Assembly: GCF_000244975.1 (NCBI RefSeq)
Contig: NZ_CM001440.1
Location: 3,828,325-3,892,324, forward strand
Source of the DNA: Saccharomonospora cyanea NA-134
GTDB taxonomy: Bacteria > Actinomycetota > Actinomycetes > Mycobacteriales > Pseudonocardiaceae
DNA length: 64,000 nt
Direction: 5' to 3'
The notes beneath the pieces are model-generated. The model was not told the origin of the DNA. It did not search any database and was given only the letters and a program-made list of their open reading frames with translations. Both the position numbers and the translations under genes were made by a program. Below are positions 1 through 64,000 of this stretch, piece by piece (the first letter of the stretch is position 1; every line of letters begins with the position of its first letter).

Positions 1-726
1 GACGAGCAGGATCGGCACGGTGGAGCTGTCGACTCCGCTGACCTTCGTGAGGATCGGCTCGAAGTAGCTGAAGGCGGCGAAGGTCGCGCCGATGACGAGG
101 GTGCTGGTGCACAGCGCCAGGAACAGCCTGCGGGAGCGGAAGACACCGAACTGGGAGCCGAGTCGGTCCGCTTCGGACGGAGCGAGTCCGGGAAAACCCG
201 CCACCGTGACGACGGCTGCGAGGGCCGCGAGTCCCGTGACCGCCCAGAACGCGGCCCGCCAGCCGAAGTTCTCACCGACCACCGTGGACATCGGCAGTCC
301 CAGCAACGTGCCGAGCATGAGCCCGTTCATGACGACCGCGACGGCTCGACCACGGACCTCCGGGCGCGTGAGTTGTGCCGCGAGCGAGACGGCGAGCCCG
401 AAGAACGCCTGGGCGGCCATGCCGGTGATCACCCGTGCCACGAACATCACCGCGTAGTTCGGGGCGACGGCGGCGAGGACGTTGCCGATCCCGAACGTGG
501 CGAACAGGGCCAGGAGCGCGGGTTTCGGCGCCCGCCGGCTCAGAACCATGGTCAGCACGGGCCCTCCGAGTGCCATCGCGGCGGCGAAGGCGGTGATGAG
601 GTACCCGGCCTGGGGAACGGACACGCCCAGTCCGGCGGCCACGGGCGACAGCAGTCCCGCGACGGCGAACTCGCTGGTGACCATGGTGAAGATCCCCAGC
701 GACAGGATGTAGACGGCACGAGGCAC
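1..726 (-). CDS. MFS transporter, DHA1-like (partial, C-terminus outside window)
   Basis: The visible 242 residues begin PRAVYILSLGIFTMVTSEF and hold about seven hydrophobic helices, with the small-residue-rich loops typical of drug/H+ antiporter-1 type major facilitator proteins. An RG motif (TRPEVRGRAVAV) sits in a cytoplasmic loop. The GTG start at 726 is chosen because a GGAGG ribosome binding site (732-736) lies five bases upstream and the protein then begins directly with the first membrane helix. The substrate cannot be told; export of a small molecule or sugar derivative is usual for the family. The gene is divergent from nothing obvious and may be controlled by the palindrome at 744-759. 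The 3' end lies beyond base 1. Confidence 0.85.
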   Translation of the reverse strand, partial: MPRAVYILSLGIFTMVTSEFAVAGLLSPVAAGLGVSVPQAGYLITAFAAAMALGGPVLTMVLSRRAPKPALLALFATFGIGNVLAAVAPNYAVMFVARVITGMAAQAFFGLAVSLAAQLTRPEVRGRAVAVVMNGLMLGTLLGLPMSTVVGENFGWRAAFWAVTGLAALAAVVTVAGFPGLAPSEADRLGSQFGVFRSRRLFLALCTSTLVIGATFAAFSYFEPILTKVSGVDSSTVPILLV

Positions 727-743
727 CGCGTCCTCCGAAGTTT

Positions 744-759
744 TGTATTGTCCAGTACA
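744..759. promoter_or_regulatory. imperfect palindrome upstream of the MFS gene, candidate repressor operator
   Basis: TGTATTGTCCAGTACA reads as two 8-base arms that agree at 6 of 8 positions when one is inverted. It lies 8 bases upstream of the ribosome binding site of the MFS gene, where a TetR-type repressor often binds. No regulator gene is visible beside it, so this is inference from position and symmetry. Confidence 0.35.
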
Positions 760-866
760 TAACTACGGTAGCGCAGTGCCTGTGGCGTCACTGGCGACTG
801 TGGGTAACCCGGTGATCCTCCGGCCGATCTTCCGAGCCGTCACCGCTCCCCACGCGGCCGGAACAC

Positions 867-903
867 GACGGGGGAGCCGACCCACCGGGCCGACTCCCCC
901 GTC
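867..903 (-). terminator. stem-loop terminator of nrdJ
   Basis: A 15-base stem (arms starting GACGGGGGAG on both strands, two G-U type mismatches) encloses a short loop just downstream of the nrdJ stop codon. There is no clear T tract, as is common in high-GC actinobacteria. Confidence 0.6.
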
Positions 904-914
904 CGCGGAATCCG

Positions 915-3785
915 TCAGCTGCAGCCGGAGGTGGCGCCGCAGCCCTCACACGCGTAGCACGATCCGGCGGGACGCATCTTCGTGCCGCACGTCATGCACA
1001 GGGGCGCGTCAGCCGCCTTGCCGAGCTGCAACTCGACCAGTTCGGTGGTGGTCTGTGCCTCCCTGGCCGGACGGTCGCCCGCCTTCGCGGGAGCGTCGGC
1101 ACTCGACTGCTCACCACCGGCCTCGACGCTGCTGCGCAGGGCGTCCAGGTCCACGTTCTCCGGCTCAGCGCTGCCGCCGCCGTACTCGGCCTCGACCTGT
1201 GCCGACCGCTCGTCGGCGGTGAAGATGCCGAGCTGCGCACGCTTCTCGTACGGCAGGTAGTCGAGCGCGAGCCTGCGGAACAGGTAGTCCAGCACGCTCG
1301 TGGCCATCCGCACGTCCGGGTCGTCGGTCATGCCCGCCGGCTCGAAGCGCAGGTTCTGGAACTTCTGGACGTAGAACTCGAGCGGGATGCCGTACTGGAG
1401 CCCCACGGAGATCGACATGGAGAACGCGTCCATGACACCGGCCAGGGTGGAACCCTGCTTGCCGAGCTTGACGAAGATCTCACCGAGCCCGTCGTCCGGG
1501 TACGAACCGGCCGTCAGGTAGCCCTCGGCCCCACCCACGGTGAAGGACACCGTCTGGCTCGGGCGCTTCTTCGGCAGGCGCTTGCGCACCGGCCGGTACT
1601 CGACGACCTTGTTCTCCTCGGCCTTGCCCTCCGGCTCGGCCTTGTCCTTCTTGGCCGTCGACAGCGGCTGGCCCACCTTGCAGTTGTCGCGGTAGATCGC
1701 CAGCGCCTTCAGCCCGAGCTTCCAACCCTGGAAGTAGATCTCCTCGACGTCCTCCACGGTCGCCGACTCGGGCATGTTGACCGTCTTGGAGATCGCGCCG
1801 GACAGGAACGGCTGCACGGCCGCCATCATCCGCACGTGACCCATCGGCGCGATCGAACGCTCACCGACGGCGCAGTCGAACACCTCGTAGTGCTCCGGGC
1901 GCAGCCCCGGCGCGTCGACCACGTGGCCGTGCTCGGCGATGTAGTCGACGATCGCCTCGACCTGCTCCTCCTGGTAGCCCAGCGAGCGCAGGGCACGCGG
2001 CACTGCGTTGTTCACGATCTGCATGGACCCGCCGCCGACCAGCTTCTTGAACTTCACCAGCGAGAAGTCCGGCTCGATACCGGTGGTGTCGCAGTCCATC
2101 ATGAAGCCGATGGTGCCGGTGGGGGCGAGCACGCTGGCCTGCGCGTTGCGCCAGCCGCTGTTCATACCGATCTCGATGCCCCGCTCCCACTCCCGCGTCG
2201 CCAGCGCACGCACCGCCGCGTCGTTGTGGTGGTAGGTGCGGACGAGTTCGTTGGCCGCCGCGTGCTTGCGCATCACGCGCTGGTGCGGTTCGGCGTTACG
2301 GGCGTAACCCTCGTACGGACCCACCACACCGGCGAGCTCCGCGGACCGCCGGTACGACACCGCCGTCATCAGCGAGGTGATCGACGCGGCGAGCGCGCGC
2401 CCACCCTCGGAGTCGTACGCGTGGCCCGTCGCCATCAGCAGCGCGCCGAGGTTCGCGTACCCGATGCCGAGCTGGCGGAACTTGCGCGTGGTCTCCGCGA
2501 TCGGCTCGGTGGGGAAGTCGGCGAAGCAGATCGAGATGTCCATCGCCGTGATGACCAGCTCGACGGCCTTGACGAACAACTCCGCGTCGAACGTGCCGTC
2601 CTCGCGCAGGAACTTGAGCAGGTTCAGTGAGGCGAGGTTGCAGCTGGAGTTGTCCAGGTGCATGTACTCGGAGCACGGGTTCGAGGCGGTGATACGTCCC
2701 GACTCGGGGCACGTGTGCCAGTCGTTGATGGTGTCGTCGTACTGCAGCCCCGGGTCGGCGCACTCCCAGGCCGCCTGCGCCATCTTGCGGAACAGGCCCT
2801 TGGCGTCGACCTGCTCGAGAACCTCACCGGTGGTCCGTGACCGGAGACCGAACGCGCCACCGGTCTCCACAGCCTGCATGAACTCGTCGGACACGCGCAC
2901 CGAGTTGTTGGCGTTCTGGTACTGCACCGACGAGATGTCCGCGCCGCCGAGGTCCATGTCGAAACCGGCATCACGGAGCACGCGGATCTTGTGCTCTTCC
3001 TTCGCCTTGGTCTCGATGAACTCCTCGACGTCGGGGTGGTCCACGTCGAGCACGACCATCTTGGCCGCCCGACGGGTCGCGCCGCCCGACTTGATGGTGC
3101 CCGCGGAGGCGTCCGCGCCGCGCATGAACGACACCGGGCCCGACGCCGTGCCACCGGACGACAGCAGCTCCCGCGAGGAGCGGATGCGGGAGAGGTTCAG
3201 GCCCGCGCCCGAACCGCCCTTGAAGATCAGACCCTCTTCCCGGTACCAGTTGAGGATCGAGTCCATGTTGTCGTCGACCGACAGGATGAAGCACGCACTG
3301 ACCTGCTGCTTCGAGCTCGTACCGACGTTGAACCACACCGGCGAGTTGAAGCTGAACACCTGGTGGAGCAGCATCCAGGTCAGCTCGTGCTCGAAGACCT
3401 CGGCGTCGGCGGCACCGGCGAAGTAGCCGTGCTCCAGGCCCGCCTTGACGTAGGTCTTGACGACACGGTCGATGAGCTGCTTGAGGCTGTTCTCGCGCTC
3501 GGGGCTGCCCACCGCGCCGCGGAAGTACTTGCTGGTGACGATGTTCGTCGCGTTGACCGACCAGAACTCCGGGAACTCCACACCGCGCTGCTCGAAGTTC
3601 ACCGTGCCGTCACGCCAGTTGGTCATGACGACGTCGCGCCGCTCCCACCGCACCTCGTCGTAGGGGTGCACGCCCTCGGTGGTGTAGACGCGTTGGATGC
3701 GCAGCCCCTTGCGCGAGCCCGAGCCGCCGCGCTTCTTGCTCGGCTTCGGCGAGGATTCCGCGCCGACCCCCACGGTTTCTGTCAT
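915..3785 (-). CDS. nrdJ: vitamin B12-dependent (class II) ribonucleoside-diphosphate reductase
   Basis: The 956-residue protein reduces ribonucleotides to deoxyribonucleotides using adenosylcobalamin, so it needs neither oxygen nor a second subunit. Family marks include the N-terminal catalytic-barrel stretch, the NPCSEYMHLDNSSCNLAS active-site segment, the LAPTGTIGFMMDCDTTG loop and a C-terminal cysteine-rich tail (CMTCGTKMRPAGSCYACEGC), which in this family shuttles reducing equivalents and binds zinc. The ATG at 3785 is preferred over a GTG at 3794 because GGGAG sits eight bases before it. The gene follows nrdR by 54 bases, so the two probably form one NrdR-controlled operon. Length and motifs are normal for actinobacterial NrdJ. 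Confidence 0.97.
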   Translation of the reverse strand: MTETVGVGAESSPKPSKKRGGSGSRKGLRIQRVYTTEGVHPYDEVRWERRDVVMTNWRDGTVNFEQRGVEFPEFWSVNATNIVTSKYFRGAVGSPERENSLKQLIDRVVKTYVKAGLEHGYFAGAADAEVFEHELTWMLLHQVFSFNSPVWFNVGTSSKQQVSACFILSVDDNMDSILNWYREEGLIFKGGSGAGLNLSRIRSSRELLSSGGTASGPVSFMRGADASAGTIKSGGATRRAAKMVVLDVDHPDVEEFIETKAKEEHKIRVLRDAGFDMDLGGADISSVQYQNANNSVRVSDEFMQAVETGGAFGLRSRTTGEVLEQVDAKGLFRKMAQAAWECADPGLQYDDTINDWHTCPESGRITASNPCSEYMHLDNSSCNLASLNLLKFLREDGTFDAELFVKAVELVITAMDISICFADFPTEPIAETTRKFRQLGIGYANLGALLMATGHAYDSEGGRALAASITSLMTAVSYRRSAELAGVVGPYEGYARNAEPHQRVMRKHAAANELVRTYHHNDAAVRALATREWERGIEIGMNSGWRNAQASVLAPTGTIGFMMDCDTTGIEPDFSLVKFKKLVGGGSMQIVNNAVPRALRSLGYQEEQVEAIVDYIAEHGHVVDAPGLRPEHYEVFDCAVGERSIAPMGHVRMMAAVQPFLSGAISKTVNMPESATVEDVEEIYFQGWKLGLKALAIYRDNCKVGQPLSTAKKDKAEPEGKAEENKVVEYRPVRKRLPKKRPSQTVSFTVGGAEGYLTAGSYPDDGLGEIFVKLGKQGSTLAGVMDAFSMSISVGLQYGIPLEFYVQKFQNLRFEPAGMTDDPDVRMATSVLDYLFRRLALDYLPYEKRAQLGIFTADERSAQVEAEYGGGSAEPENVDLDALRSSVEAGGEQSSADAPAKAGDRPAREAQTTTELVELQLGKAADAPLCMTCGTKMRPAGSCYACEGCGATSGCS

Positions 3786-3839
3786 GACTCCCACTCCCGC
3801 GTTAGAAACTGGCGGCGACGTGACCCGTCGTCCGCGTCC

Positions 3840-4319
3840 TCACTCGCTGTGGTCCTGCTGGGCCGAGGACTCGGCGATCGCCTCACGCAGGTTCTTGATC
3901 TCGGCTTCGAAGTCCTCGATCGACGAGAAGGACCGGTAGACGCTCGCGAACCTCAGGTACGCGACGGTGTCGAGTTCCCTGAGTGGGCCCAGAATGGCGA
4001 GACCCACCTCGTGGCTCGGAATCTCCGCGACCCCAGCCGCCCTGATCGAGTCCTCGACCTTCTGAGCGAGCTGTTTCAGAGCGTCGTCGTCGACAGGACG
4101 GCCCTGACAGGCCCGCCGCACTCCCCGAACCACCTTGTCCCGGCTGAACTGCTCGGTCACTCCCGACCGCTTGACGACGGCGAGCACCATCGTCTCCGAC
4201 GTGGTGAACCGGCGGCCGCAGGCCGAGCACGACCGACGCCGTCGGATCGCCTGGCCCTCGTCCACCTCACGGGAATCGACGACCCGGGAGTCCGCGTGCC
4301 GACAGAACGGACACCGCAC
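3840..4319 (-). CDS. nrdR: transcriptional repressor NrdR
   Basis: This 159-residue protein has the NrdR layout: an N-terminal zinc ribbon (CPFC and CSAC cysteine pairs around residues 3-34) and a central ATP-cone that senses ATP/dATP. It represses ribonucleotide reductase genes when dATP is high. The GTG start at 4319 is chosen because the family begins MxCPFC and GGGAGG lies nine bases upstream; longer extensions would add unrelated sequence. Its target nrdJ lies directly downstream. Two NrdR-box-like sites (4455-4464 and 4487-4496) lie 130-180 bases upstream and suggest autoregulation. Confidence 0.95.
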
Positions 4320-4454
4320 AGTCGAACACCTCCCGAAACATCCCCTGCACAGCAGGAACGCCACCGACAACGCACTCCACGGCGTACCGCGCGTGAGTGT
4401 CGTCCACGCCACGACCGGACACCACCGACAGTGAACGTAGAACCGATCCTACCC

Positions 4455-4496
4455 CAACTTGTGGACCAATTACAGCGATGTAACTACTAGATGTAG
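4455..4496 (-). promoter_or_regulatory. tandem NrdR-box-like sites upstream of nrdR-nrdJ
   Basis: The core CTAGATGTAG at 4487-4496 fits the known NrdR core CWATATATWG at eight of ten positions. A weaker copy, CAACTTGTGG, lies at 4455-4464, 32 bases away, which is three DNA turns. Paired boxes about three turns apart are the usual NrdR arrangement. The upstream box is convincing and the second is degenerate. Confidence 0.55.
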
Positions 4497-4635
4497 GGGT
4501 CGACCATAAGACGCGGCCCGGTCCACCGCAACCGCGACCCCCTCCCTCACCGGAGTGAGATCCGACCTAGGATGCCGCGCCCCGACACGCGCCCGGCGAG
4601 CCACCCCGCGGCCGCTCGAACGCGGCCCGGACAGC

Positions 4636-4941
4636 CTACGGTGCGCTCGGAACGGCCGCGCCGGGGCCGGGCCCCACGACCGCCGGGTCCGTGGCGACGA
4701 GTCCGAGGCCCACGACCGCCGCCGCCACCACGAGCGCCACCACCGCGAGCCACGGCCAGTGGGCACCACCGCAACGCCGTCCCCTCCTCGTGGGATCACC
4801 GCGCATGCCCCCACCACGCCGCAACCCCGGAGCAACCGGAGACCGCGTCGGAGGGCGACGCGCGCAGCGTCCACCGCCCGCGGCCGGCGGGCGGGCCGGA
4901 GCCACCCGGACCACATCTGAGCGCTTCGTCACCACGACCAT
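4636..4941 (-). CDS. small single-pass membrane protein divergent from lexA
   Basis: The 101-residue protein has a basic, Pro/Arg-rich N-terminal half, one clear membrane segment (WPWLAVVALVVAAAVVGLGL) and a short Pro/Gly tail. A GAGG site lies eight bases before the ATG at 4941. In mycobacteria the gene divergent from lexA (Rv2719c) encodes a LysM-type cell wall protein induced by DNA damage. Position, N-terminal character and membrane segment agree with that gene, but no LysM domain follows. It may be a shortened or degenerate form. An SOS-like box at 5013-5028 lies 72 bases upstream. The 320 bases between this gene's stop and the nrdR start hold only the nrdR promoter region. Confidence 0.5.
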   Translation of the reverse strand: MVVVTKRSDVVRVAPARPPAAGGGRCARRPPTRSPVAPGLRRGGGMRGDPTRRGRRCGGAHWPWLAVVALVVAAAVVGLGLVATDPAVVGPGPGAAVPSAP

Positions 4942-5012
4942 GCCGGCCACCTCTTCCGCTCGACCGTCCACCCCGCGCCGTGGACCCACCACGCGGGCGA
5001 GCGCATACCGCC

Positions 5013-5028
5013 TCGAACACCCGTGCGA
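5013..5028. promoter_or_regulatory. LexA (SOS) box, proximal to the divergent membrane gene
   Basis: TCGAACACCCGTGCGA differs from the actinobacterial SOS consensus TCGAAC-N4-GTTCGA at one position. It lies between the two divergent genes, 64 bases from the second box. Confidence 0.6.
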
Positions 5029-5076
5029 ACATGTACCACCAAGACGCGCGAAGATCGAGCACCCAAGGCGTGTTGC

Positions 5077-5092
5077 TCGAACAAACGTTTGA
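5077..5092. promoter_or_regulatory. LexA (SOS) box upstream of lexA
   Basis: TCGAACAAACGTTTGA matches the SOS consensus except for one base. It sits 88 bases upstream of the lexA start and fits the autoregulation expected for LexA. Confidence 0.85.
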
Positions 5093-5179
5093 AATCCCCG
5101 ACGAAGCGGACTAGCGTCGCAACCGGATGTACGAAAAGCCCCACATCAGGTCGGGCTTACGACTGGGAGGCAAATCGCG

Positions 5180-5899
5180 GTGGCACGCAAGACAACGGGC
5201 AACGACGTGAGCGGCGGCGAGGTCCCCGACCTTCCGCGCACGGTCGAGAACCCGGACGAAAGCCTGACACCGCGCCAACGGAAAGTCCTCGAGGTGATCA
5301 GGACCTGGGTGGACAAGTACGGATACCCGCCGAGTGTCCGGGAAATCGGGGAGGCTGTCGGACTCACGTCCACCTCATCTGTTTCCCACCAATTGAAGGC
5401 GCTCCAGCGCAAGGGTTACCTACGGCGCGACGCCAATCGCCCGCGCGCGGTGGGAATGCTGACGATCGGCCGCGAGCGGTCGGCCGCGTCGTCGGGCTCA
5501 CAGACCGAGGACCCGGTCCGCGAGCCCGCTCTCGTCCCGCTGGTGGGCCGTATCGCCGCGGGCGGGCCGGTACTCGCCGAGGAAGCGATCGAGGACGTCT
5601 TCCCGCTGCCGAAGGACATCGTCGGCGAGGGTGAGGTCTTCCTGCTCAGCGTCACCGGCGACTCGATGATCGGCGCGGCCATCACCGACGGCGACTGGGT
5701 CGTGGTGCGGCAACAGCCCACCGCCGAGAACGGCGACATCGTGGCAGCGATGATCGATGGTGAGGCCACGGTGAAAACGTTCAAGCGCAAGGACGACGGG
5801 CACGTCTGGCTGATGCCGCACAACGAGGCGTACGAACCGATTTCCGGTGACGACGCCACGATTCTCGGAAAGGTCGTCGCGGTCCTACGGCGACTGTGA
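5180..5899 (+). CDS. lexA: LexA, SOS-response transcriptional repressor
   Basis: The 239-residue repressor binds SOS boxes and cleaves itself when stimulated by RecA filaments. A winged-helix N-terminal domain (residues about 30-95, [20 protein letters not shown]) precedes the S24 peptidase domain. The self-cleavage site is Ala127-Gly128, and the catalytic dyad is Ser162 (GDSMIG) and Lys199 (TVKTFK). The GTG at 5180 follows GGGAGG by nine bases. Compared with E. coli LexA it has the extended N-terminus common in actinobacteria. Candidate targets inside this window are lexA itself, the divergent membrane gene, recA (box at 30703-30718) and the HEPN gene (box at 40820-40835). Confidence 0.97.
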
Positions 5900-6016
5900 A
5901 GGGGAGTCCGGCGATAACGGCGTGAACACCGGCGTACTCCTCACCGAGGAAAGACGGGCGGGTGTTCCGTGCGCCGTTTCCAACCCTTCCCTCGGTTCGG
6001 TCAGGCACGCGCCGCC

Positions 6017-7048
6017 CTACCGACGGCGGCGGCTGCCCCAGGCCACGAGCACAGCGGCGAGGACCGCGGCGACGGCGAGGGCAGGAGCCAGGCCGAGACC
6101 GGATTCCCGGTCGACCGGCTCCTCCGGTGCACTCGCCGCGCGATCCTTCGGTTCGGCCCTGCCGTCAGGTTGGGCGCCCACCAGCGAAACGGCGTCCCGA
6201 ACGGCTCGCAGCGGCTCGCCACGGCCCTCGCTGGCGGACAGAAGCGTGCCGTCGGGGGTGAAGGCGATGGCCTCACCCTGTGCTTCGCCGGGCAGGGGAA
6301 CGCGTACCGGGTCACGGGTGAACGCCGCCGCGACGTCCCCGTCGACCACCGGGTAGAGGTAGGCGTCCGTGTACGTGCGCAGGGCTACCACGCTACCGTC
6401 CGCCGACAGCGCGGCTCCCGTGACGAGCACGGTGCCCACGGCCCCGAGCGGACCTCCCTGCGTCCCGGTCGGCCGCAACGACACCGTACCGACCTCTTCG
6501 AGCGGGGTCGGCCCAGGACTGACGAGCGGCTCGGCCGGACGGTAGACGCGGGCGGAACCGACGACGTTCTTCGTGATGATGTACGGCGTGCCCGCGTGGT
6601 CCACCACGAGCGCCTCGGCGTCCTGGGGACCGTCCGGATACGTGAGGCGATACAGCACGGAGGTGCCGTCCCGCGACAGGGCGTGCACGGCCGCCGTCTC
6701 GCGTCGGCCACGGTTGTCCCCGGTGTCGCCGAGCCACAGGGTCCCGCCGGGGCCGAGTGCGAGGTCCTCGACGTCGTACGGATCCGTCGGAGCCGTCAGC
6801 ACCTCTCGCACCCGGCAGGCGTCGTCCAGAACGGCGACCTCGACCTGTGTGCCGCCGTCACTCACGGCGTACACGTGGTCGGTGTCGGCGGCGAGCCCGG
6901 ACAGCTCCTCGAGCCGAGGATCGTCGACCGAGCACACCACCTCGGGCGCGGCCACCGGGACGTCCTCGACCTGTCCGACGGGCGTGCCTGCGGACAGTGT
7001 CACTGTCACGAGTGCCGCCGTCACCACGACCAGGCCGAGTCGTCTCAC
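6017..7048 (-). CDS. secreted, C-terminally membrane-anchored beta-propeller-like protein
   Basis: The 343-residue protein starts with a signal peptide (residues 1-21). It continues as repeated short strands with D-G and W-L-G-D-T-G-D-N motifs, suggesting a beta-propeller, and ends in an Ala-rich membrane helix followed by GSRRRR. This layout places the main domain outside the membrane. The gene lies 15 bases after hflX and is probably cotranscribed with it. A conserved membrane protein occupies the same place beside hflX in mycobacteria (the Rv2721c region), which I know from gene order only. No catalytic motif is evident. The GTG start lacks a clear ribosome binding site, so translation may be coupled to hflX. 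Confidence 0.75.
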   Translation of the reverse strand: MRRLGLVVVTAALVTVTLSAGTPVGQVEDVPVAAPEVVCSVDDPRLEELSGLAADTDHVYAVSDGGTQVEVAVLDDACRVREVLTAPTDPYDVEDLALGPGGTLWLGDTGDNRGRRETAAVHALSRDGTSVLYRLTYPDGPQDAEALVVDHAGTPYIITKNVVGSARVYRPAEPLVSPGPTPLEEVGTVSLRPTGTQGGPLGAVGTVLVTGAALSADGSVVALRTYTDAYLYPVVDGDVAAAFTRDPVRVPLPGEAQGEAIAFTPDGTLLSASEGRGEPLRAVRDAVSLVGAQPDGRAEPKDRAASAPEEPVDRESGLGLAPALAVAAVLAAVLVAWGSRRRR

Positions 7049-7063
7049 TCCGCTACGTTAGCG

Positions 7064-8512
7064 TCACACGCGTGAGCCGTTCGTGACGTAGTCCGAAAGA
7101 GCAGCCGCGAGCTCCGGATACACCTTCGCCTTCAGCAGCGTTCCCTCGGGCCTGTGCTCCTCGGCCAGCACCTCGCCGTCCGCGTGTGCTCGCGCGACGA
7201 GCTCACCGTGCGTGTAGGGCACGAGGACCTCCACGAACGTCTCCGGCCGGGGCAGGCGCGCGGCGATCTCGGACACCAACGTGTCGAGTCCCTGCTCGCT
7301 GTGTGCCGAGACGATCACGGCGTCGGGCAGCAGGTTACGCAGCCGCGCGAGGGTCACCTCGTCGGCGACGTCGGCCTTGTTGACGACCACCAGCTCCGGA
7401 GGCAGCGGCTCCGACCGCTTCTCGGCGATCTCGCCGAGGACCTCGCGCACCGCGGTGACCTGGTCCTCGGGTGCGGGTGCCGCACCGTCGACCACGTGCA
7501 GCAGCAGGTCGGCGTCCGCCGCCTCGTCGAGCGTCGAACGGAACGCGTCCACCAACTGGTGGGGCAGGTGCCGCACGAATCCGACGGTGTCGGTGAGCGT
7601 GTACTCGAGCCCGTCGTGCGTCACGGCCCGCCGCGTGGTGGGGTCGAGCGTGGCGAACAGCGCGTCCTCCACGAGCACGCCCGCACCCGTGATGGCGTTG
7701 AGCAGGCTGGACTTGCCCGCGTTGGTGTAGCCGACGAGTGCGACGCTGGGCACCTCGTTGGCCACCCGGCGTCCCCGCTTGGTGGCCCGGATGGTGTCCA
7801 TCGCGGCGATGTCCTTGCGCAGCTTCGCGATGCGCTTGTTGATGCGCCTGCGGTCGGTTTCCAGCTTCGTCTCACCGGGACCACGCAGACCCACACCACC
7901 GTTGGCACCACCGGCACGACCACCGGCCTGCCGCGACAGCGACTGACCCCAACCGCGCAGTCGCGGGATGAGGTACTGCAACTGCGCGAGTTCGACCTGC
8001 GCCTTGCCTTCACGCGAACGTGCGTGCTGGGCGAAGATGTCGAGGATCAGCGCCGTGCGGTCGATGACCTTCACCCGCAGCTTCTCCTCGAGCTGCCGCA
8101 ACTGGCCGGGTGAGAGCTCACCGTCGCAGATCACCGTGTCGGCACCGGTCGAGACGACGATGTCGGCGAGTTCCCTCACCTTGCCCGACCCGATGTAGGT
8201 GGCGGGGTCCGGCCGCGAGCGACGCTGGACGACCCCTTCGAGCACCTCGGAGCCCGCTGTCTCGGCCAGGCGCGCGAGTTCGGCGAGGGATTCCTCGGAC
8301 TGTTCCGCCGTTCCCTCGGTCCACACGCCGACGAGCACGACCCGTTCCAGCCGCAGCTGCCGGTATTCGACCTCGGTGATGTCGGCGAGTTCGGTGGACA
8401 GCCCCGCGACCCTGCGCAGGGACGCGCGGTCGGAGAGTTCCAGTTCCCCCTGCGACAGCTCGACGTCGGCGAGCTGGTCGTCGGGAACGACGTTGTGTGT
8501 CAGTTCTGTCAT
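7064..8512 (-). CDS. hflX: ribosome-associated GTPase HflX
   Basis: The 482-residue protein carries the HflX N-terminal domain with its Gly-rich linker ([19 protein letters not shown]) and then a GTPase domain with G1 [10 protein letters not shown]3 DTVGF and G4 NKAD. HflX rescues and splits stalled ribosomes, notably under stress. The ATG at 8512 follows AGGGAG closely. Position near miaA and dapF is the usual actinobacterial arrangement, although here the ArsR/MFS pair is placed between hflX and dapF. Confidence 0.96.
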
Positions 8513-8555
8513 CGTCTCCCTATCGTCCCACGGTCCGTGGGAAAGAACGAGCCAA

Positions 8556-8625
8556 TTAGCTGCTCGGATACAGCGTCACGGACACGGCGGCGCGGTCGTG
8601 TCCGAGGCCGAGCGCCGGGACAGCT
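8556..8625 (-). pseudogene. remnant of the 3' end of an ArsR-type regulator gene
   Basis: About 44 bases from 8556 closely match the last codons of the regulator gene at 9256-9756, with only about seven differences, and both end just after LYPxS. Read on the minus strand it gives [13 protein letters not shown] against DRTAVYVALYPGS. Upstream the similarity fades within tens of bases and no helix-turn-helix is found. It looks like a decayed partial duplicate left beside hflX. The rest of 8513-8810 holds nothing else recognisable. Confidence 0.55.
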
Positions 8626-8810
8626 CCGTCTCTCGGATGCCGCCGGAGAGATCTCACTTCGAGCGGGTTCACGAAGTGGTCACGGCCGAGCCGCCCGGTC
8701 GGCTCATCGGTGAGAGCTGTCACAGGAATCAACCAGACGAGCAGCGGACGTATTCCATCGCGGCGAGGAGGCCGGGTTGACCGCCGCACCCGTCCGGGTA
8801 GTTACCGGGC

Positions 8811-9029
8811 ATGGACGACAAGCGACGCGACCCTCAACAGGAGTACGTCGAGCACCTCGCCGAACAGGAGGCCGGGCGCACCGCGCCGGTGGAGAACGAG
8901 AACGCCTCCTACGGCGACCAGCCCGCCCAACCCGGACGTGCGGCGGTGTCGGACCGGCGGGAGAAGGCCAGTTCCACGGGCTCGGTGCAGCAGAGCGACT
9001 TCCCCGTCGACGACGACAAGCACCGCTGA
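8811..9029 (+). CDS. small hydrophilic protein of unknown function
   Basis: The predicted 72-residue protein is highly charged (many D, E, K, R), lacks hydrophobic segments and looks intrinsically disordered. Its codons carry the strong third-position G/C bias of its neighbours, which supports real coding. The ribosome binding site is weak (GGG about 12 bases upstream). It sits alone between the regulator remnant and the ArsR gene. I do not recognise a family. Confidence 0.55.
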   Translation: MDDKRRDPQQEYVEHLAEQEAGRTAPVENENASYGDQPAQPGRAAVSDRREKASSTGSVQQSDFPVDDDKHR

Positions 9030-9255
9030 CTCCCAGCACCGTCCGGGTACCGAACCGAGCCAGCCCGCCAGTCTGATCGGCGCCCTCGCCACCCGACGGC
9101 TCCGACGCCCGCACGACCGACGACCGCCCAGGGGTGCCGGCCACGCGGAGCCCGATGTCCCCGAGCTGCCCGCCACGACCTGGGCGCTGCCCTCGGCCCT
9201 GCCCGCTGCGCTCACGTCCGACACGCGCGCCCGGAGAGAGGACCGCGCTCACCTG

Positions 9256-9756
9256 TCAGCTGCCCGGATACAACGCCACGTACACGGCGGTGCGGTCGGC
9301 GTCGGCGTCGATCGGTTCGTCGGCGAACTCCTCCAGCAGGTCCTGCAGGCGACGGCGGAACTCCTCGCGCCGCTCCGAGGGCACCTGGGCGACCAGCCGC
9401 CACTGCTCCACGTTGCGGACTCCCGCCTCGGCGACCTCCGCGAGGAACGCCTCGAGCAGGGCTTCGTCGACATCGGGTTCGTGGCCGGTGTCGAGCCGCC
9501 AGGACAGCCCCGTCGAGCGGTACGGGATCTCCTTCGCGCCGCGGGTGCCGCGCCTCGCCGGCTCCGGTCTGAGGAATCCGGCGTCCACGAGTTTGCGGAC
9601 GTGGTGCAACGTGGTGGCCGGATCACGTCCGAGCCGCTGTGCCAGCTCCTTGTTGGTCAGGGCTGTCGCATGAGTCAGCCGGATGATCCGTAGGCGTACT
9701 CCCGAGGCGAGGGCCCGCACCTCGGCCTCCGTCGCCTTCCGTCGCTTCGTCACCAC
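9256..9756 (-). CDS. ArsR-type winged-helix transcriptional regulator
   Basis: The 166-residue protein has an N-terminal winged helix-turn-helix (residues about 15-60; LTNKELAQRLGRDPATTLHHVRKL spans the recognition helices). A C-terminal domain rich in acidic helices follows, ending in a short strand (TAVYVALYPGS). There are no cysteine metal sites, so metal sensing is unlikely. It is divergent from the MFS gene at 9820 with 63 bases between them, and that gap holds a perfect inverted repeat (9780-9799). The usual meaning is a local repressor of itself and the exporter. Adjacent GTG codons at 9756 and 9753 are both possible starts. Confidence 0.85.
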   Translation of the reverse strand: MVTKRRKATEAEVRALASGVRLRIIRLTHATALTNKELAQRLGRDPATTLHHVRKLVDAGFLRPEPARRGTRGAKEIPYRSTGLSWRLDTGHEPDVDEALLEAFLAEVAEAGVRNVEQWRLVAQVPSERREEFRRRLQDLLEEFADEPIDADADRTAVYVALYPGS

Positions 9757-9779
9757 GGGCTCACGATATGCCGCCACAC

Positions 9780-9799
9780 TGATTGACAGTTTCCAATCA
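9780..9799. promoter_or_regulatory. operator-like inverted repeat between regulator and MFS gene
   Basis: TGATTG and CAATCA form a perfect six-base inverted repeat separated by eight bases. It lies 21 bases upstream of the MFS start and 24 bases upstream of the regulator start, so a dimeric repressor here could block both promoters. Confidence 0.55.
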
Positions 9800-9819
9800 C
9801 TGGGGCGACACTGGCGGCC

Positions 9820-11127
9820 ATGACTGGGGACACGCTGTGGTGGCACCGTGACTTCCGGCTGCTCTGGGCAGGCGAGACCGCCAGCCAGTTCGGAACCTTC
9901 GTGAGCCGCACGGTGCTGCCCGTGCTCGCCGTGACGACGCTCGCCGCCACACCACTCGAGATGGGTGTGCTGACGGCGGCCGAGAACGCCGCCTTTCTCG
10001 TGCTGGGCCTTCCCGCCGGCGTGTGGGTCGACCGAGTGCGACGAAGACCCGTCATGGTGTGGGCCGATCTCCTTCGGGGGCTCCTGCTGCTGACGGTCCC
10101 CGTCGCCTGGTGGCTCGGCGTCCTCACCCTGGCCCACCTCGTCGCCGTGGCCACACTCGTCGGCGTCGCCACGGTGTTCTTCGACGTCGCCTACCAGTCG
10201 TACCTGCCCTCCCTGGTGGGGCGGGAGAAACTCATCGAGGGCAACGCGAAGCTGCAGGCCAGCCAGTCGGTCGCGAACGTGGCGGGCCCCGGGCTCGCGG
10301 GGACGCTGACCCACCTCGCAGGCGCCGCGAACGCGCTGGTCACCGTCGGTGGGAGCTACCTGGCGTCCGCGTGGCTGCTCCGGCGGATCCGCGCCGAGGA
10401 ACCGTCACCGGAGCGCGACGGCCCCGTACGACTGCGGGCACAGGTGGCCGAGGGTCTGCGGTTCGTCTTCGGGAGCCCGGCCCTGCGCGCGATCACACTC
10501 TGCACCGCGTCGGGCAACCTGATGGGTGGGGCGTTCACCGCCGTGGAAGTCCTGTTCCTCACCCGCGACCTCCGGCTGTCCCCGGGTGAGGTGGGGTGGG
10601 CGCTCGCCTGCCACGGCTTCGGCGGGGTGCTCGGCGCGGTCACAGCGGGCTGGTGCCTGCGCCGGATCGGACTCGTCCGCGCCGTCTGGCTCGTGCCGCT
10701 GCTGACCTGGCCCGCGCAACTGCTCGTGCCGCTGTCCGAACCGGGCTGGCGCGTGACACTGGCCGGTGTCGGGTTCGTGGCCGTCGGCTACGGGGTCATC
10801 GTCTACAACGTGGCCCAGGTCAGCTACCGCCAGACCCTGTGTCCCGACCACCTGCTGGGCCGGATGAACGCGAGCGTGCGGTTCGTCGTGTGGGGCGTCC
10901 TGCCGATCGGCGGGCTGCTCGGTGGCGTGCTGGGCGAGACTTTGGGAGTCCGCACCACCGTGTGGCTGACCTCGGCGGGGCTCGCCTGCTCCGCGCTGTG
11001 GGCGCTGCTGTTGCCACTGCGAGGCGCGAAGGACACGTCACGGCACCTCGTCCCGGGAACTAACCGAGAGCGTCCCACCACGCGGGGTCGAGCTCGCCCT
11101 TCGCGACGAACACCGCGGGCCCGGTGA
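9820..11127 (+). CDS. MFS transporter, EntS-like (MFS_3) family
   Basis: The 435-residue protein has about twelve hydrophobic helices. Its start, WWHRDFRLLWAGETASQFG, is typical of the MFS_3 group that includes enterobactin and macrolide exporters, and the loop DRVRRRPVMVWADLLRG is the family's signature between helices 2 and 3. The basic tail after residue 400 is low in complexity and overlaps the 3' end of dapF on the other strand by 68 bases. That part may be a recent extension through loss of an earlier stop. Control by the divergent ArsR-type protein is likely. The substrate is unknown. Confidence 0.88.
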   Translation: MTGDTLWWHRDFRLLWAGETASQFGTFVSRTVLPVLAVTTLAATPLEMGVLTAAENAAFLVLGLPAGVWVDRVRRRPVMVWADLLRGLLLLTVPVAWWLGVLTLAHLVAVATLVGVATVFFDVAYQSYLPSLVGREKLIEGNAKLQASQSVANVAGPGLAGTLTHLAGAANALVTVGGSYLASAWLLRRIRAEEPSPERDGPVRLRAQVAEGLRFVFGSPALRAITLCTASGNLMGGAFTAVEVLFLTRDLRLSPGEVGWALACHGFGGVLGAVTAGWCLRRIGLVRAVWLVPLLTWPAQLLVPLSEPGWRVTLAGVGFVAVGYGVIVYNVAQVSYRQTLCPDHLLGRMNASVRFVVWGVLPIGGLLGGVLGETLGVRTTVWLTSAGLACSALWALLLPLRGAKDTSRHLVPGTNRERPTTRGRARPSRRTPRAR

Positions 11128-11896
11128 GTGTCGAGGTCTCCTTGCCCACGGTCACGGACACCCGGCCCCCGGGAACATCCACTGTGGATTCTCCGGTGTC
11201 GTCGCCGCGCAGGTGCAGCGCCGCCGCGACCGCCGCGACCGTGCCGGTGCCGCACGCCCGCGTCTCCCCCACACCACGTTCGTGAACCCGCATCCGCAAC
11301 GCGTCGGGGCCGAGGACGTTGACGAACTCCAGGTTGACCCCGTCGGGGAACACCTCGGTGTCGTACCGCGGAGCCCGGCTCAGATCCAGCGTGCTCACGT
11401 CGTCGTCGATCACGGACACGAGGTGCGGGTTGCCCACGTCCACGGCGACCCCGGAGACCTGCCTCCCGTCCACGACGGCCACCGAGGTGCCCGTCACCGT
11501 GGCCGGTCCCATGTGCACGGTCACCGAGAGGTCCCCGGAGGCGTCGCTGCGCACCCGCACCGGCCGGTCGCCCGCCCTGGTGCCCACGGCGAACTCCGGC
11601 CCCGCCTCCAGCCCCGCCTCGACGAGGTAGCGAGCGAACACGCGGGTGCCGTTGCCGCACATCTCGGCCAGGGACCCGTCGGCGTTGCGGTAGTCCATGA
11701 ACCACTCGCCCTTCGACTCGACGCCGAGCGCGGCCGAGCGCACGACCCTGAGCACCCCGTCGGCACCGAGCCCCTGCTGCCGGTCGCACAACGCCGCGAC
11801 CCGCTGCGGGGTCAGCTCCAGCGACGCGTCGGGGTCGGGCAGGAGCACGAAGTCGTTCTGTGTGCCGTGTCCCTTGAGGAACTCGATGCCAGCCAT
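11060..11896 (-). CDS. dapF: diaminopimelate epimerase
   Basis: The 278-residue enzyme interconverts LL- and meso-diaminopimelate, the last step before meso-DAP enters lysine and peptidoglycan synthesis. Both catalytic cysteines are seen in their family contexts, MCGNGTR and ACGTGT, and the substrate loop GNPHLV is present. It follows miaA closely on the same strand, as in mycobacteria. Its last 68 bases overlap the convergent MFS gene. Confidence 0.96.
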   Translation of the reverse strand: MAGIEFLKGHGTQNDFVLLPDPDASLELTPQRVAALCDRQQGLGADGVLRVVRSAALGVESKGEWFMDYRNADGSLAEMCGNGTRVFARYLVEAGLEAGPEFAVGTRAGDRPVRVRSDASGDLSVTVHMGPATVTGTSVAVVDGRQVSGVAVDVGNPHLVSVIDDDVSTLDLSRAPRYDTEVFPDGVNLEFVNVLGPDALRMRVHERGVGETRACGTGTVAAVAAALHLRGDDTGESTVDVPGGRVSVTVGKETSTLTGPAVFVAKGELDPAWWDALG

Positions 11897-11905
11897 GCCC
11901 CAAGG

Positions 11906-12808
11906 CTACTGGCCGAGGTGGGCCAGCACGGCGTCGACCAGGTTCGCCGCCCCGCCGTCCAGCCAGGTGATGCGGTCGTCACGCCGGAACCACGACCGCT
12001 GCCTGCGCACGAACCGCCGCGTGGCCACGATCGTGTCCCGCGCGGCGGCGTCGAGGTCACCGTCGCCCGCGAGCGCGTCGAGCACCTGGCGGTACCCGAG
12101 GGCCCGTGACGCTGTTCTCCCCCGCCGCAGCCCGCGCTGTTCGAGCCGCCGCACCTCGTCCACGAGCCCGGCGGCGAACATGTGCTCCACCCGGAGTTCC
12201 ACGCGTTCGTCGAGCTCGTCCGCTTCCCGGTCGATTCCGATCAGGACGGTCCCGTACCTCGGCGGCCCCGGGGTGGGCAGGTTCGCAGAGAACGGCTCTC
12301 CGGTGAGGGCGATGACCTCCAGCGCGCGCACGACGCGTCGCGTGTCGCTGGGCAGGATCGTCACGGCGGCCTTCGGGTCGAGCATCGCGAGCCTGCGGTG
12401 CAGCGCGGCCGTCCCCTCCTCCCGCGCCTGCTCCTCCAGGTTCCGCCGCACGGCCGGATCCGTTCCGGGGAACCTCAGGTCGTCCACGATCGCCTGGACG
12501 TACAGGCCCGACCCACCGACGATCACCGGAACCCGGCCCGCCGCGAGCAGTGACTCGATGGTGGCGCGCGCCTGCTTCTGGTACGCGGCCACCGACGCGG
12601 TCTCGGTCACGTCGAGGACGTCGAGCAGGTGGTGGGGCACACCCTTGCGCTCCTGTCGAGTGGCCTTCGCCGTACCGATGTCCATGCCGCGGTACAGCTG
12701 CATGGCGTCGGCGTTGACGACCTCACCGCCCAGTGCGAGCGCGAGTTCGACCCCGAGCGCGGTCTTGCCGGTGGCGGTGGGCCCGACGACGGCGACGGGG
12801 GTGATCAT
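11906..12808 (-). CDS. miaA: tRNA dimethylallyltransferase
   Basis: The 300-residue enzyme adds a dimethylallyl group to A37 of tRNAs reading codons that begin with U. The P-loop GPTATGKT is near the N-terminus, followed by the [17 protein letters not shown] and [12 protein letters not shown] motifs of the family. The ATG at 12808 overlaps the stop of the upstream gene (ATGA), so translation is probably coupled. MiaB, which acts next on the same base, is encoded at 15598-17094. Confidence 0.96.
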
Positions 12809-13509
12809 CGCCGGATCCACTTCGCGACGTGATAGGCCACACCGAACGGAGCCTGCGAGTACACCAGTTCCCCGCGCCAGCCGCCGGACGACCGGGCGAA
12901 CCCCGCGAGGACCTGCCATGCCGCCCGGCCCTCCGCCTGGAGTTCGGTCGCGAGTGCCGGGTCGAGCGACAACAGTGCCTCGCAGTCGGCCTCGGCCAGC
13001 GCCGTGCGCACCACCGTGTCGAACCCCTCCGCCCTGGCGTCGGGCCAGCCGGGCGGTGCCGTGTCGTGGCGCGTGGACCCGTCGCCGAGTACGAGCAGAC
13101 CACCCTCGTCCGCCCCACCGAATCGCTCACCGAGAGCCACGCACTCCGCGACGTCCGTGTCCTCGGCCACCAGCTCCACCCGCACCGACTCGGCACCGGC
13201 CTGCTCCCGAAGCCACCCCGCCAGCAGGGCGGGCAGGGGAAGCCGGCTCGGTGCGGTGGCGGGACCGGAGCCGGAAAGCGAGACCGGGACGTCCACGCCG
13301 AAACCACGGAAGCTGCCGCACGCGTCGACGTCCACGGTCTGCCGCCCGGACGCCACGCCCACGGCCACCCAACGTCGGCTGACCTGCGCCAGCGCCCGCG
13401 CGGCGGCCACCGTCGCGTCCCGCACGGCGGCGCTGCGCTCGACCAGACCGGGCACGAGATCGGGCACGAGCAGCGGCGGCGAGGGCACCACGACGGCACA
13501 CGAGATCAC
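12805..13509 (-). CDS. class III extradiol dioxygenase-like protein
   Basis: The 234-residue protein belongs to a conserved actinobacterial family next to miaA (Rv2728c position in mycobacteria). It starts [16 protein letters not shown] and has an Ala-rich core with [19 protein letters not shown] and a late acidic stretch, resembling the LigB/MEMO fold. Its activity has not been assigned and I cannot confirm metal ligands by eye. The GTG start has a weak ribosome binding site. Its stop overlaps the miaA start. Confidence 0.75.
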
Positions 13510-13682
13510 GCGTCCCGAGGTTACCGGCAGCGTCCCGGGAGGTATCTATCGAGGCATGGAGTACCCATCAGCGGTATTACCTGTTTGAATGCGGCCTACA
13601 GACCCGTACACGCAGCACCCGGCCCCGCACACCGCGGGGCGCCCGCGAGTCACGCGGGCCGGACAGCGAGAAGGAGCCGGCC

Positions 13683-15056
13683 ATGGCCGAGCAGAACACC
13701 CCACGCGGCAGTGACGTCCCCGGCGTCGGCGGCGTCGGCAACGCCCCCGAAACCCCGGAGGTGCCGTCGGACGTCCCCACGCCACACCAGGTGCCCCAGT
13801 CCTCCGGAGGCACGCAGGCGCCCGCTGTGCCGGTCGCCGAGACGCACCCGTCGCGCTGGGGACGTGTCGCCGACGATGGCACCGTCTACGTACGCACGGC
13901 CGACGGTGAACGTGCCGTGGGCGTGTGGCAGGCCGGCTCGGCCGACGAGGGGCTGATGCACTACGCCCGCAAGTTCGACGACCTGCGGACCGAGGTGGAA
14001 CTGCTGGAGACGAGGCTGGCCTCGGGGGCAGGCGACCCGAAGCAGGCACTGTCCAGCGCCGTGCACCTGCGGGACGGTCTCGCCGAGGCGGCCGTCGTCG
14101 GCGACCTCGACGCTCTCCGCGCGCGGCTCGACCACGTCGTCGAACACGCGGAGAAGGCGCTCGAGCGCAGCCGCCGGGAACGGGAGCAGGCGAGGGCCGA
14201 GGCGGTGGCACGCAAGCAGGCTCTCGTGGAGGAGGCGGAGGAGATCGCCACGTCGTCGACCCAGTGGAAGGCCGCGGGCGACCGGCTCAAGGCCATCCTC
14301 GAGGAGTGGAAGACGATCAAGGGCGTCGACCGCAAGACGGACGACGAGCTGTGGAAGCGGTTCTCCAAGGCCCGGGAGTCGTTCAGCAGGCGCCGGGGCT
14401 CCCACTTCGCCGAACTCGACAAGCAGCGCGCCGCCGCGAAGCGTCGCAAGGAAGAGCTGATCGAGGAGGCCGAAAGCCTTTCCGACTCCACCGACTGGGG
14501 CCCGACCGCGGGGCGCTACAAGGAGCTCATGGCCGAGTGGAAGGCCGCGGGCCGGGCGCCCAAGGACGCCGACGACGCCCTGTGGCAGCGGTTCCGGGCT
14601 GCGCAGGACGCGTTCTTCTCCCGCCGGGCCGCGGCGTTCTCGGAACGCGACGCGGAGTTCGCGGAGAACGCGGCACGCAAGGAGGAACTGCTGGCAGAGG
14701 CCGAGAAGCTCGACCCTTCGGCCAACCTGGACGCCGCCAAGGCCCAGTTCCGGCGTATCCAGGAGAGCTGGGACGAGATCGGGAAGGTGCCGAGGGAGCG
14801 CATTCGCGAACTCGACGGACGCCTGAAGGCCGTCGCCGACCGCATCCGGTCGGCCGAGGACGCCCGCTGGCGCCGCACCGACCCCGAGGCCGAGGCGCGG
14901 GCCGCGCAGTTCCGGGAGCGGGTCGAGCAACTGGAGGCTCAGGCCTCGAAGGCACGCGCCGCGGGCGACGAGCGCCGCGCGAAGCGGGCCGAGGAGCAGG
15001 CCGCGCAGTGGCGCGAGTGGCTGCGCACCGCGGAGGAGGCTCTCGCCAACCGCTGA
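13683..15056 (+). CDS. DUF349 domain-containing coiled-coil protein
   Basis: The 457-residue protein has a disordered Pro-rich N-terminus. A short beta domain (WGRVADDGTVYVRTADGERAVG) comes next, then several DUF349 helical repeats, each with a W-K-A-A-G-type motif (STQWKAAGDRLKAILEEWKTIKG and relatives). The remainder is highly charged coiled coil. Members of this family occur between the miaA and miaB regions in actinobacteria (Rv2731 position), and their role is not settled. The ATG follows AAGGAG by seven bases. Confidence 0.85.
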   Translation: MAEQNTPRGSDVPGVGGVGNAPETPEVPSDVPTPHQVPQSSGGTQAPAVPVAETHPSRWGRVADDGTVYVRTADGERAVGVWQAGSADEGLMHYARKFDDLRTEVELLETRLASGAGDPKQALSSAVHLRDGLAEAAVVGDLDALRARLDHVVEHAEKALERSRREREQARAEAVARKQALVEEAEEIATSSTQWKAAGDRLKAILEEWKTIKGVDRKTDDELWKRFSKARESFSRRRGSHFAELDKQRAAAKRRKEELIEEAESLSDSTDWGPTAGRYKELMAEWKAAGRAPKDADDALWQRFRAAQDAFFSRRAAAFSERDAEFAENAARKEELLAEAEKLDPSANLDAAKAQFRRIQESWDEIGKVPRERIRELDGRLKAVADRIRSAEDARWRRTDPEAEARAAQFRERVEQLEAQASKARAAGDERRAKRAEEQAAQWREWLRTAEEALANR

Positions 15057-15071
15057 CGCGGATCAGCCCTG

Positions 15072-15100
15072 GTGGTGGGGAGCTCGTCGCTCCCCACCAC
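15072..15100. terminator. bidirectional stem-loop between convergent genes
   Basis: A perfect 12-base stem (arm GTGGTGGGGAGC) with a five-base loop fills the gap between the DUF349 gene and the convergent membrane protein gene, ending exactly at the latter's stop codon. Confidence 0.75.
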
Positions 15101-15601
15101 TCAGTGCCGGGACCACGCGAGCTTCATCCACTGGAACGCCAGGACCGCCATCGCGATCGACGCGATCACCAACCCGATGCCCGGGCCCGCGCCCGCGACG
15201 CCGCTGATACCCGAAGACTGCTGTGACCACACGGCGAGGATGCCGTCGACGAACGCGAACCAGCCGCCGACCGCGCACACCCACGTCAGCCACCACCGGC
15301 GGGTCGCCAACGTGATCGCCGAGACGAGCACGCCGAAGAAACCGGACGTCGCGGCGAACAACTGCGGGATCGCGCCCGCCTCCCCGAGCAACACCTGCCA
15401 GCCGGGACTGCCGTCGACCCACGGCAGCACGAACCCGACCAGCAGGGCGAACACGAACACCGCGATGGTGAAACCGCGTCGCCCGAACTCCACCGTCCGC
15501 ACGGTCCTGCCGAGGGTGGCGTCGACGTCAGCGGCGAGTTGGTCGAGGTCGCCACGGTCTTCCGGTTGCTGCGGGTGCTTCGAACCGGTCTCGTCGTTCA
15601 C
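15101..15601 (-). CDS. conserved four-helix membrane protein (Rv2732c-like)
   Basis: The 166-residue protein has an acidic N-terminal region and four hydrophobic segments. It matches the mycobacterial gene that always follows miaB (Rv2732c position). The GTG at 15601 is chosen because it overlaps the miaB stop (GTGA) and lies nine bases after GGAGG; a GTG at 15610 would have no room for a binding site. Function is unknown, but strict linkage to miaB suggests shared expression. Confidence 0.75.
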
Positions 15602-17094
15602 AGCGAACACCCTCCCGCGTCAGCGCCGGCGGCAGCACCCACGGACGCCTTCGGCGCGGCGCCGAACGAGGGCAGCCCGAGGCTGACCCCCTTCGTCTTC
15701 GGGCGCAGCCCGGCCTCCACGTTGTCCCCCGCCTTCGTGCGTCGGTGCGACAGCACGTCGCCGTCGGCGACCAGGTGGTGCGGGGCCGCGTACGTGATCG
15801 TGGTCTCCACGACGTCACCGGGCCGGATCTCCCGGTCGACGACGCTGCCGCTGGGCGTGAAGTGCACGAGCCTGCCGTCGCGGGCACGGCCGCTCATCCG
15901 GTGGGTCTCGGCGTCCTTGCGGCCCTCTCCCGCGGCGACGAGCAGCTCGACGGTGTTGCCGACCAGCTTCTTGTTCTCCTGCCACGCGATGTCGTTCTGG
16001 AGCTCGACCAACCGGTCGTAGCGCTCCTGCACGACCTCCTTCGGCACCTGGCCGGGCATGTCGGCCGCCGGTGTTCCGGGACGCTGCGAGTACTGGAACG
16101 TGAAGGCGCTCGAGAACCGGGCCTGCCGCACGACCTGGAGGGTCTGCTCGAAGTCCTCCTCCGTCTCCCCCGGGAAGCCGACGATGATGTCGGTGGTGAT
16201 GGCCGCGTCCGGCATGGCCGCCCGCACCCTGTCCAGGATCGAGAGGAAGCGCGTGGAGCGGTAGGAGCGGCGCATCGCCTTCAACACGCGGTCGGAACCC
16301 GACTGCAACGGCATGTGGAGCTGGTGGCAGACGTTCGGGGTCTCGGCCATCGCGTCGATCACGTCGTCGGTGAAGGCCGCGGGGTGCGGTGAGGTGAAGC
16401 GCACGCGTTCGAGTCCCTCCACGGAACCGCACGCCCGTAGCAGCTTCCCGAAGGCGTGCCGGTCGCCGAACTCGACACCGTAGGAGTTGACGTTCTGCCC
16501 GAGCAGCGTCACTTCGAGGACGCCTTCGGCCACGAGCGCCTCGACCTCGGCGAGGATCTCGCCGGGACGCCGATCGCGCTCCTTTCCGCGCAGCGAAGGA
16601 ACGATGCAGAAGGTGCACGTGTTGTTGCAGCCGACGGAGATCGACACCCAACCGGAGTAGGCGGACTCCCGGCGCGCGGGCAGCGTCGACGGGAAGGTCT
16701 CCAGCGACTCCAGGATCTCCACCTGTGCCTCGGCGTTGTGCCGGGCGCGCTCCAGCAGGACGGGCAGCGACGAGATGTTGTGCGTGCCGAAGACGACGTC
16801 CACCCACGGCGCCCGCTTCACGATCTCGCCGCGGTCCTTCTGCGCGAGGCACCCGCCGACGGCGATCTGCATCCCCGGCTTCGACGTCTTGGCCGCGCGC
16901 AGGTGACCGAGGTGTCCGTAGAGCTTGTTGTCGGCGTTCTCGCGCACCGCGCAGGTGTTCAACACGACCACGTCGGGGTCCTCACCGTCCGTGGCGAGCG
17001 CGTAGCCTGCGTCCTCCAACTGACCGGCGAGGCGCTCCGAGTCGTGCACGTTCATCTGGCACCCGAAGGTGCGGATCGCGTAGGTGCGGGTCAC
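15598..17094 (-). CDS. miaB: tRNA-2-methylthio-N6-dimethylallyladenosine synthase
   Basis: The 498-residue radical-SAM enzyme adds the methylthio group to the isopentenylated A37 made by MiaA. The N-terminal domain starts [18 protein letters not shown], with the first iron-sulfur cysteines (GCQMN, NTCAVRE, GGCLAQ). The radical-SAM motif is CNNTCTFC, and a TRAM domain forms the C-terminus. The GTG at 17094 has only a weak ribosome binding site. The upstream 226 bases separate it from the divergent glu operon. Confidence 0.96.
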
Positions 17095-17320
17095 GTCTGC
17101 CAGGGTAGGTCAACGGCATCTCGCCACCTCACCGCGTCCGGACGGCACCGTCTCGTTAGGGTTCTGTAACGCTCTCGCGGGGGCGGCCCCATGTAGCCTC
17201 CGTGAACACTTAAGGTTGCTTTTTGATTCAAAGAGCACGCCGGATTGCCCCAAAGGTGTTAAATCCACGTGTTGCCCGTGACAACCCGCGACCCGCGGCT
17301 TGCCGTGTGATGGAGGTCAG

Positions 17321-18076
17321 ATGAGCACCGCGACGCCAGCACCGCCGATGATCAAGGCGGCGGCGGTGAACAAGCATTTCGGCGACCTGCACGTGCTCAA
17401 GGACATCGACTTCGAGGTGCCCAAGGGCCAGGTCGTCGTGATCCTTGGGCCGTCGGGCTCCGGCAAGTCGACACTGTGCCGCGCCATCAACCGGCTCGAA
17501 CCCATCGACACCGGTGAGATCCACATCGACGGCAAGCCGCTGCCCGCGGAGGGCAAGGCGCTCGCCGCCCTCCGCGCGGATGTGGGCATGGTCTTCCAGC
17601 AGTTCAACCTGTTCGCGCACAAGACGATTCTCGAAAACGTCACACTCGGCCCCACGAGGGTGCGCAAGGTCGGCGCCGAGGAGGCGCGGAAGACGGCACT
17701 GGAGCTGCTCGACCGGGTCGGCATCGCGAACCAGGCGCAGAAGTACCCCGCACAGCTCTCCGGTGGTCAGCAGCAGCGTGCCGCGATCGCGCGGGCACTG
17801 GCGATGCGCCCCAAGGTCATGCTGTTCGACGAGCCGACCTCCGCGCTGGACCCCGAGATGGTCCAGGAGGTGCTCGACACCATGACCGAGCTCGCCGACG
17901 CCGGCATGACGATGCTCGTGGTCACCCACGAGATGGGGTTCGCCCGCAGGGCCGCCCACCGCGTGGTGTTCATGTCCGACGGCGAGATCGTCGAGGACTC
18001 GACACCCGACGAGTTCTTCACCGCGCCGAGGTCCGAGCGGGCGAAGGACTTCCTCGGCAAGATCCTCACTCACTGA
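17321..18076 (+). CDS. gluA: glutamate/polar amino acid ABC transporter ATP-binding protein
   Basis: The 251-residue ATPase drives import of glutamate or a related polar amino acid. Walker [10 protein letters not shown], the signature [15 protein letters not shown], Walker [15 protein letters not shown] and the switch His in [11 protein letters not shown] are all present. The ATG at 17321 follows GGAGG by four bases. It is the first gene of a four-gene operon with the classic gluABCD order of corynebacteria. Confidence 0.93.
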
Positions 18077-18128
18077 CACATGTCGTGGCGGCATCGGCCG
18101 CCTCAACCGGAAAACAGGAGAGGTGCAC

Positions 18129-19043
18129 ATGAAGATTCGCACCCTGACGGTGGGACTGCTGGCCGCGGGCCTCGCCCTCACCGCATGCGGCAAGGAGGGA
18201 ACGCCGTCCGACGCCGGCGGCTCGAACGGCGACGGTGGCAACACCGCCGCCCTGAGCTACGAGGTGGCCAAGGACGTCACCGTCGAGGGCTCCCCGACCT
18301 TCGACAAGATGAAGAAGGCCGGCCACGTCGTCGTCGGTGTCAAGGAGGACCAGCCGAACCTGGGCTACAAGGACCCGACGACGGGCGAGTACAGCGGCTT
18401 CGACGTCGAGATCGCCCGGCTCGTATCGGCCAAGCTCGGCTTCGACCCGAAGTCCATCGAGTACAAGGCCGTCCCCTCCGCCGGTCGTGAGCAGGCCATC
18501 ATCAACGGCGACGTCGACTACTACGTCGGCACGTACACGATCAACGACAAGCGCAAGCAGCAGATCAGCTTCGCGGGTCCGTACTTCGTCGCCGGTCAGG
18601 GCCTGCTGGTCGCCAAGGACAACAACGACATCAACGGCAAGGACGACCTCAAGGGCAAGAAGGTCTGCTCCGTGAGCGGGTCCACCCCGATCCAGCGAGT
18701 GCGTGACGAGGGTCTGACCGAGTCCGGCAACATCGTCGAACTCCAGACCTACTCGCAGTGTGTGTCCGAACTGCTCAACGGCCAGGTCGACGCTGTCACC
18801 ACCGACGACGCCATCCTGCTCGGCTACGCCGCCCAGGACCCCGACAACCTGAAGGTCGTCGGTGAGTCCTTCTCCGAGGAGCCCTACGGCATCGGCCTGC
18901 CCAAGGAGGACGACGCCCTCCGGGACAAGGTGAACGACATCCTGGAAGAGGCGATGGACGACGGCACGTGGAAGAAGATCTACGACGCCACGCTCGGCAA
19001 GTCGGGTAACGAGGCCGACATGCCGGAAGTCGACCGCTACTGA
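18129..19043 (+). CDS. gluB: glutamate-binding lipoprotein of ABC transporter
   Basis: The 304-residue protein is a family 3 solute-binding protein. It has a lipoprotein signal (LALTAC, with the lipid-carrying Cys near residue 19), then the bilobed fold seen in GVKEDQPNLGYKDPTTGEYSGFDVEIARLV-like sequence. The ATG at 18129 is chosen since AGGAG lies eight bases upstream. It captures the substrate outside the cell for GluCD. The next gene begins 100 bases on, with a strong hairpin in the gap. Confidence 0.92.
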   Translation: MKIRTLTVGLLAAGLALTACGKEGTPSDAGGSNGDGGNTAALSYEVAKDVTVEGSPTFDKMKKAGHVVVGVKEDQPNLGYKDPTTGEYSGFDVEIARLVSAKLGFDPKSIEYKAVPSAGREQAIINGDVDYYVGTYTINDKRKQQISFAGPYFVAGQGLLVAKDNNDINGKDDLKGKKVCSVSGSTPIQRVRDEGLTESGNIVELQTYSQCVSELLNGQVDAVTTDDAILLGYAAQDPDNLKVVGESFSEEPYGIGLPKEDDALRDKVNDILEEAMDDGTWKKIYDATLGKSGNEADMPEVDRY

Positions 19044-19052
19044 CGCCGACGC

Positions 19053-19099
19053 CGGCCCTCGGTGGTGACCCGCCCGAAAGGCGGAGCCGCCGAGGGCCG
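19053..19099 (+). terminator. intercistronic stem-loop between gluB and gluC
   Basis: Arms CGGCCCTCGGTGG and CCGCCGAGGGCCG pair with one mismatch around a 21-base loop that can itself fold. Placed after the binding-protein gene, such a hairpin commonly stabilises upstream mRNA or partly stops transcription, giving more binding protein than permease. Confidence 0.6.
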
Positions 19100-19143
19100 T
19101 CCATGTCGGCAGCCCCATCTGTCCCCGCACCACCGAGGGAAAC

Positions 19144-19791
19144 ATGGACGTACTGCTGGACAACCTGGACCTGTACGGGCCGGGTTTTCTCAACACCATC
19201 AAACTGTTCGTCTTGTCGGCGATCGGCTCGTTGGTGCTGGGCACGATCCTGGCGATGTTGCGGGTGAGCCCGGTCCCGATCCTGCGCGCCGCGGGTGCCG
19301 CGTACGTGACGCTGTTCCGTAACACGCCGCTGACGCTGCTGTTCTTCTTCTTCGTCTTCGCCTACCCGCTGCTGGACATCATCGACCTGTCGTACTTCTG
19401 GGCCGCCATCGTGGCGTTGACCGTGTACACGTCGGCGTTCGTGTGCGAGGTCGTGCGTTCGGGCATCAACACCGTGCCCGTCGGCCAGGCGGAGGCCGCC
19501 CGCGCCATCGGCCTCACGTTCGGCCAGACACTGGGTCAGATCATCCTTCCGCAGGCGACGCGCTCCGTGGTGCCGCCGATGGTCAGCACCATGATCGCGT
19601 TGCTGAAGAACACCACGATCGCGGCCGGGTTCTCGGTCGTGGAGGCGGGAGCGATCCAGAACTACCTGTCCGAACGCGGGTACAGCGTGCTGATCGGCCT
19701 GCTGTGGGTGGCGCTGGGCTTCGTCATCCTGATCACTCCGCTGACCCTGCTGCAACGTAGCCTCGAGAAGCGCTGGAGCGTGGCCCGATGA
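19144..19791 (+). CDS. gluC: glutamate ABC transporter permease GluC
   Basis: The 215-residue His/Glu/Gln/Arg-type permease begins DVLLDNLDLYGPGFLNTIKL and has about five membrane helices. The EAA loop contacting the ATPase reads EAARAIGLTFGQTLGQIILPQ. It pairs with GluD. Its stop overlaps the gluD start (ATGA). Confidence 0.92.
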   Translation: MDVLLDNLDLYGPGFLNTIKLFVLSAIGSLVLGTILAMLRVSPVPILRAAGAAYVTLFRNTPLTLLFFFFVFAYPLLDIIDLSYFWAAIVALTVYTSAFVCEVVRSGINTVPVGQAEAARAIGLTFGQTLGQIILPQATRSVVPPMVSTMIALLKNTTIAAGFSVVEAGAIQNYLSERGYSVLIGLLWVALGFVILITPLTLLQRSLEKRWSVAR

Positions 19792-20648
19792 GCGCTGTCC
19801 TGTTCGACGTCCCGGGGCCGAAGGCGCGAGTGCGGCACCGCGGCTACGCGGTCGCCGGCGTGCTCGCCGTCGCGGCGATCATCGGATACATCGTCTACAA
19901 GTTCGCGGAAGCCGGTCAGTTCGACGCCGAGATCTGGGAGTGGATCCTCTACGAGCAGATCCAGCTCGAGATCGTCGACGCGCTGCTCAACACGCTGCGC
20001 GCGTTCGCGGCCGCGGCGGTACTGGCGCTCGCGTTCGGCGCGGTCTTCGCCGCGGCCAGGCTGTCCGACCACGCGTTCCTGCGCGTTCCGGCGACGCTGA
20101 TCGTGGAGTTCTTCCGCGCCGTGCCGCTCGTGGTGATGATCTTCTTCTTCCACTACGGGCTCGCGCTGGGCGCACCGTTCTACTCGGTGGTGCTCGGCCT
20201 GACGCTGTACAACGGCTCGGTGCTCGCCGAGGTGTTCCGCGCGGGAATCCTGTCGCTGCCCAAGGGGCAGAGCGAGGCGGCGTACGCGATCGGCATGCGC
20301 AAGACCCAGGTGATGCGCCTGGTGCTGTTGCCGCAGGCCCTGCGCGCGATGCTGCCCGCCATCATCAGCCAGCTCGTGGTGTTGCTCAAGGACACCGCAC
20401 TCGGCTTCCTCATCACCTACGAGGAGCTGCTGCGCTACGCCCGCTACCTCGGCGGCATCATCGAGTTCGACCGGCCGCTCATCCCGATCACGATCGTGGT
20501 CGGTGCCATGTACATCCTGATGTGCCTGGCGTTGACCGGTGTGGCGAAGTGGCTGGAAGCCCGCAACCGGCGCAGCAAGAAGACGCTGGCGGTGGACGTC
20601 ACGGCCGAGACCGAGGAAGGCGTGCTCACCGACGGCAAGCCCGCCTGA
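19788..20648 (+). CDS. gluD: glutamate ABC transporter permease GluD
   Basis: The 286-residue second permease has an extra N-terminal helix, five core helices, and the EAA-like loop SEAAYAIGMRKTQVMRLVLLPQ. The charged C-terminal tail is usual for GluD. Overlap with gluC implies coupled translation. The operon ends in a strong hairpin at 20671-20717. Confidence 0.92.
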   Translation: MSAVLFDVPGPKARVRHRGYAVAGVLAVAAIIGYIVYKFAEAGQFDAEIWEWILYEQIQLEIVDALLNTLRAFAAAAVLALAFGAVFAAARLSDHAFLRVPATLIVEFFRAVPLVVMIFFFHYGLALGAPFYSVVLGLTLYNGSVLAEVFRAGILSLPKGQSEAAYAIGMRKTQVMRLVLLPQALRAMLPAIISQLVVLLKDTALGFLITYEELLRYARYLGGIIEFDRPLIPITIVVGAMYILMCLALTGVAKWLEARNRRSKKTLAVDVTAETEEGVLTDGKPA

Positions 20649-20670
20649 CCGGCACGCCGACTCGTGGGAC

Positions 20671-20717
20671 CGGCGAGGGCCGCCGTCACCTGGGAACGGT
20701 GACGACGGCCCTCGCCG
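20671..20717. terminator. bidirectional terminator between gluD and the sdh operon
   Basis: A 20-base stem (arm begins CGGCGAGGGCCG) with one mismatch and a seven-base loop lies between convergent operons, ending five bases before the sdhB stop codon. Confidence 0.8.
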
Positions 20718-20721
20718 TGTG

Positions 20722-21477
20722 TCAGCCCCTGCTACGGCGGAACAGCTTGTTGCCCAACCACACCACGGGGTCGTAGCGCCGGTCTGCCACGCGCTCCTTC
20801 ATGGGGATCAGCGCGTTGTCGGTGATGTGGATGTTCTCCGGGCACACTTCCGTGCAGCACTTGGTGATGTTGCAGTAGCCGAGCCCGTGTTCGGCCTGGG
20901 CGGCGTCCCTGCGGTCGGCCACGTCGAGCGGATGCATCTCCAGCTCCGCGATACGCATGAGGAAGCGTGGCCCGGCGAAGGCGGGCTTGTTCTCCTCGTG
21001 GTCGCGGATCACGTGGCAGACGTTCTGGCACAGGAAGCACTCGATGCACTTGCGGAACTCCTGCGAACGCTCCACGTCGACCTGTTGCATGCGGTACTCG
21101 CCCGGTTCCAGCTCCGGTGGCGGGGCGAAAGCCGGGATCTCCCGTGCCTTGGTGTAGTTGTAGGACACGTCCGTCACGAGGTCCCGCACCACCGGGAACG
21201 TCCGCATCGGGGTCACGGTGATGACATCCTCGGGGCGGAACACCGACAGGCGCGTCATGCACAGCAGCCTCGGTCTGCCGTTGACCTCGGCCGAGCAGGA
21301 CCCGCACTTGCCCGCCTTGCAGTTCCACCGCACGGCCAGGTCGGGGGCCTGCGTGGCCTGCAGCCGGTGGATCAGGTCGAGCACCACCTCGCCCTCGTTG
21401 GCTTCGACGGTGTAGTCACGCAACTCCCCGGCTCCGTCGTCACCGCGCCAGACCCGCAACTTCGCCTCGTAACCCAT
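20722..21477 (-). CDS. sdhB: succinate dehydrogenase/fumarate reductase iron-sulfur subunit
   Basis: The 251-residue protein carries electrons from the flavin subunit to the membrane anchor. The plant-type 2Fe-2S domain shows CKAGKCGSCSAEVNG and a later Cys. The C-terminal ferredoxin-like part has CIECFLCQNVC and CNITKCCTEVCP for the other two clusters. The sequence type is that of mycobacterial Sdh1 (Rv0247c). It is the last gene of a four-gene operon, starting one base after the sdhA stop codon. Confidence 0.93.
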   Translation of the reverse strand: MGYEAKLRVWRGDDGAGELRDYTVEANEGEVVLDLIHRLQATQAPDLAVRWNCKAGKCGSCSAEVNGRPRLLCMTRLSVFRPEDVITVTPMRTFPVVRDLVTDVSYNYTKAREIPAFAPPPELEPGEYRMQQVDVERSQEFRKCIECFLCQNVCHVIRDHEENKPAFAGPRFLMRIAELEMHPLDVADRRDAAQAEHGLGYCNITKCCTEVCPENIHITDNALIPMKERVADRRYDPVVWLGNKLFRRSRG

Positions 21478-21478
21478 G

Positions 21479-23395
21479 TCAGGCCGTCCTTTCCGGATGG
21501 TCGGCCAGTTCCTCGTCGGTGTAGTACTTCTCCAGCTCCGCCAGCTCGAACAGACCGAGCAGGTCGGCCCGCATCGGTTCCTGTTCCTTGCTGGTGACCT
21601 CGACGTGCGGGATCGGAGCCTCCTCGCCGGTGACCGAGCACACGAGCAGCGTGTTGCGCCACCGCGCGTCCATCTGCGGATAGTCGTCGCGGGTGTGGCC
21701 GCCCCTGCTCTCGGTGCGCCGCAGTGCCGCGCGCGCCACGCACTCGCTGACGAGCAGCATGTTCCGCAGGTCCAGGGCCAGGTGCCAGCCGGGGTTGTAC
21801 TGGCGATGCCCTTCCACCGTGACGCCCCGCAGTCTGCCCCGGATCTCGTCGAGCTTCTCCAGGGCCTTCTCCATCTCGTCGGCCGTGCGGATGATGCCCA
21901 CGAGATCGTTCATGCACTGTTGCAGCTCGGACTGCAGCGTGTAGGGGTTCTCCGGTTCCTGCCCGTCACGAGGCGGGTCGAACGGGGCCAGCGCGGTCCG
22001 CGCGGCCACCGCGACGTCCACTTCGGACGCCTGAGGGCGTTCGGTGAGTGACTCGACGTAGTCGGCCGCACCGAGCCCCGCCCGGCGGCCGAACACCAGG
22101 AGGTCAGACAGCGAGTTGCCGCCGAGCCGGTTGGAGCCGTGCATCCCGCCGGAGCACTCGCCCGCCGCGAACAACCCGGGCACGCTCGACGACGCCGTGT
22201 CCGGGTCGACCTCGATGCCGCCCATCACGTAGTGGCAGGTGGGACCGACCTCCATCGGCTCCGCCGTGATGTCCACGTCCGCGAGTTCGGTGAACTGGTG
22301 GTACATCGACGGCAGCCGCCGCTTGATCTCCTCGGCCGGCATGCGACTGGCGATGTCGAGGAAGACACCGCCGTGAGGGGAACCCCGCCCCTCCTTCACC
22401 TCGGTGTTGATCGCCCGGGCCACCTCGTCCCGCGGCAGCAGGTCAGGCGTCCGCCGGTTGTTGTCGGGGTCGGTGTACCAGCGGTCGGCCTCCTCCTCGG
22501 TCTCCGCGTACTGGCCCTTGAAGACGTCCGGGACGTAGTTGAACATGAACCGCTCGCCCTCGGAGTTGCGCAGCACACCGCCGTCGCCGCGCACCCCTTC
22601 CGTGACGAGGATGCCCTTCACGCTGGGCGGCCAGACCATCCCGGTGGGATGGAACTGGACGAACTCCATGTTGATCAGTGTCGCCCCGGCCCGCAGCGCC
22701 AGTGCGTGCCCGTCGCCGGTGTACTCCCAGGAGTTCGACGTGACCTTGAACGACTTGCCGATACCTCCGGTGGCGAGCACGACGGCCGGTGTTTCGAACA
22801 GCACGAAACGGCCCGACTCGCGCCAGTAGCCGAACGCACCGGCGATGGCACCGTCGGAGGTGAGCAGCTCCGTCACGGTGCACTCGCCGAACACCTTGAG
22901 CCTGGCCTCGTAGTCACCGTAGGTGGCGTGGTCCTGCTGCTGCAGCGACACGATCTTCTGCTGCATCGTGCGGATCAGTTCCAGCCCGGTCCGGTCACCG
23001 ACGTGCGCCAGCCGGGGATAGGTGTGGCCGCCGAAGTTGCGTTGACTGATCCGCCCGTCTCCGGTGCGGTCGAACAGCGCGCCGTACGTCTCCAGCTCCC
23101 ACACGCGGTCGGGAGCCTCCTTCGCGTGCAGCTCCGCCATGCGCCAGTTGTTGAGGAACTTCCCGCCGCGCATGGTGTCGCGGAAGTGCACCTGCCAGCC
23201 GTCGTTGGGGTTGGCGTTGCCCATCGACGCCGCGCACCCGCCCTCGGCCATGACGGTGTGCGCCTTGCCGAACAGCGACTTGCACACCACCGCGACGGAG
23301 AGTCCCCGCTGCCGCGCCTCGATCGCGGCCCGCAGGCCCGCACCACCGGCACCGATCACCACAACGTCGTAGCTGTGCCGTTCGACCTCGGTCAT
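21479..23395 (-). CDS. sdhA: succinate dehydrogenase/fumarate reductase flavoprotein subunit
   Basis: The 638-residue flavoprotein oxidises succinate at a covalently bound FAD. An N-terminal dinucleotide site (VVVIGAGGAGLRAA) is followed by HTVMAEGGCAAS, the region of the FAD-linking His. A substrate-loop HPTGM motif and the RLGGNSLSDLLVFGRRAG segment come later. It resembles Rv0248c of the mycobacterial Sdh1 complex. The ribosome binding site is weak. Confidence 0.93.
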   Translation of the reverse strand: MTEVERHSYDVVVIGAGGAGLRAAIEARQRGLSVAVVCKSLFGKAHTVMAEGGCAASMGNANPNDGWQVHFRDTMRGGKFLNNWRMAELHAKEAPDRVWELETYGALFDRTGDGRISQRNFGGHTYPRLAHVGDRTGLELIRTMQQKIVSLQQQDHATYGDYEARLKVFGECTVTELLTSDGAIAGAFGYWRESGRFVLFETPAVVLATGGIGKSFKVTSNSWEYTGDGHALALRAGATLINMEFVQFHPTGMVWPPSVKGILVTEGVRGDGGVLRNSEGERFMFNYVPDVFKGQYAETEEEADRWYTDPDNNRRTPDLLPRDEVARAINTEVKEGRGSPHGGVFLDIASRMPAEEIKRRLPSMYHQFTELADVDITAEPMEVGPTCHYVMGGIEVDPDTASSSVPGLFAAGECSGGMHGSNRLGGNSLSDLLVFGRRAGLGAADYVESLTERPQASEVDVAVAARTALAPFDPPRDGQEPENPYTLQSELQQCMNDLVGIIRTADEMEKALEKLDEIRGRLRGVTVEGHRQYNPGWHLALDLRNMLLVSECVARAALRRTESRGGHTRDDYPQMDARWRNTLLVCSVTGEEAPIPHVEVTSKEQEPMRADLLGLFELAELEKYYTDEELADHPERTA

Positions 23396-23465
23396 GGAAA
23401 GTTGGCCACCTTCGGTTGTCCGCCGTACCGCGCCGGGGCGCCCGCACGGCTGTCGTCGGAAGTTT

Positions 23466-24326
23466 TCAGTTGAGCAAGCGCAGGTCGGAGATCGTGTCCG
23501 TCGACACCAGCCACACGTAGAGGTCGGTGAGGACGAGCGTGCCCAGGGTGATCCAGGCGAACTGCATGTGCCGGACGTTGAGCCTGCTGACCTGCGTCCA
23601 GATCCAGTAGCGGACCGGGTTCTTCGAGAAGTGCTTCAGCCTGCCGCCCGTCACGTGCCGACAGGAGTGACACGACAGCGTGTAGCACCAGAGGAAGAAC
23701 ACGTTGACCAGCAGGATGATGTTGCCGAGTCCGATCCCGAAGCCCCGCTGGCCGCCGAACGCCACGACGGCGTCGTAAGTGTTGATCACCGTGATGACGA
23801 AGGCGACGTAGAAGAAGTACCGGTGCACGTTCTGGACGACGAGGGGCAGCCGCGTCTCACCCGTGTACCGGGCGTGCGGTTCGGTCACCGCGCAGGCGGG
23901 AGGCGCGAACCACACCGATCGGTAGTAGGCCTTGCGGTAGTAGTAGCAGGTGAGCCGGAACCCCAGCAGGAACGGCAACGACAGAAACGCCAGCGGGATG
24001 AAGCCGGGCAGCTCGCCGATCGGTGTGCCGAAGTGGCTCGACCCCGGCACGCAGGAATCACTCAGACACGGCGAGTAGAACGGCGTCAGGTAGTGGTGTT
24101 CCGCGTCCCAGTATCCCTCGCGCATGAACGAGCGAATGGTCGCGTAGACGACGAACGCGGTCAGACCGAGCGTGGTGAACAGCGGGGGAATCCACCACCG
24201 GTCGGCGCGCAGGGTTCGTCGGGTGAGCGCCGCGCGCGTCCGTACTGGCACGTCACCCGCTCCGTCTCCGGGATTCGTGGCCTCGCTCCTGTTCGAGTGG
24301 TCAGTGCTGGTCACGTTGATAACCAC
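23466..24326 (-). CDS. succinate dehydrogenase membrane anchor (Sdh1 type)
   Basis: The 286-residue protein has about five membrane helices with conserved His residues (CHSCRHVTGGRLKHF, HHYLTPFYSPC) that could bind heme. This fused anchor is characteristic of mycobacterial Sdh1 (Rv0249c) and replaces separate SdhC and SdhD. The GTG at 24326 has GAGGG five bases before it and overlaps the preceding small gene by 26 bases; a GTG at 24314 is an alternative. Confidence 0.85.
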   Translation of the reverse strand: MVINVTSTDHSNRSEATNPGDGAGDVPVRTRAALTRRTLRADRWWIPPLFTTLGLTAFVVYATIRSFMREGYWDAEHHYLTPFYSPCLSDSCVPGSSHFGTPIGELPGFIPLAFLSLPFLLGFRLTCYYYRKAYYRSVWFAPPACAVTEPHARYTGETRLPLVVQNVHRYFFYVAFVITVINTYDAVVAFGGQRGFGIGLGNIILLVNVFFLWCYTLSCHSCRHVTGGRLKHFSKNPVRYWIWTQVSRLNVRHMQFAWITLGTLVLTDLYVWLVSTDTISDLRLLN

Positions 24327-24591
24327 CCACGCCCTCGTCGTCGGCTCCCTTCCACAGCGCCGGGTCGTACGGGGTGTCGGGGATCTTCACGACGTCGGGC
24401 CGGGGACCGGACGCCTGCGCAGGCACGGGCGGCGCCTGCGCGAGTTCCTCGGCGTCGATGTCGAGCCGGTCGATGTCATTGGTGATCCGGCGCACGGCGG
24501 GCGATTCGCCGTACCGGGCTCTTAGCCCGCCCACACACTGCCTGAGCTGGCCGATGGCCCGGCGCAACTCCGTCATCTCGGCACTGGACAT
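24301..24591 (-). CDS. conserved small protein of the Sdh1 operon (Rv0250c-like)
   Basis: The 96-residue soluble protein begins SSAEMTELRRAIGQLRQCVG, forms a helical N-terminal half, and ends with a Pro-rich region containing IPDTPYDPALWKGADDEG. It leads the sdh operon, in the place held by Rv0250c in mycobacteria (97 residues there). GGAGG lies seven bases before the ATG at 24591. The role is unknown. Confidence 0.8.
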   Translation of the reverse strand: MSSAEMTELRRAIGQLRQCVGGLRARYGESPAVRRITNDIDRLDIDAEELAQAPPVPAQASGPRPDVVKIPDTPYDPALWKGADDEGVGGYQRDQH

Positions 24592-24659
24592 GATCACCCT
24601 CCGAATTCGTTGTCCGCGTCCGACACCGGTACGGCCGACTCTGCACCGGGACGCATCAA

Positions 24660-24675
24660 TGTGACAAGTAGCACA
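24660..24675. promoter_or_regulatory. CRP-like box 1 between sdh and edd
   Basis: TGTGACAAGTAGCACA fits the CRP consensus TGTGA-N6-TCACA with one mismatch. It lies 69 bases upstream of the first gene of the sdh operon. Confidence 0.5.
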
Positions 24676-24689
24676 CCACTACCGTTTGA

Positions 24690-24705
24690 CGTGACCAAGA
24701 TCACT
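24690..24705. promoter_or_regulatory. CRP-like box 2 between sdh and edd
   Basis: The core GTGA-CCAAGA-TCAC is a perfect inverted repeat of the CRP type; only the outermost bases differ from consensus. Its centre is 30 bases from that of box 1. The remainder of the 281-base gap shows no gene. Confidence 0.55.
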
Positions 24706-24872
24706 AAAGATCGCTATCTGGATCGATTTTGTTGCGGTGGGCCTGGGCTGTATCGTGCAAGCTGCCACACAGTCGCGACGCCATCGCCGCCGTCTCGTCT
24801 TCCCAGTTGCTCACACTGCGTAAGCAGTTCGTGCGCTCTTCACCCGCCGTGAATCGACCGGAGAACACGCCG

Positions 24873-26750
24873 TTGAGCCTTCATCCCGTCATCGCCGACG
24901 TCACTCACCGCATCGCCGAACGCAGCACCGAAACACGGCGGGCCTACCTCGCCCGCGTCGAGAACGCCGCCGCCGAAGGCCCCGCACGCGCGGCGCTGGG
25001 GTGCAGCAATCTCGCACACGGCTTCGCCGCCTGCTCGGGGCCCGACCTCCTCGCCGTCAGGGAAGCCCGCAAACCCGGTATCGCGATCGTGTCGGCTTAC
25101 AACGACCTGCTGTCCGCACACCAGCCGTTCGACGAGTTCCCGGCGTGGATCAAGGCCGCCGCCAGGGAGGCGGGTGGCGTGGCCCAGTTCGCGGGCGGCG
25201 TGCCCGCGATGTGCGACGGCATCACGCAGGGCCGCGCCGGCATGGAACTGTCCCTGTTCAGCAGGGACGTCATCGCGATGGCCACCGGAATCGCGCTGTC
25301 CCACGAGATGTTCGACGGTGCGCTCCTGCTCGGCGTCTGCGACAAGATCGTGCCGGGGCTGCTCATCGGCGCCCTCGCCTTCGGACACCTGCCCGCGATG
25401 CTCGTCCCCGCGGGCCCCATGCCGTCGGGCCTGCCGAACAAGGAGAAGGCCCGCATCCGGCAGTTGTACGCCGAGGGCAAGGCCACCCGCGAGGACCTCC
25501 TCGACGCCGAGGCCGCCGCGTACCACTCACCCGGCACCTGCACCTTCTACGGCACCGCCAACTCCAACCAGCTCGTGGTCGAGGTGATGGGGCTGCACCT
25601 GCCTGGCACCACCTTCGTCCACCCCGGCACGCCACTGCGCAAGGCGCTCACCGAGCAGGCCGCCCGCCGCATCGTGGAGATCACGCAGGGCGGGGAGTAC
25701 ACCCCGATCGCGCGTGTCATCGACGAACGCAGCATCGTGAACGGGATCGTCGCCCTGCTGGCGACCGGCGGCTCGCAGAACCACACGCTGCACCTGCCCG
25801 CCATCGCCGCCGCGGCGGGTATCAAGCTGACGTGGGACGACTTCGCCGACCTGTCGGCGGCCGTGCCGTCACTCGCGAGCCTGTACCCCAACGGCAGTGC
25901 GGACATCAACCACTTCCACACCGCAGGAGGGGTACAGGTCCTCGTCGGCACCCTCCTCGACGCCGGTCTGCTGCACCCCGACGTCGAGACCGTGGCCGGG
26001 CCGGGCCTCCAGCGGTACCGCCAGGAGCCGATCCTCGACGACGGCAAGCTGCTCTGGCGCGAGGTGCCCACAGCCACGCTCGACGACACCGTGCTCCGCA
26101 CCGCCGACAACCCGTTCGCGCCCGAGGGTGGCTTGCGCATGGTCTCGGGCAACCTCGGACGCGCCGTCATCAAGGTCTCGGCCGTGGCACCGGAGAACCG
26201 CGCCGTGCGGGCCCCCGCGCGCGTCTTCTCCTCGCAGGCCGACTTCACCCGGGCGTTCCGGGCGGGTGAGCTCAACCGCGATGTCGTCGTGGTGATACGC
26301 GACCACGGGCCCCGCGCCAAGGGCATGCCGGAACTGCACGCGTTGATTCCCGCGCTCGGCGTCCTCATGGACCGTGGTCACCGTGTCGCCCTCCTCACCG
26401 ACGGCCGCATGTCCGGCGCCTCGGGGAAGGTCCCGGCCGCCATCCACGTGACCCCGGAATCCGCCGTCGGCGGACCTCTGTCCCTTGTGGAGGACGGCGA
26501 CATCGTGCGGCTCGACGCCGAGGCCGGCGAACTCGACGTGCTCGTGGACGCGACCACGCTGGCGGAACGCCGACCGGCCGAGCCGCCGTCGCCGGACGAA
26601 TGGCGCGGCAACGGGCGCGAGCTCTTCGCCGCCCTGCGCAGTACCGTGGGCCCCGCCGATCTCGGCGGTAGCGTCTTCGGCGATCCCGCCGCGTGGGCGA
26701 CAGCCACGACCACCGACAACCTGGCCGACGTGAAAGAAGGACGCGCATGA
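24873..26750 (+). CDS. edd: phosphogluconate dehydratase
   Basis: The 625-residue enzyme dehydrates 6-phosphogluconate to KDPG, the first committed step of the Entner-Doudoroff pathway. Family marks are [37 protein letters not shown] and [16 protein letters not shown], which bring the cysteines for the iron-sulfur cluster. A TTG at 24873 is taken as start because the protein then begins [13 protein letters not shown] as in relatives and GGAG lies nine bases upstream; a GTG at 24849 is possible. Overlap with eda shows an operon. Confidence 0.92.
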
Positions 26751-27391
26751 ACGCCGACGACCTCCTCACCCTCTCCCCCGTACTGCCCGTGGTGGTGTTG
26801 CACGAGGTGGAGCAGGCCGTCCCGGTGGCGCGCGCCCTGCACTCGGGCGGTGTGCGGGTGATGGAGGTGACCCTGCGTACCGACGCGGCGTTGGAGGCCA
26901 TCCGCAGGGTCGCCGCCGAGGTTCCCGACGTGGTGGTCGGCGCGGGCACAGTGATCACGCCGGACCAGGCGCGGGCGGCGGCGGACGCGGGCGCGGCGTT
27001 CCTCGTGACTCCCGGAACCACCGACGCCCTGCTCGACGCCACTGTCGACACCGGTCTGCCGGTGCTGCCCGGCGCCTCGACCGTGTCCGAGGCCATGCGG
27101 CTGGCCGAGCGCGGCTTCGACCGGCTGAAGTTCTTCCCCGCCGAAGCCAGCGGTGGTGTGGGCGCGCTGTCGGCCATCGGAGGACCCCTGCCGCACCTGC
27201 GGTTCTGCCCGACCGGAGGCATCACGTCCGACAGTGCTCCGCGCTACCTGGCGCTGCCCAACGTGGCTTGTGTCGGAGGTTCCTGGCTGACGCCGAAGGA
27301 CGCGCTCGCGGCGCAGGACTACGCACGCGTTGAGACACTGGCCAAGGAGGCCACCGCGCTGGGAACGGAGGCCGCGACGGCGACGACATAG
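26747..27391 (+). CDS. eda: KDPG aldolase (2-dehydro-3-deoxyphosphogluconate aldolase)
   Basis: The 214-residue enzyme cleaves KDPG to pyruvate and glyceraldehyde 3-phosphate. Catalytic residues appear in MEVTLRT (Glu) and [14 protein letters not shown] (the Schiff-base Lys), with GAGTV and CPTGGI for phosphate and substrate. The ATG overlaps the edd stop (ATGA) and follows AAGG. The start just upstream at 26693 would add unrelated residues. Confidence 0.94.
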
Positions 27392-27438
27392 CGGGCACGG
27401 CGGGCCCCACCCGTCGTGGAAGGAGGTCTGCCGGGAGC

Positions 27439-28881
27439 ATGTCGTGGGACTGGTTCACCGCCGACGAGTACTGGATTTCGCGGCTGGTCTTCCAGAAGTT
27501 GCTGGCCACGACGTACCTGGTCGCGTTCCTCTGCGCCCTCAACCAGTTCCGTGCGTTGCTCGGCGAGCGGGGACTGCTGCCTGTGCCGGACTTCCTGGCC
27601 AGGGTGAGCTTCCGCCGCTCGCCGAGCCTGTTCCACGCGCACTACTCCGACCGGTTCTTCGCCGCGGTGGCGGTGACCGGCGTCGTCGTGTCGGCCGCCT
27701 TGCTCGGGGGTGCGGCGGATCTGCTGCCCGTGTGGGCGTGCCTGCTGCTGTGGGCGGTGCCGTGGGTGCTTTATCTGTCGATCGTCAACGTCGGACAGAC
27801 CTGGTACTCGTTCGGCTGGGAGTCGTTGCTGCTGGAGACAGGCTTTCTGGCGATCTTCCTCGGACCCGCGCACACGGGCGTGCCGACGCTGGTGCTGTGG
27901 CTGCTGCTCTGGTTGCTGTTCCGGCTGGAGTTCGGCGCCGGACTGATCAAGATGCGGGGCGACCGCTGCTGGCGGGACCTGACCTGCCTGTACTACCACC
28001 ACGAGACCCAGCCGATGCCCGGCCCGCTGAGCTGGTACTTCCACCACCTGCCGCAGTGGATGCACCGGGTGGAGGCGGCGGCCAACCACGGGGCCCAGCT
28101 CGTGGTCCCGTTCGTGCTCTTCGCGCCCCAGCCCGCGGCGAGTGTCGCGGCGGGCATCGTGATCGTCACTCAGGGCTGGCTGATGGTCAGCGGCAACTTC
28201 TCCTGGCTGAACGCCCTCACCATCACGCTCGCCGTGCCCGCTGTCGACGGCGCGATGCTGGGTGTGCCCCCGCCGGACGAGCTCGCCACGCCACCGGTCT
28301 GGTACGGAGCCGTGGTGATCGCCGTGACGGCCGGTATCGCGGTGCTGAGCTACTGGCCCGTGAAGAACCTGCTCGGACGGGGCCAGGTGATGAACTACAG
28401 CTTCAACCAGTTCCACCTCGTCAACACCTACGGCGCCTTCGGCAGTGTCACCCGCGACCGGTACGAGGTGATCATCGAAGGCACCGACGAGGACACCGTC
28501 GACTCGGCAACGGTGTGGCGCGAGTACGAGTTCAAGGGCAAGCCGGGCGACCCGCACCGGCGTCCTCCGCAGGTCGCGCCGTACCACCTGCGACTGGACT
28601 GGCAGCTGTGGTTCCTGTCGCTGTCGTCTCGGTACGGGGGCCGCTGGCTGCCCGTGCTCGTCACGAAACTGCTCGACGGTGACACGCAGATCCGTCGGCT
28701 GCTACGTCGCGATCCGTTCGACGGCCACGCACCGACGCATCTGCGGGCGCGACTGTTCCACTACCGGTTCACGACACCGACCGAGCGTGCCGAGACCGGG
28801 GCGTGGTGGGTCAGGGAACCCGTCGGCACGGTGGTACGCACCTGCCGGCTCAGCGCCGACGGCACCCCGGTGCCCGTGTGA
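27439..28881 (+). CDS. lipase maturation factor family membrane protein
   Basis: The 480-residue protein matches the lipase maturation factor (LMF1) family. It has about nine membrane helices, a loop with [27 protein letters not shown] and [10 protein letters not shown], and a soluble C-terminal domain with [30 protein letters not shown] and [10 protein letters not shown]. In animals LMF1 helps fold secreted lipases; bacterial roles are not established. It follows eda by 47 bases and could be cotranscribed. A link to secreted esterases elsewhere in the genome is only inference. Confidence 0.88.
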
Positions 28882-28970
28882 CGCCAGCCCGGCGTGCCCG
28901 GGAAGGGTGAGCCGCACACGTCAGGCGTACGGGAACTGAGGACACGCGTACGCAGGCTGCGGACACGGTG

Positions 28971-29489
28971 TCAGGGGACGCCGTCGTCGAGGAGGGTCGT
29001 TTCCGCTCCCGCTTCTCGGAGTTCCTCGCGGACGACCCGGTACGCCAGCCCCTGCGAGTAACCCTTGCGGGCCAACATGCCGAGCAGGCGGCGCGTAGCC
29101 TTCTGCTCGTCGACGTCGACCATGGTCCGCAGCTTCTTGCGCACCAGTTCCCTGGCGCGCTGCTCCTCGGCAGCGGCGTCGATCTCCCCGGCGGCCTCGG
29201 CCGCGACCTCCGGGTCGACTCCCTTGTGCTTCAGCTCGGCGATCAGGGCCTTACGAGCGAGGCCTCGATGGGTGTGCCGCGACCGCACCCACGTCTCGGC
29301 GAACGCGGCATCGTCCACCAGCCCCGCGTCGTCGAGTTTGCCGAGTAACCGCTCCCCGACGTCGTCGGCGAAGCCCTTCCGTCGCAACGCCTGGCGCAAC
29401 TCGTCCTTGGTACGAGGGCGGGCGGCCAGGAGGTCGAAGCAGACCTCCTTGGCTTTGCGCCACGCCTCGTCGGGCGACAGCTCGCGCAT
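28971..29489 (-). CDS. recX: recombination regulator RecX
   Basis: The 172-residue all-helical protein has three RecX repeats (for example RTKDELRQALRRKGFADDVGERLLGKLDDAGLVDD). It binds RecA filaments and dampens RecA activity. It lies 15 bases downstream of recA on the same strand, the normal actinobacterial pair. Confidence 0.95.
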   Translation of the reverse strand: MRELSPDEAWRKAKEVCFDLLAARPRTKDELRQALRRKGFADDVGERLLGKLDDAGLVDDAAFAETWVRSRHTHRGLARKALIAELKHKGVDPEVAAEAAGEIDAAAEEQRARELVRKKLRTMVDVDEQKATRRLLGMLARKGYSQGLAYRVVREELREAGAETTLLDDGVP

Positions 29490-29504
29490 CGACGCGGCAG
29501 CCCG

Positions 29505-30542
<1,038 letters not shown>

Positions 30543-30621
30543 GGAATCCACCTCATTGGCTGTTCATCGGGGCCCGCAGATGTGCTGTCGGGAGTCCGTG
30601 GATGTCTGTTGTCCGGGTCCG

Positions 30622-30644
30622 ACGTTACGGGCGGGGTCTGACAG
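30622..30644 (-). promoter_or_regulatory. PafBC (RecA-NDp)-type promoter of recA
   Basis: On the minus strand CTGTCAGAC, eight bases and TAACGT agree with the RecA-independent damage promoter pattern TTGTCRGTG-N8-TANNNT: six of nine in the first part and fully in the second. It lies nearer the start codon than the SOS box, as with promoter P1 of mycobacterial recA. Confidence 0.5.
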
Positions 30645-30702
30645 TTCGCGGCCGCGCCGGGCAGTTGTCCACAGCCGAACCCGGTTGTGGACAACACGAT
30701 AG

Positions 30703-30718
30703 CCGAACACGTGTTCGA
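30703..30718 (-). promoter_or_regulatory. LexA (SOS) box upstream of recA
   Basis: TCGAACACGTGTTCGG on the minus strand matches the SOS consensus with one mismatch and lies about 160 bases before the recA start. Confidence 0.85.
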
Positions 30719-30770
30719 CGTCGAAACGACACGGCATTCCGCTACCGTCCTTCAGCGCCCTTCAGCTCCT

Positions 30771-30965
30771 TCAGCGCCGCTCGGCGGGGACGTCGAACTC
30801 CGCGCACACCTCGCGCCAGATCTCCCTGGCCGGCACACCGTCGTCGAGAGCCTGGTCGACGGTCCGCCCTCCCAGACCGCTGAGAACGTGGTCGGAGGAC
30901 AACGTCGTGGCGCGCGTCGGACCGAACTCCTCAGCCATGAGCCGTCGGAACACCGTGATTCGCAT
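30771..30965 (-). CDS. DUF3046 domain-containing small protein
   Basis: The 64-residue protein (start RITVFRRLMAEEFG, later LSGLGGRTVDQALDDG and REIWREVCAEFDVP) is a DUF3046 member, found upstream of recA in actinobacteria (Rv2738c position). The ATG at 30965 is preferred since the family starts MR-[IL]-T; a longer start at 30983 is possible. Function is unknown. Confidence 0.85.
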   Translation of the reverse strand: MRITVFRRLMAEEFGPTRATTLSSDHVLSGLGGRTVDQALDDGVPAREIWREVCAEFDVPAERR

Positions 30966-31021
30966 CGGCTCCAGCGTAGTCATCCCCGCAGCACGCCTCG
31001 AAGAACCGTAGGGTTGCCGTC

Positions 31022-31144
31022 ATGGCGTCGTTCCAGGGTTTTTCCGACCTCCAGTCCACCGCGCTCACGCTGGCGTCGATCGCCGTGGTCGGCAGCGCGC
31101 TGATCGTGTTGATCATCAGCGTGCGCCGCAACCGGAGGAAGTGA
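31022..31144 (+). CDS. 40-residue single-pass membrane peptide
   Basis: The reading frame encodes 40 residues. A polar start (ASFQGFSDLQSTALTL) is followed by one membrane helix rich in A, V, I, L and the basic tail SVRRNRRK, so the C-terminus should face the cytoplasm. Third positions are mostly G or C. The ribosome binding site is weak (AGGG ten bases upstream). It ends six bases before the convergent Hsp70-like gene. It could be an accessory peptide, but no family is known to me. Confidence 0.5.
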   Translation: MASFQGFSDLQSTALTLASIAVVGSALIVLIISVRRNRRK

Positions 31145-31150
31145 GCCGGT

Positions 31151-33082
31151 TCACTCGCCCGGTTGCACCGTGTTCTCGAAGTAGCTCGCCATGTCGTTCG
31201 GCGGGGTGGCCTCCCCCTCGCCCGTGACGTTGACCTGGTAGACGAACCCGGCGAGCGGGCGGTCGTCCACGGTGAACACCACCACCGACGAGTTGCGTCC
31301 GGCGGAGGCCGAGTAGCGGCCGGAGAGCCCGTTGCCCTTCCACGCCGCCTGGACCTGGTCTCCACCGCCCGTGCGGGTCAGCAGCCCGTCGGTGTACTGC
31401 TCGATGGCCTCGGGAGAAGCCGAGTGGAGGTAGGTGATCTGCGCGCCGGGCAGTCCGGGGGCCGAGCAGGTCACCGTGACACCGAGTTCCTCCTCGTTCG
31501 CCGCCGCCGCGGGTCCCGTGCCGGTGCCCGGCGAGCAGTTGTTGCCCTGCGGCACGGTGCCCGCGAGCTGCCGCAGGCACCCGGTGAAGCCCTGCTCGTC
31601 GGGGGTACCGGGTTGCCGGCATTCCTGAGCGGTGTAGGTCTCGGCCGAGGACGACGGCCAGAACAGCCACGCCGCCCCACCGCCGAGCACGGCCAGAGCG
31701 CCGACGGCCGCGGCCACGATCCAGCCGGTGCGCTTGCTCCTGCCTCCGCCGTTCGGCACCGACGGGAAGTTGGCGAGCTGGGGCCCGGCGGGGGTGAGAG
31801 GCGCTCCCGGCGCCGGCTGCGCTCCGCTCGCCGGGTAGGCCTGGGTGGTGGCGTGGTGGTACTGCGGTGGTGTCGGCTGGGGCGGCACCATTCCGGCGGG
31901 GGGCGAGTACGGGCCCGTCAGGGCCGGTGCCCCGGCCGCGGGGGTGCCTGTGGCGGGGGCCGACTGCGCACCGACCACGTCGCCGTCGACCTGCTGTGTG
32001 CGCATGGTGAGACCGTCGGGGCCCACGTGGTGCGCGCCGAACGCCACGGCCGTCTCGGGTTGGTCGAGGCTGGAGGGCACCACGCCGAGCTTCTCGGCCA
32101 GCAGGCTGCCCACGAGCGGTAGCCTGCTCGAACCGCCGACGAGATAGATCCCGGCGAGCTGGTCGGGACTCAGTCCCGCCGAACGGACCGTGCGCGCGAG
32201 CAGTTCGACGCTGCGCAGCATCGCGGGCCGCACGAGCGCCTCCAGTTCCGCCCTCGTCACCAGCACGTCCGAGAACGGCTCCGGCATGGGAACCTCGGTC
32301 TGGGGGAGCCGCGAGAGAGCCTCCTTGGCGGCCTTCACGTCCTCCTGCAGCGCCCTGCGGGCACGGCGGTCGGCGGTCGACTCGGGGCGCAGGAGACGCT
32401 GCCAGCGCTGCGGGTCGCTGTGTGAGACCTCGCGGCCGACGTGCACGAGCAGGGCCTGGTCGACGTCCAGCCCACCGAGGTCGGGAAGTCCGTCCTCGGC
32501 CAGCACCGTGAAGCCGTTCTGGGTGGCTCCGAGCACCGCGACGTCGAACGTGCCCGCGCCCAGGTCGTAAACGGCGAGCGTCTGCCCCGGAGCGAGTCCC
32601 TTCCCGGGGAACGACGCGAAGTGCGCCGCGGCGGCGACGGGCTCGGGAACGAGGGTGATCGCGTTGCCCATGCCGGCCAGCCGGGCCGCGGACAGCAGCA
32701 CGTTGCGCCGCACGGGACCCCACTGGGCGGGGTGGGTCAGGCGGACCTCCTCGGGCGGTTCCCCGCCGAGCTGTCGCACGGTCTCGTCCAGCACTCGGCG
32801 CAGCACGGCGGCGAGCGCCTCGTTGACGGGCACCACGTCGGTACCGAGGAGGAGGGTCTGCTCGTCCACCCTGCGTTTGGGGTTCGGCTCGAAACGGGTG
32901 GGATCGAGCCGGGCGCGGCGCTCGGCGTCCCTGCCGACCACGAGGCCGCCCTGTTCCTCGGCGAACACGGCCGAGGGCATCGTGGCCGAGCCGTCGACGT
33001 CGATCACCCTGGGCGGCCTTCCGTGCGCGGAGAGTACGGCCACGGTGTTCGACGTACCGAGATCGACGGACAGAATCCCCAC
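31151..33082 (-). CDS. membrane-anchored Hsp70-like ATPase
   Basis: The 643-residue protein has an actin-type ATPase domain (residues about 1-365): phosphate loop VDLGTSNTVAV, the TLAVYDLGAGTFDVAVLG motif, and VGGSSRLPLV. In place of the Hsp70 peptide-binding domain it has a Pro/Ala/Gly-rich linker, one membrane helix (about 454-475), and an external domain of about 165 residues with several cysteines. The GTG at 33082 follows AGGGAG by five bases. A cytoplasmic ATPase coupled to an outside domain suggests signalling or cell-envelope assembly, but this is inference. It is divergent from lhr. Confidence 0.85.
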   Translation of the reverse strand: MGILSVDLGTSNTVAVLSAHGRPPRVIDVDGSATMPSAVFAEEQGGLVVGRDAERRARLDPTRFEPNPKRRVDEQTLLLGTDVVPVNEALAAVLRRVLDETVRQLGGEPPEEVRLTHPAQWGPVRRNVLLSAARLAGMGNAITLVPEPVAAAAHFASFPGKGLAPGQTLAVYDLGAGTFDVAVLGATQNGFTVLAEDGLPDLGGLDVDQALLVHVGREVSHSDPQRWQRLLRPESTADRRARRALQEDVKAAKEALSRLPQTEVPMPEPFSDVLVTRAELEALVRPAMLRSVELLARTVRSAGLSPDQLAGIYLVGGSSRLPLVGSLLAEKLGVVPSSLDQPETAVAFGAHHVGPDGLTMRTQQVDGDVVGAQSAPATGTPAAGAPALTGPYSPPAGMVPPQPTPPQYHHATTQAYPASGAQPAPGAPLTPAGPQLANFPSVPNGGGRSKRTGWIVAAAVGALAVLGGGAAWLFWPSSSAETYTAQECRQPGTPDEQGFTGCLRQLAGTVPQGNNCSPGTGTGPAAAANEEELGVTVTCSAPGLPGAQITYLHSASPEAIEQYTDGLLTRTGGGDQVQAAWKGNGLSGRYSASAGRNSSVVVFTVDDRPLAGFVYQVNVTGEGEATPPNDMASYFENTVQPGE

Positions 33083-33195
33083 CAGTTCTCCCTTGTCGAG
33101 TTCCCGAGAAACCGCGGTGATGCTTTCACGTCGGACGGCGGCGTGGGGACGCACCCGCCGGGTTCGGCCACCCGACCGCGGAACGCCGGGCCGGA

Positions 33196-33217
33196 CTGTC
33201 GGTGCGGCACGCATGAT
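33196..33217 (+). promoter_or_regulatory. candidate damage-inducible promoter placed for a leaderless lhr mRNA
   Basis: CTGTCGGTG (8 of 9 to the PafBC element TTGTCRGTG), seven bases, then CATGAT resembling TANNNT. The spacing is one short of the usual eight. A transcript starting seven bases after CATGAT would begin at the lhr GTG codon. Confidence 0.35.
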
Positions 33218-33223
33218 GGAGAC

Positions 33224-36200
33224 GTGCCCGACGACGTCCGTCCTGCCGTACTGGAGCTGTTCTCACCTGCCACCAGGGAGTGGTTCGCGGGTGCGTTCGC
33301 CGCGCCCACAGCCGCCCAGGAGGGAGCGTGGCGGGCGGCCAGAGCGGGCGAGCACGCGCTGGTGATCGCCCCCACCGGCTCCGGCAAGACGCTGGCCGCG
33401 TTCCTGTGGGCGCTCGACCGGCTGGCCACGGCCGATCCACCCGAGCGGAAGCGGCGCTGCCGGGTGCTGTACGTCTCCCCGCTCAAGGCGCTCGCCGTGG
33501 ACGTCCAGCGCAACCTCCGCGCGCCGTTGGCCGGTATCTCGCAGGCCTCGCGCAGGCTGGGACTGGAGCCTCCGGACATCACCGTGGGCACGCGCACTGG
33601 CGACACCACACCCGCCGAACGCCGCGCGTTCGCGCGCACCCCGCCCGACATCCTGGTGACCACACCGGAGTCGCTGTTCCTGCTGCTGACGTCAGCGGCG
33701 CGCGAGTCACTGCGCGGCGTCGAGACCGTGATCATCGACGAGGTGCACGCCGTCGCGGGCAGCAAGCGCGGCGCACACCTGGCACTGTCGCTGGAACGCC
33801 TCGACGACCTGCTCGACCGCCCCGCGCAGCGCATCGGGCTCTCGGCGACGGTACGACCCGTGGACGAGGTGGGCGCGTTCCTCACCGGTGGCAGGCCCGT
33901 CCGCGTCGTACAACCCACCCTGAGCAAGACGATCGAGGTCCGGGTCGAGGTGCCCGTCGAGGACATGGGCGAGCTCGACGCCCGGCCCACGCCTGCGGAA
34001 CCGGCTCCGCTACCCACGGAGGCGGACCCCGACGGCGATCCGAACACACCCGAGCGAGCTCGGCGGCCGTCGATCTGGCCTGCCGTGGAGGAGCGGGTGC
34101 TCGACCTCGTCCGCGCGCACCGCTCCACCATCGTGTTCGCCAACTCCCGCCGCCTCGCCGAGCGGCTCACCGCCCGGCTCAACGAGCTGGCCGCCGAACG
34201 GGCGGAGCAGGCCACCGACCTCACGGGTTCGGCCGAGTCCGCCTTCCCCGCCGAGGCCGTCGGCCAGTCGGGAGTCACCCGGCCGCTCACGGAGGCGGCG
34301 CCGGTGGTGGCGAGGGCACACCACGGCTCGATGTCGCGGGAGCAGCGGACGAGCGTCGAGGAGGAGCTGAAGTCGGGACGGCTGCCGTGCGTGGTGGCGA
34401 CCTCCTCCCTGGAGCTGGGCATCGACATGGGCGCGGTGGACCTCGTGATCCAGGTGGAGGCACCGCCCACGGTGGCGTCGGGGCTGCAACGCGTCGGGCG
34501 CGCGGGCCACCACGTCGGCGCCGTGTCCACGGGCGTGATGTTCCCCAAGTTCCGGGGTGATCTCGTCTCGTGCGCCGTGGTGGCCGAACGCATGGCCGAG
34601 GGCGCCATCGAGGCCGTGCGGTATCCCCGGAACCCGCTGGACGTGCTGGCCCAGCACGTCGTGGCCATGGTGGCCGTGGAGCCGCGCACGGTGGACGAAG
34701 TGGCGGCGACCGTGCGCAGGGCGGCGCCGTTCACGGCTCTGCCCGACGACGCGCTGCACGCCGTGCTCGACATGCTTTCGGGCCGGTACCCGAGCGAGGA
34801 GTTCGGTGAGTTGCGCGCGCGGATCACCTGGGACCGGGTCACGGGCGTGTTGCAGGGCAGACCGGGCGCGCAACGGCTGGCCGTCACCTCGGGCGGCACG
34901 ATCCCCGATCGCGGGTTGTTCACGGTGACGACGCCGGGCGACGGCGAACGGCCGGGATCCCGCGTGGGCGAGCTCGACGAGGAGATGGTGTACGAGTCCC
35001 GAGTGGGTGACACGGTCCTGCTGGGCACGTCGTCGTGGCGGATCACCGACATCACCCGGGACCGCGTCATCGTGGTTCCGGCACCGGGCGAACCCGCGCG
35101 GATGCCCTTCTGGCGCGGTGACGCCCAGGGCAGACCGCTCGAGTTGGGCCGCGCGCTGGGGCGGTTCCTCCGCTTTCTGTCCACTTCGGATCACGACAAG
35201 GCGTTGCGTCGCGCCGAGGAGGCCGGGCTCGACGAATGGGCCGCCGAGAACCTGCTGGCCTACGTCGACGAGCAACGGGAGGCGACGCGGCACGTACCGA
35301 ACGACCGGACCGTGCTGCTGGAGCGGTTCCGCGACGAACTGGGCGACTGGCGGGTGGTCGTGCACTCCCCGTTCGGCGCACAGGTGAACGCCCCGTGGGC
35401 GCTCGCCGTGGCAGCCCGGCTGCGCGAGAACCGCGGCGTGGACGCTCAGGTGGCCCACTCCGACGACGGGATCGTGCTGCGGCTGCCGGACGCGCTCGAC
35501 GACGAGGGTCGCGAGGTGGTGATCGGCGCGGAGGACGTGCTGCTCGACCCCGACGAGGTGGAGTCGCTGATCACCACGGAGGTGAGCGGGTCGGCGTTGT
35601 TCGCGGCGCGGTTCCGCGAGTGCGCGGCCCGGTCCCTCCTGCTGCCCCGCCGGGATCCCCGTCGGCGCACTCCCCTGTGGCAGCAGCGGCAGCGGGCGTC
35701 ACAACTGCTCGGCGTCGCGGCGAAGTACGAACGCTTCCCTGTGGTGCTGGAGGCCATGCGGGAGTGTCTCCAGGACGTCTACGACGTGGGTGGGCTGCGC
35801 GAACTGATGGCCGACATCGCGGCGCGCTCCGTGCGCGTTGTCGAAGTGGAGACACCGTCGCCCTCGCCGTTCGCCCGCAGCCTGCTCTTCGGCTACGTCG
35901 GCATGTTCCTCTACGAGACCGACGCGCCGCTGGCCGAACGGCGTGCCGCCGCGCTGTCGCTCGACTCCGCCCTGCTGGCCGAGTTGCTCGGCACCGAGGC
36001 GATCCGCGAACTGCTCGACGCCGAGGTCGTCGCCGAAGTGGAACGGTCGCTGCAACGGCTCGACCCCGAACGACACGCCCGAGGTCCCGAGGACACCGCC
36101 GACCTGCTGCGTTTTCTGGGAGACCTCACTCGGGACGAGGCGACGGCCCGCGGTGTGCTACCGGAGTGGCTCGACCAGCTCGTGGCCGAACGGCGCGCGA

Positions 36201-37867
36201 TCGTGGTGCGCATCGCGGGAGAGGAACGCCACCTGGCCGTCGAGGACGCGGGCCGGGTGCGTGACGCGCTCGGCGTGGCTCTCCCGGTGGGCGTTCCCGA
36301 GGTGTTCACCGAGCCCGTCGCCGACCCGTTGGGCGACCTGATGAGGCGCTACGCCCGGGCCCGGGGACCGTTCCCCGCTCACGAGGCCGCTGCCCGCTTC
36401 GGGCTCGGTCTCGCGGTGGTCACCGGCGTGCTCGACCGGTTGACCGCCGAAGGTGCTCTCGTGCGCGGTGAGCTGCGCCCACAGGGTCCGGAGACGGGCA
36501 CCGAGTACTGCGACGCCGCCGTGCTACGCCGCCTGCGCCGCGCCTCACTGGCACGGCTGCGTGCCGAGGTGGAACCCGTCGAGCGTTCGGCGCTGGGACG
36601 CTTCCTGCCGAGCTGGCACGGTGTCGGTACCCACCGCCACGGCCGGTGGGCTCCCACCGCCGACGACGTGCTCTCGGTGGTCGAACAGCTCGCGGGCGCC
36701 CCGCTGCCCGCGAGCGCGGTGGAATCGTTGATCCTGCCCAGCAGGCTGCCCGGCTACCACCCTTCGCTGCTCGACGAGCTCATGGTGGCGGGCGAGGTGA
36801 CGTGGTGCGGTTGCGGGTCGCTCCCCGGTGGTGACGGCTGGATCGCACTGGCACCCGCGGACGTGGCCGAGGCGCTGCTCCCGGACGTGGAGGACACCTC
36901 GACCCACGGTCCCCTGCACTCGGCGGTGGTGTCGGCGCTGGAGGGCGGCGGGCTGTTCTTCCGCCAGCTCGTCGACCGGGTGAGTGTCGCGCTGGACGAG
37001 CCGTGCACCGACTCCGACGTGATCGCCGCGTTGTGGGACCTCGTGTGGGCGGGACTCGTGTCGGGTGACACGCTGGCGCCGCTGCGGGCGCAGGTGGCGG
37101 GCAGGGGCGCGGCGCACAAGCCGCGCCGGTCGGCTCCACGGAGCCGTTACGCACGGCTGCGTGCGACGCGGCCTGCGATGCCGACGCGTACCGGGCCGCC
37201 CGCGGTGGCCGGGCGGTGGGGATTGACTCCGCCTCGGGAGCCGGATCCCACGCGGCGTGCCCACGCGCGGACCGAGTCTTTCCTGGAACGGCACGGCGTA
37301 CTCACTCGTGGGGCGCTGGACACCGAGCGGGTGAGCGGCGGCTTCTCCGGCATCTACCGCGTGTTGCGTGGGATGGAGGACTCGGGTCAGGTCGTGCGTG
37401 GCTACGTCGTGGAGGGACTCGGAGCGGCGCAGTTCGCCGCCCGCGGTGCGGTCGACCGGTTGCGCGCGGTGTCGGAGGCCGGTGGCTGGCGCGCCGAACA
37501 GCGGGCCGTCGTGCTGGCCGCCGCGGACCCGGCCCAGCCGTACGGTGCCGCGCTCCCGTGGCCCGCTGTCGTGGGAGACACGAAACACCGTCCCGCCCGC
37601 AAGGCCGGCGCTCTGACCGTGCTCGTCGACGGTGTCCCGGCACTGTACGTCGAGCGGGGAGGCCGTTCGCTACTGTCGTTCACCGACGACGCGGTCACCT
37701 TGCGTGCCGCCGCCGGAGCATTGTCGAACGCGGTGCGCGACGGGTGGCTCGGGCAGTTGCAGGTGCAGCGGGCCGACGGTGAGCAGGTGTTGACCTCGGA
37801 AATGGCGACCGTGCTCCGCGAGGCGGGCTTCCGGGCGACGCCGAAGGGGCTGCGGCTGCGGGCGTAG
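33224..37867 (+). CDS. lhr: large ATP-dependent helicase Lhr
   Basis: The 1547-residue protein is the long actinobacterial Lhr, an ATP-driven 3'-5' helicase that unwinds DNA and RNA:DNA hybrids in repair. The P-loop APTGSGKT is at residues 49-56, the DEVH box at 172-175, and ATSSLELGIDMG with QRVGRAGHH gives later helicase motifs. A winged-helix/beta-barrel module and a long C-terminal region follow, as in mycobacterial Lhr of about 1,510 residues. The GTG at 33224 gives this length; an open frame continues far upstream but is antisense to the Hsp70-like gene and was discarded. Confidence 0.95.
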   Translation: MPDDVRPAVLELFSPATREWFAGAFAAPTAAQEGAWRAARAGEHALVIAPTGSGKTLAAFLWALDRLATADPPERKRRCRVLYVSPLKALAVDVQRNLRAPLAGISQASRRLGLEPPDITVGTRTGDTTPAERRAFARTPPDILVTTPESLFLLLTSAARESLRGVETVIIDEVHAVAGSKRGAHLALSLERLDDLLDRPAQRIGLSATVRPVDEVGAFLTGGRPVRVVQPTLSKTIEVRVEVPVEDMGELDARPTPAEPAPLPTEADPDGDPNTPERARRPSIWPAVEERVLDLVRAHRSTIVFANSRRLAERLTARLNELAAERAEQATDLTGSAESAFPAEAVGQSGVTRPLTEAAPVVARAHHGSMSREQRTSVEEELKSGRLPCVVATSSLELGIDMGAVDLVIQVEAPPTVASGLQRVGRAGHHVGAVSTGVMFPKFRGDLVSCAVVAERMAEGAIEAVRYPRNPLDVLAQHVVAMVAVEPRTVDEVAATVRRAAPFTALPDDALHAVLDMLSGRYPSEEFGELRARITWDRVTGVLQGRPGAQRLAVTSGGTIPDRGLFTVTTPGDGERPGSRVGELDEEMVYESRVGDTVLLGTSSWRITDITRDRVIVVPAPGEPARMPFWRGDAQGRPLELGRALGRFLRFLSTSDHDKALRRAEEAGLDEWAAENLLAYVDEQREATRHVPNDRTVLLERFRDELGDWRVVVHSPFGAQVNAPWALAVAARLRENRGVDAQVAHSDDGIVLRLPDALDDEGREVVIGAEDVLLDPDEVESLITTEVSGSALFAARFRECAARSLLLPRRDPRRRTPLWQQRQRASQLLGVAAKYERFPVVLEAMRECLQDVYDVGGLRELMADIAARSVRVVEVETPSPSPFARSLLFGYVGMFLYETDAPLAERRAAALSLDSALLAELLGTEAIRELLDAEVVAEVERSLQRLDPERHARGPEDTADLLRFLGDLTRDEATARGVLPEWLDQLVAERRAIVVRIAGEERHLAVEDAGRVRDALGVALPVGVPEVFTEPVADPLGDLMRRYARARGPFPAHEAAARFGLGLAVVTGVLDRLTAEGALVRGELRPQGPETGTEYCDAAVLRRLRRASLARLRAEVEPVERSALGRFLPSWHGVGTHRHGRWAPTADDVLSVVEQLAGAPLPASAVESLILPSRLPGYHPSLLDELMVAGEVTWCGCGSLPGGDGWIALAPADVAEALLPDVEDTSTHGPLHSAVVSALEGGGLFFRQLVDRVSVALDEPCTDSDVIAALWDLVWAGLVSGDTLAPLRAQVAGRGAAHKPRRSAPRSRYARLRATRPAMPTRTGPPAVAGRWGLTPPREPDPTRRAHARTESFLERHGVLTRGALDTERVSGGFSGIYRVLRGMEDSGQVVRGYVVEGLGAAQFAARGAVDRLRAVSEAGGWRAEQRAVVLAAADPAQPYGAALPWPAVVGDTKHRPARKAGALTVLVDGVPALYVERGGRSLLSFTDDAVTLRAAAGALSNAVRDGWLGQLQVQRADGEQVLTSEMATVLREAGFRATPKGLRLRA

Positions 37868-37938
37868 CGGAACGTGATCGCGGGCGTCGGCCACGTCGCT
37901 AGGCTCGTCTGCGCGATTCTCCAGAAAGGACCAGCTTC

Positions 37939-38439
37939 ATGACCATGCGCGAGCTTCGTTACTTCGGCGATCCGGTGTTGAAGTCGCCCTCGGACCCGGT
38001 GACGACGTTCGACGACACGACGCGGGCGTTGGTGGACGACCTGCTCGACACGGTGCGGGCTCCGGGCCGCGCCGGGCTCGCTGCGCCCCAGATCGGCGTG
38101 GGCCTGCGCGCGTTCAGCTACAACGTGGACGGCGCCGTGGGGTACGTGCTGAACCCGGAGATCGTGGAGCTCTCCGAGGAGAGGCACGAGGTCATGGAGG
38201 GCTGCCTGTCGCTGCCCGAACTGGGCTTTCCGACGGTGCGCGCCGTGCGTGCGACGGTCAAGGGTGTGGACCTGCGCAACGAGCCGGTGACCGTGTCCGG
38301 CGAGGGGCTCATGGCCCAGTGTCTGCAACACGAGGTCGACCACCTCGACGGGTTGCTGTACATCGACCGGCTCGACCCGGAGCATCGGAAGCAGGCGCTG
38401 CGCCAAGCACGCGGCAAGGACTGGTTCTGGTCTCGATAG
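37939..38439 (+). CDS. def: peptide deformylase
   Basis: The 166-residue metalloenzyme removes formyl groups from new protein N-termini. Motif I reads RAGLAAPQ (residues 44-51), motif II EGCLS supplies metal ligand Cys89, and motif III QHEVDH supplies His131, Glu132 and His135. Motif I usually begins with Gly where this protein has Arg, as in some actinobacterial paralogs. AAAGGA lies eight bases before the ATG. Confidence 0.93.
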   Translation: MTMRELRYFGDPVLKSPSDPVTTFDDTTRALVDDLLDTVRAPGRAGLAAPQIGVGLRAFSYNVDGAVGYVLNPEIVELSEERHEVMEGCLSLPELGFPTVRAVRATVKGVDLRNEPVTVSGEGLMAQCLQHEVDHLDGLLYIDRLDPEHRKQALRQARGKDWFWSR

Positions 38440-38450
38440 GACAGTCACCG

Positions 38451-38480
38451 TAACGACACGCGCAACCATCACGGTCGTTA
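38451..38480. repeat. inverted repeat downstream of def
   Basis: TAACGAC and GTCGTTA are perfect seven-base arms separated by 16 bases. It lies 12 bases after the def stop and 90 bases before the next start. It may end the def transcript or bind a regulator. Confidence 0.3.
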
Positions 38481-38569
38481 TCGATCTGTGTCCATTCCCA
38501 CTCTCTCGTGACATCAACGTTGCCGTTTCTTAATCTGACCGGCGCTGCGATCACGGGAGTGAGGGAACG

Positions 38570-39307
38570 ATGAAAGGTCGACGAAAGGCCCCGCGCGGCC
38601 GGCACCGCGCACCGACAACCTCGCCATCCTGGTTACGCCCCTTGGCACTGGGTACCGTCGCCGCCGGCATGCTCGCCCTGACGGTCTACGCCACCAGTGG
38701 GTTGATGCGGAACGGCGACACCACTCCCGCGGCCATGGCCATGACCTCGGATCCTTTCTTCACCACGACCGCCGGGACTCCGACGAGCACGACCTCCACC
38801 ACAACCGCTCCCACCACGGAGAGCACGACGACGACGTCGACGACAACGACGACGTCGGAACCACCCGAGACGACGGAGCCGGAAACGACCGAACCGCCCG
38901 AGACGACCGAGGAGGAACCCTCACCCGAGCCCGTCACACCGGAACCCCAGTCGTGCTCGACCGACCTGGAAGGCACCGAACCGCACGTGGCACAGGTCGG
39001 CCACCACGTTCTCACCCAGTTCGCCGTGGATTCGGTGGGCGGGCGTGCCAGTCGGGCCAACGCCAGTGATCACCCGGCGGGTCTCGCCCTCGACTTCATG
39101 GTCGACCCGGAGGTGGGCGACGCGCTCGCGGAGTACGTCGTCGCCCACCAGGCCGAGTTCGGCGTCACCTACGTCATTTGGGAACAGCGCATCAACAGTG
39201 GCTCCGGCTGGTCGCTCATGGAGGACCGAGGCAGCCCCACAGCGAACCACATGGACCATGTGCACGTCTCGTTCACCGCTGTTGCGGACGTGTCGGTCAC
39301 GTGCTGA
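38570..39307 (+). CDS. secreted Thr-rich protein with C-terminal ARB_07466/peptidase-like domain
   Basis: The 245-residue protein has a basic N-terminus, a membrane/signal helix (about 25-45), a low-complexity linker of Thr, Ser, Glu and Pro (about 60-125), and a compact C-terminal domain. That domain contains ASDHPAGLALDFMV, YVIWEQRIN and ANHMDHVHVSF. The spaced His/Asp residues resemble the ARB_07466 domain and D-Ala-D-Ala peptidase (VanY/MepA) metal sites, so it may act on the cell wall. GAGGG lies four bases before the ATG. The linker probably spans the wall. Confidence 0.8.
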   Translation: MKGRRKAPRGRHRAPTTSPSWLRPLALGTVAAGMLALTVYATSGLMRNGDTTPAAMAMTSDPFFTTTAGTPTSTTSTTTAPTTESTTTTSTTTTTSEPPETTEPETTEPPETTEEEPSPEPVTPEPQSCSTDLEGTEPHVAQVGHHVLTQFAVDSVGGRASRANASDHPAGLALDFMVDPEVGDALAEYVVAHQAEFGVTYVIWEQRINSGSGWSLMEDRGSPTANHMDHVHVSFTAVADVSVTC

Positions 39308-39328
39308 AGGCGCCCCACCGCCGGGTGA

Positions 39329-40090
39329 TCACCGCGTGGCCAGCCGCAACAGCGCCCACAACTGCCCGGCGGCGTCCTCGTCACCCGTGACGGTGACCGC
39401 TCCGGGTCCCTGCCGTCCCCACAACCAGAGGAAGACCCGATCGGGCTCGCCGGACACCACGGCGTCCACCTCCTCGGCGTCGTACGCGGGGCTTCGCCAC
39501 GCGACGGTGGCCTCGGGCGTCATACGCGCGGTCCAACGGCAGCCTGCCACCGTGACCGCCACTGTGGCAGGCCTGGTGGCGGTGACACCGAGCATCGGCA
39601 GCCGGTGACCGAACCACAGCAGCAGAGCCTCGTCGATACCGTCCAGGGCGACGTCGTGGGAGATCTCGGCGCTCTCCACCCCCGCGGCCTGTTCGGCGTC
39701 GACCCGGTGCACCGTCGTCTCGTGGGCCATGCGGCGACACCAGAACCCGGTCGTCGGGTCGCCACCCCACCACGTGGCCGCAGGCTCGGACGGCTCACGC
39801 GCGGCGATCACGTCACGCAACCCTTCGGTCCCCTCCCGCAGGTAACTCTGCACGGTCTGACCCGGGGACGGATCACGTTGCCATCGTCGCGGCGCTTCGC
39901 CCCGGAGCAACCAGTGGGAGGCTGCCCGGTGGACACTTCCCACATGTCGCACGATCTCACCCAGTGTCCACCCCGGACACGTCGGCACGGCCGTGCCGGG
40001 GGCGGCCGCACGGGAGGTCTCCACCAGTAGTTCGGCTTCGTAACCGATGACGTCGAGCAGCCGACCGTGATCGACCACGATTCCGGTCAT
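39329..40090 (-). CDS. maleylpyruvate isomerase/mycothiol-dependent family protein
   Basis: The 253-residue protein has the N-terminal DinB-like helical bundle of the mycothiol-dependent group: PTCPGWTLGEIVRHVGSVHRAASHWL, RMAHETTVHRVDAEQAAG. A SCP2-like C-terminal part follows. Members use mycothiol as cofactor; the substrate here is unknown. The ATG overlaps the stop of the HEPN gene (ATGA), so both are probably made from one transcript and might respond to the SOS box upstream. Confidence 0.85.
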   Translation of the reverse strand: MTGIVVDHGRLLDVIGYEAELLVETSRAAAPGTAVPTCPGWTLGEIVRHVGSVHRAASHWLLRGEAPRRWQRDPSPGQTVQSYLREGTEGLRDVIAAREPSEPAATWWGGDPTTGFWCRRMAHETTVHRVDAEQAAGVESAEISHDVALDGIDEALLLWFGHRLPMLGVTATRPATVAVTVAGCRWTARMTPEATVAWRSPAYDAEEVDAVVSGEPDRVFLWLWGRQGPGAVTVTGDEDAAGQLWALLRLATR

Positions 40091-40707
40091 TCCCCACCTC
40101 GCCGCGACCGGGGCCGGGTACACGCGCCGCACCGGGAGGTCCGCGGTTCGGGCTCGTCATCGCTTCCGTGCACCACACGCCGGGCCAGCGACAGGAACTC
40201 CCCCGCGCGGTCTCGCAACTCGTCGGCGGCCTCGGCTCCCACGTGTCGGCTGATGCCCGCCTGCGCCGCCGCGTAAGCGGCCGAGCGAGCCGCGAAGTAC
40301 TCGGCCCACTGCGCCACCTCGGGCGCGGCCGAGGTCAGCAAAGTCCAGGTGCTCTGAGGCCTCGCCGCACGGCGATGGGGGCGCCCCTTCGCCACCAGGA
40401 TCGCGGCGCCCGCCCGCAGCGCGGACAGGTAAGAGGCGACGAACCTGCCCGCGGCCGTCGTTTCCCGGTCGACTTCGGCAAGGCCGTGCTCGGCCTGCCC
40501 GAGCAGGGCCACGGCCTCGGGTGAGGCGGGCCGCCGCGGCTCGAACACGGAAGACCGCTCCGTGCGCGGGGGCGGTATCGCATGGCCGCCGGCCGTGTCC
40601 GGCACCGGACCCGAGACGTGTGCCGACGACGCACTGCCGGCGACACGTCCGGACCGAACGGGCGCCGACCAGGCCCCGCTGCGCCGCGGCACGAATCCCA
40701 CCGTCAT
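40087..40707 (-). CDS. SAV_6107-type HEPN domain protein, SOS box upstream
   Basis: The 206-residue protein has a disordered N-terminus (about 55 residues) and a helical core, LGQAEHGLAEVDRETTAAG to SLARRVVHGSD, matching my memory of the SAV_6107 HEPN family of actinobacteria. The RNase motif RX4-6H of HEPN toxins is not clearly present, so it may be structural. GGAG lies just before the ATG. A perfect LexA box lies 113 bases upstream (40820-40835). Confidence 0.75.
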   Translation of the reverse strand: MTVGFVPRRSGAWSAPVRSGRVAGSASSAHVSGPVPDTAGGHAIPPPRTERSSVFEPRRPASPEAVALLGQAEHGLAEVDRETTAAGRFVASYLSALRAGAAILVAKGRPHRRAARPQSTWTLLTSAAPEVAQWAEYFAARSAAYAAAQAGISRHVGAEAADELRDRAGEFLSLARRVVHGSDDEPEPRTSRCGACTRPRSRRGGE

Positions 40708-40819
40708 GGCTCCACCTTCCCTTCGGGCGCCAGGTTGGCCGGGTCCGACGCGGGGTGCTTCCCCTCACCACCGCGCCGGGCCCTCGTCGAACCGCACCCG
40801 TCGACGAACCAACCGCTGT

Positions 40820-40835
40820 TCGAACATCTGTTCGA
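40820..40835. promoter_or_regulatory. perfect LexA (SOS) box between HEPN and YbaK-like genes
   Basis: TCGAACATCTGTTCGA matches TCGAAC-N4-GTTCGA at every fixed position. It is the best SOS box in the window and lies between divergent genes, 113 bases from the HEPN start and 96 bases from the YbaK-like start. Confidence 0.85.
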
Positions 40836-40930
40836 ACAATCTCAAGGCTAACCCGGACTTCGTCTCCGTTCAAGTCCGAAACCCGACCAGCTGCGTCGCA
40901 CGCCGGAACGAGCCGTGATCTCATAGCCCT

Positions 40931-41533
40931 ATGAGCCGGACACCCGACCGATCCACCGACCCCGCCCGCGATCACCCGGCCGTCGCCAAGGTCGCCGTCG
41001 CGCTCGCCGAAGCGGGCCAGACCGACAGCGCCGAGCGCATCCGGTTCCTCCCCCGTGCCGCTCGCACGGCAGCGCAGGCCGCCGGAGCACTGGGAGTGCC
41101 CGTGGGCGCCATCGCCAACAGCCTGGTGTTCCGCATGACGACCGCCGACGGCACGTCGGCGCCCCTGCTCGTGCTCACCTCGGGCGCCCACCGGGCGGAC
41201 ACCGGCAGGCTCGCCACGCTCACCGGGGCACGGAGCGTCGAACGGGCCGATCCCGACTTCGTCAGGGCGCACACGGGGCACGTGATCGGCGGGGTGGCGC
41301 CGGTCGGCCATCCCGGTCGCATCACCACACTGGTGGACGAGGCACTGCGCGAGTACGGCACCGTGTGGGCGGCGGCGGGACACCCGCACACCGTCTTCCC
41401 CACCACGTTCGCCGGCCTCGTCGCAGCCACCGGAGGCCGCCCCGCCACGGTCGCCTCCCAGACCGTCCGCGTCTCCCACGCGGGCCCACCCGACTCGACC
41501 GACCCCCACACCGGAAGGGCAGCACCACGATGA
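40931..41533 (+). CDS. YbaK/EbsC family aminoacyl-tRNA deacylase-like protein
   Basis: The 200-residue protein has a YbaK/ProX fold. Its marks are AAQAAGALGVPVGAIANSLVFR near the N-terminus, the stretch VGHPGRITTLVDEALREYGTVWAAAGHPHTVF in the middle, and ATGGRPATVAS near the end. Such domains hydrolyse mischarged tRNAs, for example Cys-tRNA(Pro). The conserved Lys of active enzymes was not confirmed. Its stop overlaps the next gene's ATG. Confidence 0.85.
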   Translation: MSRTPDRSTDPARDHPAVAKVAVALAEAGQTDSAERIRFLPRAARTAAQAAGALGVPVGAIANSLVFRMTTADGTSAPLLVLTSGAHRADTGRLATLTGARSVERADPDFVRAHTGHVIGGVAPVGHPGRITTLVDEALREYGTVWAAAGHPHTVFPTTFAGLVAATGGRPATVASQTVRVSHAGPPDSTDPHTGRAAPR

Positions 41534-42096
41534 CCACGACCTCGCCCGGCCACAAGCGCATCGTCCGGCTCACCGGCGAGGAGTTCCGCGCGCTGCTTCC
41601 CGAAGCGCTGTCGATCTACGTGGCGGCCATGAACTACCCGCCGAACACCGCGCAGCAACGGGCGCCCATGTGGCTCACCCACGCCCTGCGCGCGGGCTGG
41701 CGCGGCGTCGCGGCTTTCGACGCCGACGACGCTTTGGTGGGCGTGGCCTACGGCTACCAGGGCAGTCCCGGTCAATGGTGGTACGAGCAGGTACGCCGCG
41801 GAGTGGTGGCCCGGGAGGGCGAGGACACCGCGCAGACCTGGTTGTCCGACTACTTCGAACTCACGGAGATCCACGTGCGGCCCGACCACCACGGTCGCGG
41901 CATCGGTGAGACGCTGCTGCGCACGCTGCTGGACGGGGTCGAGCAGCGGCACGTGCTGCTGTCGACCCCGGAGGGGCCCACCCGCGCGTGGCGGCTGTAC
42001 CGCAGGCTCGGCTTCGTCGACGTGCTGCGCGACTACCGGTTCACGGGCGACCCTCGGGCGTTCGCCGTGTTGGGACGGACGCTGCCCCTCGACTGA
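41530..42096 (+). CDS. GNAT family N-acetyltransferase
   Basis: The 188-residue protein shows the acetyl-CoA pyrophosphate loop VRPDHHGRGIGETLL and the late GFVDVLRDYRF typical of GNAT enzymes. Acceptor unknown. The ATG overlaps the stop of the YbaK-like gene, which suggests coupled translation. Confidence 0.85.
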   Translation: MTTTSPGHKRIVRLTGEEFRALLPEALSIYVAAMNYPPNTAQQRAPMWLTHALRAGWRGVAAFDADDALVGVAYGYQGSPGQWWYEQVRRGVVAREGEDTAQTWLSDYFELTEIHVRPDHHGRGIGETLLRTLLDGVEQRHVLLSTPEGPTRAWRLYRRLGFVDVLRDYRFTGDPRAFAVLGRTLPLD

Positions 42097-42105
42097 GATG
42101 GCGGC

Positions 42106-42570
42106 TCAGGCCAGCGCGTACAGGTCGTACGCCACGGCGTCGACCAGCCGCGCCGCACTCGCCACGAACAGTGTGCGGGTCAGCCACGCGTACCGCTCGT
42201 CGCCCGATTCGAGCCGGACCCCGAGGCGGAAGTAGTACTCGCGGGGGTCCACCGCCTCCCCCGCGGCCACGCGCCGGAGCACGTCGGCCGTGCCGTGGCG
42301 TACCCCCGAGGTGGCGAGGTACACCAGCGCGCCGTCGTCGGTCCGCGCGGTGTAGCGCGTGTCGATGGTGGTACTGCCGTCGTCGTGCACGAGCTGCCAG
42401 TCGGCTCCACCTGGCAGGATCTCCCCTCGCAGCCGGTCGCCGTCGATCCGCCCTCCGGTGATCGGCACGACGCGCCGCACTCCCCTCGCCGTGGGGCCCA
42501 CCTGCAGGGCGTCGTCGAGTTCCACGTGGACTCGCGCGATCCGTTCGAGTTCCAGCTCCGGTAGCTCCAC
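42106..42570 (-). CDS. DUF3237 domain-containing protein
   Basis: The 154-residue protein has the DUF3237 beta-barrel pattern (GPTARGVRRVVPITGGRIDGDRLRGEILPGGADWQ, then DTRYTARTDDGALVYLATSGVRHG). The second GTG at 42570 is chosen as GGAGG lies five bases before it. Function is unknown; related proteins include plant-pathogen and hydroxysteroid-related ones. It is tail to tail with the GNAT gene. Confidence 0.75.
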   Translation of the reverse strand: MELPELELERIARVHVELDDALQVGPTARGVRRVVPITGGRIDGDRLRGEILPGGADWQLVHDDGSTTIDTRYTARTDDGALVYLATSGVRHGTADVLRRVAAGEAVDPREYYFRLGVRLESGDERYAWLTRTLFVASAARLVDAVAYDLYALA

Positions 42571-42637
42571 GGACACCTCCGGCGACGGGTTTCCGACGGG
42601 GCGAAGGCTAACGACCGGCCGCAGGGAAGATCAACAA

Positions 42638-43555
42638 TCAGCGGGCGGGCCGCACATAACCGCCGGCCACGGCCCCGACCAGCAACGCCGCGCCGCACCA
42701 CCCGGTGAGCCCCAGGTCGTCACCGAGGAGCACCGCTGCCAGCACGGCCGCCGTGAGCGGCTCCAGCAGCGCGGACAACGCCGCGACGACCGGACGTGAT
42801 CCCGCGAGACCACGGAAGTACGCGCCGTAGGCCAGGGCCGTGGGCACCGCGCCCAGGTAGACCGCCACGGCGAGCACGTCGGCCCCCACCGGCCACAGCG
42901 CGTCGCCCAGCGGCACGGGCGACAGTGCGAGGAGCGGCAACAGCAGGACCGCCCCCACCAGGCAGCCGAACGCCGTGGTGCGCAGCGGATCCAGCCCCTC
43001 GACGGTGTCGCGGGTGACGAGTGTCAGGGCCGCGAAGCCCGCTCCGGAGGTGAGTGCGCACGCGAGTCCGAGGACGAGGCTCCCTCCCCCGGAGGCATCA
43101 CCGGGCGACCAGGTGAGCAGGACGAGTCCCAGCACGGCACACATGACGGACGTCGTGGTCACCAGGTCGGGCAGTCGGCGTTCCAGCACGCTGCCCGCGA
43201 GGGCCACGAACACCGGGACACTGCCGATCGTGGTCATCGTGGCGACACTCACCGAGGTCAGCGTCACCGCGGCGAAGTAACACGCCTGGTAGAGGGCCAG
43301 CAAGGCGCCGGCCGCGAGCAGGCGTCGCAACGCCGCTCCCGTGCGGGGCAGGGCCCGCAGCCTGCCCGCGCAGCCCAGCAGGAGCAGGGCGAAGACACCA
43401 CCGAGCGACAACCGGCACACGGCGACGGCGACAGAGGACAGTCCGGCCCGCTCCGACAGGACGGCCCCGGCGAGGCCGCCGGTACCCCACAGAACCCCGG
43501 CGGTGATCAAACTGGCGGAGGCCGCGCGCGACGGCGCGGCACTGATGGTGGACAT
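42638..43555 (-). CDS. EamA/DMT family transporter
   Basis: The 305-residue protein has ten hydrophobic helices in two EamA repeats (TAGVLWGTGGLAGAVL at the start, a second copy near GLACALTSGAGFAALTLV). It probably exports a metabolite or amino acid. There is no recognisable regulator next to it. The 248 bases upstream (43556-43803) hold no gene that I can support. Confidence 0.85.
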   Translation of the reverse strand: MSTISAAPSRAASASLITAGVLWGTGGLAGAVLSERAGLSSVAVAVCRLSLGGVFALLLLGCAGRLRALPRTGAALRRLLAAGALLALYQACYFAAVTLTSVSVATMTTIGSVPVFVALAGSVLERRLPDLVTTTSVMCAVLGLVLLTWSPGDASGGGSLVLGLACALTSGAGFAALTLVTRDTVEGLDPLRTTAFGCLVGAVLLLPLLALSPVPLGDALWPVGADVLAVAVYLGAVPTALAYGAYFRGLAGSRPVVAALSALLEPLTAAVLAAVLLGDDLGLTGWCGAALLVGAVAGGYVRPAR

Positions 43556-43803
43556 GAGAAACGCGCTCCAACGTCAGGAAGTCGAACGACGGACGACGGA
43601 CGACGCGGGGCGCGACGAAACAGACCGTCACCGGAAGCCGGACACGGTTCGGCCGGAACAGACGGTCGTGGCGGTCACCCCGCGTCAGGAGCGCGGGGGC
43701 GACAGCGGCGGGAACACTCGGTGCATGGCGGGATCGTAGCCGGAGCCTCACGCTCCACGGCAGTGGAACCACCCGTGGTTTCGATCATGAACACGCCGGG
43801 AAC

Positions 43804-45171
43804 ATGATGCGGGTGCCGGACCGTAGTGATCGCCTCACACCGCCACTGCCGCTCGCGGCCCTGGTGACGCTGCCCGGGCTCTACATCGGCGCCGCCGACT
43901 ACCTGGGGTTCCCACATCCCCAGCTCCCCGCGCCGTTCGCCGCGCTCGTCTACGGCATCGCGATCGTCGGCGCCGCGTTCATCCTGTCGTGGGCGGCGGA
44001 GGCGGCACAGGTCGACATCAACGGCGGACTCGCCCTGGCCCTGCTGGCCTTCCTCGCCGTGCTGCCCGAGTACGCGGTCGACTTCGTGTTCACCGTGAAC
44101 GCGGGCGTGATCAACGCCGAACACGGGCACTGCATGTCGGGACCGGACGGGTCCAATCCCTGTTCACTGGCCTTGGCCAACATGACCGGGGCCAACCGGA
44201 TCCTCGTCGGTGTCGGCTGGCCGCTGGTGGTGCTCGTGGCCACGCTGGCTGTGGTGCGGGCGCGCCGCAACGGCGGCGCCCACAGCGCGTCCGCGCACAA
44301 GGGCTGGGTGAAGCTGCCCCGCCGCATGTCGGTGGAGGTCTTCTTCCTCGGCGCGGCCACGGTGTACTCGCTGCACCTGCCGTTGCGTGACTCGCTGACG
44401 CTCGTGGACGCGGCCGTGCTCGTGTCCCTGTTCGTCGCCTACGCGTGGCGGCTGGCGAAGGCTCCCGTGGAGGAACCCGAACTCACGGGCACGTCGGCGT
44501 GGGTCGGCAACCGCCCGAAGGCGGCCCGGCGCTGGTTGTACGGCGCCATGTTCGGCCTCGCCGCGATCGTCATCCTCGCCACGGCGGAGCACTTCGCGCA
44601 CAACCTCGTGGAGACGGGTACCGAACTCGGCATCGACCACTTCCTGCTCGTACAGTGGGTCGCACCCCTGGCGAGCGAGTCGCCGGAGCTGATCGTCGCG
44701 TGCCTGTTCGCGTGGAAGCTGCACGCCAGCTCGGCGCTCGGCACGCTGATTTCGAGCAAGGTGAACCAGTGGACCCTGCTGGTGGGCACCATCCCGATCG
44801 TGTTCGCCATCTCCAGCGGTTCGTTCGACGGCCTGCCGATCGACCTGCACCAGCGGTTCGAGTTGATGATCACCGCTGCGCAGTCGTTCTTCGCCGTGGC
44901 GATCCTGGTGTCGCTGACCATGACGGCACGTTGGGCGACGGCGCTGTTGACGTTGTTCTCGATCCAGTTCGTCACCAGCATCGTGCTGCCGGAGGAGATC
45001 GACCGGATCGTGATCGCCGTGCTCAGCGGCATCTACGTGATTCTGGGACTGGCGCTGCTGGTGTACCGGTTCACCGACGTCAGGCGCGTCACACGCGACG
45101 GGCTGGCCACGCCGTTCGACGTCCTCCAGCGCGCCGACGACCAGGAGGCCGTCCGGCTCAGCCAGGACTGA
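43804..45171 (+). CDS. sodium/calcium exchanger-like cation antiporter
   Basis: The 455-residue protein has about eleven membrane helices and the two alpha-repeats of the Ca2+/cation antiporter family: LPEYAVDFVF with ANMTGANRILVGVGWP, and ASESPELIVACLFAWKLHASSALGTLISSKVNQW. The acidic residues in both repeats form the ion site. The exchanged ion cannot be read from sequence. ATG-ATG at the start leaves a three-base choice. Confidence 0.88.
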   Translation: MMRVPDRSDRLTPPLPLAALVTLPGLYIGAADYLGFPHPQLPAPFAALVYGIAIVGAAFILSWAAEAAQVDINGGLALALLAFLAVLPEYAVDFVFTVNAGVINAEHGHCMSGPDGSNPCSLALANMTGANRILVGVGWPLVVLVATLAVVRARRNGGAHSASAHKGWVKLPRRMSVEVFFLGAATVYSLHLPLRDSLTLVDAAVLVSLFVAYAWRLAKAPVEEPELTGTSAWVGNRPKAARRWLYGAMFGLAAIVILATAEHFAHNLVETGTELGIDHFLLVQWVAPLASESPELIVACLFAWKLHASSALGTLISSKVNQWTLLVGTIPIVFAISSGSFDGLPIDLHQRFELMITAAQSFFAVAILVSLTMTARWATALLTLFSIQFVTSIVLPEEIDRIVIAVLSGIYVILGLALLVYRFTDVRRVTRDGLATPFDVLQRADDQEAVRLSQD

Positions 45172-45194
45172 ACCGGACGGCACCCACGCCGCTT

Positions 45195-46856
45195 TCAGGC
45201 GGAGAGCAGTTCCTTGAGCGTGTCGAGGCCCATGCCGCCCATGCGCAACGCCCTGGTGTGGAACGTCTTGAGGTCGAACGCCTCGCCCTCACGACGGCGG
45301 GTCTCCTCCCGCGCCTCCAGCCAGAGCCGCTCGCCCAGCTTGTAGGCGGTGGCCTGGCCCGGCCAGCCGAGGTAGCGGTCGATCTCGTCGTGCACGTGGT
45401 CGGCGTCGGTGATGGTGCGCGTGAGCATGAACTCGAGCCCCAGCTCGGGAGTCCACCGCTCGCCCTCGTGGAATCCGGTGCCCTTCGGGATCTCCAGCTC
45501 CAAGTGCATGCCGGTGTCCACGATGACGCGCGCCGCGCGGAAGAGGTGCGCGTCGAGCATGCCCAGCAGGTTGCCGTCGTCGGAGAGGAAGCCGAGGTCC
45601 TGCATCAGCCGCTCCGCGTAGAGCGCCCAGCCCTCGGCGTGCCCGGAGGTCATGGCGAACATGCGTTGGAACCGGTTCAGGGACCGTTCGTGGACCTGCG
45701 TCGCGATCTGCAGGTGGTGGCCCGGAGCCCCCTCGTGGTAGACGGTGCTCACCTCGCGCCAGGTGGAGAACTCCTCCTTGCCGGCGGGCACCGACCACCA
45801 CATACGGCCGGGCCGGGTGAAGTCCTCGTTGGGGCCCGTGTAGTAGGCGCCCACCGGACCACCGGGTGGGGCGATACGGCACTCCAGGTTCATGACCGGG
45901 TCCGGGATCTCGAAGTGGACGTCGCGCAGGGCGGCCAGCGCGTCGTCGGAGAGCCGCTGCATCCACGCCTCGAACTCGGCCTGGCCACGCACGCGGTACC
46001 GCGGGTCGGCGTCCAGTGCCTGGGCGGCCTCGGCCAGCGTCGCGCCCGCCTTGATGCGCTCGGCGACCTCCTTGGCCTCACGCTCGACGCGGGTGAACTC
46101 CTCCCAGCCCCACTCGTACGACTCGCGCGGGTCGAGGTCGGCACCGAGAAAGTACTGCGACCGCAACCGGTAGACGTCCTCACCGACGGCGTCCTTCGTC
46201 GGCGCCTCGGGCGCCAGCTCCGCGCGCAGGAACCCGGCCAGCTCGGCGAACGCCTCCTGCGCCTCGCGCGCGGCCTTGTCGAGCTTCTGCTTCAGGCTGT
46301 CCGGCACACCGTCGGCCTTGCTCACGAGCGTCTCGAAGTACCCCGTGCCGCCGGACAGGCCCGACCAGACGTCGGCCTGCTCCGCGACCTTGGTGACCTG
46401 CCGCAGCGCGGGAGCCCTACCGGCCTCGGACGCGGCCAGCAGTGAGGCACGGACTCCGTCGAGCGCGCCGGGCACCCCGGCCATGCGCGCGGCGATCGTC
46501 TCCCAGTTCTCGGTGGTCGCCGTCGGCAGCAGGTCGAACACCATGCGCATGTCCTGCGGGGGACTGGCGATCACGTTCAACGACGCGACGTCGAGCCCCG
46601 CCTCGTGGATCGCGAGCTCGTTGCCGACCCGCTCGGTGAACACGGCCTTCGCGACCCGCTCGCTGTCGTTGGTGGGCTCCGCCGCCTCCATGGCGCGCAA
46701 CGCCCTACGCAGGATGGCTCCCCGCGCGGCGTGACCCTCCGGGGAGTAGTCGGTGACCTGGTCGTCGTGGTCACCGACCCCGACGACCGCCGCCAGGTCC
46801 GGGTGCGCCGCGGCGTAGTCGTCGAGGAACTGATCAGAGATCTCGTGGACGTTCAT
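45195..46856 (-). CDS. DUF885 family metallopeptidase-like protein
   Basis: The 553-residue protein is a DUF885 member, a group related to M32-type carboxypeptidases. The zinc motif is HEGAPGHHLQIA, and a downstream HAEGWALYAERLM supplies further ligands. The N-terminus, NVHEISDQFLDDYAAAHPDLA, shows no signal peptide, so it acts in the cytoplasm. Substrates are unknown. Confidence 0.9.
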   Translation of the reverse strand: MNVHEISDQFLDDYAAAHPDLAAVVGVGDHDDQVTDYSPEGHAARGAILRRALRAMEAAEPTNDSERVAKAVFTERVGNELAIHEAGLDVASLNVIASPPQDMRMVFDLLPTATTENWETIAARMAGVPGALDGVRASLLAASEAGRAPALRQVTKVAEQADVWSGLSGGTGYFETLVSKADGVPDSLKQKLDKAAREAQEAFAELAGFLRAELAPEAPTKDAVGEDVYRLRSQYFLGADLDPRESYEWGWEEFTRVEREAKEVAERIKAGATLAEAAQALDADPRYRVRGQAEFEAWMQRLSDDALAALRDVHFEIPDPVMNLECRIAPPGGPVGAYYTGPNEDFTRPGRMWWSVPAGKEEFSTWREVSTVYHEGAPGHHLQIATQVHERSLNRFQRMFAMTSGHAEGWALYAERLMQDLGFLSDDGNLLGMLDAHLFRAARVIVDTGMHLELEIPKGTGFHEGERWTPELGLEFMLTRTITDADHVHDEIDRYLGWPGQATAYKLGERLWLEAREETRRREGEAFDLKTFHTRALRMGGMGLDTLKELLSA

Positions 46857-46923
46857 GCCAGCACGCTACCCGTTGGCGGATGTGGGCAGACACCACTTTT
46901 CCCTCGCCTGGGACCATGAGGAC

Positions 46924-48009
46924 ATGCACCACTTCGACGCCGACCTGCCGTCCGAGATCGACCGCGTACTGAGGGATTTCCTGCACCGCGCGGGCGAACC
47001 GATCCGCCGCACCGAGCCGACGTTCGGACCGGCGGTGGACGCGCTGAGCGACTTCGTACTCGGCGGCGGCAAGAGACTGCGGCCGACGTTCGCCTGGTGG
47101 GGTTGGCGCGGAGCGGGCGGCGATCCGGACTCCGAGGAGGCGGAGGGCGTACTGCGTGCCGTGGCGAGCCTGGAACTCATCCAGGCGTGCGCACTCGTCC
47201 ACGACGACGTCATCGACTCGTCCGACTCCCGCCGCGGCTCCCCCACGGTGCACGTGGCGTTCGCGGCGCGCCACACTCAGGGACGCTGGCTGGGCTCGGC
47301 CGAGTCGTTCGGGCGGGCCGCCGCCGTCCTCATCGGCGACCTCGCCCTGGCGTGGGCCGACGACATGTTCGCCGAGTGCGGGCTGCCCGCCCCGGCACTG
47401 CTCTCCGCCCGCCCGGCATGGCGTGCCATGCGCACGGAAGTGCTCGCCGGGCAGTACCTCGACGTCCACACGCAGGCGACCGGAGACGCGTCCGCGGAGG
47501 CGGCTCTGCGCGTCGACCGGCTCAAGACGGCGGCCTACACCGTCCAGCGCCCGCTGCACCTGGGCGCGGCACTGGCCGGGGCGGAGCAGCCCCTCGTCGA
47601 CGCGCTGTTGGAGTTCGGCGGTGACATCGGTGTCGCCTTCCAGTTGAGGGACGATCTGCTCGGCGTGTTCGGAGACCCGTCCGTGACGGGTAAACCCGCG
47701 GGGGACGACCTACGCGAGGGCAAGCGGACGCTGCTGCTGGCACTCGGCCTGGCCTACGCCGAGCAGCAGGGCCGTGACGGTGAGCGGAAGGTGATCGCCG
47801 ACGCGGTGGGCGATTCCCGGCTGACCGACGCCGAGGTGGACGACGTCCGGCAGGCACTCGTCGACGTCGGCGCGGTGGCCGAGGTCGAACGCCGGATCGA
47901 GGAGATGACCGCTGGCGCACTGGCCTCTCTGCAGCGGGCGGCGCTCGCCGAACCGGCCGCGCAGCGGCTCGCGGAACTCGCGGACAGGGCGACCCGAAGG
48001 ACGTCCTGA
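46924..48009 (+). CDS. polyprenyl (geranylgeranyl) diphosphate synthase
   Basis: The 361-residue trans-prenyltransferase condenses isopentenyl diphosphate into a longer prenyl diphosphate. The first Asp-rich motif is HDDVIDSSDSRRG and the second is FQLRDDLLGVFGD. GGGKRLRPTFAWWGW is the usual entry motif. In mycobacteria the matching gene (Rv2173, idsA2) lies before the pknL region. Next to crtI it likely supplies geranylgeranyl diphosphate for carotenoids. The start has no clear ribosome binding site. Confidence 0.9.
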   Translation: MHHFDADLPSEIDRVLRDFLHRAGEPIRRTEPTFGPAVDALSDFVLGGGKRLRPTFAWWGWRGAGGDPDSEEAEGVLRAVASLELIQACALVHDDVIDSSDSRRGSPTVHVAFAARHTQGRWLGSAESFGRAAAVLIGDLALAWADDMFAECGLPAPALLSARPAWRAMRTEVLAGQYLDVHTQATGDASAEAALRVDRLKTAAYTVQRPLHLGAALAGAEQPLVDALLEFGGDIGVAFQLRDDLLGVFGDPSVTGKPAGDDLREGKRTLLLALGLAYAEQQGRDGERKVIADAVGDSRLTDAEVDDVRQALVDVGAVAEVERRIEEMTAGALASLQRAALAEPAAQRLAELADRATRRTS

Positions 48010-48054
48010 CGCGTCGTCGGCCTGCCCGGCGCGTCCCGAACGAAGGGAGTGCGG

Positions 48055-49578
48055 GTGGAGGCGGACACGGCGACAACCGACGAGACGGCCGCCGACGTCG
48101 TGGTGGTGGGTGCGGGGCTGGCGGGACTGTCCGCCACTCTGCACCTGCTGGGCGCGGGCCGCAGCGTCACGGTGCTCGAACGCGAGACGGAACCGGGCGG
48201 GCGGGTGGCCGACCGCGTGGTGAACGGCTACCGCATCGACACGGGCGCGAGCGTGCTCACGATGCCCGAGTTGCTCGACGAGGCGTTCGCCGCCGTCGGG
48301 ACGAGTGTCGGAGAACGGCTGACGCTGACGCGGTTGGACCCGGCCTACCGCGCGTACTTCGCCGACGGCAGCACCATCGCGGTGCACACCGACCCGGAGG
48401 TGATGGAGGCGGAGATCCGCGCCGTGGCGGGTCCCGCGGACGCCGCCGGGTACCGCAGGCTCCGGCAGTGGCTGACGGAGCTGTACGCCGTGCAACGTGA
48501 CCGGTTCATCGGGGCGAACTTCGACTCCGTGCTGAACCTCGCCACGCCGGAACTCGCGCGGCTGGCCACGCTGGGCGGCTTCGGCAGGCTCGGCGCCAAG
48601 GTCGCGCGGTTCATCGGCGACGAGCGGCTTCGCCGGCTGTTCACGTTCCAGTCGCTCTACGCGGGGCTGGATCCCATGCGGGCTCTGGCGGCCTACGGTG
48701 TGATCGCCTACATGGACACGGTCGCGGGCGTCCACTACCCGATGGGCGGCATGGGCCAGGTGGCGAGGGCGATGACGGCCACCGCGCGCGCGGCGGGCGC
48801 GACCGTGCGGTTGGGCACGTCGGCGGAGCACCTCGAAAGGGCGTCCGACGGAGACGTTCGCGCCGTGCACACCGGCACCGGGGAGCGCATCCGGTGCGAC
48901 GCCGTGGTGCTCGCGACCGAACTCACCACCGCGTACGCGCTGCTGGGCCGGACCCCGCGCAGGCCGGTGCGACTGCGGTACTCGCCGTCGGCGGTGGTCC
49001 TCTACGGGCACAGCAGGCGCGATGGGCACGGCGAGTACGGCACAGCCGGGCTGGGCCACCACACGTTGTTCTTCGGCGACGCGTGGCACGGCACGTTCTC
49101 CGAGATCGTCCGGCAGGGCAGGCTGATGAGCGACCCGTCGCTGCTCGTCACCCGGCCCACCGCCACCGACCCCACCCTGGCCCCGCCCGGCGAGGACGTG
49201 ATCACCGTGCTCGCCCCCGCGCCCAACCTGCACACCTCGCGGGTGGACTGGCCGAGGATCACCACCGCCTACCGCGACGAGTTGCTCCGCACGCTCGAAG
49301 CGCGGGGACTCCACGGCATAGCCGAGGACCTCGTCGTGGAACACGTCGCCACGCCGCGCACCTGGTCGGGCGAAGGGCTCGGCGCCGGGACGCCGTTCTC
49401 ACTCGCGCACACACTCGCCCAGACCGGCCCGTTCCGGCCGGCCAACCGCGTGCGCGGAGCGGGCAACGTCGTCCTCGCGGGCTGCGGTACGACACCGGGC
49501 GTGGGAATCCCACCGGTACTCGTCTCGGGTCGACTCGCCGCCGAGCGAGTCGCGTTCGCCCTCTCCAGCCGCCACTAG
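48055..49578 (+). CDS. phytoene desaturase-like FAD-dependent oxidoreductase
   Basis: The 507-residue protein is CrtI-like. The FAD motif VVVVGAGLAGLSATLHLLGAG sits at residues about 14-34. It also has TEPGGRV, HYPMGGMGQV in the middle, and the C-terminal FAD contact GCGTTPGVGIPPVLVSGRLAAE. It could desaturate phytoene or a similar isoprenoid, with the prenyl synthase just upstream. No phytoene synthase is present in this window. The GTG at 48055 is preferred because AAGGGAG lies five bases upstream; 48049 would have none. Confidence 0.88.
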   Translation: MEADTATTDETAADVVVVGAGLAGLSATLHLLGAGRSVTVLERETEPGGRVADRVVNGYRIDTGASVLTMPELLDEAFAAVGTSVGERLTLTRLDPAYRAYFADGSTIAVHTDPEVMEAEIRAVAGPADAAGYRRLRQWLTELYAVQRDRFIGANFDSVLNLATPELARLATLGGFGRLGAKVARFIGDERLRRLFTFQSLYAGLDPMRALAAYGVIAYMDTVAGVHYPMGGMGQVARAMTATARAAGATVRLGTSAEHLERASDGDVRAVHTGTGERIRCDAVVLATELTTAYALLGRTPRRPVRLRYSPSAVVLYGHSRRDGHGEYGTAGLGHHTLFFGDAWHGTFSEIVRQGRLMSDPSLLVTRPTATDPTLAPPGEDVITVLAPAPNLHTSRVDWPRITTAYRDELLRTLEARGLHGIAEDLVVEHVATPRTWSGEGLGAGTPFSLAHTLAQTGPFRPANRVRGAGNVVLAGCGTTPGVGIPPVLVSGRLAAERVAFALSSRH

Positions 49579-49589
49579 GGTACGAAGGT

Positions 49590-50384
49590 ATGACGATCAG
49601 GAACGACCGCCCCGTCCGTATCGGGTTGCAACTCGAACCCCAGCACGCCGACTACGACGCCATCCGGCGCGCCGCGGCGGAGGCCGAGGACCTCGGTGTG
49701 GACATCCTGTTCAACTGGGACCACTTCTACCCGCTGAGCGGTGACCCGGAGGGCAAGCACTTCGAGTGCTGGACCATGTTGGGTGCGTGGGCGGAGGCCA
49801 CCTCCCGCGTGGAGATCGGCGCGCTCGTCACCTGCAACAGCTACCGCAACCCGGAGCTGCTCGCCGACATGGCACGCACCGTGGACCACATCAGCGGCGG
49901 CAGGCTCATCCTCGGCATCGGTGCGGGTTGGTTCGAAAAGGACTACGCGGAGTACGGCTACGAGTTCGGTACCGCGGGCAGCCGGATCGCCGACCTCGGG
50001 GAGGCACTGCCCCGTATCGAACGGCGGTTCTCGAAGCTGAATCCGGCGCCCACTCGCAAGATCCCGGTGCTGATCGGCGGCGGTGGGGAGAGGAAGACCC
50101 TGCGGCTGGTGGCCCAGCACGCCGACATCTGGCACGGTTTCGGCGACGTCGAGGTGGCCGCCCGCAAGATCGAGGTCCTCGACCGGCACTGCGCCGACGT
50201 CGGCCGCGACCCGGCGGAGATCGAACGGTCCGTGGAGGTGTCCGGCTCCCCGTCCGACTCCGGCGACCAACTCGCGGACCTCGGCATCACGCTGTTCACG
50301 ATGACCGCGAGCGGACCCGACTACGAGTTCGGCGAACTCCGCGAGTGGCTCGCGTGGAGGGACAGCCGGAACGGCCGACGGTGA
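49590..50384 (+). CDS. LLM-class F420-dependent oxidoreductase
   Basis: The 264-residue protein has the luciferase-like barrel: RIGLQLEPQHADYDAIRRAA, ILFNWDHFYPL, VEIGALVTCNSYRNPELLADMARTVDHISGGRLILGIGAGW. In actinobacteria these usually use coenzyme F420. The substrate is unknown. It follows crtI closely (11 bases) and could be in the same transcript. A long open frame upstream overlaps crtI and was discarded. Confidence 0.88.
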   Translation: MTIRNDRPVRIGLQLEPQHADYDAIRRAAAEAEDLGVDILFNWDHFYPLSGDPEGKHFECWTMLGAWAEATSRVEIGALVTCNSYRNPELLADMARTVDHISGGRLILGIGAGWFEKDYAEYGYEFGTAGSRIADLGEALPRIERRFSKLNPAPTRKIPVLIGGGGERKTLRLVAQHADIWHGFGDVEVAARKIEVLDRHCADVGRDPAEIERSVEVSGSPSDSGDQLADLGITLFTMTASGPDYEFGELREWLAWRDSRNGRR

Positions 50385-50445
50385 TTCCCCACGAGGGGAT
50401 CTTTCCGGGCGGTGACCAAGGCGCGACACTGACGAGGTGCTCGCC

Positions 50446-53226
50446 GTGGAGGATGGCACGCCCGCGCACGCACGGCCGGTGCGCGGGCGTGATCGTGAAC
50501 TCGCCGCGTTGACCGGACTACTCGCCGCCGCCGCCCAGGGCAACGGTGGCGGAATCGTCATCGTCGGGGCGCCGGGGACGGGGAAGACGACGCTTCTCGA
50601 CGCGCTCGTCCGACAGGCCGACGGTTTCCGGGTGCTCAGGGCCGAGGGAAACGTGCCCGAGCGCGCGGTCCACTTCGCCGGTGCCGAACAACTACTGCGG
50701 TCCCTCGGCGACCTGGTCGCGCTGCTGCCGGACGATCGTGCCCGGGCCCTGCGTCCCGTGTTGGGCCTGCCCCCCACCGAGGCGGACCCCGGCGGCCCGC
50801 TGGCCGTTCCGGCCGCGGTCTCGGCTCTGCTCGACGTCGCCGCAGGCAGGCAACCCACGCTGTGCTGTGTCGACTCCGCGCACCTGTTCGACGAGGCGTC
50901 CCTGTCGGCCCTCACGTTCGTGGCCCGGCGCATCCGCCACATCGGTCTGGCGTTCGTGTTCACCGTCGACCACACCGCCGCGCCGGATTCCCGCCGCGAC
51001 CCGTCGGTGTGGGCGGGACTGCCCCGCCTCCACCTCGGCAGGCTGACCGACGAGGCCGCTCACGAGCTCCTGAGCGACCGGCTCGGCCCCTCCCTTCCCC
51101 ACGATCTCGCGGACACCTTGGTCGACACCGCGCGCGGCAACCCCCTCGCCCTCGTCGAACTCACCGAGAGCCTGTCGCCCGGTCACCTCTGTGGCCGGGC
51201 TGCTCCCCCGCTGTCACCCCCGCCCCTTGGCAGGCTGTGCCGCGCCGTGAAGCGGCGGGTGTCCGCCCTCTCCGCACCCGTCCGGGCCGTGGTGGCGCTG
51301 GCCGCCGCGGCCCAGGGACTCGACGGCCCGCTCGCCCGTCGGGCGGCCACCCAGGACGGCGAAACCGCGCTGACCGAGGCCGTACGGTCCGGCCTGGTGG
51401 TGGTCGACACCGACGCGATCCACCTGGCGGAGGACGTCGTGCCGTCGGCCGTGCTCGCCTCGCTCCCTCCGAGGGAGATCGAGGCCGCGCACCGCCGACT
51501 CGCGGAGACCGCCGAGGCCACGGGTGAACGTGACCGGGCGGTGTGGCACCGCGCCGCCACCGCCACCGCACCGGCGTCCGACGTCGCCGAGCAACTGGAC
51601 CGGCTCGCCCGGCGGGCCCGCACCGAAGCCGCCTACGGCACGGCCGCCGCCGCGAGCGAACGGGCGGCGGCGCTGTCCCCCGACTCGGCACAACGGGCCC
51701 AACGGCTCGTGGCCGCGGCCACGGACCACTGGGCGTCGGGCCGTCCTCAACGCGCACGGACCGTGCTGCGCCTCGCCACCCCGCTCGCCACCGGTGATCT
51801 CGGCGTCCGCATCAGCAGACTGGCGGGTGAGATCGAACTGCGCAGGGGCAACCCGTCGGTGGCGGCCGCCGAACTCATCACCACGGCACGCCGCCTGGCA
51901 CCCACTCATCGGACCCTGGCGGCCACCACACTGCTGCTTGCCGGCGAGGCGAGCTTCGTCGCGGGCGACAACGCGCGCTACTGCCTCACCGCGCAGGACG
52001 CCGCGTCGCTGTGCGAACCGCGCGAGTGGCCGATGACCCTCGTCGTGCGCGAGCACTTCACCGCGATGTCGGCCACCTTCCTCGGACGGCACGGCGACGC
52101 GGCCGCACCCTTGCGGCGGCTCGTGCGGCTGGGCGAGACGACGGGGGACCCCACCGCGAAAACGCTGGCGAGCCAGGCGGCGTTCACACTCGGCGACGCC
52201 GAACGAGCACGCGACCTCGCCCTTCAGGCGGTGATCTGTTCCCGCGCCCGCGGTGACGAGTCCAACGTGCCGTGGGCACTGGTGTACGCGGCGCTGTCGG
52301 CCCTGCTGTCCGGGCAGCTCGCCGCGGCGACCACCACCGCGCTGGACGGTCTTGCGATGGCGCGGGCGCTCGGCCAGTCGAACTCGGCCGTCGACCACGT
52401 CACGGTGCTCGCCATGCTGGCCGCCTTGCAGGGCGACCAGGACACGGCACGGACCCGCCTCGAAGCCGCGAACTCGGAGCTGGCCGAACGCGGCCTCGGC
52501 AGGCCGAGCGCACTCGCCACCTGGGCGGCGGCCTGCGTCGACCTCGCGCACGACCGCCCCGCCGAGGCCTTCGACCGGTTCCGCCGCATGTCCGTGGGGC
52601 GCTCACGGCACTGTGTGCCGCTGAAGGTGATGGCGGTGCCGCACTTCGTCGAGGCCGCGGTGCGGTGCGGCGAGCGGGACGTCGCCAGGCGGGCCCTCGC
52701 GACGTTCGAGCAGTGGGCCGCCACCACGGGAGGCACCGCGAGGGCCGCGCTGGCCCACCGGTGCCACGCGCTGCTGGCCGGGGAGGCCGAGAAGGCCGGG
52801 GAGGCGAGGGCGCACTTCACCGAGGCCGTTCGGTTGCACCGCGAAGCCGACGCACCCTACGACCTCGCGGTCACGGAGTTGCTGTACGCGTCGTGGCTGC
52901 GTCGTCGTCGAAGGCCCGGGCAGGCCAGGGAGGTGCTGCGGGAGGCCGTGCACCTTTTCGACGAGCTCGGCGCGGCCCACTGGGTGCAGCGGGCTTCCCG
53001 GGAACTGCGGGCCTGCGGTCACCGGGTCCGGCGCGGCCCGGAACGGGAGCGGGCGCTGAGCCCGCAGCAGGAGCGGATCGCACGGCTGGTGGCGGAGGGC
53101 GCGACGAACAAGGAGATCGCCGCGCAGCTGTTCATCAGCCACCGCACCGTGGACCACCACCTGCGCAACGTCTTCGCGAAGCTCGACGTCCGATCGCGGG
53201 TCGAGCTCGCGGCGCTGTATCGCTGA
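50446..53226 (+). CDS. LAL-type LuxR family transcriptional regulator
   Basis: The 926-residue regulator has an AAA/NTPase domain at the start (Walker A GAPGTGKTT; Walker B TLCCVDSAHLFDE), a long TPR-like helical middle, and a LuxR helix-turn-helix at the end (LSPQQERIARLVAEGATNKEIAAQLFISHRTVDHH). Large LAL regulators control catabolic or secondary-metabolite genes. The GTG at 50446 follows GAGG by eight bases, and 50437 is an alternative. The adjacent polyester hydrolase is a plausible target, by position only. Confidence 0.9.
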   Translation: MEDGTPAHARPVRGRDRELAALTGLLAAAAQGNGGGIVIVGAPGTGKTTLLDALVRQADGFRVLRAEGNVPERAVHFAGAEQLLRSLGDLVALLPDDRARALRPVLGLPPTEADPGGPLAVPAAVSALLDVAAGRQPTLCCVDSAHLFDEASLSALTFVARRIRHIGLAFVFTVDHTAAPDSRRDPSVWAGLPRLHLGRLTDEAAHELLSDRLGPSLPHDLADTLVDTARGNPLALVELTESLSPGHLCGRAAPPLSPPPLGRLCRAVKRRVSALSAPVRAVVALAAAAQGLDGPLARRAATQDGETALTEAVRSGLVVVDTDAIHLAEDVVPSAVLASLPPREIEAAHRRLAETAEATGERDRAVWHRAATATAPASDVAEQLDRLARRARTEAAYGTAAAASERAAALSPDSAQRAQRLVAAATDHWASGRPQRARTVLRLATPLATGDLGVRISRLAGEIELRRGNPSVAAAELITTARRLAPTHRTLAATTLLLAGEASFVAGDNARYCLTAQDAASLCEPREWPMTLVVREHFTAMSATFLGRHGDAAAPLRRLVRLGETTGDPTAKTLASQAAFTLGDAERARDLALQAVICSRARGDESNVPWALVYAALSALLSGQLAAATTTALDGLAMARALGQSNSAVDHVTVLAMLAALQGDQDTARTRLEAANSELAERGLGRPSALATWAAACVDLAHDRPAEAFDRFRRMSVGRSRHCVPLKVMAVPHFVEAAVRCGERDVARRALATFEQWAATTGGTARAALAHRCHALLAGEAEKAGEARAHFTEAVRLHREADAPYDLAVTELLYASWLRRRRRPGQAREVLREAVHLFDELGAAHWVQRASRELRACGHRVRRGPERERALSPQQERIARLVAEGATNKEIAAQLFISHRTVDHHLRNVFAKLDVRSRVELAALYR

Positions 53227-53254
53227 CCAGTTGCTACCGATCGGTAGCAACTGG
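53227..53254. promoter_or_regulatory. 28-base perfect palindrome between the LAL regulator and hydrolase genes
   Basis: CCAGTTGCTACCGA and its exact inverted complement abut with no spacer. It starts at the base after the LAL stop codon and 121 bases before the hydrolase start. It can form a 12-base stem with a four-base loop, so it may terminate the LAL transcript, or it may be an operator. No T tract follows. Confidence 0.6.
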
Positions 53255-53374
53255 TGATTTCGCCGATGCCACGACGCTCGGCGCGCGTCCAGAATCACCA
53301 CGGTCCGTCACCGTACGGACACAGGTGGCCATCGAAGGTCGCCGTGGTTGTTCTCGACGCAAAGGAGCGACGCA

Positions 53375-54292
53375 GTGCGAATCCGAAGCAGGTCGCTCAC
53401 CCGCCCTCACGGCCGGGTGAGTCGGACGATCGGCGTGCTGACCGCGGCTCTCGCCGTGGCGAGTGGTCTGGCAGGCGCCGGTGTGGCGGGCGCGGAGGTC
53501 ACCACCGCGCAGGAGAATCCCTACGAGCGCGGCCCCGACCCGACGGAGGGCAGCATCGAGGCCGTCCGCGGGCCGTTCCGGGTGGCCGAGGAACGCGTGT
53601 CGTCCTTCGCCATCGGCTTCGGCGGCGGCACGATCTACTACCCCACCGACACCAGCGAGGGCACGTTCGGCGCCGTCGCCGTCGCCCCCGGCTTCACCGC
53701 CGACCAGGGCAGCATGTCGTGGTACGGCGAGCGGATCGCCTCCCAGGGGTTCATCGTGTTCACCATCGACACCAACACCCGGCTCGACCAGCCGGGGCAG
53801 CGTGGCGACCAGCTCCTGGCCGCACTCGACTACCTCGTCGAGCGCAGCGACAGCGACGTCCGTCGGCGCCTCGACCCCGACCGGCTCGCCGTGATGGGCC
53901 ACTCGATGGGCGGCGGCGGCTCGCTGGAGGCGACCGCGGACCGGCCCTCGCTCAAGGCGTCCATCCCGCTGACCCCGTGGAACCTCGACAAGACGTGGGG
54001 TGAGGTGCGGGTGCCGACGTTCATCATCGGCGCGGAGAACGACAGCATCGCCTCGGTACGCAGCCACGCCGAGCCGTTCTACGAGAGCCTGCCGTCCTCG
54101 CTGGAGAAGGCCTACCTGGAACTGAACGGTGCGACCCACTTCGCGCCGAACATCTCGAACACCACGATCGCGAAGTACTCGATCTCGTGGCTCAAGCGGT
54201 TCGTCGACGACGACACCCGCTACAGCCAGTTCCTCTGCCCGAACCCGACCGACCGCTCCATCGAGGAGTACCGCTCCACCTGCCCGTACTGA
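53375..54292 (+). CDS. secreted Cut190-like cutinase/polyester hydrolase
   Basis: The 305-residue protein has a signal peptide ending near AGAE and the alpha/beta-hydrolase fold of actinobacterial cutinases. The catalytic triad is Ser177 (GHSMGGGGS), Asp223 and His255. By memory it aligns along its full length with Saccharomonospora viridis Cut190, an enzyme that cleaves polyesters including PET, with a one-residue numbering shift. Calcium-site residues Asp205/Thr207 and Glu221/Glu297 are kept, but Asn251 replaces the Asp250 of Cut190. AAAGGAG lies seven bases before the GTG. The C-terminal CPY and matching Cys suggest a disulfide. Confidence 0.93.
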
Positions 54293-54328
54293 CCCGGCAC
54301 GACTACCGGGCGGCATCCGCCGACCGGA

Positions 54329-54362
54329 TGGTGCGCGGCCACGCGTTCGTGGCCGCGCACCA
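54329..54362 (+). terminator. hairpin terminator of the hydrolase gene
   Basis: A perfect 15-base stem (arm TGGTGCGCGGCCACG) with a four-base loop lies 36 bases after the stop codon. The rest of 54293-54532 shows no gene. Confidence 0.7.
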
Positions 54363-54532
54363 CGGCGTGCACGACTAGGCGACCACCGCTCGCAGGGCGG
54401 ACGCCGAGAACCGTCCGAACGACCGCGAACACAGGACGTCACGACGCACGACGCGACCCAGTCCGGCCGTGTGGGCGGGATCGCAGAACGGCCGACCAGA
54501 ACGACCCGGCTGCGGAAAGCCCGGGAAGGACG

Positions 54533-54901
54533 TCAGAACGCCATCGCCTGCGCGCGCCGCTTGACCTCGGTACCGTGGCTCGTCCGCAGCGCGTTGATGG
54601 GTGTCACACCGGGAAGGGACTCGTCCTCCGAGTACAGCCACCGCAGCATTTCGGTGCGGGTGAACCCTGCGTCCGACAGCACGGTGATCGTGCCGGGCAG
54701 GCCCTTGATCGCACCGTCGGACCCGACGAAGTCGGCGGGTACCACGAGGCTGCCGTCTCTGCGGACCGCGATGAGGTGACCGTCCCGCAGCATCTGCCGA
54801 ACCTTGTTCTCGGACTGTCCGATCGTGCTCGCCACCTCGGCGACGGTCAGCACGGCGACATCGGGGTCAAGCACATCGTCAGCGACAGGAATCGCACTCA
54901 C
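54533..54901 (-). CDS. Rv2175c-like DNA-binding protein
   Basis: The 122-residue protein has a winged helix-turn-helix (LTVAEVASTIGQSENKVRQMLRDG, residues about 17-40) and a C-terminal part with FTRTEMLRWLYSEDESLPGVTPINALRT. In Mycobacterium tuberculosis Rv2175c is a DNA-binding substrate of the kinase PknL, whose gene is adjacent. The same divergent pair is found here. The GTG at 54901 is chosen; longer frames would enter the kinase promoter. Confidence 0.85.
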   Translation of the reverse strand: MSAIPVADDVLDPDVAVLTVAEVASTIGQSENKVRQMLRDGHLIAVRRDGSLVVPADFVGSDGAIKGLPGTITVLSDAGFTRTEMLRWLYSEDESLPGVTPINALRTSHGTEVKRRAQAMAF

Positions 54902-55012
54902 ACCCCATACCTTGCCATAATCGGAGCTTTCGAGAGCAGGCCTTTTTCGCCCCGCCGCCGACGGGTGCGCTCGTCGGTGCCCTCCAACGCCCCGAACGTA
55001 GGATCGACCGCT

Positions 55013-56971
55013 GTGACACGCACGGAAACCAGCCTCGCAGGCGCCCTCCTCGACCGGCGATACCGCGTCGGGGACCTCATCGCCCGAGGTGGGATGTCGT
55101 CGGTGTACCGCGGAGTCGACACCCGGCTCGACCGCCCGGTCGCCGTCAAGGTCATGGACTCGCGGTTCGCGGGAGACCGGTCGTTCGTCGACCGGTTCGA
55201 GCGGGAGGCCCGGTCGGCGGCCCGGCTGCACCACCCGCACGTCGTCGCCGTCCACGACCAGGGGTTCGACACCTCGACGGGCTCCGACAACCCGCGCGCG
55301 TTCCTGGTGATGGAGCTGGTGGACGGCGGCACGCTGCGCGACCTGCTGACCGAACGCGGGCGCCTCGACGTTCCGTTGGCCCTGACGGTCGCCGAACAGG
55401 TCCTCTCGGCGCTGGCCGCAGCCCACACGGCGGGCCTCGTGCACCGCGACATCAAACCGGAGAACGTGCTCATCGGCACGGGCGGTGATGCCGGGGGCGT
55501 GGTGAAGGTCGCAGACTTCGGACTGGTGCGAGCGGCGGCGAGCGCGGGCACCACGAGCACGAGCGTCATCCTCGGCACCGTCGCCTACCTGTCGCCCGAG
55601 CAGGTGTCGACCGGAGCGGCGAGCGCCCGCTCGGACGTGTACTCGACCGGCATCCTGCTGTACGAGATGCTCACCGGACAGGTCCCCTACCGCGGTGACA
55701 CCGCCTTGTCGGTGGCCTACCGACACGTCAACGACGACGTTCCGCCCCCGAGCACGGTGGTCCCCGAATTGCCCCCGGCGCTCGACGACCTCGTGGTACG
55801 GGCGACGCGCCGCGAGGTCGACGCCCGACCGGCCGACGCGGAGGCGTTCCTCGCCGAGCTGGAGAACGTCCGCTCGGTGCTCGGCCTGCGCCCCACACCG
55901 GTCCCGATCGTGACGGCTCCCCGGGCTTCCGGGGCGACACCGGCCGAGACCGACTCCGAACTCACCGTCCCCGCCCTGCCCGCCGTCCCCGCCGAGGCGG
56001 GCCCGCGCGGCACGCAGGCGCTCCCGCGGCCCGTCGCGGAGCGGCTCCAGCAGCCGGACCCGGGCGAGGTCTCCCCTGCCGCCCCGGCCCGGCGCCGCGC
56101 GCCGCTCGTGGTACTCGCGCTCGTGGTGCTGCTCGTGCTCGGCGGGGTCGGCGCCGGGGTGTGGTGGTTCTCCAACGGCCGCTACGTCGACGTTCCCTCG
56201 GTCGCGGGAATGACCCGTGACGAGGCCGAGACGGCGTTACGGCAGCTGGAGCTGACGCCCGTGTTCGCGGAGGAACGGCACAACACCACGCCGTCCGGCA
56301 CGGTGATCCGCAGCGATCCGGACAGCGGCGCCCGCGCGTTGCAGGGCGACGAGGTGACCGTGTTCGTCTCCCTCGGCAGGCCCGTGGTGCCCGACGTGCG
56401 CGCGGGCGCGTCGGTGGAGGAGGCCGAACGAGCCATCAGCGCCGTGCAACTGGAACCCCGCGTCTCCCCCGAGACCGACGAGTACAGCAACGACGTTCCG
56501 GAAGGAGCTGTGGTCACGCTCAAGCCGCAGCCGGGCAGCCAGGCCAACGTCGGTGACGCGGTGACGATCGTGCGGTCGAAGGGGCCGCCTCCGACGCCCG
56601 TGCCCGACGTCAGCGGCAAGTCACGGGAGCAGGCGTTCCAGGCGCTGCGCGACGCGGGCTTCGAGCCCTACGAGGCGGGCAAGGAGTTCTCCGCCGATGT
56701 GCCCGCAGGGCACGTCGTGCGCACCGAGCCCGCGAACGGCAGCACGGTCGAACAGGGCAACCGGGTCGGTGTTTTCGTCTCCAACGCGGTGGAGGTGCCC
56801 TCCGTCGTCGGCCGGCGTACCGAGAAGGCCGTGCAGATCCTGCGGGAGGCCGGCTTCGAGGTGTCGGGTGGTGACTCACGTGGCCCGATCAGCTTCGTGA
56901 TCGACCAGAGCCCCGGCGGGGGTGAACTCGTCGAACCGGGAGCGACGATCAGCCTGTCGGTGATCCCCTGA
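55013..56971 (+). CDS. pknL: Ser/Thr protein kinase with four PASTA domains (PknL-like)
   Basis: The 652-residue kinase has an N-terminal catalytic domain: Gly loop ARGGMSSVYRG, ATP Lys46 in VAVKVMD, catalytic HRDIKPEN and metal-binding DFGLV. One membrane helix (about 365-387) leads to four external PASTA repeats (about 393-652). PASTA units bind muropeptides, so it may sense the cell wall. In M. tuberculosis PknL lacks PASTA units, while other actinobacteria have them. The partner Rv2175c-like gene is divergent. The GTG at 55013 follows AGGA by nine bases. Confidence 0.92.
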   Translation: MTRTETSLAGALLDRRYRVGDLIARGGMSSVYRGVDTRLDRPVAVKVMDSRFAGDRSFVDRFEREARSAARLHHPHVVAVHDQGFDTSTGSDNPRAFLVMELVDGGTLRDLLTERGRLDVPLALTVAEQVLSALAAAHTAGLVHRDIKPENVLIGTGGDAGGVVKVADFGLVRAAASAGTTSTSVILGTVAYLSPEQVSTGAASARSDVYSTGILLYEMLTGQVPYRGDTALSVAYRHVNDDVPPPSTVVPELPPALDDLVVRATRREVDARPADAEAFLAELENVRSVLGLRPTPVPIVTAPRASGATPAETDSELTVPALPAVPAEAGPRGTQALPRPVAERLQQPDPGEVSPAAPARRRAPLVVLALVVLLVLGGVGAGVWWFSNGRYVDVPSVAGMTRDEAETALRQLELTPVFAEERHNTTPSGTVIRSDPDSGARALQGDEVTVFVSLGRPVVPDVRAGASVEEAERAISAVQLEPRVSPETDEYSNDVPEGAVVTLKPQPGSQANVGDAVTIVRSKGPPPTPVPDVSGKSREQAFQALRDAGFEPYEAGKEFSADVPAGHVVRTEPANGSTVEQGNRVGVFVSNAVEVPSVVGRRTEKAVQILREAGFEVSGGDSRGPISFVIDQSPGGGELVEPGATISLSVIP

Positions 56972-57109
56972 TCGCGCGGTCTGTCGCTCGTGTGACTCGC
57001 CGAGTGCGGTGACGTGACCGAATATGGAAGCGGTGCGGCAAGTCCCCGCACCACTTCCCCAGCCGGCGACGGCAGCAGACCACGTCACCCACTCCCGAGA
57101 GAGGCGCCG

Positions 57110-58450
57110 ATGCCAGCCGACCGGCTCAGCGCACTGGACACGGCATTCCTCTGTATCGACCAACCCGCGGCGCCCATGCACATGGGCGCGGTCGGGGTGT
57201 TCTCCGCACCGCCCTCCGATGAGCGCGCCGACGCCCGACGGATCGCCGCTCTCGTGGCCGAGCGGGCGGAGCGATCACCCAGGCTGCGGCTGAGGTTGCG
57301 GCAGGGATGGCCGCTGCTACCCGACCGGTGGGAGACCGATCCCCGCTTCGACCCCGCGGCGCACGTCAGCACCCATCAGGTGACCGCGAGTGACGTCGCC
57401 GACCCGCTCACCGCCCACGCGTCCCGATGGCTGGCGACCTCGCTCGACCCCCGTGCTCCCCTGTGGAACGTCCAGGTGGTGACCGGGCTCCCACACGGCC
57501 GGTTCGCACTGCTGGCGAAGATCCACCACGCCCTGTGCGACGGCACGGGCGCGGCCGAGCTCGCGCTCGGACTGTTGGACCAGGCGCCCACCGCACGGTC
57601 GGCGCCCACCGCGCTCCCGCCCGGCGGCGGCCGCGCCCGGAACGACCCCGCCCCGCTGGGCGCCCTGTGGCGGGGCGCGCAGCGGGCGCTCGGCGAAACC
57701 GTCGAGTCGTTGGGTATCGCCGCGGAGATAGTGCGCGCGGTGAAGCCGTTCCCGCTGTCGCCGACCATGACCGAGCAGTCGACGCTCCGGCAGCTCGGGT
57801 TCGTCCGCCTGGACGCCGACGAGCTGCGCCGTGTCCGCAGGGCCCACGGGGGAACCACCCACGACGTGGTACTCGCCGTGCTGGCCGGGGCGCTGCGCGA
57901 GTGGCTTCGAGGCCGCAACGACGGGGGCCGGCTACGTCCGCTCCGCGCGCTCGTACCCGTCAGCACCCGGCGACGGCGCGGCGAGTTCGCGGGCGGCAAC
58001 GCGCTGTCCGGCTACCTGTGCGAACTCCCCGTCGACGTCGACGACCCGCTCGACCGCCTGCGCGCGGTGACCGACGCCATGAACCGCAACAAGCAGGCAG
58101 GGCCGCGGCGCGGCGCGGGCGCACTGCCCGTTCTCGCCGAACGGTTGCCGAGTGTGGTGCATCGCCTGGCCACCCGCACCGTCGCCCACGCGGCCCCGGC
58201 GTTGTTCGACACCGTGATCACCACCGTGCCGTTGCCCGGGCTACCGCTGTCGCTGGACGGCGCACCCCTGCGCGAGGCGTATCCCGTGGTGCCGCTCGCG
58301 CCGCACCAGTCCGTGGGGTTCGCGGTGTCGCCCTACCGGGGCGGGGTGCACGTCGGCCTCAACACCGGCGGCGACGCCGTGCACCAGGCCGGAGCCCTGG
58401 CCGACGCCGTCACCAAGTCGATGGCCGCGCTGGTCCAGCTCTGTCCCTGA
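57110..58450 (+). CDS. wax ester synthase/diacylglycerol acyltransferase family protein
   Basis: The 446-residue protein has the WS/DGAT catalytic motif HHALCDG and the opening MPADRLSALDTAFLCIDQP of the family. It also has PLWNVQVVTGLPHGRFALLAKIHHALCDG in the middle. These enzymes attach acyl-CoA to alcohols or diacylglycerol to make wax esters or triacylglycerol. The ATG follows GAGAGAGG. The substrate is inferred only from family. Confidence 0.9.
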   Translation: MPADRLSALDTAFLCIDQPAAPMHMGAVGVFSAPPSDERADARRIAALVAERAERSPRLRLRLRQGWPLLPDRWETDPRFDPAAHVSTHQVTASDVADPLTAHASRWLATSLDPRAPLWNVQVVTGLPHGRFALLAKIHHALCDGTGAAELALGLLDQAPTARSAPTALPPGGGRARNDPAPLGALWRGAQRALGETVESLGIAAEIVRAVKPFPLSPTMTEQSTLRQLGFVRLDADELRRVRRAHGGTTHDVVLAVLAGALREWLRGRNDGGRLRPLRALVPVSTRRRRGEFAGGNALSGYLCELPVDVDDPLDRLRAVTDAMNRNKQAGPRRGAGALPVLAERLPSVVHRLATRTVAHAAPALFDTVITTVPLPGLPLSLDGAPLREAYPVVPLAPHQSVGFAVSPYRGGVHVGLNTGGDAVHQAGALADAVTKSMAALVQLCP

Positions 58451-58454
58451 CGCC

Positions 58455-59867
<1,413 letters not shown>

Positions 59868-59884
59868 TCACCACGTCACGACCC

Positions 59885-59917
59885 GTGGGAGGTGTGAGAT
59901 TGCCTCACACCTCCCAC
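59885..59917 (-). terminator. stem-loop after the serine peptidase gene
   Basis: A perfect 14-base stem (arm GTGGGAGGTGTGAG) with a five-base loop lies downstream of the peptidase gene and upstream of aroG on the same strand, so it likely separates the two transcripts. Confidence 0.75.
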
Positions 59918-59968
59918 ACGGGACGTCCTCACCTGGTCACAGCCCGTGCCCACGGGGCCGGTGCCGGT

Positions 59969-60955
59969 TCAGGCCGTCCGGGCCGTGTCGTAGAGTGCCT
60001 CCGCCTCGGTGCCGAAGTACGGACCGAACATGTACCCGGGCAGGAACGTGTAGCCGAAGCTGTTGACCGACGCCTGCACGCCCGTGCCCGTGGACTCGTC
60101 GAAGTCCAGGAACCACGGGCCGCCGCTCGAACCGCCCGTCATGTCGCAGCTCATCGCGTGGTCGTCAGTGAGCAGGAAGTCGGTGAACGTGGTGCCGCTG
60201 CAGTGGATCAGCGTGCTGCCGTCGTAGGGGTCGGCCGCGGGATAACCGAACGCGTACATGTCCTGGTTGCGCTCCTGGTTGAACGCGATGCCCTGCGCTC
60301 CCACCACGTCCGTGAGGTGGGCTCCGCCAAGTGTTTCCACCACGGCGGCACCGATGTCGTGGTTCATGTCCTCGCTCTGCTCCCACTGCGGCGTCGTGAG
60401 CGTCAGGCGCGCGGCCCACTCGCCGTGCGGCGCCCGCCCGTCGTCGTAGCCGGGCACGAAGATCCAGTTGGTGTGCCAGCTTCCCTGGTACTTGACGCAG
60501 TGACCCGCTGTGATGACCACACTGCGGTTGTCGCTGGTGACGGCGTTGCCGCTGCACGACGCGGGATCACCGTTGAACGTGAAGAACACCCGGCCCGCGG
60601 TGTCGACCACCTCACCGCCCCCGGCCCACGGCTCCCCCGACGTCGGGAAGCTCCGGGGACTCACACCCGGGACGGTACGGGCCTCACCGCGCGTGGCGTC
60701 CTGCGGCGACTCCGACGCGGCGGCCACGTCAGCCGCGCTCACGGTGACGAACCGGTCCATCGGAACGGCAGCCCGCATCCGCTCGGGTGTCCAGTAATCG
60801 GTGACCACGTCAGCCGTAGTGGCGATCTCGTTGACGGCCACCTTGTCAAGTGGGCGATTTTCTCGGTCGGCCTCCGCGCTCGCGGGAACGGAGATTCCCA
60901 AAGCGACCAGAGCGACCGCCATCAGGGGGACAGACCTCGACAACCCTCGCTTCAT
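59969..60955 (-). CDS. secreted trypsin-like serine peptidase
   Basis: The 328-residue protein has a signal peptide (about 1-26, ending PASAEA), then a pro-region, then a chymotrypsin-fold peptidase domain. Triad residues are His in VVITAGHCV, Asp in MNHDIGAAVVE, and Ser in GGSSGGPWFLDFD. A pair of Cys in SCSGNAV and GHC is typical. GGAGG lies seven bases before the ATG at 60955. The role is probably extracellular protein use. Confidence 0.92.
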   Translation of the reverse strand: MKRGLSRSVPLMAVALVALGISVPASAEADRENRPLDKVAVNEIATTADVVTDYWTPERMRAAVPMDRFVTVSAADVAAASESPQDATRGEARTVPGVSPRSFPTSGEPWAGGGEVVDTAGRVFFTFNGDPASCSGNAVTSDNRSVVITAGHCVKYQGSWHTNWIFVPGYDDGRAPHGEWAARLTLTTPQWEQSEDMNHDIGAAVVETLGGAHLTDVVGAQGIAFNQERNQDMYAFGYPAADPYDGSTLIHCSGTTFTDFLLTDDHAMSCDMTGGSSGGPWFLDFDESTGTGVQASVNSFGYTFLPGYMFGPYFGTEAEALYDTARTA

Positions 60956-61063
60956 CTCGGTGCCTCCACGCCGTTGGTTATTGGCCAACTGAGTGGTAGG
61001 AACGATCCGAGATGCCGCTCGATTGTGGTACCGCCGAGAGAGGGACGCGGCACGCCCGCCGGT

Positions 61064-62569
61064 TCAGACAGCCAGCGGCAACGCCGTGGGGTGAACCGGT
61101 GCGGGCAGGTCGGACGCGCCCATCAGGTACTCGTCCACCGCCCTGGCGGCCGAGCGCCCCTCGGCGATGGCCCACACCACCAGCGACGCGCCCCGGTGGG
61201 CGTCACCGCACACGAACACGCCGGGCGTCTGCGTCTGCCAGTCGGCACCACACGAGATCGTGCCCCGCCGGGTCAACGACAGCCCGAGACCGTCGAGCAA
61301 CGGCATCCGGTCCACACCCTCGAAACCGATGGCGAGCAACACCAGGTCCGCCGGGATGCGCTCGACCTCCTCGCTGGTCGGAACGACCTCACGACGGCCG
61401 GTCTCCGGGTCCTTGCGCACCTCCACCGTGCGGAGTTCGAGCTGGCGCACCCGACCGTCGTCGTCCCCGACGAACCGCTGCACCGCCACGGCGAAACGCC
61501 GCTCGCCCGCCTCCTCGTGAACGGGGTACGTGCGCAGGACGTAGGGCCATGTCGGCCACGGCGAACGATCGTCGTCCCGAGTGGACGGTGGTTGCGGGTA
61601 GCGGTCCAACTGCGTCACCGACAACGCACCCTGGCGGATCGCCGTGCCGTAGCAGTCGGCGCCCGTGTCGCCACCGCCGATGATCACGACGTGCTTGCCC
61701 TCGGCGCTCACGGCCGTGGAGCCGTCACCCTCGCACTCCCGGTTGGCGGGCACGAGGTGTTCCATCGCGAGGTGGATGCCCCTCAACTCCCGGCCCGGTG
61801 TGGAGGTGTCGTCACGACCACGCAGCGCACCCACCGCGAGCACCACGGCGTCGAACCGTTCCCGCAGCTGCTCCACGGTGACGTCGACACCGACCTCGCA
61901 ACCCGTGACGAACCTGGTCCCCTCCTCCCGCAACTGCGCGAGCCTGCGGTCGAGAACCTTCTTCTCCATCTTGAACTCGGGAATGCCGTAGCGAAGCAGT
62001 CCACCGAGCCGATCGTCCCGCTCGAACACGGTCACCTCGTGACCGGCGCGGGTGAGCTGCTGCGCCGCCGCCAGCCCGGCGGGACCCGAGCCCACCACCG
62101 CGACCGCCCTGCCCGTCGACAACGCCGCGTGCTGCGCGCGGAGGCGTCCCGACTCCCACGCGTGCTCGGCGATCGTCTCCTCGACGCGCTTGATGCTCAC
62201 CGGCCCACCCGAAGACGGGGAGATCGCCAGCACACACGCCGCCTCACACGGCGCGGGACACAACTTGCCCGTGAACTCCGGGAAGTTGTTCGTGGCATGC
62301 AGGCGCTCGGCCGCACGTTCCCAGTCGTCCTGCCGAACGAGGTCGTTCCACTCCGGGATCAGGTTGCCCAGCGGGCAACCGGCACTGCCCGAGTGGCAGA
62401 ACGGGATGCCACAGTCCATGCAACGCGTCGCCTGGGTGCGTACCGCGCGATCGCGCTCCCCGACGTCGAGTTCGGCGTACACCTCGCGCCAGTCCCCGAC
62501 CCGCTCGTCGCGCGGGCGCTTGGGCGGATCGACCCGGTCATACCGCAGGAAACCCTTGGGATCAGCCAC
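61064..62569 (-). CDS. gltD: glutamate synthase (NADPH) small subunit
   Basis: The 501-residue flavoprotein takes electrons from NADPH and passes them to the large subunit. The N-terminal iron-sulfur cysteines appear in CMDCGIPFCHSGSAGCPLGN and CPAPCEAACVLAI. FAD and NADPH sites are VVGSGPAGLAAAQQL and VVIIGGGDTGADC. The GTG at 62569 follows GGAGG by six bases. Its start overlaps (GTGGCTGA) the stop of a repeat-encoded mini-frame rather than the stop of gltB. It is next to gltB in the normal gltB-gltD order. Confidence 0.95.
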   Translation of the reverse strand: MADPKGFLRYDRVDPPKRPRDERVGDWREVYAELDVGERDRAVRTQATRCMDCGIPFCHSGSAGCPLGNLIPEWNDLVRQDDWERAAERLHATNNFPEFTGKLCPAPCEAACVLAISPSSGGPVSIKRVEETIAEHAWESGRLRAQHAALSTGRAVAVVGSGPAGLAAAQQLTRAGHEVTVFERDDRLGGLLRYGIPEFKMEKKVLDRRLAQLREEGTRFVTGCEVGVDVTVEQLRERFDAVVLAVGALRGRDDTSTPGRELRGIHLAMEHLVPANRECEGDGSTAVSAEGKHVVIIGGGDTGADCYGTAIRQGALSVTQLDRYPQPPSTRDDDRSPWPTWPYVLRTYPVHEEAGERRFAVAVQRFVGDDDGRVRQLELRTVEVRKDPETGRREVVPTSEEVERIPADLVLLAIGFEGVDRMPLLDGLGLSLTRRGTISCGADWQTQTPGVFVCGDAHRGASLVVWAIAEGRSAARAVDEYLMGASDLPAPVHPTALPLAV

Positions 62570-62642
62570 GCGCCGCCTCCTGTGTCTTGCGGGACACCCG
62601 CACCCGATCGGCACGCGCGACTGCCCAACCATTCTCAGCCAC
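62562..62642 (-). CDS. repeat-encoded 26-residue mini-frame 2 (possibly translated)
   Basis: A GTG start with AGGAGG six bases upstream opens a 26-codon frame beginning VAENGWAVARADRVRVS and ending QEAARG. The stop overlaps the gltD start by eight bases. It is nearly identical to mini-frame 1. It may only serve to couple translation, and there is no evidence that the peptide has a job. Confidence 0.35.
   Translation of the reverse strand: MAENGWAVARADRVRVSRKTQEAARG
62565..62637. repeat. 73-base direct repeat, copy 1
   Basis: This copy is 72 of 73 identical to 62638-62710, differing at the tenth base (C for T). It begins GCCACGCGC and ends CCATTCTCA. The repeat is not a multiple of three. 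Confidence 0.95.
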
Positions 62643-62715
62643 GCGCTGCCTCCTGTGTCTTGCGGGACACCCGCACCCGATCGGCACGCGCGACTGCCCA
62701 ACCATTCTCAGCCAC
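62635..62715 (-). CDS. repeat-encoded 26-residue mini-frame 1 (possibly translated)
   Basis: It has the same GTG start and AGGAGG-like site as mini-frame 2, and opens inside the last codons of gltB. Its first eight bases (GTGGCTGA) include the gltB stop, and its own stop overlaps the start of mini-frame 2. Confidence 0.35.
   Translation of the reverse strand: MAENGWAVARADRVRVSRKTQEAARG
62638..62710. repeat. 73-base direct repeat, copy 2
   Basis: Second unit in direct tandem, with no spacer, after copy 1. A third, partial copy of 17 bases follows at 62711-62727 and lies inside the end of gltB, which suggests that gltB was the source of that end of the repeat. Confidence 0.95.
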
Positions 62716-64000
62716 GCGCTGCCTCCTCCATGATCGCTTCGTCGACGTTTCGTCCCTGCGCTCTCGCCGCCTTCGTCGCCTCCAGGACCCGGCGGTAGTC
62801 CGTGGGCACCACCTTCACGAACGCCGCGGACCGCCGTCTCCAGTCACCGAGCAGGGAGGCCGCGACCGGTGAACCGGTGAACCGGTGGTGCCGTTCCACG
62901 ACGTTCCGCAGCCAGGCGAGGTCCTCCGCGTCCGGTACGTGCAGCTCGACCATCGCGGGGTTCAGGTCACGTTCGTCGAGTCGCAGCACGTACGCGATAC
63001 CGCCCGACATGCCCGCGGCCACGTTGCGGCCCGTGCCGCCGAGCACGACGGCATGGCCACCCGTCATGTACTCGAACGCGTGATCCCCCACGCCCTCGGC
63101 GACCAACAGCGCACCGGAGTTGCGCACACCGAACCGCTCCCCGACCTGCCCCCGCAGGAAGAGCTCGCCCGACGTCGCGCCGTAGGCGAGGGTGTTGCCC
63201 GCGATCACCTGGTCCTCGGCCGCGAACAGTGCTTCCGGGTCGGGACGCACGATGATCCGCCCGCCCGACAGTCCCTTGCCGACGTAGTCGTTCGCATCCC
63301 CCACCAGGTCGAGCGTCACCCCCGGAGGCAGGAACGCCCCGAGCGACTGGCCCGCCGACCCGGTGAGTCGCACGTGGACGGTGTCGTCCGGCAGCCCCGC
63401 GCTGCCGTAACGGCGGGTGACCTCCGACCCGAGCAGGGTCCCGACGGTGCGGTTGACGTTGCGCACCGGGAGCTCCAGCCGCACCGGCCGCGCGTCCTCC
63501 AACGCCGCCTCCGCGAGTTGGACGAGCGTGCGGTCGAGCGCCCGGTCGAGACCGTGGTCCTGCTCGCGCACCTTCCTGCGCGCACCGCCGTACGGTGTGT
63601 CGGTGGGCACCATGAAGATCGGCGACAGGTCGAGCCCCTTCGCCTTCCAGTGCTCCACCGCGTCGTCGACGTCGAGCAGATCGGCCCTGCCGATGGCCTC
63701 GTCGAGCGAGGTGAACCCGAGGCGTGCGAGGTACTCCCGCACCTCCTGCGCCACGAACCGGAAGAAGTTCACCACGTGCTCGGCCTGGCCGGTGTAGCGC
63801 TCGCGGAGGGCGGGGTTCTGGGTCGCGACCCCCACCGGGCACGTGTCCAGGTGACACACCCGCATCATCACGCACCCCGCCACCACCAGCGGCGCGGTGG
63901 CGAAGCCGTACTCCTCGGCTCCCAACAGCGCCGCGACGATGACGTCGCGGCCGGTCTTGAACCCACCGTCGGCCTGCACGGTGATGCGGTCGCGCAGCCC
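62708..64000 (-). CDS. gltB: glutamate synthase large subunit (partial, N-terminus outside window)
   Basis: The visible 430 residues are the C-terminal end of the large subunit. The QADGGFKTGRDV start, the 3Fe-4S cysteines in GCVMMRVCHLDTCPVGVATQ and the Gly-rich C-terminal beta-helix (GGTGRNVAAGMSGGIAYVL) are all present. The large subunit makes two glutamates from glutamine and 2-oxoglutarate using electrons from GltD. The sequence is open to base 64000. The stop lies inside the repeat region. Confidence 0.95.
   Translation of the reverse strand, partial: GLRDRITVQADGGFKTGRDVIVAALLGAEEYGFATAPLVVAGCVMMRVCHLDTCPVGVATQNPALRERYTGQAEHVVNFFRFVAQEVREYLARLGFTSLDEAIGRADLLDVDDAVEHWKAKGLDLSPIFMVPTDTPYGGARRKVREQDHGLDRALDRTLVQLAEAALEDARPVRLELPVRNVNRTVGTLLGSEVTRRYGSAGLPDDTVHVRLTGSAGQSLGAFLPPGVTLDLVGDANDYVGKGLSGGRIIVRPDPEALFAAEDQVIAGNTLAYGATSGELFLRGQVGERFGVRNSGALLVAEGVGDHAFEYMTGGHAVVLGGTGRNVAAGMSGGIAYVLRLDERDLNPAMVELHVPDAEDLAWLRNVVERHHRFTGSPVAASLLGDWRRRSAAFVKVVPTDYRRVLEATKAARAQGRNVDEAIMEEAARG

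Follow-up and report, generated by a model that had tools for sequence, protein, structure and literature searches.

The junction between gltB and gltD in Saccharomonospora cyanea NA-134 probably carries a miniature mobile element, in two tandem copies, that duplicated its target, preserves translational coupling through short reading frames of its own, and folds on the sense strand. The window analysed here is a 64,000-nucleotide stretch of contig NZ_CM001440.1, and all features described below are on its minus strand. Positions 61064-62569 encode the 501-aa small subunit of glutamate synthase, gltD (NCBIfam TIGR01317, 620.8 bits, cut-off 447.7), starting with GTG at 62569. Positions 62708-64000 correspond to the C-terminal portion of the large-subunit gene, gltB (NCBIfam NF008730, 419.5 bits, below the whole-protein cut-off of 1047 as the gene runs off the window), and its frame ends in a TGA at 62710-62708. 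Between them are direct repeats of 73 nt each at 62562-62634 and 62635-62707, identical at 72 of 73 positions and adjoined by a third, partial copy at 62708-62727. Tandem Repeats Finder gave this array a score of 325, by far the strongest in the window, where the other five rows scored 55-62.

Each 73-base unit supplies a GGAGG and a GTG that opens 26 codons, which end in the 8-base motif GTGGCTGA, the same motif that contains the gltB stop and the gltD start. The first short frame (mini-ORF 1, 62635-62715) opens at the GTG at 62715 and closes at 62635, where its stop overlaps the following GTG inside the 8-base motif. The second (mini-ORF 2, 62562-62642) opens at the GTG at 62642 and closes at 62562, where its stop overlaps the gltD start. 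Both frames are open, and their 26 encoded residues are identical. Repeat coordinates and frames thus agree with the original prediction of two nearly identical copies, each with its own ribosome binding site, start, and 26 codons.

The units can be divided into a local and an imported part, in the order target copy (T), loop, arm (T'), core hairpin, and next target copy. The local target is 19 nt long, GGAGGCAGCGCGTGGCTGA, and is present three times: at 62708-62726, with GGAGG, a GTG start, and the gltB stop, as indicated by the reading frames and by an empty allele described below; at 62635-62653, from repeat comparison; and at 62562-62580, where the reading frames show it to contain the GGAGG and GTG start of gltD. 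The partial copy at the border had been read as a 17-base partial repeat; it does exist, but it is the target site itself, duplicated by the insertion. About 19 of the 73 unit bases are therefore local, and the other 54 belong to the element. Insert 1 (62654-62707), delimited by pairing, alignment, and fold, consists of a loop (62697-62707), an arm T' (62683-62696) that pairs with 62709-62723, a core with hairpin P2 (62661-62675), and a tail, AGACACA (62654-62660). Insert 2 (62581-62634) has the same parts, with T' at 62610-62623 and P2 at 62588-62602. Across sites the core, GACCGGGTGCGGGTGTCCCGC, and the P2 hairpin, GCGGGTGTCCCGC, are constant, while the stretch preceding the core varies by site and can base-pair with the target found there. 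Short-form units are spaced at 67-78 nt.

Comparison of this junction across the genus revealed filled and empty alleles. By eye, eight genomes of as many species contained 0-5 units: seven had 1 to 5 (S. cyanea has 2) and one, G007, had none. In G007 gltB and gltD overlap in the 8-base GTGGCTGA, which bears out the predicted ancestral overlap, and the range of unit numbers supports the variation in copy number that had been raised as a possibility. In the second gltBD operon, again counted by eye, four of nine genomes had 1 or 3 units, two were empty, and three had a diverged insert. Five more junctions, pyrBC, lysA-hom, nuoEF, zwf-opcA, and pheST, also had both filled and empty alleles. At pheST, G003 is filled, G004 and G005 are empty with nearly the same flanks, and 19 bases are duplicated; at lysA-hom, G005 is empty, G003 and G004 are filled, and 24 bases are duplicated. 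The empty allele of G007, together with the other filled and empty junctions, indicates that each unit is one target copy plus about 54 element bases. Instead of preserving the ancestral state, empty alleles may have arisen when recombination between target copies removed the insert.

These alleles bear directly on the idea that the repeats arose by local tandem duplication of the gltB/gltD junction with no mobile element involved, as originally predicted. Tandem units of exactly 73 bases that include a target copy fit that idea, and so does the resemblance among units within one species, as slippage would give. Yet 54 of the 73 bases are missing from the empty allele of G007 and are found at 19 sites in the genus and in other genera, so that only the target, about 19 bases, is local. 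Local duplication as the origin is thereby refuted; tandem slippage is likely to have acted as an amplifier of units that had already arrived.

The element is dispersed within the genome and well beyond the genus. A search of the S. cyanea genome with the junction as query gave nine matches, and eight element sites were identified among the loci read in this genome. Copies were found in all 12 genus genomes (4-20 pattern matches per genome, compared to 0-2 for reversed-pattern controls). We read the surroundings of 60 loci in the genus, and grouped the copies by eye into 19 sites, the gltB/gltD junction of the window included; gene names other than gltB and gltD were assigned by eye from translations. 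Nearly all copies are in the sense orientation at places where an upstream stop overlaps or closely precedes the next start, among them both gltBD operons, pyrB-pyrC, pheS-pheT, nuoE-nuoF, lysA-hom, zwf-opcA, rplE-rpsN, pcaH-pcaG, an rbsA-rbsC-like pair, an ABC permease pair, and others. One exception is a degenerate copy, L113. The other is a whole unit within nuoG of G001 and G005, where it adds 23 or 24 residues in frame; eight other genomes read were without it, and two more matched the unit in a search but escaped the reading pattern. This nuoG unit has no long target duplication, an observation that a simple insertion model leaves unexplained.

In covariance model searches the element was found in at least 109 of 297 genomes and at least 28 of 46 genera of the family sample, in at least 41 of 397 genomes of the order sample, at least seven of these outside the family, and in at least three of 394 genomes of the class sample at E 1e-5. 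The counts are lower bounds because filters were strict and only 10-14 candidates per genome were scored. Among the matches listed, those of the order sample outside the family were four in a single genus (g65 of family f8) and three weak singles, with none in f8 genera other than g65. A scan for the exact core returned, among the matches listed, Amycolatopsis, Saccharopolyspora, Prauserella, Nocardia, Skermania, and Actinophytocola, as well as Myceligenerans and Antribacter of the Promicromonosporaceae. Among plasmids the single match (E 6e-6), with 92% identity and 46% query coverage, was to a Nocardia farcinica record of 2.66 Mb, and the element was not found in the phage sequences searched. 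Rfam 15 had no family at gathering score in window positions 62300-63000 (best E 5.6, outside the element) or at seven loci, for which the best hit, at E 0.056, fell below the gathering scores and did not touch the elements. The literal core did not occur in the paper texts searched, and no paper was recognised as describing the element among titles and abstract openings, a scope that took in few subscription journals. Taken at face value, the filled and empty alleles suggest that the element has been mobile, presumably through the action of some enzyme.

Reading frames through the arrays were kept open to the downstream gene more often than expected. A coupled path of overlapping frames from the upstream stop to the downstream gene was present in 54 of 59 arrays (44 by reinitiation, 10 by in-frame fusion; five had no path) versus 77 of 118 controls shifted by one or two bases, with a p of 1.1e-4 that is too small, as arrays at one site are related rather than independent. 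Outside gltBD the preservation of frames is incomplete. This test passed over five arrays in which no downstream gene could be recognised (two of S12, and S100, S105, and S106) and excluded nuoG, L114, and L118. In the two gltBD operons all 11 arrays led to reinitiation at gltD, whereas only 9 of the 22 controls with a shifted frame did (p 0.0016 by Fisher's test, likewise too small); nine more of these controls fuse in frame, so that 18 of 22 have some path and the advantage of the arrays is in reinitiation only. With that restriction, the chain of coupled frames anticipated in the original prediction is upheld.

That prediction had also raised the possibility of a functional peptide encoded by the mini-frames, and it is true that both frames in the window are open with the same 26 residues. 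Against this, the reading frame of the core changes from site to site and even within one array (L005), and species differ in whether an array closes at every unit, reads straight through, or forms a fusion with the downstream gene, which makes a peptide function very improbable. At the fused arrays we infer that the annotated start codons of the downstream genes are likely to be wrong.

The variable arm is matched to the site in which it is found. In a permutation test with 68 first units of 19 sites, one unit for each site, the duplex of T with T' at its own site averaged -24.5 kcal/mol versus -19.9 kcal/mol when sites were permuted, and none of 20000 permutations was as good. For 15 sites the site's own target was among the best four of the 19; nuoEF had the worst match, with the targets of 14 other sites pairing better. 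The 78 first units of named genomes gave the same picture (-22.0 versus -18.4, 0 of 20000 permutations as good, the lowest at -19.7), and only 24% of these arms ranked their own target in the best 5%, the targets being much alike.

An alignment of 58 short-form units supports two helices, P1, formed by the arm, and P2, with double compensatory changes. These units represent 56 loci and were hand-picked from 101 units of 64 loci; the alignment excludes L032, L073, L074, L078, L080, L099, L107, and L111, long forms are in neither set, and rows were dropped for L126 (a chance match), L113 (off junction), and a further L099 core about 1 kb from the pcaHG array. In the 58 units, 93.9% of cells were paired and 12 pairs had changed on both sides, while sliding the partners by 1-3 columns left 32-49% paired and none of 500 shuffles reached any of five measures. 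The full set of 101 short-form units had 16 predicted pairs, with 96.0% of their cells paired versus 32-56% in slid controls; double changes were seen in 11 pairs versus 6-11 in slid controls, no excess over all controls. When each site was taken separately, pairing was retained by every genome in 37 of 67 variable pairs (slid controls 2-12), and 13 of 67 had double changes (slid controls 0-4). The window's own unit had a fold of -33.6 kcal/mol versus -26.6 kcal/mol for shuffled sequences (z -2.6, 2 of 200 shuffles as good).

The kinds of pairs indicate which strand is kept. Among 744 P1 cells of the 58 units, 606 were Watson-Crick, 73 G-U, 5 A-C, and 60 other, whereas shuffled cells gave 105 G-U and 44 A-C; the 101 units had 119 G-U and 8 A-C among 1010 P1 cells. 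Since G-U is allowed and A-C avoided, it is the sense strand whose folding has been maintained, either in mRNA or in single-stranded DNA. It is possible, though we think it somewhat improbable, that T' and P2 are DNA structures, namely single-strand hairpins recognised by a transposase or recombinase as the element moves, with the RNA fold a by-product. P1 is fully paired in the nuoG unit (26 of 26 cells in two genomes), where there is no gene start, and so P1 may serve the element itself. GCGAAGC and GCGGAGC form very stable DNA mini-hairpins, and by eye one or the other is often present in the loop in other genera. On the other side, a search limited to Y1 transposases (PF01797, the IS200/REP kind) found one in only four of 12 genus genomes and none in S. 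cyanea, the avoidance of A-C with tolerance of G-U suits RNA at least equally well, and covariation has continued after insertion, provided that the insertions at one site represent one event.

The order T-T'-T at junction arrays also suggests a switch, in which T' pairs with either the preceding or the following target copy and ribosomes on gltB control access to the gltD start. In 62 arrays the two pairings were nearly equal, at -23.1 kcal/mol with the preceding and -21.8 kcal/mol with the following copy; the copy before was better in 23, the copy after in 15, and 24 were ties (p 0.04). At differences of 3 kcal/mol or more, however, 13 arrays favoured the preceding copy and four the following copy, an indication that pairing with the downstream start is not the conserved feature, and we regard a switch as unlikely. 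In static folding the true start was predicted to be no more open than the duplicated start (unpaired 0.32 versus 0.31; 29 of 50 arrays, p 0.69), a result that does not support a masking role of P1.

Our preferred explanation is an insertion followed by amplification. The element would have inserted where the gltB stop and gltD start overlapped, duplicating a target of about 19 bases that runs from GGAGG through the gltB stop, and tandem amplification would have followed. The start and stop of each mini-frame would then sit in target copies, the length of the roughly 54 element bases allowing a duplicated start to open a short frame that closes on the next stop. Judging from the frames, the mini-frames would be translated: a ribosome finishing gltB would reinitiate, pass through one 26-codon frame per unit, and reach gltD. 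The transcript of each unit is predicted to form the two hairpins P1 and P2, with T' in P1 pairing with the preceding target copy across the last bases of GGAGG, the start codon, and codon 2. P1 may have been kept because it shields the duplicated start, so that the insert stays harmless.

Elements of other kinds share some of these features. REP and REPIN sequences, with their RAYT transposases, are short dispersed elements with hairpins that are mostly intergenic, and the element described here is also short, dispersed, hairpin-bearing, and mostly between genes; it differs in its position at stop/start junctions, sense orientation, target duplication, and open frame. A REP/RAYT partner was considered and is not supported by the Y1 results given above for S. 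cyanea and the genus. Translational bypassing elements, such as those of T4 gene 60 and the mitochondrial byps, have matching sequences flanking a hairpin insert, as does this element, but there is a tendency for its frames to be open and in phase, something that bypassing would not require.

The closest known system appears to be the mycobacterial interspersed repetitive units (MIRUs), reportedly described by Supply et al. in 1997, and the element seems, going by published descriptions, to work in a similar way. For this comparison we drew on portions of PMC12548453, PMC4213456, and PMC9392950. In those portions, MIRUs are short, apparently mobile repeats that insert at start codons, with an inner frame coupled at -4 nt (PMC12548453), and in two BCG strains the repeats at the senX3-regX3 junction are 77 bp long and number two or three (PMC9392950). 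The element likewise consists of short units, often tandem and dispersed in the genome, and its inner frame is predicted to be coupled to the flanking genes at the start codon in the great majority of arrays tested, with nuoG and L113 as exceptions. It differs in having a target-complementary arm, which these portions do not mention for MIRUs, and in an overlap of 8 bases at its gltBD and pyrBC sites rather than the 4 they describe.

The match between the arm and each target entered permits a more tentative proposal, which we consider doubtful at present: the arm might guide insertion by pairing with the target strand where the ribosome binding site and start codon lie, or its sequence might be copied from the target during insertion, and either way a hairpin over the duplicated start and a coupling frame would be made in one step. 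If true, this would amount to a translation-aware, target-matched insertion system across actinobacteria. At the junctions of core operons, including gltBD, pheST, pyrBC, nuoEF, rplE-rpsN, zwf-opcA, and lysA-hom, an insert is present in one species and absent in the next, which illustrates how a mobile element can persist within operons while leaving translational coupling intact. The arm, matched to its locus and bearing compensatory changes, gives a clear signal, and with many natural filled and empty replicates these junctions make both the passage of ribosomes between genes and the movement of repeats directly testable.

Units of the element also exist in a long form, in which some 33-40 additional bases make up an inner hairpin that replaces the short constant core hairpin, P2 (element loci L010, L021, L074, L085, L111, L116 and L153), and a single array can mix long-form and short-form units. 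One whole unit was found inside the nuoG reading frame of two genomes of the genus, G001 and G005 (L321 and L322), as an in-frame insert of 23 or 24 residues; no long target duplication accompanies it, and all pairs of P1, the hairpin formed by arm T' with the target copy before it, are formed. In other genera the P1 loop frequently contains GCGAAGC or GCGGAGC, 3' of a GANNAT-like stretch. Both motifs are DNA mini-hairpins of unusual stability.

At two lysA-hom loci (L132 and L097) the core is reduced to short remnants that adjoin target copies and look like internally deleted units. The core at L113, in genome G008, is degenerate and lies at no gene overlap. Elsewhere in the window, a core-pattern match with 3 mismatches at about 41375-41396 (G000:C1:3869699-3869720) is probably due to chance.

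The element of the window's gltB/gltD border is also found at the junction of another gltB-gltD operon, the second one in the genus (L025, L034, L036 and L037; G000:C1:1002821-1003415), where the six genomes examined that are without a diverged insert carry 0, 1 or 3 units. The diverged insert, of about 149 bases, occupies this junction in G004, G003 and G005 (L017, L018 and L019, respectively). It has an inverted target copy, CACGGGTGA ... TCACCCGTG, which matches perfectly at two of these loci, and a core that differs from that of the element, and perhaps represents a sister element family.
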